Part shown: in pieces, positions 1 to 38,692 of the stretch | How positions within the stretch are numbered: the stretch's first letter is position 1 | Layout: every line of letters begins with the position of its first letter | Source: Desulfobacterales bacterium | GTDB taxonomy: Bacteria > Desulfobacterota > DSM-4660 > Desulfatiglandales > Desulfatiglandaceae | Assembly: GCA_027027005.1 (NCBI GenBank) | Contig: JALVMN010000159.1 | Span: 1 to 38,692, forward strand | Reading direction: 5' to 3' | Length of the DNA stretch: 38,692 nt | Notes under the pieces: model-generated | Databases searched by the model: none | The model's input: the letters and a program-made list of their open reading frames with translations, nothing else | Told to the model about the DNA's origin: nothing | Translations under genes and position numbers: made by a program

Positions 1-1
1 T

Positions 2-493
2 CCTGACCCCACTCCTGTCAAGGACACTTCCCAGGTCTCTTACAGGGACACCAAGGCAAACTTGGTCATTCAATACGGCCCCACCCTCAGGTCTTACGAC
101 AAGGTCCCTGTAACCCTTGGGAAGGGCCCTGGGTGCCAATTTCGGTTGGATCACCCCGCACTCCTGGACCGCCACGCAGAGATATTTTATGTGGAAGGCC
201 AATATTGGGTAAAGGACCTCACCGGCCGCCACGTGGTAATGATAAACGGTAATCCCATCGACCTGGGCGCCCCTCTCAATCCAGACGATATCGTGGCCCT
301 AACCCCAGAGGGTCCGGCCTTCAAGTTCCTGGGTGGAGGAAGATTGTTGGAGGTGGAGTTGGAGCCGAGGCCCCCTGAGGCGGGGACTCCTCCAGAGGCC
401 CAGGAAAAAGAAAAGCCTGCAACACAGGCCGAAGAAAAGAAAAGCACATCGAAAAAGGCCAGGTCCTTTTTTTCAAAATACCTTAAACGCTAA
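2..493 (+). CDS. FHA-domain protein, 5' end outside the window (partial)
   Basis: The ORF track starts this gene at a TTG at 62, but the same frame is open without a stop back to base 2, so the true start probably lies left of the window. Counting from the TTG, residues 5-100 have an FHA beta-sandwich pattern (LGKGPGCQFRLDHP, then DRHAEI, then INGNPI). A low-complexity Pro/Glu/Lys tail follows, ending in a basic segment (SKKARSFFSKYLKR). FHA domains bind phosphothreonine, usually through the Arg of GR and the Ser of SRxH. Here these positions read GK and LDRH, so the binding pocket looks altered. It is co-directional with a sheath-like gene and a kinase-like gene, which suggests a regulatory or scaffolding role in a shared complex. 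The fold call is fairly sure; the role is inference. Confidence 0.75.
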   Translation, partial: PDPTPVKDTSQVSYRDTKANLVIQYGPTLRSYDKVPVTLGKGPGCQFRLDHPALLDRHAEIFYVEGQYWVKDLTGRHVVMINGNPIDLGAPLNPDDIVALTPEGPAFKFLGGGRLLEVELEPRPPEAGTPPEAQEKEKPATQAEEKKSTSKKARSFFSKYLKR

Positions 494-529
494 GACTCCA
501 CCAATCTTCAAACTCAAAGAGGCTGTTCC

Positions 530-2092
530 ATGAATCTACCCGCATCCACATTCCGCATCCTCTCCTTGGGGCCTTTCAACGCCAAGAGTGACAGTGATTC
601 CAATATATTGTGGCTCAACCCAGAAGACTTGCCCCAGGCACCATCAAAGGTTGGGGCCACTGTGGCAGTGCGTGTTTCCAAGGAGATAACGCCCGATGAG
701 TATCTGGACCTTCGGTTTCAAAGGATCACGGATTTTAGGCCCGAGAGGATTCTGAGGGCCAATCCTTTGCTGAAAAATGTCCTGGAGGCCAGAGACTATG
801 TGCTGGAGGCCAAAAAGAAGAAGATTGGTTACTCCGAGATTTTGGAGCGCTTGAGGTCCTGGCCAGGTCTTCCTCCCATCAAGTTTGAGATACCTCAACA
901 AGACAAGAGAGCCACCGAGTCGTCCAGTGGTATTGACGAGATACTCAAAATGGTGGCCCTCCCAGGAGAACACTCAGGCCCTGACAAGGCAGGTGATACC
1001 ACCAGCGGCCAGTTGGAAGCATTTCTTTCCAAGGCGCTCAGGGAGATATTTGCAGATACCACCTTCAAGGCCATGGAAGCCGGTTGGCAGGGACTGGACC
1101 TTTTGGCCAAATACGGCAGTGAGGCAGAGATTGAACTGGGGATCTTACCAATAAGCGCCGAAGGGCTGTATGATCTGATTGACTCCCTGGTGGGACGCCT
1201 GGTGACCGACCTACCCAATCTCGTGGTGGTGGACTACCCATTTGATGCTTCTTCCAGATCCATGAACCTGTTGGAAAGGTTAGGCAATTTGGCAGAGACC
1301 TTGATGGTCCCGGTACTGGTCTGGATTGGCCCTGGATTTTTTCATTTGGGTGATTGGTCTGAGATTGAAAGCATAGGTTTTATCCCACATTATCTTGACC
1401 GGGCCGTCTATGGGAAGTGGAACTCCTTGAAAAACAAGCCTGTTTCCCAATGGATGGTGGTCACATGCAACCGGTTTCTGGCAAGATTCCCATATGGGAC
1501 CTCTTATCCGTCCAGGGAGGTTATGTTTCAAGAGCCGACCCCACCCTGGGTGAGCCCGGTATGGGGGCTGGCGGCCCTGATTTGCACTTCACTTGCAAGG
1601 ACCGGCTGGCCTGCCCTCTTTACAGGCTCTTCCCAGGCCTCTCTGGAAGACCTGGGGCTGCTGGGAAGTGGCCCTGACGACGTGCTCTGCACTGAATTTT
1701 CTCCCACCTCGGAGCGGGTGGAGCAACTGGTCAGTGCAGGGCTCGTACCCCTTTGTCCGGTCAGGAAAAGGGATCAGGCCTTTTTCCCCTTTGAAAGGAC
1801 CTTGGGGGGTGGCTCCCTGGCATATCAACTGGTCCTGAGCAGGGTGGTCCAGATCTTGCTATGGTGTAAAGAGCATCTCCCAGGAGATTTGGAAGGCACT
1901 TTGCTGGAGCAGGAGGTGAGCAGGATAATATCCAAGTATTGGGAAAAAACCGCAAGGATACCCCTTGAAATGCTTCAGGTCTCGGCCTTTGGGACCGAAG
2001 GAAAAAGAGGAGGACAGTTGTCAGTGACACTCAGGCCCTCTCGGAAGGTCCTGCCTTCAAATGAGGAGATCAGGCTCGATATGGCGTGGTAA
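530..2092 (+). CDS. TssB-TssC-like (type VI secretion sheath-like) fusion protein
   Basis: A 520-residue protein that I read as a fusion of the two contractile-sheath families of type VI secretion. Residues 8-115 resemble TssB: an FRILSLGPF strand, then LRFQRITDFRPERILRANP followed by LLKNVLEAR, close to the family's LxFxSxDDFxPexxxxxxPxLxxLLexR pattern. Residues 165-520 resemble TssC: FKAMEAGWQGLDLL, then FLARFPYGTSY (family PRxLLRLPYG), then the SPVWGLAALICTSLA segment followed by GW, and a C-terminal beta-rich end with VTLRPS. TssB and TssC are normally separate genes and co-assemble into a sheath around the Hcp tube. A ribosome site AGAGG lies 8 bases before the ATG. No Hcp, VgrG, TssK or baseplate gene is visible in the window. 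It could be a full sheath subunit or a sheath-derived scaffold. The family resemblance was read by eye. Confidence 0.65.
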   Translation: MNLPASTFRILSLGPFNAKSDSDSNILWLNPEDLPQAPSKVGATVAVRVSKEITPDEYLDLRFQRITDFRPERILRANPLLKNVLEARDYVLEAKKKKIGYSEILERLRSWPGLPPIKFEIPQQDKRATESSSGIDEILKMVALPGEHSGPDKAGDTTSGQLEAFLSKALREIFADTTFKAMEAGWQGLDLLAKYGSEAEIELGILPISAEGLYDLIDSLVGRLVTDLPNLVVVDYPFDASSRSMNLLERLGNLAETLMVPVLVWIGPGFFHLGDWSEIESIGFIPHYLDRAVYGKWNSLKNKPVSQWMVVTCNRFLARFPYGTSYPSREVMFQEPTPPWVSPVWGLAALICTSLARTGWPALFTGSSQASLEDLGLLGSGPDDVLCTEFSPTSERVEQLVSAGLVPLCPVRKRDQAFFPFERTLGGGSLAYQLVLSRVVQILLWCKEHLPGDLEGTLLEQEVSRIISKYWEKTARIPLEMLQVSAFGTEGKRGGQLSVTLRPSRKVLPSNEEIRLDMAW

Positions 2093-2125
2093 CAGTAGGA
2101 ATAACCTGGAGTTGGGATTGGGATC

Positions 2126-3979
2126 ATGGAAACTGCTAAATTCGGAAAATACCATCTTATAGAGCAGATAGCCGTTGGCAAGGTGGCACAGGTCTGGAAG
2201 GCACAGATCACGGGCATTAAGGGCATGGAGCAATACCTTGTGATAAAGAGGCTGCTCCCGCACCTGAGTACCAAGAAAGGGGTGGTTGACATATTCCTCG
2301 GCGAGGCCAAGCGGGTGGTGGGGCTTCGTCACGAAAGCATCGTGAGGATATATGACTATGGGGCCATTGAGGGCACCCCCTATGTAGCCCAGGAGTATGT
2401 GGAGGGAAAGGACCTAGGGGCCTTTATGGCTGCCATCCGCCAGAGAGGTCGCGCCTTGGGATTGGACCAAGCTGTTTATATCATTGAAAAAATAGCTGAA
2501 GCACTGGATTTTGCACACAAACAGGACCTGATTCACGGGGGGCTTTCTCCTCAAAACGTCCTGGTCTCACGCAGGGGGGAGGTAAAGGTAAGCGATTTTT
2601 CCATCTCAAGGGCTGCCCTGGAGGGTATGGGTGATGACCCTGAGACCCTGGAGAAGTCTGCCCCTTATTTGAGTCCAGAATTCGTGACCCAAGGCCTGAT
2701 AAATGTAAAGACTGACATCTTTTGTGCTGGGGTCTTGTTTTGCGAGTTGCTCACCGGACAACCCTGGCTCGGCGGTGACCCTAAAAGGGCCCTTTCTGCA
2801 TTAAAAGACCAGGGGTTTGACCCCGCAAGCCAAGTACCAGAGGATCTTCCCCAAGGGCTCCGGGACATCCTCAGGCGTGCCCTTGCTAGAGACCCTGCCA
2901 AAAGGTATCTCTCGCCCACCATAATGTTTGAAGAGATAAAGAGGGTGGTAAAGAACCTTGCTGCCAAACCCTCCGGTGAAGAGGTGGCAGACCTTATCGT
3001 TGAACTCTTTCCCAAGGTGGAGGCAGCAAAAAAGGCGGATCAACAAGAAGAGGTAGAGGAAGGCCAAGAAGCCCCCGAGCAGAGGCCAGAGGCAGCCAGT
3101 GTGCCAAAGCCGGATTCAAGGGCGGCTGCAACAAAGAAGCTCCTCCTTGGAGGCATTGCAGCACTCTTGGTGCTGGGCCTTGCTGCTTTTTTCCTCTTTA
3201 GCCGCGGGGACGAGGAAGAGGGGTTTGCTACACCAGGTGCCCCAGGGATTACAGCCAGCAAGGGCAGTGTGGATAGCCCTGCTCCTCCCACCCAGGGCAA
3301 GGCCTCTGTTGAGAGGCCTCAGGCACCCGACACGGTCCAGGAAGGCGCACCTAAAAAGGAGGCGCCCCCGGATACCCCAGAAAAACAACCCCCGCCCGAT
3401 CCCGGCCGACTGGAGCTCCAGAAGGGGGTGGAGGCCCTCGCCCAAGGCCAATATGATAAGGCCATATCCATATTCAAGGCGGTTGCATCAAAATACCCGG
3501 AATTAAAAGAGGACCTTTCAATTCCATACTCCCAGGCACTGGAGGCCAAGGCCAAAACCATCCTGGACAAGCAGCCCAAGAGGGCCACGGCACTCCTCAA
3601 AGAGGCCGTTTCCCTCAATCCCGAAAATGTGGAGGCCCACTTTCACCTTGGCCTCCTCCATGGAGACCAAAAGAAATTCTCCATGGCCATTGATGAATAT
3701 AAGAGGGTGGTGCAGCTAGACCCTCAATATGCAGATGCCTACTTCAACCTGGGATATATCTATGCGGTGAGAAGGGATTATGAAAACGCTGAGAAGGCAT
3801 ACAAAGAAGTGGTTAACCTTGCGCCCCCATACCTGGACGAAGCCCTCTTTAACCTGGCCATGGTCCAAAAAAGGCTGGGAAAAAGAGAGGCATGCATCCA
3901 GAACCTGAAGAGGGCCATCATAGTGAATCCTGACAACAAGCTGGCCAAGAAGTATCTAAAAAAGATGACGGGCAAATAG
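2126..3979 (+). CDS. Kinase-fold (probable pseudokinase) membrane protein with periplasmic TPRs
   Basis: 617 residues: a Hanks-type kinase domain (about 7-280), an acidic linker, one membrane helix (about 339-359), a Pro-rich stretch and at least four TPR-like units to the end, predicted outside the membrane. The VAIK lysine (K41), the alpha-C Glu (E60), the Asn of the catalytic loop (N144) and the Asp of the DFG position (DFS, D157) are present. The HRD motif reads HGG (137-139), so the catalytic Asp is missing, and the glycine loop is reduced to AVGKVA. The protein is therefore probably a pseudokinase or a very weak kinase. The start is an ATG 33 bases after the sheath-like gene with only a weak ribosome site. 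Its neighbours (FHA, TssBC-like) recall the PpkA/Fha control of type VI secretion, but that link is inference. Confidence 0.8.
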   Translation: METAKFGKYHLIEQIAVGKVAQVWKAQITGIKGMEQYLVIKRLLPHLSTKKGVVDIFLGEAKRVVGLRHESIVRIYDYGAIEGTPYVAQEYVEGKDLGAFMAAIRQRGRALGLDQAVYIIEKIAEALDFAHKQDLIHGGLSPQNVLVSRRGEVKVSDFSISRAALEGMGDDPETLEKSAPYLSPEFVTQGLINVKTDIFCAGVLFCELLTGQPWLGGDPKRALSALKDQGFDPASQVPEDLPQGLRDILRRALARDPAKRYLSPTIMFEEIKRVVKNLAAKPSGEEVADLIVELFPKVEAAKKADQQEEVEEGQEAPEQRPEAASVPKPDSRAAATKKLLLGGIAALLVLGLAAFFLFSRGDEEEGFATPGAPGITASKGSVDSPAPPTQGKASVERPQAPDTVQEGAPKKEAPPDTPEKQPPPDPGRLELQKGVEALAQGQYDKAISIFKAVASKYPELKEDLSIPYSQALEAKAKTILDKQPKRATALLKEAVSLNPENVEAHFHLGLLHGDQKKFSMAIDEYKRVVQLDPQYADAYFNLGYIYAVRRDYENAEKAYKEVVNLAPPYLDEALFNLAMVQKRLGKREACIQNLKRAIIVNPDNKLAKKYLKKMTGK

Positions 3980-3994
3980 TGCAGGAGGAAAGGT

Positions 3995-4471
3995 ATGAAA
4001 AAGGTCTGGCCCCGTAAGGCGATAATATTTCTGGCAGGCATGTTCCTGATGGGCGGGTGTATCACTATGGGGAAGAAGGCCCCTGAGCCGCCACCAACAC
4101 CTCCACCTGCGCCACAACCCGTGGTGGAGGAAAAGCCTCCCCTTCCTCCTCCACCTTCCCCCAAGCCAGCCCTTGAGCCGGAGTTGAAAAAGGAGGAACC
4201 AAAGGTTCCACAATATCTTGAACACGTGGTGAGATGGAGCGGAGAGTCCTTTTCCCTCATCTCCAAGTGGTATACCGGAAAGTTCAGCAACTGGAAGGCC
4301 TTGGTAAAGGCCAATCCAGAGATAAATCCAAGACGCATGAGAAAGGGGCAGATTATTCGAATTCCCATGGAGCTGGTAAAGACCCAAGAGCCAATGCCAA
4401 AGTCATTTGTGGAAAAATACACCTCCAAGAAGAGCGAGGAAGAGCCTGTTCTTTTTGGCCCCAAGAAGTAA
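3995..4471 (+). CDS. Proline-rich lipoprotein with LysM-like domain
   Basis: 158 residues. The N-terminus is a lipoprotein signal: positive MKKVWPRK, a hydrophobic stretch and a lipobox LMGGC. A Pro/Glu/Lys-rich spacer (about 30-75) should let the domain reach into the periplasm. Residues 78-128 look like a LysM or LysM-like fold (EHVVRWSGESFSLISKWY, then NWKALVKANPEINP, then GQIIRIP), a family that binds glycan strands of peptidoglycan. A strong AGGAGG lies six bases before the ATG, and the gene follows the kinase-like gene by 15 bases. It is the last gene before an intrinsic terminator. In context it may anchor the upstream gene products at the envelope, which is inference. Confidence 0.75.
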   Translation: MKKVWPRKAIIFLAGMFLMGGCITMGKKAPEPPPTPPPAPQPVVEEKPPLPPPPSPKPALEPELKKEEPKVPQYLEHVVRWSGESFSLISKWYTGKFSNWKALVKANPEINPRRMRKGQIIRIPMELVKTQEPMPKSFVEKYTSKKSEEEPVLFGPKK

Positions 4472-4493
4472 TACTATCTAGAGAGTTCTACTT

Positions 4494-4533
4494 ATCCCTC
4501 CTTGTCTTTTGAGAAGGCAAGGAGGGATTTTTT
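4494..4533 (+). terminator. Intrinsic terminator after the lipoprotein gene
   Basis: An 11-bp perfect stem (ATCCCTCCTTG / CAAGGAGGGAT) can be extended inward by four pairs including one G-U, and is followed at once by six T residues. It closes the left gene run and separates it from korB. Confidence 0.88.
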
Positions 4534-4556
4534 GATTTATGAGTGAGCAAACGTGG

Positions 4557-4585
4557 TTGACATTGCTAAGAGTTTGAAGAACAAT
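4557..4585 (+). promoter_or_regulatory. Candidate sigma-70-type promoter for korBC
   Basis: A perfect -35 TTGACA, a 17-base spacer and a -10 AACAAT (4 of 6 matches) lie about 40 bases upstream of the korB start and just after the preceding terminator. The position fits a promoter for korB-korC; it has not been tested. Confidence 0.6.
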
Positions 4586-4625
4586 TGCTGGAGCTGATTT
4601 GTGTCAATAACAGGAGGGTGCGCTT

Positions 4626-5453
4626 ATGCCCCGCGAAGTGACAAAACTGATTCACAAGTACCTGCGACATGACAAGAAATTCCCCCATGTATGGTGCCCT
4701 GGTTGTGGAAACGGTATAGTGCTTGGCTCTCTGGTGAGGGTTATCGACAAGCTGGGGCTCAAGAAGGACGACATAGTAATGGTCTCAGGTATCGGGTGTT
4801 CGGGGAGGATGCCCGTGTATGTGGATTTCAACACCCTTCACACCACTCATGGCAGGGCATTGACCTTTGCCACAGGGATCAAGCTGGTCAAACCGCATCT
4901 CACAGTGATTGTGGTGATGGGAGATGGTGATGCCACGGCCATCGGGGGCAATCACTTCATACACGCAGCAAGACGAAACATTGATCTGGCCACTATCATA
5001 GTGAACAATCAGATTTACGGCATGACAGGCGGCCAGTATTCTCCCACCACTCCATACGGGTGCATTGCCACCACGGCCACCTACGGCCACATAGAGCATG
5101 CCTTCTCAATAGCAGAGCTGGCCGTCACTGCCGGGGCGCCGTTTGTGGCAAGGGGGAGTGTCTATCACACAAAACTGCTCGACGATGTAATCGAGCAGTC
5201 CATAGTCAAGAGGGGCTTCAGTGTGGTGGAGGTGATGTCCAACTGCCATGTGCAGTTCGGCAGGCGCAACCGTATGTCTGATCCTGTTAGCATGATGAAG
5301 TGGATGAAGGATCATGCAGTCAAGGTTGACAAGGCAGAAAAGATGAGCCCAGATGAGTTGAAAGACAAGTTTACCATCGGCATCCTGGCTGATGTGGAAA
5401 AGCCCGTCTATACGGAGGAGTATGAGAAAATCAAGCAAAAGGCAACGGTCTAA
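4626..5453 (+). CDS. korB: 2-oxoacid:ferredoxin oxidoreductase, beta subunit (KorB-like)
   Basis: 275 residues, normal length for the separate beta subunit of 2-oxoglutarate or related 2-oxoacid:ferredoxin oxidoreductases. This subunit binds thiamine diphosphate and the [4Fe-4S] cluster next to it. The TPP/Mg signature GDGDATAIGGNH (about 100-110) followed by NNQIYGMTGGQ is intact. The four expected cluster cysteines are C24 and C27 (CPGCG), C58 (IGCSG) and C207 (SNCHVQ). A strong AGGAGG sits before the ATG. The enzyme oxidatively decarboxylates a 2-oxoacid with CoA and ferredoxin, or runs in reverse to fix CO2. The gamma subunit follows with overlap, but the alpha (korA) and ferredoxin-like (korD) partners are not in the window. 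Substrate choice between 2-oxoglutarate and other acids cannot be fixed by eye. Confidence 0.92.
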   Translation: MPREVTKLIHKYLRHDKKFPHVWCPGCGNGIVLGSLVRVIDKLGLKKDDIVMVSGIGCSGRMPVYVDFNTLHTTHGRALTFATGIKLVKPHLTVIVVMGDGDATAIGGNHFIHAARRNIDLATIIVNNQIYGMTGGQYSPTTPYGCIATTATYGHIEHAFSIAELAVTAGAPFVARGSVYHTKLLDDVIEQSIVKRGFSVVEVMSNCHVQFGRRNRMSDPVSMMKWMKDHAVKVDKAEKMSPDELKDKFTIGILADVEKPVYTEEYEKIKQKATV

Positions 5454-6060
5454 AAAAGGACGTCTCTCCCTCAAACCCAGCCGATATGAGATTCGCTTGG
5501 CAGGCTCTGGGGGCCAGGGTATAATCACGGCAGCCAGAGTGCTTGCAGAGGCCATCAGCGCAGGGGGAGATAAATATGTGTGCCAGACCCAAAGCTATGG
5601 CCCTGAGGCTAGGGGTGGAGCTAGCAAGGCAGAGATAGTCATAAGCTATGAGACCATAGACTACCCGAAGACCATGAATCCTGATCTGCTCTTGGCCATG
5701 AACCAGACATCGTGTGATGCCTACTTCTCAGACCTCAAACCCTACGGACTGCTGGTTGTGGATTCCACCCTGGTCAAACAGATTCCCACCAGCAGGGCAG
5801 TGGCCCTGCCTTTTACAGATACTGCCAGGAAAGAGGTGGGCAAGGAACTGGTGGCAAACATGGTGGCCCTGGGGGCCGTGGTGCGTCTGTCTCAGATCGT
5901 GAGGCCTGATATTGTAGAAGAAACCCTATCTCAAAAGGTCCCCCCCGCCTTTGTGGAGATGAACATCAAGGCCTTCAACGCAGGTATGGCCCTTGCCAGC
6001 CAAGTGGATGTGGACGCCCTTCCTGCCAGCGCATTTGGCTCTGAAGAGGAAGAATTATAA
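5422..6060 (+). CDS. korC: 2-oxoacid:ferredoxin oxidoreductase, gamma subunit (KorC-like)
   Basis: About 212 residues from the start chosen here. The core begins with YEIRLAGSGGQGI, the usual N-terminus of the gamma subunit, and continues through QSYGPEARGGASKAEIVIS, another family hallmark. The ORF track starts at 5392, but an ATG at 5422 has a GGAGGAG directly upstream and gives a shorter, more usual protein. Either way it overlaps the end of korB (by 32 bases for the 5422 start), which suggests translational coupling. The gamma subunit contributes to CoA handling and complex assembly in this enzyme class. The stop lies three bases from the stop of the convergent sigma-54 regulator, with no U-tract terminator between them. 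Confidence 0.9.
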   Translation: MRKSSKRQRSKKGRLSLKPSRYEIRLAGSGGQGIITAARVLAEAISAGGDKYVCQTQSYGPEARGGASKAEIVISYETIDYPKTMNPDLLLAMNQTSCDAYFSDLKPYGLLVVDSTLVKQIPTSRAVALPFTDTARKEVGKELVANMVALGAVVRLSQIVRPDIVEETLSQKVPPAFVEMNIKAFNAGMALASQVDVDALPASAFGSEEEEL

Positions 6061-6063
6061 TTC

Positions 6064-7449
6064 TTAGAGATTTATGTGGTACTGCTTTATTTTTGAAAGC
6101 AGTACGGGCCTGCTGATTTCCAAGATCCTGGCGGCCTGGGATTTGTTTCCCTTGGTGAGTTTCAATGCCTTTTGTATCAACTCCTTTTCCAAGGCCTTTG
6201 AGGCCTTTTTAAGAGAGAGGGTCTCAAGGGGCTTATAGAGGGGGTGAGGTTCTGCAGAAGTGGTCATGTGAGGTGGGAGGTCTGCCGGGGTTATCCACCT
6301 CCCGGAGGCCAGGAGCACTGCCCGTTCTATAACGTTTTCCAGTTCCCGCACATTTCCCGGCCACGAATATCCCATGAGAATGGGCATGGCCTCTGAGGAA
6401 AGCCCTTCGATCTTTTTGTGCAGCTTCTTGTTGAACAGATCAATAAAGTAGCCCACCAGCAGGGGGATGTCGCCGCGGCGCTCTCGTAACGGAGGCAGGT
6501 GGATGGTCATGACATTTATCCTGTAAAAGAGATCCTCCCTGAATCTCCCCCTTTTTACTTCCTGCTCCAAGTCTTTGGATGTAGCAGCTATCACCCTTAC
6601 ATCTATCTTCTTACTCCCGAGATCACCCAGTGGGGTTATCTCTTCTTCCTGGAGCACACGAAGGAGCTTGACCTGCAAGCCAAGAGGCAGGTCCCCTATC
6701 TCGTCCAGGAAGATGGTGCCCCCGTTTGCCTCCTCAAAGCGACCCACCTTGTCGCGAGTCGCATCAGTAAAGGCCCCTTTTTTGTAACCGAAAAGCTCAC
6801 TTTCCAGGAGGCTGTCGGGGATCCCCCCACAGTTTATGCTGACAAGGGGGCCTTGGGCCCTGGGACTGTTCAGGTGTATCGCCTTTGCCACCAATTCCTT
6901 GCCAGTTCCGCTTTCGCCCGTGATCAGCACAGTGGTCTTGTGAGCCGCCACCTTTTCCACCAACTCAAAGACCTTTGCCATGGCCTCACTTCTGGCAATA
7001 ATGTTGTTGAAGGAGTATCGCATCCTGATTTTCTGGATTTCTTGCTTGAGAGATATGTTTTCTCTTTTAAGCCTTTCGCGCTCCTCTGCCTTTTTGAGGG
7101 TGAGCAGGACCTCGTCGGTCTTGAATGGCTTGGATATGTAATCATATGCCCCTTGCTTCATGGCCTCCAGGGCAGTATCAATGGTCCCGTAAGCCGACAT
7201 CATGATGTAGGTCTTCTCAGGGAATCTCTCTTGGGCCCGTCTCAGGAATTCCATGCCATCCATCCTTGGCATCCTGATGTCACAGAGCACGAAATGGAAG
7301 TCCTGGGCCTCCATTAACCGGAGCGCCTCTACGCCGTCACGGGCAGTGGCCACCTCATAGCCTGCCTTGCTCAACATCACCTTGAGCATGTGGCGCATAT
7401 TTTTTTCATCATCCACAATGAGGACTGATTTATTATTGTTGATCTCCAT
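6064..7449 (-). CDS. NtrC-family sigma-54-dependent response regulator
   Basis: 461 residues with the full NtrC layout: receiver domain (1-120) with phospho-acceptor D57 and K107 (SKPF); AAA+ domain (about 150-390) with Walker A GESGTGKE (178-185), a sigma-54 contact loop GAFTDA (225-230, a common variant of GAFTGA) and Walker B FLDEIGD; and a C-terminal Fis-type helix-turn-helix (KGNKSQAARILEISRPVLLS). When phosphorylated such proteins hydrolyse ATP to open sigma-54 promoters. The start codon lies inside the end of the sensor kinase gene (17-base overlap), so the kinase at 7433-8980 is its likely partner. The adjoining prepilin peptidase gene makes a PilR-like role in pilus control possible, but this is inference. 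Confidence 0.93.
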   Translation of the reverse strand: MEINNNKSVLIVDDEKNMRHMLKVMLSKAGYEVATARDGVEALRLMEAQDFHFVLCDIRMPRMDGMEFLRRAQERFPEKTYIMMSAYGTIDTALEAMKQGAYDYISKPFKTDEVLLTLKKAEERERLKRENISLKQEIQKIRMRYSFNNIIARSEAMAKVFELVEKVAAHKTTVLITGESGTGKELVAKAIHLNSPRAQGPLVSINCGGIPDSLLESELFGYKKGAFTDATRDKVGRFEEANGGTIFLDEIGDLPLGLQVKLLRVLQEEEITPLGDLGSKKIDVRVIAATSKDLEQEVKRGRFREDLFYRINVMTIHLPPLRERRGDIPLLVGYFIDLFNKKLHKKIEGLSSEAMPILMGYSWPGNVRELENVIERAVLLASGRWITPADLPPHMTTSAEPHPLYKPLETLSLKKASKALEKELIQKALKLTKGNKSQAARILEISRPVLLSKIKQYHINL

Positions 7450-8980
7450 GGAGCGGTAACCTTATGATGACCTCGGCACCCTGGTGGTGGTTGCGTGCCT
7501 CTATGGAGCCCCCCGCAGCATCTACGATGCTATAAGAGACAGAAAGCCCCAGGCCCGTGCCCTTTCCCGGCTCCTTTGTGGTAAAAAAGGGATCGAATAC
7601 ATGGGAAATGGCCTCTTCAGGTAAGCCGGGCCCATTGTCGCGAACCCTTATCTCTATGTAACCTGAATCGTTTTTCGTTTCAATGGATATGGACCCTTCA
7701 ACCCCTTTGTCATCAGGGCCAAAGGATTCGTTGATTGCATCGGCTGCATTCATTATTATGTTTAGGAAAACCTGTTTGAGTTGGTTTGGGTCAGCCAGGA
7801 CCGTATCCATTGGGGCATCCAAGCTGGTGGTCACGGAGATGCCTCGCATCATGGGCTGCGGTTTCATGATCTCCACTGTCTCCTGAAGCAGGGAATTCAC
7901 CTTTACTGCCTTTTTCTTTCCGTCTGTGGGCCTGGAAAAATCCAGCAATTGCCTGATGATGCTGTTTATCCTGGAGACCTCGGACTCCATCCTTTCAAGG
8001 AAGTCCCTGGACTCTGACTCCTCAAGTCCACCCCGCTTCAAGAGATCTAGGTATCCCAACACTATTCCTATGGGATTACCAATTTCATGGGCTATGCCCG
8101 TGGCAAGTCTTCCCACCGAGGCCATCTTTTCCGAGCGGATGATCTCCTCCTGGGCCTTTTTTAACTCTTGGTTGGTGCGTTCCAGAGTTTTTATGTGGGA
8201 TTTCAGCTTTGTTTTGTTCTCCTCCAGCCTCTTCAGCATCATGTTCAGGGAGCGATACAGGCGGCCCATTTCGTTGTGCAAGGGCTCCGGTGGCAAGGAG
8301 AAGGTCTCTTTGAGGTGAAACTCATCCGTTATCTTGAGCAGTTTATTTATGGGACGGATGACGCTTCTTGAGAGGAGATAGGAACCGAAGGCAAGCAGCA
8401 CTATGCTGTTTAGAAGGGTGTAGAGGAGGACCACTCGCTCTGAGCGCCTCAATCTGGTGTAGATATCTTCCAGGTGTGAGCGTATCGTAATGGCTCCAAG
8501 CGCACCTGATTTCCCAGGGATGGGAGCTGAGACCAGCAGGTATTCTGGAGAAAACCATATGACGCCCCAGGTGCTACCTGACAACTTGGATGACTCTTGC
8601 CCAAGTGCACTGCTCTGTCTGGCCAGAAGCACGGCCTCCCCTTTTGCCTGCCCCCATGTGCCGGAAACTTCAGTCTCTCTTCCCCTCCCATCCACCAAAA
8701 GGATGTCAGAAAAGTTGGCCTTGGCGGCAAGTTTCTTGAGATCAGATTTAAACATGTGGTCGTGGATAAGACCACTCAGCGCCTCATTATCATAAGAGGC
8801 CCGGGACAAGACTTGAGTCATGGACATTGCAAGGGCTTTGCCAGCCCTTATCCTCTCTTCCAGGAGATCTTTTTCTGCAAACCTCAGCATCACGGCATTG
8901 ATGAGAAGCATTGCTGAGGTGATGAGGACCGCCAGATAGATGAGTATGACAACCCTCAGGCTGGAAAACGGACTGCCCAA
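7433..8980 (-). CDS. Membrane-bound sensor histidine kinase (PilS/NtrB-like group)
   Basis: 515 residues: TM1 (about 9-31), a periplasmic sensor region of about 150 residues, TM2 (about 180-205), HAMP, a coiled coil, a HisKA domain (SEKMASVGRLATGIAHEIGNP, phospho-His in AHEIGN) and an HATPase domain with an N-box (NIIMNAADAINE), DNGPGLP and GKGTGLGLSVS. It should autophosphorylate and pass phosphate to the overlapping NtrC-type regulator. The start is a TTG with the purine-rich GGAGGGGG at the end of pilD as ribosome site, four bases after the pilD stop. No recognisable ligand-binding motif is seen in the periplasmic part, so the signal is unknown. Confidence 0.9.
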   Translation of the reverse strand: MGSPFSSLRVVILIYLAVLITSAMLLINAVMLRFAEKDLLEERIRAGKALAMSMTQVLSRASYDNEALSGLIHDHMFKSDLKKLAAKANFSDILLVDGRGRETEVSGTWGQAKGEAVLLARQSSALGQESSKLSGSTWGVIWFSPEYLLVSAPIPGKSGALGAITIRSHLEDIYTRLRRSERVVLLYTLLNSIVLLAFGSYLLSRSVIRPINKLLKITDEFHLKETFSLPPEPLHNEMGRLYRSLNMMLKRLEENKTKLKSHIKTLERTNQELKKAQEEIIRSEKMASVGRLATGIAHEIGNPIGIVLGYLDLLKRGGLEESESRDFLERMESEVSRINSIIRQLLDFSRPTDGKKKAVKVNSLLQETVEIMKPQPMMRGISVTTSLDAPMDTVLADPNQLKQVFLNIIMNAADAINESFGPDDKGVEGSISIETKNDSGYIEIRVRDNGPGLPEEAISHVFDPFFTTKEPGKGTGLGLSVSYSIVDAAGGSIEARNHHQGAEVIIRLPLHGDQQ

Positions 8981-8984
8981 GCTC

Positions 8985-9767
8985 TCAACCCCCTCCCAAA
9001 AGGCCCAGGTAAAATGAGATCAGGGCGTGGCCGAAAAAGAAGTAAACCACTGCACCCAGGGCCAGAAAGGGTCCAAAGGGTATGCGGGCGCCCAGCTCCT
9101 TCTTCGTTATCAAAAGGGCCCCGCCGCCGATGATGGTGCCAGCCACAGAGGAGATCAAGACCACGAAAGGAAGGGCCTTCCAACCAAGCCATGCACCTAT
9201 CATGGCCAGCAGCTTGATGTCTCCCCCACCCATGCCCTCCTTTCCTGTGATCAGCTCAAAGGCCATGGCCACTGCCATGAGGCCCAGGCCGCCGGCCAAT
9301 ATGCCGATGGCAGAATCCATCCATGAAGGAGGCCCTGGTAACAAGGAATACAGGAATCCCACTGCAATACCTGGAAGAGATATCACATCAGGGATGATCT
9401 TGTGGTGGAGATCGATAAATGTGATAATCAATAGTGATGCGTGAAAGATCAGGTAAATGATATATTGATGCCTGGGCCCGTATCTGATAAAGAGGACAAG
9501 GCTCAGGAGGCCCATTACCGCTTCAACCACTGGATATTGAAGGGAGATGGGCCCCTTACAGTGTCTGCATTTGCCCCTGAGCACCAGATAGCTCAAAATG
9601 GGGATGTTATCGTAAAACTTGATGGGCGTTTGGCAGTGTGGACAGGCCGAGGGCGGTGAGACCAATGATTTGCCCAAAGGAATCCGCCATATGCACACAT
9701 TGGCAAAGGAGCCCAGCGCCAATCCGAATAAGAAGGCAAAGAAGGGCATTAAGGCAACTTGGTTCAT
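8985..9767 (-). CDS. pilD: Type IV prepilin peptidase / N-methyltransferase
   Basis: 260 residues, mostly hydrophobic with about seven to eight membrane helices. The N-terminal methyltransferase region carries the two zinc-type cysteine pairs (CPHC at 42-45, CRHC at 67-70). The aspartyl peptidase residues are in FIDLHHKIIPD and GMGGGDIKLLA (the GxGD motif). The enzyme cleaves the leader of type IV prepilins or type II secretion pseudopilins and methylates the new N-terminus. It is the first gene of a tight - strand run with a sensor kinase and an NtrC-type regulator. No pilin or pilus-motor gene is in the window, so whether it serves pili, type II secretion or both is open. Confidence 0.94.
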   Translation of the reverse strand: MNQVALMPFFAFLFGLALGSFANVCIWRIPLGKSLVSPPSACPHCQTPIKFYDNIPILSYLVLRGKCRHCKGPISLQYPVVEAVMGLLSLVLFIRYGPRHQYIIYLIFHASLLIITFIDLHHKIIPDVISLPGIAVGFLYSLLPGPPSWMDSAIGILAGGLGLMAVAMAFELITGKEGMGGGDIKLLAMIGAWLGWKALPFVVLISSVAGTIIGGGALLITKKELGARIPFGPFLALGAVVYFFFGHALISFYLGLLGGG

Positions 9768-9797
9768 AATTTTTCCCCAAGCTCAAAAGCTCTGAAA

Positions 9798-10409
9798 ATG
9801 AAGGGCAACAAAAAGCCTCCTATACTAATCATAAATCCGCAAAACCCTCAGCAACGCCTCATAAGAAGGGTATGCGAGGTGCTTGCCCAAGGGGGTATTA
9901 TTGCTTATCCCACGGATACCTTTTACGGCATAGGGTGTGACCTTTACAACAAAAAGGGTATCCAGATGATATATCGGCTGAAAAACCGGCCTCTAAAGAA
10001 ACCCTTCTCTTTTGTATGCGACAGCCTGAAAGAGATAAGCCGCTATGCAAAAGTGAGCAACTATGCATATAAGACCATGAAGAGGCTGCTTCCTGGCCCT
10101 TACACCTTTGTCCTTGAAGGCACCCGCCTTGTGCCCAAGATCATGCTCACAAAACGAAAGACCGTGGGCATCAGAGTGCCTGACAACAAGATATGCCTTG
10201 CCATAGTGAAGACTCTGGGGAGGCCCATAATAAGCACCAGTGCCGGCCATGACGATCCAGAATCCATAAGAGAGGCCTATGGCAACTACCTGGACCTGGT
10301 GGTGGACGGTGGCCCGCTCTTCCCAAGCCCATCTTCTGTGATTTCACTCATTGACGATGAGCCGGTGATAATAAGGGAAGGCAAAGGGGATGTAAGTATG
10401 TTTCGTTAA
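9798..10409 (+). CDS. Sua5/YciO/YrdC-family protein (putative threonylcarbamoyl-AMP synthase)
   Basis: 203 residues from the ATG at 9798. The ORF track begins at a TTG (9759) that lies over the pilD start, and family alignment does not need those extra residues. Core motifs are IAYPTDTFYGIGCDLYN, RPLKKPFSFVC, TVGIRVPDN and ISTSAG. TsaC/Sua5 proteins make threonylcarbamoyl-AMP for the t6A37 modification of ANN-decoding tRNAs. The closely related YciO branch may have a weaker or different role, and I cannot separate the two by eye. No strong ribosome site precedes the ATG. The stop TAA overlaps the stop of the convergent sppA gene (shared TTAA). Confidence 0.85.
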   Translation: MKGNKKPPILIINPQNPQQRLIRRVCEVLAQGGIIAYPTDTFYGIGCDLYNKKGIQMIYRLKNRPLKKPFSFVCDSLKEISRYAKVSNYAYKTMKRLLPGPYTFVLEGTRLVPKIMLTKRKTVGIRVPDNKICLAIVKTLGRPIISTSAGHDDPESIREAYGNYLDLVVDGGPLFPSPSSVISLIDDEPVIIREGKGDVSMFR

Positions 10410-11308
10410 ATCCTGGGAGGAGAGGGCAAATGCATGAATTGAAATTCCACGCCTGAATTCTTGACTGCCCTGAGGAGGGCCTGGATCATGCTCTCAAACA
10501 GCAGATCCCAAAACCCTGCCTCCCTTGCCTTGGGATATACCAGAGAGACTTCACCCTTGAGCCCTGCCATTTGTTTGGCCAGCTCCACTGCGTCACGAAA
10601 ATTGCCGAGCTCATCCACCAGCCCCAGTTCCTTGGCCTGGGCCCCTGAAAGTATTCGGCCATCTGCTATCTTTCGCACCTGTTCTTCCGGAAGTTTTCTT
10701 CCTTGGGCCACGGCCTTTACAAATTGATCCTGAATATCTGAGATCAATTCCTGGAGCAATTCCTTCTCTTTCTTTGTAAGTGACCTGTGGGGTGATCCGA
10801 TGTCCTTAAACTCCCCGCTTTTCACCACCTCCATGTTTATCCCCAATTTCTTCAGGAGTTCCTGGAAACCCACAAATTGCATTATCACACCGATACTTCC
10901 TGTAAGGGTCCCGGGATTGGCCACAATCCTGTCTGCTGCAGAGGCAATGTAGTAGCCGCCAGAGGCCGCCACACCTCCCAAGGAGGCCACCACCTTCTTG
11001 TGCTTAGTGGTCTTACGAACTTCTTTGTAAACTTCTTGGGACGGACCCACCCCTCCTCCCGGGCTGTTTATCCTCAGGATGATGGCCTTGATGGATCGAT
11101 CTTTCCTGAATCTAATGAGTTGATCCAAAACGGGTTCGGGGTTGACGATGGGGCCCTCTATAGGGATTACACCGATCTTTTCGCCAAATGCGATCTTTTT
11201 GGAAGGCCCCATGAATTTGAGGGCGATGATGGAAAGGGTCCCCAAAAAGACTCCCACCAATATCAGGATGATAAAGGCAGTGAGCAAGGGGCGTCTTTTC
11301 TGGGCCAT
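10406..11308 (-). CDS. sppA: Signal peptide peptidase SppA, single-domain type
   Basis: 300 residues with one N-terminal membrane helix (about 8-32) and one S49 serine-protease domain. This is the short bacterial form, not the duplicated form of E. coli. The catalytic Ser lies in ASGGYYIAS and the general-base Lys in SGEFKDIGSP; INSPGGG, the strand that forms the oxyanion site, is also present. SppA degrades cleaved signal peptides in the membrane. The gene starts nine bases after rpsA, so it is probably co-transcribed with cmk-rpsA. No residue of the catalytic dyad is missing. Confidence 0.93.
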   Translation of the reverse strand: MAQKRRPLLTAFIILILVGVFLGTLSIIALKFMGPSKKIAFGEKIGVIPIEGPIVNPEPVLDQLIRFRKDRSIKAIILRINSPGGGVGPSQEVYKEVRKTTKHKKVVASLGGVAASGGYYIASAADRIVANPGTLTGSIGVIMQFVGFQELLKKLGINMEVVKSGEFKDIGSPHRSLTKKEKELLQELISDIQDQFVKAVAQGRKLPEEQVRKIADGRILSGAQAKELGLVDELGNFRDAVELAKQMAGLKGEVSLVYPKAREAGFWDLLFESMIQALLRAVKNSGVEFQFMHLPSPPRI

Positions 11309-11317
11309 GGCGTCTCT

Positions 11318-13282
11318 TTATTCTGGCTCTTTGTTGCTCCCTTCAGCGGCCTCTTCTCCCGTGGCCTCGACTGCTCCAGAGGGGCTCTCGGGCGAGGATT
11401 CCAGGGCGAGACCTGGTGAAGAGGCGGGATCAGCGCCATCTGGCTCTTCCTGAGAGTCCTTCCCTTGACTCTGTAATTGCTTTTGCAAATTCATCATCTC
11501 TTCGCGGAGCAGTTCACCCAGATTTGAAGTGGCTTCCCTGCGGGTGTTAAGATAGCTGCGGAAGCTATCCTTGTCAGAGGGGGACTCTAGTTTCTTGAGT
11601 GAGAGACCTATCTTCTTTTCTTCAGGAGACACATGGATCACCTGGGCCTGGATCACGTCGTCAATCTGGTACTTGGAAAGGGGATTGCCTCTTTTGTCCC
11701 TCGGGACCTCTGAGACATGGATCAGGCCTTCTATGCCCTCTTCCAGTTCCACGAATATGCCAAAGTCGGTGATGTTGGTGATGGTCCCGGTCACCCTGGT
11801 GCCCGGCTTGTATTTGTTGGGGATTTCCAACCATGGATCAGGCGTGAGTTGTTTGATCCCCAGGGAGAACCTTTCGTTTTCCTTGTCAATGTTGAGGACG
11901 ATTGCCTGGACCTCCTGGCCCTTTTTGTAAAGTTCTGATGGGTGCTTGATCCTCTTGGTCCAGGAGATGTCTGAAATGTGTACCAGGCCGTCGATCCCTT
12001 CATCGATCCCTATGAAGATTCCAAAGTCGGTTATGTTCTTTATCTTGCCTTCAATGGTAGTGCCCACCGGGTATTTCTCTGCAATGACGTCCCAGGGGTT
12101 GGGCTTTACCTGTTTCATGCCCAGGGAAATGCGCTTTTTCTCCACATCGATGTTGAGGACCATGACCTCCACCTCGTCACCAACCTTCAATATCTGGGAT
12201 GGATGACGAATTCTCCTGGTCCACGACATCTCTGACACATGTATGAGCCCTTCCACACCTGGCTCCACTTCCACAAATGCACCATAGTCGGTGAGACTCA
12301 CCACCCGACCAACCAGCTTGGTACCTATGGGGTATTTTTCATCAGCGTTAAGCCAGGGATCAGGTGTAAGCTGCTTTATGCCAAGGGAAACCCTTTCCCT
12401 TTCTCTATCAAACTGGAGCACCTTTACTGTAATCCGGTCTCCAATCTTGTAAAGCTCAGAAGGGTGTCCCACCCTTCCCCATGACATATCAGTTATGTGC
12501 ACCAGGCCATCAATGCCGCCCAGGTCTATGAACAATCCATAATCCGTGATATTTTTCACAGTGCCCTCAAGCACTGCGCCTTCTTCCAAGATTGCCAGGG
12601 TCTTCTCCCTCAAGGCCATGCGCTCTGCTTCAAGTATGGCCCTCCGTGACAACACGATGTTGCCCCGACGCCTGTTGTATTTGACAATCTTGAATTCGTG
12701 CTCCGTTCCCACAAGGGCGTCCATGTCCCTTACGGGTCTCAGGTCCACCTGGGAGCCTGGTAGGAAGGCTGGAAGGCCCACGTCAACAGAGAGGCCCCCC
12801 TTGACCCTTGAGACGATGGTCCCTTTAATGGTCCCATCCTGCTCATAAATTTCCTTTATCTTGTCCCAGACCTTTATCTTGGAGGCCTTTTCCTTGGAAA
12901 GGAAGATGATCCCCTCGTCGTCTTCCTTCCTCTCCAACAATACGTCCACCTTGTCTCCCACCTTGGCCGTGAGATTGCCTTCTTCGTCCAGGAATTCGCT
13001 TATGGGGATTTGTCCCTCGGACTTATACCCGATGTCCACCAACACATATTCCTTGTCGATGTGGACGATCTGGCCGGTTACCACATCCCCTTCCTGAATT
13101 GTCTTGAGGCTTTCCTCGTAAAGCTCCATGAAATTTTCTGTTTCCTGGGGATCCTCTGGAGCTTGATCAGATGAAGGATCGGGTTGGGTGACTGCGGGTT
13201 GGCTGGATTGGACTGTTTGCTGGGTTTCAGTTGGCTCCTGGTCTAAATTCTGTTGGTTCATTTCGTCTGTTCCTTTTTCCAT
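11318..13282 (-). CDS. rpsA: 30S ribosomal protein S1
   Basis: Six S1 (OB-fold) repeats are visible. Domains 1 and 2 are divergent (GDVVTGQIVHIDKEYVLVDI; GTIKGTIVSRVKGGLSVDV). Domains 3-6 share the RNA-binding pattern ITDYGLFIDL, then GLVHITDMSW, then HPSELYKIGD, then RVSLGIKQL. S1 binds mRNA leaders on the 30S subunit. The track ORF starts at a TTG (13339); an ATG at 13282 (or at 13261) better fits the protein and has purine-rich sequence upstream. The protein has an acidic, Gln-rich N-terminal extension and a Ser/Glu-rich C-terminal tail. Gene order hisC-cmk-rpsA-sppA on one strand supports the call. A 127-base gap separates it from cmk. Confidence 0.95.
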   Translation of the reverse strand: MEKGTDEMNQQNLDQEPTETQQTVQSSQPAVTQPDPSSDQAPEDPQETENFMELYEESLKTIQEGDVVTGQIVHIDKEYVLVDIGYKSEGQIPISEFLDEEGNLTAKVGDKVDVLLERKEDDEGIIFLSKEKASKIKVWDKIKEIYEQDGTIKGTIVSRVKGGLSVDVGLPAFLPGSQVDLRPVRDMDALVGTEHEFKIVKYNRRRGNIVLSRRAILEAERMALREKTLAILEEGAVLEGTVKNITDYGLFIDLGGIDGLVHITDMSWGRVGHPSELYKIGDRITVKVLQFDRERERVSLGIKQLTPDPWLNADEKYPIGTKLVGRVVSLTDYGAFVEVEPGVEGLIHVSEMSWTRRIRHPSQILKVGDEVEVMVLNIDVEKKRISLGMKQVKPNPWDVIAEKYPVGTTIEGKIKNITDFGIFIGIDEGIDGLVHISDISWTKRIKHPSELYKKGQEVQAIVLNIDKENERFSLGIKQLTPDPWLEIPNKYKPGTRVTGTITNITDFGIFVELEEGIEGLIHVSEVPRDKRGNPLSKYQIDDVIQAQVIHVSPEEKKIGLSLKKLESPSDKDSFRSYLNTRREATSNLGELLREEMMNLQKQLQSQGKDSQEEPDGADPASSPGLALESSPESPSGAVEATGEEAAEGSNKEPE

Positions 13283-13409
13283 CAAAACTACGTACCCCCC
13301 AATGTAATTTCCTCTTTCAAGAGGCTTAAAATTGCACAATTATCATAGCAACAAATTACTTTCAACCTTTTATTTCCTTCTGAATACGCCTAAAAAAGGC
13401 CCTCAGGGT

Positions 13410-14087
13410 TCAATCCATGCCCTTTATCATCACCAGGATCTCGGCCAGGACCTCTTCAATGGACATATGAGATGTGTCTATTACCACGGCATCAGGGGCT
13501 GGCCTCAGGGGGGCCACAGCTCGACTTTGGTCCTGTGAGTCCCTTTTTTCCATCTCTTGTCGCACCTCCACCAAAGAGGCCTTTTGACCCCTCTCTTGCC
13601 TCTCCTTGAGCCTCCTTTCGGCCCTTACATCCAAAGATGCCGTAAGGAAAAACTTGGGTCTTGCCCAGGGAAAGACCACGGTGCCCATGTCTCTACCCTC
13701 TGCCACCAAGTCACGGCCTTGGGCCATCTCCCTTTGGAGCCTTACCATGGCCTCTCTCACCTCTGGGATGGCAGAGATGGCAGAGGAGAGCATGTCTATT
13801 TCAGGGACTCGGATCTTATCGGTCACATCTTTCCCCCAAAGGAGTATCTTTGGATTATCCGGGTCGCCAACAAAAGCAATGGAGACCGAGTTGGCCAGTT
13901 GGCCCACCAGCTCTCTGTCTTCTTTGTCCAGGCCTTTGTCCTTGGCAGCAAGGGCAACCGCCCTGTACATGGCACCGGTATCCAGGTAGAGGTAACCCAA
14001 TCGGTGGGCCAGCAATCTTGCAATGGTGCTTTTCCCTGCCCCTGCAGGGCCGTCAATGGTGATTACTCGGTGGGTGTCTCTGGTCAT
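13410..14087 (-). CDS. cmk: Cytidylate kinase
   Basis: 225 residues, normal length. The P-loop GPAGAGKST is near the N-terminus, followed by YLDTGAMYRAVAL (CMP-binding) and AEGRDMGTVVFP. It phosphorylates CMP and dCMP to the diphosphates. The start ATG overlaps the stop of hisC (ATGA), so the two are translationally coupled. The stretch GAVVIDTSHMSIEEV-like at the C-terminus (here VVIDTSHMSIEEV) is the usual family ending. Pairing with rpsA downstream is a widely conserved arrangement. Confidence 0.95.
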   Translation of the reverse strand: MTRDTHRVITIDGPAGAGKSTIARLLAHRLGYLYLDTGAMYRAVALAAKDKGLDKEDRELVGQLANSVSIAFVGDPDNPKILLWGKDVTDKIRVPEIDMLSSAISAIPEVREAMVRLQREMAQGRDLVAEGRDMGTVVFPWARPKFFLTASLDVRAERRLKERQERGQKASLVEVRQEMEKRDSQDQSRAVAPLRPAPDAVVIDTSHMSIEEVLAEILVMIKGMD

Positions 14088-15196
14088 AGCCCCAGGACCT
14101 CTCTGAGAGCTTGGATAAAGCGCTGGTTTTCGTTTGGGAGCCCCACACTGATCCGAATGAATTCAGGGAGTCCAAAGGACTCCATTGATCGCACTATGAC
14201 ACCTTTTCTCAACATGCGCTCATAGGTCTCCCTGCCCCCGATGGGCGTTTTTATGAGAAAGAAGTTGGCCCGGGTGGGGAAATGCTCCAAGCCCATTTTG
14301 TCCAGTTCACCCTTGAGGAAGCTCAGGCCTTCCCTGGTGAGTGAAAGGGTCTGGGCCACGAACTCATCATCGTCAAGGGCAGCGGTGGCTGCTGCCTGGG
14401 CAAGGGTATTGGCATTGAAGGGTTGTCTCACCCTGTTCATGTAGTCCACCAAGGTGCTTGGCCCTATCCCGTAACCTATCCTCAAGCCTGCAAGGCCGTA
14501 GAGTTTTGAAAATGTCCTCAATACGAGGAGGTTTTCATTTCGATTCACCAGGCCCAGGGCAGACTTTATAGGAGGCTCGGCCGTATGTTGGCCAGGTATG
14601 GTTGAAAACTCAATGTATGCTTCATCCACCAGGACCAGGACATTTTTTGGGACTTGGTCCATGAACCATTGGAGTTGATCCAGGGTAAAGGCTGAACCAG
14701 TGGGATTGTTGGGATTGCACAAGAAAATAATTTTGACCTTCTCTGTAAGAGATTCCAGGACCCTTTCAAGGTTTACTGATAGGTCTTGAAGCGGCACTGA
14801 TATCATTGTCCCGCCAGCGGCCTTTACCACCTTCTCGTAGACCAGAAAAGTGGGAAAGGCCTGGAGCGCCTCCTCACCAGGCAGGAGAAATGTCCTCACC
14901 GAGAGCTCTATGATCTCGTTTGAACCGTTTCCCAGTATCAACTGCTCAGGGTTCACCCCCAGTTTTTGGCTCAGTTTTTCCTTGAGGTAATAGCCGCTTC
15001 CGTCAGGGTATCGGTGAAGGGTGGACAGCCTGGCCCTTATGGCCTCCAGGGCCTTTGGCGACGGGCCCAAAGGGTTTTCATTGGATGCCAGTTTGATGCT
15101 CCCCTTGATACCAAGCTCCCTTTCCAGCTCCTCAATGGGTTTGCCCGGTGGGTAGGGGACCAACTCTTCAATACCTTGATGGATCAGCTTATTCAT
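14084..15196 (-). CDS. hisC: Histidinol-phosphate aminotransferase
   Basis: 370 residues from the ATG at 15196, which has AGGGAGA about ten bases upstream. The 570-residue track ORF runs back through the divergent HU gene and is not credible. Motifs of the fold-type I aminotransferase: KLASNENPLGPSP, HRYPDGSGYYLKEKL, LGNGSNEII, FLCNPNNPTGSAF, VLVDEAYIEF and the PLP lysine in RTFSKLYGLAGLRIGYG. It converts imidazole acetol-phosphate to histidinol-phosphate in histidine synthesis, and some homologues also act on aromatic amino acids. It is the first gene of hisC-cmk-rpsA-sppA. Confidence 0.94.
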   Translation of the reverse strand: MNKLIHQGIEELVPYPPGKPIEELERELGIKGSIKLASNENPLGPSPKALEAIRARLSTLHRYPDGSGYYLKEKLSQKLGVNPEQLILGNGSNEIIELSVRTFLLPGEEALQAFPTFLVYEKVVKAAGGTMISVPLQDLSVNLERVLESLTEKVKIIFLCNPNNPTGSAFTLDQLQWFMDQVPKNVLVLVDEAYIEFSTIPGQHTAEPPIKSALGLVNRNENLLVLRTFSKLYGLAGLRIGYGIGPSTLVDYMNRVRQPFNANTLAQAAATAALDDDEFVAQTLSLTREGLSFLKGELDKMGLEHFPTRANFFLIKTPIGGRETYERMLRKGVIVRSMESFGLPEFIRISVGLPNENQRFIQALREVLGL

Positions 15197-15290
15197 GAAA
15201 CCGTTCTCTCCCTGGCTGTTATTTTTAGCGATTGGCTTATATCCCAAAGATTCCACAAAGTAAAGGAGGGTTTGTTTCCAATTATAGCGC

Positions 15291-15319
15291 TTGACTTGCG
15301 TGGTGGAATCTATTATTTT
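15291..15319 (+). promoter_or_regulatory. Candidate promoter for the HU gene (and possibly the SRP RNA)
   Basis: TTGACT, a 17-base spacer and TATTTT lie about 55 bases before the HU start codon in the hisC/HU divergent gap. Five of six and four of six bases match the -35 and -10 consensus. No comparable promoter is evident directly before the SRP RNA. Confidence 0.55.
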
Positions 15320-15373
15320 TTCTAGCATTTGAGAGCATTGGTGGCATGGGTTTGCGAAAGAGAGAGGGTGTCC

Positions 15374-15652
15374 ATGAATAAGTCGCAACTGGTTGAGGCC
15401 TTGGCAAAAGCAGAAAACCTGCCCCTCAAAAAGGCCGAAGAGGTGGTCAACACCGTCTTTGGAGAGATGGAAAAGGCCCTTATAAATGGGGAGCGGATAG
15501 AGATCCGGGGCCTTGGTAGCTTCAAGGTAAAACATTACGACGGCTACAAAGGGCGCAACCCCAAGACCGGGGAGATCATAGACGTGGCCCCAAAGAAACT
15601 CCCTTTCTTCAAGGTGGGCAAAGAGCTCAAGGAAAGGGTGGATCTCCAATAG
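15374..15652 (+). CDS. HU/IHF-family DNA-binding protein
   Basis: 92 residues from the ATG at 15374 (purine-rich GAGAGGG just upstream). The track ORF adds 15 non-homologous residues from 15329. The sequence has the family pattern NKSQLVEALA, then RIEIRGLGSFKV, then GRNPKTGE and a basic flexible arm. HU proteins are dimeric, bend DNA and help compact the nucleoid. Its size and sequence fit HU or an IHF subunit; the two are hard to separate by eye. It stands 12 bases before the SRP RNA. Confidence 0.94.
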   Translation: MNKSQLVEALAKAENLPLKKAEEVVNTVFGEMEKALINGERIEIRGLGSFKVKHYDGYKGRNPKTGEIIDVAPKKLPFFKVGKELKERVDLQ

Positions 15653-15664
15653 TCCTTTCAGTGG

Positions 15665-15939
15665 CCTTGGTCGTGCTAGACGGGGAGCTAGCGGTGCCCT
15701 GTAACCCGAAATCCGCTTATGCGGGGTCGAAGGTCCTCTTGAGAGCTTAGGACCGGGCGGTCCTCCAGATGGTGATGGAGAAGGGATGGAACTCACGTGA
15801 CAGGCGCTTGCGAACCCCGTCAGGTCCGGAAGGAAGCAGCGGTAAGCAAGAGAGCCTGTGTCGTGATGTTTTTCTATCCCATTGCTTCACACCACTGAGA
15901 CGCACCGGTTACGGCTCGACAGAGGATGCACGACCAAGG
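15665..15939 (+). ncRNA. ffs: Signal recognition particle RNA, large type with Alu domain
   Basis: About 275 bases. The ends pair perfectly over 12 bp (CCTTGGTCGTGC / GCACGACCAAGG). The 5' part (GGGGAGCTAGCGGTGCCCTG, then TAACCCGAAATCCGC) and the 3' part (TCGACAGAGGATGCACG) match the Alu-domain sequence I recall from Bacillus subtilis scRNA. The S domain holds the Ffh-binding helix 8 with GTCAGGTCCGGAAGGAAGC, flanked by a helix CACG..ACAGGC / GCCTGT..CGTG. The RNA forms the SRP with Ffh and targets membrane proteins to FtsY and the translocon. Most Gram-negative bacteria carry the short 4.5S form. Four T residues follow the 3' end. Exact ends are inferred from pairing. Confidence 0.92.
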
Positions 15940-16033
15940 TTTTCCCAAAAGTCCTGCCAGCTTGATACCTGAAATCTTCCCTGAGGTCTCTTTCCTCAAC
16001 TCTGCACAGCTCATATGGCATGTGGAGGGCCCC

Positions 16034-16765
16034 ATGCGGTTCAGTTTTCCCGCCTTGGGAAGATGCCGGGGCGTGATTCAGTCTGTGTTCACGCGGAAGG
16101 GTGGGGCCAGTTCTGGGCCGTTCAGGTGGTTGAATCTGGGCTTTGGGGTGGGAGAGGACAGAGAAGTGGTGAGGAAAAACCTCGGGACGATAATTGAGGC
16201 AACAGGAATCAGGTCTCTTGCCCTGATGAACCAAACACACTCGGATCGTGTGGCCGTCATGAAAGGCCCTCCCAAGGCACTGATGGGCCAATACCGCTGC
16301 GATGCCCTGATATCTGATATCCCGGGCGTGGGACTTTTGGTTAGGACCGCTGATTGCCAGGGGGTTCTATTTCTTGATCCAGAAAAGAGGGCTTGGGCTG
16401 CTGTTCACTGCGGATGGAGGGGGGCCGTAAAGAACATATTGGAAAAGGTGATCCGCGAGATGGAACAGGTCTTTGGCACGCGCCCCGAACACCTGATGGT
16501 CGCCATCGGGCCATCCTTGGGCCCGTGCTGCGGCGAATTCAAAGGGTATAGGGAGATCTTTCCAAAGGAGTTTAGACCATTCATGGTGAGGGAGAATTAC
16601 TTTGATATGTGGGCGGTAAGTTGCTGGCAACTCACTCAGGCAGGAATAAGGGAGAAAAACATAGAGGTTTCAGCAATATGTACCAGATGCAGTACCGCCC
16701 TTTTTTATTCTTACAGGGCTCAAGGGACTACAGGGCGCTTTGGGACACTGATATGTATGGGATGA
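16034..16765 (+). CDS. pgeF: PgeF/YfiH-family protein (peptidoglycan editing factor, laccase domain)
   Basis: 243 residues from the ATG at 16034, which has GGAGGG five bases upstream. The track ORF begins at 15926 inside the 3' end of the SRP RNA and is rejected. The metal and catalytic residues of the family are visible: NQTHSDRV, RTADCQGVLF and AAVHCGWRGAVKN, plus IGPSLGPCCGEF. The family has been shown to act as a purine nucleoside phosphorylase/adenosine deaminase and to stop misincorporation of L-Ser into peptidoglycan; older names call it polyphenol oxidase. The assignment to the family is firm, the physiological role here is open. Confidence 0.92.
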   Translation: MRFSFPALGRCRGVIQSVFTRKGGASSGPFRWLNLGFGVGEDREVVRKNLGTIIEATGIRSLALMNQTHSDRVAVMKGPPKALMGQYRCDALISDIPGVGLLVRTADCQGVLFLDPEKRAWAAVHCGWRGAVKNILEKVIREMEQVFGTRPEHLMVAIGPSLGPCCGEFKGYREIFPKEFRPFMVRENYFDMWAVSCWQLTQAGIREKNIEVSAICTRCSTALFYSYRAQGTTGRFGTLICMG

Positions 16766-16982
16766 TTTTTCCCTTGCCTATGGGGGAACACAAATATATA
16801 GTGGTGTTGAACTGGGAGGGCCGAGAGGTTTGGGCCTGTCGCCAGTCAGTTGGGATTCGCAAATTAGGTTGGTTGTATCTGTTTTGGAATCGGTCTTTTC
16901 ACCATGGAGCGGCCTGGTTTCAAAGTCAGTGGATGAGCGAGCCTAAGGAGCGGAGAGATTCAAGGTAGAAAGGAGGTCGCTT
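16766..16982. other. Gap between pgeF and the cold-shock gene
   Basis: 217 bases without a convincing gene. It ends with a very strong ribosome site AAAGGAGGT before the cold-shock ORF. No clean promoter or U-tract terminator is seen. Cold-shock genes often have long structured 5' leaders, so part of this may be transcribed leader, which is inference. Confidence 0.4.
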
Positions 16983-17183
16983 ATGGTGGAAGGTCGGGTA
17001 AAGTGGTTCAACGAAAAAAAGGGTTACGGCTTTATTGAGTCTGACACCCACGGTGATGTGTTTGTACATTACACCGGTATAGAAGGCTCTGGTTTTCGCA
17101 CCCTGCACGAGCTGGAACTGGTCACCTTTGAGATCAAAGAGACACCCAAAGGTCGGCAAGCCGTAAATGTAAGAAAGTTATAA
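16983..17183 (+). CDS. Cold-shock domain protein (CspA family)
   Basis: 66 residues, the usual size. It has [16 protein letters not shown] (with RNP1) and [17 protein letters not shown] (RNP2), ending in VNVRKL. CspA-family proteins bind single-stranded RNA and DNA and melt mRNA structure. The ATG follows AAAGGAGGT with ideal spacing. RNP2 reads VFVHY where VFVHF or VFVHH is usual, a mild change. A bidirectional terminator follows. Confidence 0.95.
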
Positions 17184-17203
17184 CCCCAATATCCAGAACA
17201 ACA

Positions 17204-17244
17204 AAAAAAGGCGCTTGGGCTGATATGGCCGGGGCGCCTTTTTT
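17204..17244. terminator. Bidirectional intrinsic terminator between the cold-shock and Ser/Thr kinase genes
   Basis: AAAAAAGGCGC and GCGCCTTTTTT pair over 11 positions with a GC-rich interior. The run of A on one side and T on the other gives a U-tract on both strands. It serves the convergent genes and even overlaps the stop codon of the kinase gene. Confidence 0.88.
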
Positions 17245-19303
17245 ATTGGCCAGGCTGGCCAAGTCCAGGCACATTGAGGTCTTGGGGGCTAGAGCCCGGT
17301 AAAAGTGTGGGCAGGAATTGTTGCAAGAGTTTTCGCTGCTGGCCCTGCTCTGCCAGCTCCAGGAGGTCTTGAGCCCTTTTGTTGTCAGGGTCTTCGTCAA
17401 GGATCTTGTTAAGTATGATCTTTGCCTTTTCGTATTGTTGAGCCGAAATGAGATCTTCTGCAAGGGCAAGCCTTCGTTCAATAATCTTTTGCTTGTCAGG
17501 CTTTGCCTTGAGGCGGGCCAGGGCCTCCCTTTTCAGGCTTTTTGCACGGGGATTGTTTGGCTCGAGCCTCAGGGCCTGGTCCAGCTTTGAAATGGCAAGG
17601 TGAAATTTGCCTGCGTCCATGAGGGCTGTCGCTTCTTTCAATTTTCTTTCAACCGCCTGTCTTTTCTTCCCCTGCCTGGCCTTTCGCAGGATCTCTTTTG
17701 CCCTGGGGTGATCAGGGGCATTGGCAAGGACCCTTCTGGCCTCTTCCTCGGCCTTTCCTAAGGAGCCCGAATCCAGATATGCCTCTGCCTTTGCCAGCAT
17801 CACCGCAATCTCTTTCTTCTTCTTTTCCAGTTCCTGCAATTTGGTCCTGGCTCTGCGGGCCAACTCCTTTGCTTTTGGATCGTCTGGGTCAAGATCCAGT
17901 GCGGCATCAGCATTCTGAAGGGCAGCCCGATAGTTGCCAGCAGCATAGGCCGCTTCACCCTTGAGGAGCCTTTCTTGGACCAGCTTGACCTTTTTTGCCT
18001 TAAAGGCAAGGGACTGGATCAGGAGGGCATCTTCATTGTCTGGCTGAACAGCCAGGACTTCTTTTACCTTATCCAGTGCCCCATCGTAGTCGTCTGCCTC
18101 CAGTAGCCGGCGGGCTTCCTTTATGGCCAGAGCCAAGGATTGGGCCTGTCCTGGGGGCTCTTTTATCACCTTTTCAGCCCTTTCAGCCACAGGGCCGGAA
18201 GGTCCTTCCAGGGTGGCCCGGGGTGGTGGGGCCTCTGCCCCTTTGTGGACTAGAAAGTAGTAAGCTGCCCCGGCTCCTCCGGCCAGGAGCACCAGGACCA
18301 AGGCAAGGATTAGGGCAATGGGCCTTTTAGAAGTTTCAGGTTCACCCTTGGCCTCAGCCCCCAGCGGCGTGGTAACCGTAGGCCCCATGGTGGCTGTGGC
18401 AAGCTCTTCTTGGGCGGGCCTGTCCTTTAGGGGTGATGGTTCGGCAGGGGCCCGGGCCAAGGTCTCTGTGATTGCCCTGTGTAGGTTTTCCCAGAACTCG
18501 GCACAGTCTTTCCACCTGTCTTCAGGGCGTTTTTCAATGGCCTTGAGGATAACCCTTTCAAGCTGGGGGCTTACATGGGGTGCAAACTCCCTGGGCGAGG
18601 GAGGTGGTTCTTTCAGGTGGGCCTGCATGATGGTAAAGAGGCTGTCTCCACCGTTGAAGGGCACCTTGCCGGTGACTGCCTGGTATAGTGTTATCCCAAG
18701 GGAGTAGATGTCTGATGCCGCTGTAATGGGATGCTCCTTGGAGGCCAGGACCTGTTCAGGGGACATGTAAAAAGGCGAGCCCATGCCCATGCCGGTGGTG
18801 GTGAGTGTGGCCTCAAATCCTGTTCCCAGTAGCCTGGCAATCCCAAAATCCGTAATCTTTACTTGGCCGCCCTGGTCTATCATAATGTTACTGGGCTTTA
18901 GGTCTCTGTGGACAATACCCAGGCCATGGGCATAGCCGATGGCATCCAGGACCTGTTTGAAGATGCTGGAGACCTCTTCCAATGGCAAGGGGCCTCCCCT
19001 TTCCTGTATGAGGTGGGCCAGGGTGGGGCCGGATATGTATTCCATTACAATGAAGTAGCGGCCTTGGTGCTCGATAAAATCGTAGAGGGTGACGATGTTG
19101 GGGTGGGTCAACCTGTCCATGACCTCTGCTTCTCGGAAAAAGCGCTCGTTAAAGGCAGAGTCGCTTTCAAGGGAGGCAGAGAGCATCTTTATGGCAACGG
19201 TGCGCCTGGTGAGCGCCTTGTGCTGGCCCAGGTAGACCACTGCCATGCCGCCCTTGCCGATGAGGTCAATGATCTTGTAGTTCCCAATCTCCTGGCCTAT
19301 CAC
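17243..19303 (-). CDS. Hanks-type serine/threonine protein kinase with TPR tail
   Basis: About 686 residues. A GTG at 19303 has GGGGAGGA at ideal distance, whereas the track's ATG at 19336 has no ribosome site, so the GTG is preferred. The kinase domain is complete: IGKGGMAVVY, VAIK, HRDLKPSN, DFGIA and SPEQ. A Pro/Glu-rich linker, one membrane helix (about 328-352) and a charged region with several TPR-like repeats follow, predicted periplasmic. It should be an active PknB-like kinase. Its layout (kinase, TM, TPR) is the same as the catalytically impaired protein at 2126-3979. No PASTA domain is present. Substrates are unknown. Confidence 0.93.
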   Translation of the reverse strand: MIGQEIGNYKIIDLIGKGGMAVVYLGQHKALTRRTVAIKMLSASLESDSAFNERFFREAEVMDRLTHPNIVTLYDFIEHQGRYFIVMEYISGPTLAHLIQERGGPLPLEEVSSIFKQVLDAIGYAHGLGIVHRDLKPSNIMIDQGGQVKITDFGIARLLGTGFEATLTTTGMGMGSPFYMSPEQVLASKEHPITAASDIYSLGITLYQAVTGKVPFNGGDSLFTIMQAHLKEPPPSPREFAPHVSPQLERVILKAIEKRPEDRWKDCAEFWENLHRAITETLARAPAEPSPLKDRPAQEELATATMGPTVTTPLGAEAKGEPETSKRPIALILALVLVLLAGGAGAAYYFLVHKGAEAPPPRATLEGPSGPVAERAEKVIKEPPGQAQSLALAIKEARRLLEADDYDGALDKVKEVLAVQPDNEDALLIQSLAFKAKKVKLVQERLLKGEAAYAAGNYRAALQNADAALDLDPDDPKAKELARRARTKLQELEKKKKEIAVMLAKAEAYLDSGSLGKAEEEARRVLANAPDHPRAKEILRKARQGKKRQAVERKLKEATALMDAGKFHLAISKLDQALRLEPNNPRAKSLKREALARLKAKPDKQKIIERRLALAEDLISAQQYEKAKIILNKILDEDPDNKRAQDLLELAEQGQQRKLLQQFLPTLLPGSSPQDLNVPGLGQPGQ

Positions 19304-19421
19304 AGTGCTTCCTCCCCTAAGCCAACTATCTGACATCCTGGGCTAAATTTCAAGGGCTTTTGTGTGGAATAAATGGCAGGTTGCTTTGCCAGGGGCTTTG
19401 AGGTATTCATGTGTTTGACTT

Positions 19422-20267
19422 GTGCAAGAGGAATTGAGAACCCTGGCAGGAACTTCGGCGAGGTCTACAGTGGGATCTGATGTGAATGAGTTGAGGGCAA
19501 GAATTGTTGCCAACAAGGCGGTGGCCCGGCACACATATCTCATGGACCTTGAGCTGGCTACTGACCTCTTTCGTGCCGTGCCCGGACAATTTGTCATGCT
19601 TCGGGCATTTCAGGGCACAGACCCTTTGTTGCGGCGGGCCTTTTCCATCTGCTCCATTAAGGGGGACAATGTCCTTAGAATCCTATACCGTGTTGTGGGC
19701 AAGGCCACAAGGCTGATGGCAGCAATGAAGAGGGGGGATGGACTCGATCTCCTGGGACCCCTTGGAAACGGCTTTACCCTTAATGATCCTGCATCTACAG
19801 CCATTCTGGTTGCTGGAGGTATCGGGCTGGCCCCCCTCATCTTTCTTGCCTCTCGGGCCAAACAGGCCAATTTGCTGTTGCTTGCAGGGTATCGCACGGG
19901 GGATGAGGTGGTGGATTTGGCCTCCCTGGGATTGGATGAGGTGGGGCAAATGGTTGCCACAGAGGATGGCACAGTGGGTTATCATGGACAGGTCACAGGG
20001 CTTCTAGAAATAGAACTGGCCAAGAAAATTTCATTGAATCCCATAGTGTATGCGTGTGGACCATGGGAGATGCTAAAGCGAACTGCGGCCATATGCCGGG
20101 AAAAGGGTGTCAGGTGTGAGGTCTCCCTGGAATCAGCCATGGCCTGCGGGATGGGGGCGTGCCAGGGGTGTGCGGTGAGGGGCTCTGCCGGGAAGGATGA
20201 TGTATATTACCATGTATGCACCCACGGCCCGGTATTCCATGCATCAGAGATAGCCTGGGAGGTATGA
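19422..20267 (+). CDS. pyrK: Dihydroorotate dehydrogenase electron-transfer subunit
   Basis: Up to 281 residues. FAD-binding region RRAFSICSI and [12 protein letters not shown]-binding core VAGGIGLAP and [10 protein letters not shown], and a C-terminal [2Fe-2S] cluster with [11 protein letters not shown] plus a later Cys (YYHVC). PyrK passes electrons from PyrD to NAD+. The start is uncertain: the track uses a GTG at 19422 without a ribosome site, while GTGs at 19470 (GAGG upstream) or 19482 (GGGA upstream) would give a length nearer the family norm. The stop overlaps the pyrD start, so the two are coupled. Confidence 0.92.
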
Positions 20268-21181
20268 TGAGACCTGATCTTTCCGTGGACCTGGGCTTCT
20301 TAAGATTAAAGAACCCGGTGGTTGCTGCCTCTGGCACCTTTGGCTATGGCCGCGAATATTCCCCCATAATAAACCCAAACCTCTTGGGAGGGCTGGTGGT
20401 CAAGGGGATATCATTGCACCCAAAACCTGGCAATCCCCCTCCCAGGATAGTGGAGACCCCCAGCGGTATGCTCAATGCCATAGGCCTTGCCAATGTGGGG
20501 GTGGAAGTATTTTTGGAGGAAAAGCTGCCCTGGCTCAGGGGACTGGATACCACCATAATCGTGAACATCTACGGCCATAGATTGAAAGAATACGGCGCTA
20601 TTGCCTCTGCCTTGAGGGGCGTAGATGGTGTAGATGCCCTTGAGGTGAACATTTCGTGTCCAAATGTGGAAAAGGGGGGTATAGCATTTGGGACCGATCC
20701 CTTGAGTGCCGCCAGGGTCACGGAACTGGTCCTGGAACATACTGACAAGCCCGTGATAGTGAAGCTTACCCCCAATGTCACCGACATCACGGAGATAGCC
20801 AAGGCGGTAGAGTCAGCAGGGGCCCACGCCCTCTCCCTCATAAATACCCTGACCGGCATGACCATTGATGTGGAGAGCAGGAGGCCGAGGCTGGCCAATA
20901 AGTGGGGAGGGTTATCAGGGCCTGCCATCAGGCCCGTGGCCCTGTACATGGTTTACAGGGTGGTAAGGTCTGTGACCATCCCGGTCATGGGTATCGGCGG
21001 GATCTTGGAGGCAAGGGATGCCCTGGAGTTTCTCATTGCCGGCGCAAAGGCGGTCCAGGTGGGGACGGCCAATTTCGTGGACCCGAGAGCCACTTTGAAG
21101 ATAGTGGAAGGGATCAGGGAGTACTTGAGCCGCCATGGCCTTGGATCTGTGGAGGAATTAATAGGCACCCTTGAGGAATGA
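20267..21181 (+). CDS. pyrD: Dihydroorotate dehydrogenase, class 1B catalytic subunit
   Basis: 304 residues from the ATG at 20267. The tandem ATG at 20264 lies only one base from GGAGG, so the second fits better, and the track start at 20216 is too early. FMN-barrel motifs: [34 protein letters not shown] with the Cys that serves as catalytic base in class 1B, LINTLTGM and MGIGGI. With PyrK it oxidises dihydroorotate to orotate in pyrimidine synthesis and reduces NAD+. Presence of pyrK directly upstream agrees with class 1B. Confidence 0.95.
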
Positions 21182-21235
21182 GCAAAAAAGGCCTTGGGTG
21201 ATACGCCCGGAATACCTTGCTGGAGGCTTTTAGGG

Positions 21236-21823
21236 GTGGAAGTCTGGACTGTCTTGCTGTTGGGCTCTATTTTGCTACTGGCCCTTTTGAAGATTGTCTA
21301 TGTTATCGGGGTGGGGCTCACGCTCCCCAAGACCCAAGGGGCCCTGTTTGTCACCACACCCCGTGGTCCCATCCGTGAGGCACTGGAGGCTGCAAGGCTA
21401 GGCACTGGACAGACCCTGGTGGACCTTGGCTGCGGTGACGGCAGGGTGCTGGTGGAGGCGAGCAAGGGTTTTGGGGCAAGGGCCCTGGGGTTCGAGATAA
21501 ATCCCGTGGCCTATCTCATGGCCCGGATTCGGTGTCTGGTCCACAAGGGAGTTGAGGTAAGATACAAGAATTTTTGGGGTGCTGACTTGGGCCAGGCTGA
21601 TGTGGTGTTCTGCTACCTGTTCCCGGATGTGATGGCCCGCCTTTCGGCCAAGTTGGCCCAAGAGTTGAGACCTGGCACAAGGGTGGTGAGCTGTAACTTT
21701 CCCATGCCGGATTGGAGACCCTCAGTGGTCCTGAGGCCAGGTGGGCGAAAGGATCCTGTCTACATCTACGAGGTCTCAGGGAAAGGGAGGACAGGGGGTT
21801 CACCCCTAGCCAACAGAGCGTGA
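21236..21823 (+). CDS. Membrane-anchored SAM-dependent methyltransferase-like protein
   Basis: About 195 residues from a GTG at 21236 with GGAGG nine bases upstream; the track starts at a TTG at 21194 without one. A membrane helix near the N-terminus (VWTVLLLGSILLLALLKIVYVIGV) is followed by a class I methyltransferase core: TLVDLGCGDGRVLVEA (motif I), GFEINPVAYLMAR (acidic end of strand 2) and ADVVFCYLFPDV (motif IV region). The substrate is not evident. Its 3' end overlaps the convergent GGDEF gene by 18 bases. It lies 54 bases after pyrD, so it may be co-transcribed without a metabolic link. Confidence 0.8.
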   Translation: MEVWTVLLLGSILLLALLKIVYVIGVGLTLPKTQGALFVTTPRGPIREALEAARLGTGQTLVDLGCGDGRVLVEASKGFGARALGFEINPVAYLMARIRCLVHKGVEVRYKNFWGADLGQADVVFCYLFPDVMARLSAKLAQELRPGTRVVSCNFPMPDWRPSVVLRPGGRKDPVYIYEVSGKGRTGGSPLANRA

Positions 21824-22798
21824 GACGAGACTCTCAACCGGCTGGAGCAAGGAGCGTTCCGCTTCGAGGGGGGCACCCTTGATCCGGTTTCGTCCTTCCT
21901 TCTTGGCTTGGTACATAAGTTGATCGGCCGTATTTATCATGGCTTCTGGCGAGATCACAGCCTCAGGGGTCTCTGGCCCGAAGGCTGTCACCCCAAAACT
22001 TGCCGTTATCTTGATTGAATCTGCGGCAGGGATTTCGATGGTGGAGGCCTCTACAGAGGCCCTAAGCCTCTCGGCCATACAGATGCCTCCCTGAAGATCT
22101 GTCTCTGGCAGGATCACCACGAACTCTTCGCCCCCGTATCTTGCCACCCAGTCCACATCCTTTCTTATGGATTCCTCAATGATCTTCACGAATTCTTTGA
22201 GCACCAAGTCTCCCGTCTGGTGGCCAAAGGTATCATTGATTCGTTTGAAGTGGTCAATATCACAGAGACACAAAGAGAGTGCCCTCCCATATCTCCTTGC
22301 CCGTTTGATTTCCTGGTTAAGTCGTTCGGTCAAAAAACCTCTATTATAACAGCCGGTTAGTGGATCCGTGATGGAAAGTATCCTGATTTCTTCATTGGCC
22401 TCCTTGAGCGACTTTTCCAGGTTGAGGATCCGTATGCCAGCCCTGAGCCTTGCCACCAGTTCCGGGTGGTTGAAGGGTTTGGTGAGATAGTCGTCAGCCC
22501 CGGCATCCAGCCCCCGGATAATGTCGTCCTTGGAATCCTTGGCCGTAAGAAGTATGATGACCACATAACCGGGGAGCTCCATTTCCCTTATGGTCCGGCA
22601 GAGCTCCAGGCCGTCCATTTCAGGCATGACCCAGTCGGTAATGACTATGGGAAAGAACTGCTTCCTGAATACTTCCAGTGCCTGGCGACCATTCTCCACG
22701 GCAACCACATGGTAGCCGGACCTCTTGAGTGTCTTCTGCAAGAGCCTCCTGGTTACAGGATTGTCTTCAACCACCAGGATTGGAAATGTAGAGTCCAA
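21806..22798 (-). CDS. Response regulator with GGDEF domain (probable diguanylate cyclase)
   Basis: 330 residues: a receiver domain (1-125) with phospho-acceptor D55 and TKPF, a short coiled linker, and a GGDEF domain (about 140-305) with the catalytic signature RYGGEEFVVIL (GGEEF at 222-226). It should make cyclic di-GMP when phosphorylated, like PleD or WspR. The inhibitory I-site, RxxD six residues before GGEEF, reads KDVD, so product inhibition may be weak or absent. The start is a TTG with GGAGG about ten bases upstream. It is the last gene of the run hybrid kinase - HPt - REC-GGDEF and is the likely output of that phosphorelay. Confidence 0.93.
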   Translation of the reverse strand: MDSTFPILVVEDNPVTRRLLQKTLKRSGYHVVAVENGRQALEVFRKQFFPIVITDWVMPEMDGLELCRTIREMELPGYVVIILLTAKDSKDDIIRGLDAGADDYLTKPFNHPELVARLRAGIRILNLEKSLKEANEEIRILSITDPLTGCYNRGFLTERLNQEIKRARRYGRALSLCLCDIDHFKRINDTFGHQTGDLVLKEFVKIIEESIRKDVDWVARYGGEEFVVILPETDLQGGICMAERLRASVEASTIEIPAADSIKITASFGVTAFGPETPEAVISPEAMINTADQLMYQAKKEGRNRIKGAPLEAERSLLQPVESLVSRSVG

Positions 22799-22857
22799 GA
22801 TATGGAGCCTCCATCAAGCAACCCAAAAAGACCTGTTTGTAAAACGCCAGGGAGCGG

Positions 22858-23172
22858 CTAACCTACCAAAGAGGAAACTTCATGCAATTTATCTGCCAAA
22901 ACCTGGAGTCTGGCAGACAACTCTTGAATTTCTCCTGCCTTGGCCTTTTCCTCCATCTCCTTGGCCACGCTGGAAAGCTCCATTAGGCCCAGGTTGGCGG
23001 CCGCACCCTTCAAGGAGTGGGCAGCTTTGGCAGCCTCCTCTGCGTTTCCAGAGTCCACTGCTTGTTTCAGCCGCTCCATGTCCTGGCTGCCAGAGTCCAC
23101 CATGATCTCCAGGAGTTCAAGGTATTCGTCCTTTTCAAGGCCCAGATTAGCGCTCAATTCTTCAAGATTCAT
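22858..23172 (-). CDS. Histidine phosphotransfer (HPt) domain protein
   Basis: 104 residues from the ATG at 23172, which has AAGGAGG upstream; the track's earlier start (23196) is not needed. The four-helix HPt motif [15 protein letters not shown] carries the phospho-accepting His (H52). HPt proteins carry phosphate from a hybrid kinase receiver to a separate response regulator. The start overlaps the stop of the hybrid kinase (ATGA), and the GGDEF regulator follows 59 bases on, so source and target are probably both neighbours. Confidence 0.93.
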
Positions 23173-25229
23173 GATCCCTCCTTGTTTATTACCCACTTGT
23201 TCAAGATTTGAAATACCACCTCTCGCTTTATTGGTTTGCTTATATAGTCATTCATGCCAGCCTCCAGGCACCTCTCCCTGTCCCCTTTCATGGCATTGGC
23301 GGTCATGGCAACGATTGGGATGGGGCCGCGCTGTGTCCTTAGGCCATTTTGCTCTGCCTTGCGGATTTCATGGGTGGCACTGAGGCCATCCATTTCCGGC
23401 ATCTGGACATCCATAAATATAATGTCAAGGTCATCAGCCCTCTCCCTGAACTTTTCCAGGGCCTCTTTGCCGTTGTTGGCCACCTCTACCAGATACCCAC
23501 CTTTGGTGAGCATGAGCTTTGCCAGTTTCTGGTTCACCGGGTTGTCCTCTGCTAGCAAGATCCTGACAGAGCGCTTCAGGGCCTCTTCCACAGAGTATTG
23601 GGTCATGATCTCGCCCGAGGCCCGCTCCTCTGCTTTATCGGTCTTTCCAGCCAGGAGACCTTCAATCATCTTGATGAGCTTATCCCTTCTCACGGGCTTG
23701 GTGAGAAAGCCGTCAAATCCCGCCTCCCTGGAGCGCTTTGCCCCCCCTGCCGTGGTTGATGAAAATGCCAGAAGGGGAATATTTCCCCCTGGGGGCGGTA
23801 GGTTCCTGATTTGGCTGGCCACCTCAAAACCGTCTTGGGCGGGCATGACTATGTCAAGGATGCATATGTGGAATGGGTTCCCTCCTTCTACACCCTCCCT
23901 TATCTTGTCCAAAACCTCGGTGGAATCCAAGAGGGCCTCAACCCTCATGCCGGCTTTTTCCAGTGTGTGCTGGATTATCTCAAGGTTGGTGGGATTGTCG
24001 TCCACCACCAAGGCCCTTTTGTCCTTGAGGGAAACAGGCCTAAGAATCTTTTCCTCGGATCGTTCCTCTACTGCGCCCACCCACGCGGTAAAGTGAAACA
24101 CGCTGCCCTCCCCCGGTGTGCTTTCGGCCCACACATCTCCTTCCATCAGCGAGGCAATCTTTTTGCAAATGGGCAATCCCAGCCCGGTTCCACCGTACTT
24201 CCTGGTGGTGGAGCCGTCTGCCTGCTGAAAGGGCTCGAATATGACCGAAAGTTTGTCGTTGGGGATACCGATTCCAGTATCCCTGACCATGGCGTGGAGT
24301 TTGACCCGACCCTCACTTTCTTCATCCACGTCCAGGGCCAGTTCTATTTCTCCTGACTCGGTAAACTTTGCCGCATTGCCCAGGAGGTTCATCAAGACCT
24401 GTCGGAACCTGTGTGGATCTCCCTTGATCTTTGACGGCACCTGATCCCCAATCCTGCACAGCAGTTCCACGGGCCTTCCGGAGATGCGCGGCCTGATCAA
24501 TTCACACACGTCATAGCAGAGTACCTCAGGGTCAAACTCAATCTCTTCGAGGTGCATCTGGCCTGCTTCTATCTTGGAAAAGTCCAGGATGTCGTTGATG
24601 AGGGAGAGGAGCGCCTCTCCGCTTCGCTTTATGGTCTTTGCGTAATCTGACTGCTCTTCGGTGAGATCGGTCTCCAGGAGCATGTCAGTAAATCCGATCA
24701 CGCCGTTGAGCGGGGTGCGGATCTCATGGCTCATGTTGGCCAGGAATTCGCTCTTGGCAAGGGAGGCCAACTCTGCCTTTACTGCCATGGAGTTTGCCCT
24801 TTCAATGGCGGCCTCAAGCTGGTCGTTGGTCTCTCTCAGCTCCTTCAGTATTTTAGCTTCCTTGTCAATGCGCTCCACCTTGGCCTTCAGTTCTCTCATA
24901 TCAAACGGCTTGGTGAGGAAGTCTGAGGCCCCTTCCTCTATGAGCTGGGCAAATGAATACTCATCCACATGTCCTGTCATCATGATGAAGTTGAGATCTG
25001 GGAATTTCTCTTTGGCCCTTTTCATCAACTGGATGCCGTCCATCCCGGGCATGGTGATGTCTGCCACCACCAGATCGTAGTCGTGTTCCTGTAAGATCTC
25101 CCAGGCCTCATCCCCAGAGGTGGCGGTGCGGCACTGATAACCGCACCTCTCAAGAAAGCGGCTGACTGCCGAGAGGATCATCTCCTCGTCGTCCACTATC
25201 AGGATGCTGTTTATGATATGATTTGCCAC
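23169..25229 (-). CDS. Cytosolic hybrid histidine kinase (REC-HisKA-HATPase-REC-REC)
   Basis: 686 residues without membrane helices. Order: receiver 1 (1-120, D57), coiled coil, HisKA with [12 protein letters not shown], HATPase with [14 protein letters not shown], receiver 2 ([19 protein letters not shown]) and receiver 3 ([23 protein letters not shown]). The N-terminal receiver instead of a sensor domain implies control by another phosphodonor. The last receiver should pass phosphate to the coupled HPt protein. Start is a GTG at 25229 with AGG upstream; no better ATG is close. Together with the HPt and GGDEF genes it makes a complete relay. Confidence 0.94.
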
Positions 25230-25275
25230 CCTGTTACCTGTTTTTTTATCTCTAGAAGATATCTTGAGGATGTGA

Positions 25276-25293
25276 AGGCCGCCCGGGCGGCCT
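25276..25293. promoter_or_regulatory. 18-bp perfect palindrome in a divergent gene gap
   Basis: AGGCCGCCCGGGCGGCCT is fully self-complementary and lies between the hybrid kinase (-) and the metallo-hydrolase gene (+). It has no loop and no U-tract, so a dimeric DNA-binding site is more likely than a terminator. The binding protein is unknown. Confidence 0.4.
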
Positions 25294-25421
25294 AAAACCT
25301 ATATCGGAAAAACGGCAGAAAGTTTTTAATGGAATGTTGAAGTTATTTAACGCAAAATACACAACAGTCCATAAAATAGGCCAAGAATGAGATCTGATTT
25401 TCTACTGAAAGGAGGCCCTTA

Positions 25422-26306
25422 TTGGAGATGGAGACCACCTTGATTGAAATCAAACAGGAAAAAGCGGGTTTTGAGGGATTTGTGGGAAGTTGGCTCTGCA
25501 GAGGGCCAATTCACCTTCTCATAGATGTGGGGCCTATCAACACATCCCGAAGTTTGATCACCTCACTGGATGCCATGGGTATTGAAGAGATTGAATACAT
25601 CCTCCTCACCCACATACATATCGATCACGCAGGGGCCCTTGCCCCTTTGCTGGATCGTTTTCCCATGGCACAGGTGGTGTCTCATCAAAAAGGACTGAAT
25701 CACTTGGCAGATCCCTCAAAGCTGTGGGCAGGGAGCCAGAAGGTGCTTGGAGATCTGGCAGTAATGTACGGAAGACCTGAACCAGTGGATCCCCGGAGAC
25801 TGATCCCGCACACGGAGAGCGTGATACCAGGGCTGGAGATCATAGAAACTCCGGGCCACGCCCCGCATCATCTCTCCTTTTCATATGGGGGGAGACTTTT
25901 TTCAGGAGAGGCTGCCGGGAATTACCTGATGGTCAATGGAAAAGAATATCTGCGGCCTGCAACCCCCCCAAGATTCTTTTTTCAAGTTTTTGTGGAGAGC
26001 GTAAACAGACTCATGGCCTTACAGGATCAAACCATCTGTTATGCACACTTTGGTCAGGCGTCCAGCTCAAGACACCTATTGGAGAGATTCAAGGAACAAT
26101 TGTTCAGATGGAAGGAGATTATATGGAAAGAATACCAAAAAGGAGAACAGGACTTGTTGTTGAGGTGTCTTGAAATCTTGTTGGAGAGAGATCCAGAACT
26201 CGGGTCATTTCAGTATATGAGCCCCGAGTGTCAGGCCAGAGAGCGCACATTTATCATGAACGCTGTGAAAGGGTTTGTGGGTTTCTTCAAAGAGAACAAT
26301 CTCTAG
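25422..26306 (+). CDS. Metallo-beta-lactamase-fold hydrolase
   Basis: 294 residues. The metal-binding signature THIHIDHAG (HxHxDH) and the later TPGHAPHH, SGEAAG and YAHFGQ supply the expected binuclear-site ligands. The fold includes hydrolases of thioesters, lactones, nucleotides and others, and the substrate cannot be told here. The TTG at 25422 is preferred over the ATG at 25428, because AAAGGAGG ends six bases before the TTG. The C-terminal 80 residues are helical and charged, longer than the minimal domain. Function beyond the fold is not assigned. Confidence 0.85.
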   Translation: MEMETTLIEIKQEKAGFEGFVGSWLCRGPIHLLIDVGPINTSRSLITSLDAMGIEEIEYILLTHIHIDHAGALAPLLDRFPMAQVVSHQKGLNHLADPSKLWAGSQKVLGDLAVMYGRPEPVDPRRLIPHTESVIPGLEIIETPGHAPHHLSFSYGGRLFSGEAAGNYLMVNGKEYLRPATPPRFFFQVFVESVNRLMALQDQTICYAHFGQASSSRHLLERFKEQLFRWKEIIWKEYQKGEQDLLLRCLEILLERDPELGSFQYMSPECQARERTFIMNAVKGFVGFFKENNL

Positions 26307-26341
26307 GGAAAAATTTTTGCCTTGAAAAGGGAGCAGGAGTC

Positions 26342-26373
26342 ACTTAAATTTAAAAATAGACTAGAGTTTAAGT
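26342..26373. promoter_or_regulatory. Inverted repeat upstream of the Fur-FeoA gene
   Basis: ACTTAAA and TTTAAGT form 7-bp arms 18 bases apart in an AT-rich stretch about 40 bases before the start codon. It may be an operator or overlap the promoter, possibly for autoregulation. AT-rich sequence makes chance occurrence fairly likely. Confidence 0.3.
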
Positions 26374-26409
26374 AGGATTTATCAGGGCAGGTTTAAAAGA
26401 GGATTTCAT

Positions 26410-27144
26410 ATGAGCCAGAAGAATAACAATGATAAAGGCAGGTTGAACTATCAAGAAAAGGAAAACTTTCGAAGACTGCTGGAGACAGACAAGGTAGACC
26501 GGGTGGAAGACCGGCTGAAGGTGGTGGACACCTTTCTTGAGACGGAAAAGCATGTAACCCTTGAAGAGCTCCAGGGGCTCTTAAGGCAAAAAGGATATGA
26601 ATTTGACCCTGAATTCGTCCGCCATTGTATGAGCCGGGCAGTGGACCTGGGATTTGCACAACGAAAGACGTTTGAAGGCCAGCCTGTCCGTTATGAGCAC
26701 AGGCACCTGGGTAGACACCACGACCATCTTATATGCACCAAGTGTGGAAAGATCGAAGAGTTTGAAGACCCTGAGATGGAGGCCCTGCAGCAGCGCATTG
26801 CCTCGCGCCATGGATTCCAGATGCTGCAACACAAGATGGAAATCTATGGCCTCTGCTCCCTGTGTCTGGCCCAGAGAAAGCCCGTTTTGCCCCTTGCCAT
26901 GGCAAAGACGGGCGAGGCAGTGGTGATAAAGGAGATCACAGGTGGAATGGGTGCCAAGGAGAGGTTGATATCCCTTGGGCTTAGGCCTGGCGAAGTGCTC
27001 GAAGTGGTTAGCAACAATGGAGAGGGCAGGCTGATCGTGGCAAGGGACTGCAGTCGTATTGCATTGGGAAGGGGCCTTGCCCAGAAGATAATGGTTTCAC
27101 CTGCAGAGAAACAAGCCCTCCCGGAATGTAAAGACCCTGCCTGA
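26410..27144 (+). CDS. Fur-family regulator fused to a FeoA domain
   Basis: 244 residues with two modules. Residues 28-155 are Fur-like: a winged helix, HRHLGRHHDHLICTKCGK with metal-binding His residues, and two cysteine pairs (C109/C112, C149/C152) of the structural zinc site. Residues 163-231 are FeoA-like (SH3-type barrel): MAKTGEAVVIKEITGG, RLISLGLRPGEVLEVV and IALGRGLAQKIMV. Fur proteins repress iron or related metal genes; FeoA is normally a separate partner of the ferrous iron transporter FeoB. The fusion recalls DtxR-family regulators, which carry an SH3-like C-terminal domain of the same fold. AGAGGA precedes the ATG at good spacing. No feoB is in the window. Confidence 0.9.
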   Translation: MSQKNNNDKGRLNYQEKENFRRLLETDKVDRVEDRLKVVDTFLETEKHVTLEELQGLLRQKGYEFDPEFVRHCMSRAVDLGFAQRKTFEGQPVRYEHRHLGRHHDHLICTKCGKIEEFEDPEMEALQQRIASRHGFQMLQHKMEIYGLCSLCLAQRKPVLPLAMAKTGEAVVIKEITGGMGAKERLISLGLRPGEVLEVVSNNGEGRLIVARDCSRIALGRGLAQKIMVSPAEKQALPECKDPA

Positions 27145-27157
27145 GACATGCATGGCC

Positions 27158-27853
27158 CTAGACAAGTCTCTGCAATAGTTCTCTTGCCTTGTCCCTGATT
27201 TTCCTTATGGCCTTCTCCGGGAGGGAGCGCCTTTGGTAGCTTGATCGTTCCTGGGCAGTGACAAGTTCTGGGGCGAATCTGAGCTTCATCTTGATAACGG
27301 CCATGAAGTCGTCAGCCACAAATCTCTTGTAGATCCAAGAAAGGGGAAGGGGCCTGAACTCTCGTTCTGAAATGGAGGCCCCCCAGTCAACCAGGTATGG
27401 CTCATCTCCCGGGGCCACCAGGATATTTGGGGCCTTTTTCAGATCGCAGTGAGCCATGCCCCTGGCGTGGATGCTTGCTATCAACTCCTCCAGGCGATGG
27501 AAGAAATCAGAACCGAGTCTCCTCTTCTTGCCTTCCTCCTTTAAGGTGGGGGCATCCACATATTCCATGGCGATTGCCAGGGAGTCGATGACACCGTAGA
27601 ACCTGGGGATCCCCCTCAGCCCCTGGAGGCGGCAATAGGCCTTTGCCTCCCGCCAGACCAAAAACCTGCCGATGGTCTTGGCATAAAAGGCCCGGTTTCG
27701 GCTGAAGTCCTTTACCAGCACCTTTTTTCCATCGATTTCCATGAGCAGGATGGCAGGCCTGGTGTTTGAGGCATGGCGAAGCACCCTAACACAGTCCTGG
27801 TAGAGTCTGTCCAGCGTGAGAGCGGATAGGGTTTTTCTCTGGAGTGTGCCCAA
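27158..27853 (-). CDS. Small RIO/WaaP-like kinase
   Basis: About 231 residues from a TTG at 27853 that has GAGGA ten bases upstream and lies after the hypD stop. The track ORF (27955) would overlap hypD by 89 bases, and a GTG at 27898 is another option. The kinase fold is shown by VLVKDFSRN (ATP lysine), AMEYVDAPTL (hinge), AHCDLKKAPNILV (catalytic loop with Asp) and YLVDWGAS (metal-binding Asp). This resembles the compact lipopolysaccharide core / Kdo kinases and RIO-type kinases. The substrate is unknown. It is the last gene of the hyp run, though no hydrogenase-related role is known to me. Confidence 0.78.
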   Translation of the reverse strand: MGTLQRKTLSALTLDRLYQDCVRVLRHASNTRPAILLMEIDGKKVLVKDFSRNRAFYAKTIGRFLVWREAKAYCRLQGLRGIPRFYGVIDSLAIAMEYVDAPTLKEEGKKRRLGSDFFHRLEELIASIHARGMAHCDLKKAPNILVAPGDEPYLVDWGASISEREFRPLPLSWIYKRFVADDFMAVIKMKLRFAPELVTAQERSSYQRRSLPEKAIRKIRDKARELLQRLV

Positions 27854-27866
27854 GGATGCGGTTTCC

Positions 27867-28952
27867 TCAGTCTGAATGGTACTTGAAATAGGCAGCACAA
27901 GTGCCTTCGCTAGAGACCATGCATGCCCCCACTGGATTTGACGGGTTGCAGACACTTCGGAATAGCTTGCAATCAGGGGGCTTGCAGGCCCCTCTCAGGA
28001 TCTCTGCGCACCTGCACCCGGGCGGCTCCTGGGCAGGCGGAACCTCCAGGTCAAAACGCTTCCTGGCATCCAGCCCGGCATACTCTTGCCTGATCGCCAA
28101 TCCACTCATGGGGACCAAGCCCAGTCCCCGCCATGCGCTGTCGCAGGGCTCAAATACTTCATCCAAGAGCTTTAGGGCATTTGGGTTCCCTTCAGGCCTC
28201 ACCACCCTTACATATTGAATCCTGGCCTCGGGCCTGTTTTCCTGGATCAACTGGCACAGCATCAAGATCCCCTGAAGGATATCCACCGGCTCAAATCCCA
28301 CCACGACACAGGGAGTGCCGAACCTGGCCGCCACCTTTTCATACGGGGAGATCCCGATTATGGTGCTCACGTGACCAGGGGCAATAAAGCCGTCGATATG
28401 AAGCTCCCCGCCCTCCAGGAGGGCGTTCATGGCCGGAGGGAGCAACTTGTGGCAACTCAGTACTGAAAAATTACCTATGCCTTGAGCCTCTGCGCTCTTT
28501 ATGGCGGCAGCCACGGTGGGGGCCGTGGTCTCGAATCCCACGCCCAGAAAGACTACCTCTTTTGTGGGGTTATCCTGGGCAATTTTAAGGGCATCGAAGG
28601 TGGAATAGACCATGCGGATGTCAGCCCCCCGGGCGGATTCCTCCTGAAGTGAGGATTCACTTCCAGGGACCCTGATCATGTCTCCGAAAGTGGTAACTAT
28701 GACATTTCTTTGGCGGGCAAGTTTTATGGCCCGATCCAGTTCCTCTATTGCGGTCACACAGACCGGACAACCCGGCCCGGATACCAGTTCTATGGTATCG
28801 GGGATGAGAGACCTGATCCCGTGGCGAAATATTGCCATGGTATGGGTCCCACAAATCTCCATTAACCGAACCGGCCTTTGGTGTATCTCCTGTATTTTTT
28901 CAACCAGCGCCTTGGCAATTACAGGATCTCGATATTCATCCATGTGTTTCAT
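27867..28952 (-). CDS. hypD: [NiFe]-hydrogenase maturation protein HypD
   Basis: 361 residues, normal length. Family cysteines are in place: MEICGTHTMA (C34), GPGCPVCV (C62, C65) and the C-terminal cluster-binding region GCRCAEILRG, PPDCKLF and GTCAAYF. HypD holds a [4Fe-4S] cluster and is the scaffold, with HypC, on which Fe(CN)2CO is built. The start lies inside the end of hypF (17-base overlap). HypC, its obligate partner, is not next to it in this window. Confidence 0.96.
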   Translation of the reverse strand: MKHMDEYRDPVIAKALVEKIQEIHQRPVRLMEICGTHTMAIFRHGIRSLIPDTIELVSGPGCPVCVTAIEELDRAIKLARQRNVIVTTFGDMIRVPGSESSLQEESARGADIRMVYSTFDALKIAQDNPTKEVVFLGVGFETTAPTVAAAIKSAEAQGIGNFSVLSCHKLLPPAMNALLEGGELHIDGFIAPGHVSTIIGISPYEKVAARFGTPCVVVGFEPVDILQGILMLCQLIQENRPEARIQYVRVVRPEGNPNALKLLDEVFEPCDSAWRGLGLVPMSGLAIRQEYAGLDARKRFDLEVPPAQEPPGCRCAEILRGACKPPDCKLFRSVCNPSNPVGACMVSSEGTCAAYFKYHSD

Positions 28953-31266
28953 CCCCAGGGCCCCCTTCCGAGAAATTTCCTTTCATACCACTTTTCCTCA
29001 AACCAGCACAGACCGCTTGCCCCAGTGAAAGCCCTCCGTCATTGGCAGGGACCACCTGGTGACTGTAAGTTTCAAGGCCATAAGAGGCCAACGTGCGGGT
29101 AAGCCCGCTCAAGAGGGTGGCGTTTTGAAAGCAACCCCCGCTCATTACCACCCTCTTTATCCCGGTGTGCTCGGAGATCTTGAGGGTTAAGTCGGCAAAA
29201 TGGCGTATCAGGGAATTGTGAAACTTGGAACTGATGCTCCCTTTGCTCTCACCTTCCAGGATATCGCCCACAACGGCCCTTATCATGGGCAGGGGGTCAA
29301 GCACCCAGCACCCGTCTTCTTGTTTTACCTCAAAGGGATAGCCCCCCTTTACCCTTTGGCTCTGGGCCATTTCCAGCTCCATTGCCGCCTGCCCCTCGTA
29401 GGCATTATGAAGTCTCAGGTTCAAGAGGGCTGCCACTGCATCAAAGAGCCTCCCGCAGCTGGAACTCAAGGGACTGCTTAGGCCGGTGGTGGCGGCACTC
29501 AATATCACCCTGGCCTCTTCCTGGTCTATTTTTTTCAACAAAGGGAGGGGAAGGCGAAACAGCTCAGGGCCGAAGGCCTGGTAAAGATAGATCAGGGCCA
29601 TGCGCCATGGAAACTTGGCTGCCAGGTCACCCCCAGGGAGGGGGATGTAGCGCAAGTGGCCAACCCGGGTGAACGAGACGAGATCTGCCACCAGGAATTC
29701 ACACCCCCATATCTTCCCGTCCGAGCCAAGGCCTGTCCCGTCCATGGCAAGGCCTATGACAGGGCCCTCCAGACCGTGCTCTGCCATGCATGAGACGATA
29801 TGGGCGTGGTGGTGCTGGACGGGCTCCAAGGGAAAACCAGTTTGTTCCGTGGCATAGCGGGTGCTGAGATAGTCGGGATGGAGGTCGTGGGCAAGCACCT
29901 GGGGCGTGATCTCGAGGATCCTTTGGAGATGCTTTATAGTCAAGAGGAAAAACTCGTAGGTCTCCAGGTTCTCCATGTCTCCTATGTGCTGACTGGGAAA
30001 GGCAAGCCCCCTCTTGGTAAGGCACACGGTATTTTTCAGTTCTGCGCCAACAGCCAGCACCTGGGGCATCTGGGCCGCATAGTCTGCCAAGAATACGGGC
30101 CTCGGCACATAGCCCCTGGAACGCCTTATGTGCCGCACCTTTCCATCTACCACCCTGGTTACGGAATCATCGCTCCGAAGATATATGTCACGGTCGTGGA
30201 CCAGGAAGAAATCTGCAATGTGGGAGAGATTCTTGAATGCCGCCTCGTTATGGATATTTATGGGCTCATCGCTCATGTTTCCGCTGGTCATTACCAGGAC
30301 ATCAGGGGAGTGCTCCAGCAGGAGATGGTGGAGGGGGGTGTAAGGGAGCATGACTCCCAGGTTCTTATTCCTGGGAGAGACCTGAGGGGAGAGGCCGTGG
30401 AAGCGCCGTTTTTTCAAGAGAACTATGGGCCGCTCAGGTGAGCTGAGCAGGGAGGCCTCGGCCTCATCCACATGGGCGAGGCCCTTGGCCTTATCCATGT
30501 CCTGGACCATCACGGCCAAGGGTTTTTCCTCCCTGTGCTTCCTCCTCCTGAGCCTGACCACTGCCTTGTGATTGCGTGCATCAACGGCCAGATGGAATCC
30601 TCCAAGCCCTTTTACGGCCAGGATGTAGCCCTGGGCCAATAATTGGCCCGCCTCGGATATGGGGTCCTCTGCCGGGATGAGTCGGCCCCTGCTGTCGTGA
30701 AGCGTGACCCTGGGGCCGCACTCCCAACACGCATTGGGTTGGGCGTGAAAGCGCCTGTTGGAAGGGTCATGGTATTCCTCCTGGCAGTCCTGGCACATGA
30801 GGAATTTCTTCATGGTGGTGGCGGCACGATCATAGGGGATGTCAATGATGATGGTATATCGGGGCCCGCAGTTGGTGCAGTTTATGAAAGGATAGCGGTA
30901 TCTCCGATCAGCAGGGTCCCTCATTTCCCTCAGGCAATCCTCGCACACGCTCACATCAGGCGAGATGAGGGTGGTGCGCTCGCCCCTGGAGTTACTCTTG
31001 AGTATGTGGAATCGGGTGTCACGTTTGGGAGGGATCTCTTCCCAATGGACCGAGGCGATATGGGCAAGAGGGGGGCTTTCTTCCACCAAGGCCTTGTAAA
31101 ACGACTGGATACTTCCCGGGCTTCCCTCAATTTCTATATCCACCCCCTCAGGGGTGTTGGCCACATGGCCCCCAAGACCTAGACGGGTTGCGATCTTGTA
31201 CACAAAGGGCCTGAAACCCACTCCCTGGACAATCCCTTTCACCCGGCCTCTGGCCCGCTTGATCAT
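28936..31266 (-). CDS. hypF: [NiFe]-hydrogenase maturation carbamoyltransferase HypF
   Basis: 776 residues, full length. Order: acylphosphatase domain (RVKGIVQGVGFRPFVYK), two zinc-finger pairs (CEDCLREM, INCTNCGPRYT, CQDCQEEY, ACWECGPR), YrdC-like domain (LAVKGLGGFHLAVDARN) and Kae1-like domain with the metal-binding QHHHAHIVSCMAEH and the conserved VMSGGCFQNATLL. HypF uses carbamoyl-phosphate and ATP to make thiocarbamoyl on HypE, the source of the cyanide ligands. The start overlaps the hypB stop (ATGA). All key motifs look intact. Confidence 0.96.
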   Translation of the reverse strand: MIKRARGRVKGIVQGVGFRPFVYKIATRLGLGGHVANTPEGVDIEIEGSPGSIQSFYKALVEESPPLAHIASVHWEEIPPKRDTRFHILKSNSRGERTTLISPDVSVCEDCLREMRDPADRRYRYPFINCTNCGPRYTIIIDIPYDRAATTMKKFLMCQDCQEEYHDPSNRRFHAQPNACWECGPRVTLHDSRGRLIPAEDPISEAGQLLAQGYILAVKGLGGFHLAVDARNHKAVVRLRRRKHREEKPLAVMVQDMDKAKGLAHVDEAEASLLSSPERPIVLLKKRRFHGLSPQVSPRNKNLGVMLPYTPLHHLLLEHSPDVLVMTSGNMSDEPINIHNEAAFKNLSHIADFFLVHDRDIYLRSDDSVTRVVDGKVRHIRRSRGYVPRPVFLADYAAQMPQVLAVGAELKNTVCLTKRGLAFPSQHIGDMENLETYEFFLLTIKHLQRILEITPQVLAHDLHPDYLSTRYATEQTGFPLEPVQHHHAHIVSCMAEHGLEGPVIGLAMDGTGLGSDGKIWGCEFLVADLVSFTRVGHLRYIPLPGGDLAAKFPWRMALIYLYQAFGPELFRLPLPLLKKIDQEEARVILSAATTGLSSPLSSSCGRLFDAVAALLNLRLHNAYEGQAAMELEMAQSQRVKGGYPFEVKQEDGCWVLDPLPMIRAVVGDILEGESKGSISSKFHNSLIRHFADLTLKISEHTGIKRVVMSGGCFQNATLLSGLTRTLASYGLETYSHQVVPANDGGLSLGQAVCAGLRKSGMKGNFSEGGPGDETHG

Positions 31267-31934
31267 GATGCCTGGAACCCCGCCCTCCTCTGGGCCACAA
31301 ACTCTTTAAGCCACTGGAACCAGGCCTCCAAACCCTCGCCGCTCTTGCAGGAGACCTCAAAGATCTCCAGGTGTGGATTAATCCTTAGCGCCTCTTCCCT
31401 TATCCTTTCCACACTGCAGTCCACATGGGGAAGGAGGTCTATCTTGTTTATCAGGAGCACCTTAGACTCTCTAAACATCAAGGGGTACTTAGAGGGCTTG
31501 TCGTCCCCTTCTGTGACGCTGAGTATCATGGCCTTGAAGTCCTCTCCCACATGAAACTCTGCAGGACATACCAGGTTGCCCACATTTTCCACCATCAGGA
31601 GGTCCAACTGATCAAAATCAAATTGGTCAAAGGTGTCCCTGATCATGTTACCGTCCAGATGACATGCCCCACCGGTATTTATCTGCACAACAGGAATGCC
31701 CTTCCCGGCTATCCGCTCTGCATCTTTTGAAGATTGGATGTCGCCCTCGATCACCCCCATTTTTACTTCATCCTTTAGCCCCTCTATGGTTCTTTCCAGG
31801 AGCGAAGTCTTGCCGGCCCCAGGGGAACTCATGAGATTCATGACCACCACACCCTTTTGATCAAAGAGCTGGCGGTTTTGCTGGGCTATGCGTTCATTTG
31901 CCTCAAGGATGTTCTTTACCACTGAGATCTTCAT
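31263..31934 (-). CDS. hypB: [NiFe]-hydrogenase nickel incorporation GTPase HypB
   Basis: 223 residues. P-loop SSPGAGKT (36-43), the metal site GGACHLDGNM, VENVGNLVCPAEF and NKIDLLPH are all present. The protein lacks the N-terminal Cys motif of E. coli HypB and the His-rich nickel-storage stretch of other forms, so it is a minimal type. With HypA it delivers nickel to the hydrogenase large subunit. GGAGGAGAGG lies before the ATG. It follows hypA after 58 bases. Confidence 0.96.
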   Translation of the reverse strand: MKISVVKNILEANERIAQQNRQLFDQKGVVVMNLMSSPGAGKTSLLERTIEGLKDEVKMGVIEGDIQSSKDAERIAGKGIPVVQINTGGACHLDGNMIRDTFDQFDFDQLDLLMVENVGNLVCPAEFHVGEDFKAMILSVTEGDDKPSKYPLMFRESKVLLINKIDLLPHVDCSVERIREEALRINPHLEIFEVSCKSGEGLEAWFQWLKEFVAQRRAGFQAS

Positions 31935-31992
31935 TAAACCTCTCCTCCTCTCATGGGATCTTGTCAGTTTTGTTCGGTCCGTTCACCAACCT

Positions 31993-32334
31993 TCAGTCCA
32001 CCTCAATCTCCACGATGGAAAGATCTTGACCTGATGTAACTTCTATGTCCGGGCTTCGGCAAGTCGGGCATACAAACACATAATCTTTAATCTCAAAGGC
32101 CTGGCTGCACGAACGGCACCTCCCCCTCAAAGGGATGACCTCCATTATGAGTCGTGCACCTTCCAGAGGAGTCCCGGTGGTAATGACCTGGAAGCAAAAC
32201 GAGAGGGAGTCAGGCACAATGGCAGACATCTTACCTATGTGAAGTGTGACAGATCTTAGGGTGGAGGCATTGTGTCTTGACATCTCCTCCTGGATGATCT
32301 CCACCAGGCTTTGGGCAATGGACATTTCGTGCAT
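31993..32334 (-). CDS. hypA: [NiFe]-hydrogenase nickel chaperone HypA
   Basis: 113 residues. The N-terminal MHEMS holds the nickel-binding His2, and two CxxC pairs (C73/C76, C89/C92) form the structural zinc site. HypA binds nickel and acts with HypB. The gene starts 42 bases after the DUF2333 gene on the same strand and leads hypA-hypB-hypF-hypD. Length and motifs are typical. Confidence 0.96.
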   Translation of the reverse strand: MHEMSIAQSLVEIIQEEMSRHNASTLRSVTLHIGKMSAIVPDSLSFCFQVITTGTPLEGARLIMEVIPLRGRCRSCSQAFEIKDYVFVCPTCRSPDIEVTSGQDLSIVEIEVD

Positions 32335-32376
32335 CAGACATTCACTCCCTGATTGGCCTGGGCCGCGAGGTAGGAA

Positions 32377-33333
32377 TCATCCTTCCCTCAGGGCAATGAT
32401 GAGCGAGTTGGTCTTCTGTCTCGCATCATTGAATATTCCGGACAGATTCAGGGAGTGATTTGCAAAGATGCTTCCGGGGTCCCCATTGCATACAACCAAC
32501 GGTTCAAAATTGCAGCGGCTCAGGTCCTCCAGGATGATATCCACCAACTTAAGCGAGTTCTTGTCTTTCAATACCTCGATAAAATCCACCCGGATCGCCT
32601 TGAATGAGGAATACAGGGCATGGGCCACGCCTTGGGCGTAATAGAAGTTGTCATCTATCTTGTACCAGGGGATGTCCACCTTCACCTTTTCAGATTCAGG
32701 CCTTTGTTCTTTTTCATCCTGGGCGGTCACCATAAAGACGTCTCTAGGGGCATTGATGAGCCTGGTATTTACTCCCCCCATGAGAGATACATACTGACTC
32801 AGCAATTCGATGAGATTATCGGCCCTGGGGTAAAAAGAGGACATGCCCGACACCAGATTTTGGTAATAGGCCTCCAGGTCTTTATAGGCCTTTTTCCACT
32901 TGCTCTCAGCAGAGGGGAACCACCATTTGTATGGATCGTTGGCAAGCGCTGTGAATGCTCCTTCTGCCAGGGGATCAAGCTTGTCAGTGGTGCGCATGCG
33001 GGAGAGGTTGTCCCTCAACACCCGCACATTGTATCTCACCACCTCCAACTGACCCAACTGGAAATTAGGCGTGTTGTCCAAAAGCACGGTCGGCCAGAAG
33101 ATATCGTTGGGCAGCCAGTTCTCATACATTTGTTTTATCAGTGCCTGGTTTACTCTTACAAAGGCCGCACCCTTGACCTTTGGGTCATAATCAGATGGCT
33201 CCACAAAGTCGGGTTTCCTGGAATTGATATACATTACCACCAGGACCCAGCAAGTGAAAATCAATAGTGCCAAACCAACATAGACAGCAATCCTCTTTTT
33301 TTCTTTTTTCTCTTTGCCCTTTTTTCCAGCCAT
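32377..33333 (-). CDS. DUF2333-family membrane-anchored protein
   Basis: 318 residues from the ATG at 33333. AGGAG lies ten bases upstream of it, while the track's GTG at 33342 is too close to that site. A Lys-rich N-terminus (KKGKEKKEKKR) is followed by one membrane helix (about 14-36) and a large soluble part predicted outside. I recognise the family by FVRVNQALIKQMYENWLPND and PYKWWFPSAESKWKKA. The function of DUF2333 is not known to me. It stands between a RACO-like gene and hypA, but no link to hydrogenase is established. Confidence 0.78.
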   Translation of the reverse strand: MAGKKGKEKKEKKRIAVYVGLALLIFTCWVLVVMYINSRKPDFVEPSDYDPKVKGAAFVRVNQALIKQMYENWLPNDIFWPTVLLDNTPNFQLGQLEVVRYNVRVLRDNLSRMRTTDKLDPLAEGAFTALANDPYKWWFPSAESKWKKAYKDLEAYYQNLVSGMSSFYPRADNLIELLSQYVSLMGGVNTRLINAPRDVFMVTAQDEKEQRPESEKVKVDIPWYKIDDNFYYAQGVAHALYSSFKAIRVDFIEVLKDKNSLKLVDIILEDLSRCNFEPLVVCNGDPGSIFANHSLNLSGIFNDARQKTNSLIIALREG

Positions 33334-33481
33334 CTCAATCACGCTCCTGTTCCGTTAAAGATTTACATCCAAGTATGATAACCAGAATATGCCGCTGCAA
33401 GATTGCTTAATTTAACACAACTTCCCTCCTCCTTTCCACCCGTTTAAGCGGGAAACTACGGGCAATGGCCCCAATATTGGG

Positions 33482-35080
33482 CTATTGAGAAACAGGTGGG
33501 GGCACCGAAGGAAAAAGGGAAGGGTCGGTATGAGGGATGAACTTTGCAGCGCTGAATAGATTCATGAATTCCTGATTGACGTTCAGCTCCAGGTATGTGA
33601 TCTGGTCCCGGACCCTTGTGGCCTGGTCCCTGGTGTCCTTTGAGCTCAAGGCCAGGGTGACGCCCTCAAGGGAGGTATTACCAAGGACCTGATACTTTTC
33701 TAGGGGTAGATCAGGAAGCATGCCAATGGTGATGGCTGATCTGGGGTTTATGTAAGACCCGAAGGTGCCTGCCACATAAAAGCGGCTTATATCTGCAAAA
33801 CCGATGCCCACCGTCTTGGTGAGTGTGGTGAGGATGGTATACATGGCAGCTTTGGAGCGGAGCAGTGAGTCGATGTCAGGCTGGCTAACCATTATGGGCT
33901 GTCCGGTTGCGCTCTCCTCTGCCTCCACCACCACAAGGTGAGGTAATCCGTCCACATGTATCAGCCTCGAACCACAGCGCGATGCCACGAACTTACCCCT
34001 CATATCCACCATGCCGGCAAGATATAGTTGAGCCACTAGGTCTATGAATCCGGAACCACATATCCCCTCAGGAGGTTTTTCATCAATGGTGTGGTACTTG
34101 ATGGTGGAGGTTGCAGGGTCGATCTCGATCCTGTCAATTGCCCCGGGGCCTGCCATCATGCCCATGGCCGCCACTCCTCCCTCAAGGGCCGGGCCAGCAG
34201 CTCCTGCACACCCCATGAGCCAGTCTCTGCAACCAATTACAACCTCAGCATTTGTCCCAACATCCACCAACAAGGAGATGTCATCGTTGCGTGCCATTCC
34301 AGAGGAAATGATTCCGGCTATGAGATCCCCCCCAAAGTAGCTTCCCACATTGGGAAAGACAAAGACCGGCGCCCTGGGATTGATTCCCAGGCCCAGAGCC
34401 CCGGCCTCAACCACCCCGGGCGTGTTTATCACCGGAATATACGGCTCTCTGCAAATCCAATAAGGGTCAAGGTTCAGAAAAAAGTGGGTCATGGTGGTGT
34501 TCCCTGCCACACAGGATGCCACGATCTCGTCTGGGTTCACATTTTGTTCAACACACAGCCTAGCAATTTGTTGATTGATTTCTCGAATCAGGATTCCATT
34601 CAACTCCTTAAGGCCTCCGGGCTGGGCAGCGTGGTGGATCCGTGTGAGGATGTCGGCGCCTAGCTCCACCTGGGGGTTCCGAAATGATATTTCCTCTAAA
34701 ACCTTTGCCTCTGTAAGGACCACGAGCCGGGCAACCACGGTGGAGCTTCCAAGGTCCATGGCTATACCGTGGGCTCGGTCGCCAACATCTGGAGAAAAGA
34801 TGTCTATAGTGTTCCAGGTGTGGCCATATTCGTAGATAGCCACGGAACAATCATAGTGGAGGTCCCGCAGCCTGTGCGGCAGGCTTCCGATAAGCGAGTA
34901 GGGAATTATTATCTTCTCGGTCCCAAGCTCCTTTTTTATGGCCCGGGCCAGCCGGTCTGCATCACCCGTATTGTCTTTCAAACTGGGAGGCTCCATCTTT
35001 ATACGAAGCCTTTTGACCCAGAGATTGTGCTGATCAGTATTGAAACTCTGTGTCATTTCGTCTTCCATGGATATTCTCAA
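33482..35080 (-). CDS. RACO-like ASKHA-domain ATPase lacking the ferredoxin domain
   Basis: 532 residues. The linker domain (RLRIKMEPPSLKDN) and the ASKHA ATPase core are clear: AMDLGSSTVVARL, NPQVELGADILTRI, VASCVAGNTTMTH, LLVDVGTNAEVV, CAGAAGPALEGG, GICGSGFIDL and YVAGTFGSYI. RACO proteins use ATP to drive reduction of Co(II) corrinoid proteins, as in the acetyl-CoA pathway and methyltransfer systems. They usually start with a plant-type [2Fe-2S] domain of about 90 residues. That domain and its cysteines are absent here. The track's TTG start (35080) has AAGGGGAG upstream; an ATG at 35068 is an alternative. yjbQ lies 13 bases upstream. Confidence 0.88.
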   Translation of the reverse strand: MRISMEDEMTQSFNTDQHNLWVKRLRIKMEPPSLKDNTGDADRLARAIKKELGTEKIIIPYSLIGSLPHRLRDLHYDCSVAIYEYGHTWNTIDIFSPDVGDRAHGIAMDLGSSTVVARLVVLTEAKVLEEISFRNPQVELGADILTRIHHAAQPGGLKELNGILIREINQQIARLCVEQNVNPDEIVASCVAGNTTMTHFFLNLDPYWICREPYIPVINTPGVVEAGALGLGINPRAPVFVFPNVGSYFGGDLIAGIISSGMARNDDISLLVDVGTNAEVVIGCRDWLMGCAGAAGPALEGGVAAMGMMAGPGAIDRIEIDPATSTIKYHTIDEKPPEGICGSGFIDLVAQLYLAGMVDMRGKFVASRCGSRLIHVDGLPHLVVVEAEESATGQPIMVSQPDIDSLLRSKAAMYTILTTLTKTVGIGFADISRFYVAGTFGSYINPRSAITIGMLPDLPLEKYQVLGNTSLEGVTLALSSKDTRDQATRVRDQITYLELNVNQEFMNLFSAAKFIPHTDPSLFPSVPPPVSQ

Positions 35081-35093
35081 TGCTCTCCCCTTG

Positions 35094-35510
35094 CTACTCT
35101 CCTATTATCTTTATCAAGACCCTTTTTTTCCGCCTGCCGTCGAACTCACCGTAAAATATCTGCTCCCAAGGGCCCAGGTCCAGCTCGCCGTCTGTGATGG
35201 CCACCACGACCTCTCTGCCCATGATCTGGCGCTTCATGTGGGCATCTGCATTGTCCTCACCCACATTGTGGCGATACTGGGAGACCGGCTCATGGGGAGC
35301 CAGTTTCTCGAGCCACACCTTGTAGTCGTGGTGCAGCCCGGATTCGTCATCATTTATGAAGACCGAGGCCGTTATGTGCATGGCATTACAAAGCACAAGG
35401 CCTTCTTTAATGCCGCTTTCTTTGACGCATTGCTGCACCTGGGGCGTAATGTTTATGAAATCCATACGCGCGGGCACATTGAACCACAGCTCCTTTCTAA
35501 AGGACTTCAT
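35094..35510 (-). CDS. yjbQ: YjbQ-family protein (secondary thiamine-phosphate synthase-like)
   Basis: 138 residues, normal length. Typical motifs: [31 protein letters not shown] and [11 protein letters not shown] followed by a basic RKKRVLIKI. Some members have weak thiamine-phosphate synthase activity when tested in E. coli, but the natural role is uncertain. AAGGAGGA sits before the ATG at good spacing. It is coupled to the RACO-like gene downstream and may be the first gene of the run to hypD. Confidence 0.9.
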
Positions 35511-35723
35511 ATTATTCCTCCTTGTCCTTCCATATATACGGAGGAAAAAAGCACTTTTGGAGGGCTAAGTCAATAATTAGCATGACTCTTTAGGTCAAGA
35601 TAATCTTAGAAAGCAGGGTTTTCATATGATAGGAGGGGAGTAGCCGGAACGCAGAGATAAATTGCTTGGAGGAATTTATGGCCAAGTCTTTCATAGCTTA
35701 TTTTACTGCATGGAGTACGGGTA

Positions 35724-36425
35724 TCAAGCTCCGGGGACGTACTGGGGATAAAGTTGTTTTGCACACTCGGGGCATATGCCGTGTGTAAATTCCACCTCAG
35801 AGCGATGTGTGATATATGCTTCCACATGGTGCCAGGAGCCTTTCTCATCCCTTATTTTTTTGCAGTTGGAGCATATGGGCAGGAGACCTCGCAGCGTTCG
35901 GTTTTCCCGAACAAGCCCGTGGATGAAATTATGAAGGAACACGGCTGCGACGGCGATTATGCCTATTGCCAGTAAGTTAGTAATAAAGTATTTGAAGGTC
36001 CATGGGAGCGCCATTTGAATCACAAAATGCTGGATCACTATCAGTCCAATTGTCAGAATATATCTTCTGGGAGAAATATTATGGAAAGGGGTTGTAAATA
36101 AAATGACCTGCAACAATCCAGTATAGTGCGGTGAGGCAAATCCCTCACCAGTCAAGTAGCATATGAGCGAGATACCCAAGGCAGCGGCTTCGAAGGCCGA
36201 CAGAATCAAGAAGAAGTGGAATCTTTCCTCAACCTTCCTGGCAAGGAGATAGACAAATACCAGGTATAAAGTGACACAGAGTCGGACCGCCAGCGTTTGG
36301 GCTCTGGACTCTGGAAAATATATCCAGTCCAACAGGTAGAACAAGGGATAGAGGATGATACCAAGCTTCAATACAAAAAGAAAAATGCTTAACTGCTCAC
36401 ACTTCTGACTCTTAATCCTCTCCAT
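35724..36425 (-). CDS. Six-TM membrane protein with C-terminal Cys4 (CSNCKKIRD-type) tail
   Basis: 233 residues from the ATG at 36425 (GAGG upstream); the track's TTG at 36437 has no ribosome site. About six membrane helices fill residues 10-175, starting with a pattern (ILYPLFYLLDWIYFPES) that resembles N-terminal sensor modules of histidine kinases. The tail holds LLPICSNCKKIRDEKGSWH, then HVEAYITHRSEVEFTHG, then ICPECAKQLYP: four cysteines in two CxxC pairs, probably a metal site. As I recall, this tail is common at the C-terminus of signalling proteins in Desulfobacterota and relatives. No kinase, GGDEF or other output domain is present. Function is unknown. Confidence 0.8.
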   Translation of the reverse strand: MERIKSQKCEQLSIFLFVLKLGIILYPLFYLLDWIYFPESRAQTLAVRLCVTLYLVFVYLLARKVEERFHFFLILSAFEAAALGISLICYLTGEGFASPHYTGLLQVILFTTPFHNISPRRYILTIGLIVIQHFVIQMALPWTFKYFITNLLAIGIIAVAAVFLHNFIHGLVRENRTLRGLLPICSNCKKIRDEKGSWHHVEAYITHRSEVEFTHGICPECAKQLYPQYVPGA

Positions 36426-36733
36426 TTCTAACCTCAATGTTCATTTGCTCATGTGCTTCTGAGTCGGATCTTGTCTCTCGGAGCAGGTATCTGTTCACAT
36501 ATAATATCTATTAATATCGTATCGTGCTGATTAGACTGAAGAATAAATTTGCCCGGGCGCAAGCTTGTGAGCCACCTACACAAGGTTGTCTTGGAATAAA
36601 TTTTCGTGAGCCAGCCCCCTGGGATACTACAAGGTGGAGAGACCGTCCAGGTGCCTGGACGGTCATATAATTGAAGCTTTTTGGGGCAGATATCAGCTAG
36701 TTCGGCGCTATTTTTTGTGAGACCTGGCCGCCA
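36426..36733. other. Gap with an AT-rich stretch and a strong dyad
   Basis: About 308 bases with no credible gene. An AT-rich stretch (about 36497-36520) may hold the promoter of the six-TM gene, but no clear -35/-10 pair stands out. A 24-base inverted repeat lies at 36641-36664 and is listed separately. Confidence 0.5.
36641..36664. repeat. 24-base inverted repeat, possible weak terminator or operator
   Basis: GACCGTCCAGG and CCTGGACGGTC are perfect 11-bp arms around two bases. It lies 70 bases beyond the stop of the hybrid kinase gene. Neither strand has a U-tract behind it, so intrinsic termination is doubtful. An operator or an mRNA 3'-end stabiliser is also possible. Confidence 0.45.
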
Positions 36734-38692
36734 TTAACTGGAGTGGCGAGATCCGTCCATCAGATCTCTGATCTTCTTTGACAGGGCCTTTATATTGAAC
36801 GGTTTTTGGATAAAGCCGTCGCAGCCCCTCTTCAGGATTTCTGAGGCCTCTCCATCGATGCTGTAGCCGCTCGAGAGCAAGACTTTCACCGAGGGATCCA
36901 GTTCCTTGAGTCTGTCATAGGTCTGGCCCCCGCTCATACCCGGCATGATCATATCCAGGATCACGAGATCGATTTCGCCCTTGTGCTCCTGATAGATCCG
37001 GACCGCTTCCTTGCCGCTCTTTGCAGAGAAGACCTGGTAACCCATGGCCCTTAAGATCTCGGAGCCCACCTCAAGTATCATTTCTTCGTCATCCACCAGC
37101 AGGATGGTCTCCGGCCCGTGGAGGATCTCTTCTGAACCCTCTTGAGAGGGCTCCAGGGTCTTGCCTGAGGCTGGAAGATATATGATAAATGTGGTCCCCT
37201 CACCTTTTGTGCTTTTCACTTCGATTGCGCCGTTGTGATTTTTTATGATGCCGTAGACAGAGGCAAGCCCCAGTCCGGTTCCCCTGCCCATCTTCTTGGT
37301 GGTAAAAAAGGGTTCAAAGATCCTCTCTTGAGTCTTTTCGTCCATCCCAACCCCGGTATCAGACACGGTGACCTTTACATATCTCCCAGGAGCCAGATTA
37401 TAAGGCTTGTGGGATAGCTCTTGGAGTTCCAGGTTCTCGGTCTTTATGGTGAGCTCGCCCCCTCCGGGCATTGCCTGCCACGCATTCACATAGAGATTCA
37501 AGAAGACCTGTTCCAACTGGCCCCTGTCGGCCTCCACCGGCCATAGATCCTCCTGAAGACTGCAATGGATTATTATCTCCTTCTTGGTCCTTCCGAACAT
37601 CCTGGAGGTCTGGGCCAGCATGTCATTGAGGTCCAAGGGCTTTACATCATACTTGCCGCCCCTGGCAAATCCAAGCAACTGCTTGGTAAGTTCAGCGCCA
37701 CTCTGGACATATTTTTCAATGCTTTTCAGCTTTTCGTAATGGGGGTGGGATGGTTCAAGCTTGAGGAGCATCAAAGAGGTGTAACCCTGGATGGCCATCA
37801 ATAGATTATTGAAGTCATGGGCTATGCCACCTGCCAGGGTCCCCACGGCCTCCATCTTCTGCGCTTGGTGGAGTTGGGCCTCCAAGCGCTTTCTTTCGCT
37901 TATGTCCCTTGCCACACCATGGGTTCCAAGGAACTTCTTATCAGGATCATTCACATCCCGATCCCACATACCGGTGGATTTTAACTCCACTGTAATGTAG
38001 GAGGGTTGTTCTGAATCCTTTTCGGCTTTGTCTTGCTGGCACCTCAGCTTCAACTCAATACCTGCAGTGGCCCTTTTCCCGGTCCTCCTTTCGTTGAAAA
38101 ACCACCTGGCCTTTTGGTGGTCTTCCTGATGGATGATGCTGGTGTAATGTTTGCCCAAGAGTTCTTCAGGCCTGAACCCCAAGAGCCTCTCCACTGCATT
38201 GCTTACAAAAGTGAAATTACCGTTCTCGTCCAGGGTATAGATAATGTCAGGAGAGTTTTCCACCAGGTAACGGTATCGTTCCTCGGTAAGCTCCAGTTTT
38301 CCGTTTATCAGGTCCTTTTCCGTCTTGAGCCTCTTTTGGGTAAGGGCGTTTTGAACGGTTTTCAAGAGCTCTTCGTACTCAAAGGGCTTTCGTAAATAAT
38401 CGTAAGCACCTTTTCTGAGGGCAATTACTGCTGATTCAACAGAGGCGTGGCCCGTGATGATTATCACGTAGGTATCAGGCCTCTGGCAGCAGATGTGGTC
38501 CATGAGCTGGTGGCCGTCCATGTCCGGGATCACTATGTCCAGCAGGGCCAGGTCAAAGGAATCACGAGATACAAGCTCCAAGGCCTCACGTCCCGAATTG
38601 GCCGTGGCAATCTCATAACCCTGTTCCGTTAAAAGGAGCCTTAGGCTCTCACACATGCGAGGCTCGTCATCCACGATCAGGATCTTTGGGTT
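36734..38692 (-). CDS. Hybrid sensor kinase REC-PAS-HisKA-HATPase-REC (partial)
   Basis: The track starts at a GTG (38674), but the frame is open to the window edge and codes NPKILI just before VDDEP, the first strand of a receiver domain. The true start is therefore outside the window. Order: receiver 1 (LLDIVIP, then RKPF), PAS domain (RYLVENSPDIIYTLDENGNF), HisKA with IAHDFNNLLMAI, HATPase with GRGTGLGLASVYG and a C-terminal receiver ([20 protein letters not shown]). No membrane helix is seen, so it is probably cytosolic. The AHDFNN type of H-box is common in such PAS-hybrid kinases. Target and signal are unknown. Confidence 0.93.
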   Translation of the reverse strand, partial: NPKILIVDDEPRMCESLRLLLTEQGYEIATANSGREALELVSRDSFDLALLDIVIPDMDGHQLMDHICCQRPDTYVIIITGHASVESAVIALRKGAYDYLRKPFEYEELLKTVQNALTQKRLKTEKDLINGKLELTEERYRYLVENSPDIIYTLDENGNFTFVSNAVERLLGFRPEELLGKHYTSIIHQEDHQKARWFFNERRTGKRATAGIELKLRCQQDKAEKDSEQPSYITVELKSTGMWDRDVNDPDKKFLGTHGVARDISERKRLEAQLHQAQKMEAVGTLAGGIAHDFNNLLMAIQGYTSLMLLKLEPSHPHYEKLKSIEKYVQSGAELTKQLLGFARGGKYDVKPLDLNDMLAQTSRMFGRTKKEIIIHCSLQEDLWPVEADRGQLEQVFLNLYVNAWQAMPGGGELTIKTENLELQELSHKPYNLAPGRYVKVTVSDTGVGMDEKTQERIFEPFFTTKKMGRGTGLGLASVYGIIKNHNGAIEVKSTKGEGTTFIIYLPASGKTLEPSQEGSEEILHGPETILLVDDEEMILEVGSEILRAMGYQVFSAKSGKEAVRIYQEHKGEIDLVILDMIMPGMSGGQTYDRLKELDPSVKVLLSSGYSIDGEASEILKRGCDGFIQKPFNIKALSKKIRDLMDGSRHSS

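Follow-up and report, generated by a model that had tools for sequence, protein, structure and literature searches.

The window analysed here is a stretch of 38,692 nucleotides from a Desulfobacterales bacterium. Base 1 of the window is the end of its contig (C159). A four-gene unit lies at this edge and comprises the features below.

2–493, plus strand: 3' part of an FHA-domain gene (TagH/Fha-like, double FHA; FHA Pfam match, 2e-10), truncated by the contig start
530–2092, plus strand: single-chain TssB-TssC sheath-like protein, 520 aa (Pfam, PDB, orthologues, AlphaFold2, Foldseek)
542–844, plus strand: TssB-like domain, residues 5–105, without the ~28-residue N-terminal arm (hhalign)
929–964, plus strand: conserved lone helix IDEILKMVALP, residues 134–145, inside a low-confidence linker and resembling the TssC ClpV-docking motif
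998–2089, plus strand: TssC-like domain, residues 157–520 (hhalign, AlphaFold2 secondary structure, Foldseek)
2126–3979, plus strand: transmembrane kinase-like protein with TPR repeats (Pfam kinase and TPR; transmembrane stretch)
3995–4471, plus strand: LysM-like lipoprotein (weak LysM matches; lipobox LMGGC)
4494–4528, plus strand: strong terminator-like hairpin (16 bp and a T-run) after the LysM gene, closing the four-gene unit

The second gene starts with ATG and its frame is open. An initial annotation had read this ORF as TssB fused to TssC, and had pointed to DF.P, LARFPYG and WGLAAL segments, all of which are present. The fusion is borne out by Pfam, hhalign, AlphaFold2 and Foldseek. 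Briefly, Pfam detects T6SS_VipA (PF05591; E=2.2e-5, 24.7 bits against a cut-off of 24) and VipB (PF05943; E=1.1e-29, 104 bits against a cut-off of 27), on separate parts of the protein and in the order TssB then TssC. The T6SS_VipA score is higher, at 37–42 bits, in two other family members (L063 and L057). A PDB search returned VipB and TssC chains at ~1e-14, and TssB weakly. Since VipB and T6SS_VipA occur in one chain, which also matches VipB and TssC in the PDB, we conclude that the fusion of TssB and TssC in one protein is real. The profile comparison proposed alongside the fusion was run with hhalign and gave significant matches to both canonical proteins. Residues 5–105 align onto TssB 29–137 (98.4%, E=5e-15) and residues 152–508 onto TssC 64–479 (E=2e-37). 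Chance similarity of motifs is ruled out by the two Pfam matches and by orthologues of equal length and the same architecture. Note that the fusion, though genuine, stays well short of the NCBIfam cut-offs that define true TssB and TssC. Scores are 21.5 against 97.25 bits for the TssB equivalog TIGR03358, and 81.2 against 271.5 bits for the TssC equivalog TIGR03355.

The fusion is a conserved family. Besides the window's own genome, 10 of 98 relatives searched have full-length orthologues, with 35–53% identity. Scanning genomes of ~85,000 species with an alignment query gave 26 loci, labelled nearly all as Desulfobacterales, Deltaproteobacteria or related MAGs. The 27 aligned members are almost throughout Thermodesulfobacteriota, share 30–53% identity with the window's copy, and are invariant at 33 positions, the final W520 among them. 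Phage records contained no fusion, merely weak partial TssC-like matches. Apparent full-length fusions on Vibrio and Sinorhizobium plasmids resolved into distinct tssB and tssC genes that had been read through in a single frame. No published TssB-TssC fusion of this kind was found in a search of open-licence papers, and the passages retrieved from Boyer 2009 do not mention one. The window-type fusion is, apparently, so far undescribed.

Members of the family occur together with type VI secretion. Among 395 sampled genomes of the phylum, 44 are TssK-positive. Close members of the fusion family, defined as scoring >200 bits against A1, number 18 in this sample, one of them (G417) broken, and are spread over nine families. 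All 18 co-occur with a T6SS: TssK is present in the genomes of 16, and TssF in those of the remaining two. Ignoring kinship, the hypergeometric chance is 5e-19 that all 18 fall within the 46 genomes known to have a T6SS. For TssK alone (16 of 18 within 44 genomes) the chance is 4e-15, kinship again ignored. Two genomes considered as carrying the fusion without a T6SS, G256 and G391, were ruled out as such because TssF was found in both. In G256, the fusion sits inside a tssE-F-G-H-fusion-vgrG cluster. The initial annotation saw no Hcp, VgrG or baseplate genes, and proposed looking for them upstream of base 1, where the contig ends. The observation holds for the window but not for the genome. 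The assembly that contains the window (97% complete, 8.9% contamination) carries a canonical tssA-tssB-tssC-hcp-tssE-tssF-tssG-tssH-vgrG cluster on contig C387, and tssK on contig C363. Three pentapeptide-repeat genes directly follow vgrG in this canonical cluster (L033:11512-16023) and recur near the fusion in relatives. There is a strong case that the fusion is a T6SS-associated sheath paralogue, and its accessory status beside the canonical T6SS is well supported.

We modelled the fusion with AlphaFold2, using the 27-member alignment (pLDDT 86, pTM 0.86). Confidence is below 50 only at residues 122–134 and 142–155. When the model was compared with the PDB using Foldseek, T6SS sheaths led the matches (VipB at 2.9e-21, then Myxococcus and Pseudomonas TssC), and phage and pyocin sheaths followed with a weaker fold match. 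A sheath-protomer fold is thus predicted. The TssB half is indeed shortened, as had been claimed, and what is missing is the first ~28 residues. In canonical TssB, residues 1–28 are the donor arm for the inter-protofilament handshake, which needs this arm (PMC5807055). Neither hhalign nor the alignment finds a counterpart in the fusion, and in the aligned rows 27/27 members have at most 7 residues ahead of the first TssB strand. A missed upstream start cannot hide the arm, since only 12 open codons precede the ATG (an open frame of 532 aa). In most other members, the open frame extends by 2–18 residues upstream, too short a stretch to encode the arm. Judged from the alignments and these reading frames, absence of the arm is not a start-codon error.

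Other parts of the protomer are kept. According to the solved Pseudomonas structure, a pair of strands in TssC is completed by two others: a C-terminal strand from TssC of the same protofilament, and the TssB N-terminal strand from another protofilament (PMC5807055). The C-terminal TssC strands are retained in the fusion model (481–487, 496–502 and 514–519), and the hhalign match extends to TssC residue 479. VipB residues K223 and D333 have roles in assembly, and contraction is stopped by a longer VipA linker (PMC5797969). The putative counterpart of K223 is a lysine in 25/27 members and that of D333 is D or E in 23/27, with both counterparts inferred from the PDB-search alignment. The fusion has in common with canonical TssB/VipA and TssC/VipB both domains, the protomer fold, the TssC C-terminal strands and several interface residues. 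It differs in being one chain, in lacking the TssB N-terminal arm, in its sub-cut-off NCBIfam scores, and in co-existing with a canonical pair.

Between the two domains, a helix is modelled at residues 134–141, flanked by the two low-confidence stretches. It is highly conserved (L139 27/27, V142 27/27, P145 26/27), with the consensus [IVL][DE]x[IL]LxMV[AS]xP in most members. The N-terminal ClpV-docking motif of TssC is LLDEII (PMC4239648), and the corresponding motif in the host genome's own TssC is LLEEIV. By its resemblance to this motif, the linker helix could bind ClpV. However, its MV-A-x-P extension is unlike LLDEII, so it may bind something else.

The partners of the fusion are also recurrent. 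In most scored loci, a double-FHA gene adjoins the fusion on the same strand, within 300 bp; in other loci it is slightly farther off or cut away by a contig end. Intact orthologues of the FHA protein (L034 and L048) have two FHA domains. The best NCBIfam match of the L048 protein is TagH (3.6e-23), at 83.1 bits and so below the cut-off of 120.25, and the FHA protein is also similar to FhaB. Kinases and PP2C phosphatases are frequent near family members. Two families without Pfam matches also recur there (~255 and 258 aa; L063:11574-12344 and L073:12501-13277). In the window, the catalytic loop of the kinase-like protein reads HGGLSPQN, instead of HRDxKxxN, and the HRD aspartate is absent. The operon kinase is therefore a predicted pseudokinase. 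Four LysM lipoprotein orthologues have an N-terminal sequence with a lipobox.

Genes of the window's clade run in the order ftsA-ftsZ-radical SAM-FHA-fusion-kinase-LysM lipoprotein (L034, L044 and L048); L037 follows the same order but ends after the fusion. The window and L034 have the order FHA-fusion-kinase-LysM-oxidoreductase in common, so ftsZ probably lies upstream of the window too. HRD is replaced by HGG, HGN, HAG or HGG in all four dcw operons with a kinase (the window and three orthologous operons). Kinases near other members keep HRD wherever the catalytic loop can be read. The dcw-linked copies fall in one six-member tree clade (support 93/93), which also takes in L036. This is consistent with one relocation. 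In the window's clade, the fusion gene is not near T6SS genes. Elsewhere, it lies between tssH (clpV) and vgrG (L080) or has T6SS genes within ~10 kb (L098 and L074).

Similar arrangements are known. Agrobacterium has a second TssC, TssC40 (Atu4340), likewise a sheath-like paralogue that comes in addition to a functional TssC, and not an equivalent of the genuine sheath subunit (PMC3702570). Unlike the fusion, TssC40 is described as a TssC homologue, rather than a TssB-TssC fusion, and is inside the T6SS operon. A T6SS locus of Sinorhizobium americanum also has a second TssC-like ORF (479 aa; L101:5835-7274) just after tssC, like the consecutive tssC genes of Agrobacterium. In Acidovorax, a TssW-PpkA-Fha axis positions and starts the T6SS (PMC12607579). 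Such threonine-phosphorylation modules share with the unit described here an FHA protein, a transmembrane kinase-like protein and an envelope lipoprotein, with a phosphatase nearby in many relatives. The fusion's module differs by adding a sheath-like protein and, in this clade, by a kinase without the catalytic aspartate. The operon kinase, seemingly inactive, would not be expected to phosphorylate Fha in the classical PpkA manner. We have moderate confidence that the fusion works with an Fha-type module, one comparable to the Acidovorax axis.

Our preferred reading, to which we give a probability of about 0.5, is that the fusion mimics a sheath protomer and, as part of an Fha/kinase/lipoprotein module, serves the canonical T6SS as an accessory adaptor. 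The fusion would be held at an envelope-linked T6SS assembly site by Fha and the kinase-like protein. There, its sheath-like face would dock canonical TssB-TssC, as a first ring, cap or brake. Alternatively, the fusion would bring in ClpV. Since the arm is absent, the protein would join the sheath (or baseplate) at one face and would not propagate the inter-protofilament interlock. Docking of this kind would suit a role in starting, ending or licensing sheath assembly, rather than building the sheath. Whether as cap, nucleator or ClpV adaptor, the exact role is something that we infer. The reading is weakened by the distance of the gene from T6SS genes in the window's clade, by the seemingly inactive operon kinase, and by the departure of the linker helix from LLDEII.

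The main rivals of the adaptor reading are antagonism of ClpV or TssBC, and a division-linked scaffold. As an antagonist or recycling adaptor, the protomer mimic would sequester ClpV, or free TssB and TssC, and so restrain the T6SS while the Fha module is idle. An arm-less protomer with conserved sheath interface residues, whose flexible linker contains a conserved ClpV-like helix, would fit such a role; the putative ClpV motif, however, differs from the one in canonical TssC, and we regard this explanation as rather unlikely. Were the FHA-fusion-pseudokinase-LysM module to serve division and no longer the T6SS, it would be a repurposed cell-wall signalling scaffold, like actinobacterial Fha/Pkn clusters. 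The module directly follows a murG..ftsQ-ftsA-ftsZ run in four genomes, and the window shares the downstream synteny. The unit contains a LysM lipoprotein and a pseudokinase, and the FHA protein resembles FhaB as well as TagH. Yet the position by ftsZ is confined to one clade, all members of which still have a T6SS, and elsewhere the FHA-fusion pair adjoins T6SS or PP2C/kinase genes. Hence, we consider a scaffold devoted to division unlikely. It is similarly doubtful that the ftsZ-linked adaptor, kept together with Fha, the pseudokinase and a lipoprotein that would bind peptidoglycan, ties type VI secretion to the programme of cell division. If it does, a division-coupled adaptor would nucleate or license T6SS sheaths at a set cell-cycle stage or envelope site.

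The initial annotation had suggested a minimal sheath or a non-contractile scaffold. For the former, fused protomers would polymerise into their own tube or scaffold, independently of the canonical T6SS. Both protomer halves are in one confidently folded chain, and the sheaths of phages and pyocins, also among the Foldseek matches, are single-chain. Note, though, that contractile phage tail, R-pyocin and eCIS sheaths self-assemble with both arms present, while the sequence and strongest fold match of the fusion are those of the T6SS. Moreover, 27/27 members lack the inter-protofilament arm, a canonical T6SS is present in every genome checked, and the dcw loci contain no further set of Hcp, VgrG or baseplate genes. 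A stand-alone minimal sheath is thus very improbable. The scaffold proposal may hold in part, as an accessory to a normal T6SS with FHA and kinase partners, but not as a separate machine. It is scarcely credible that the fusion is decaying or accidental. The broken copy in one relative (G417), and the lack of linkage to T6SS genes in the host genome, would fit decay. Against this, the ~520-aa frame is intact, and many residues are invariant over the 27 members despite their divergence; such conservation refutes a functionless pseudogene.

A second class of fusion occurs in other Thermodesulfobacteriota. These 'type II' TssB-TssC fusions (~510–525 aa) are found around tssH and vgrG. Similar proteins lie between tssH and vgrG on Rhodobacterales plasmids, annotated only as the sheath large subunit. 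Across Thermodesulfobacteriota and Rhodobacterales plasmids, this class is represented by L091:18337-19911, L090:2235-3800, L085, L083, L102:10459-13650 and L103:11998-13749. Type II proteins keep an N-terminal extension of about arm length but are without the C-terminal domain of TssC. In the tree, the two classes fall into separate clades. Both are one-chain and accessory to a canonical T6SS, and the position of type II between tssH and vgrG is also that of the window-type fusion in L080. That a different arm is missing in each class suggests recurrent evolution of non-propagating sheath subunits. How T6SS sheaths are started and capped, and how this is tied to Fha/PpkA control, is understood in part only. 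A natural arm-less single-chain protomer, encoded with Fha, is a candidate link from the signalling module to the sheath. In soluble form, a protomer in one chain would also lend itself to structural studies. A Poribacteria contig encodes, at L077:1475-4984, a tandem pair of TssB-TssC fusions (545 and 612 aa). Both match VipB_2 weakly at the C terminus, and they may belong to a contractile system whose sheath subunits are fused.
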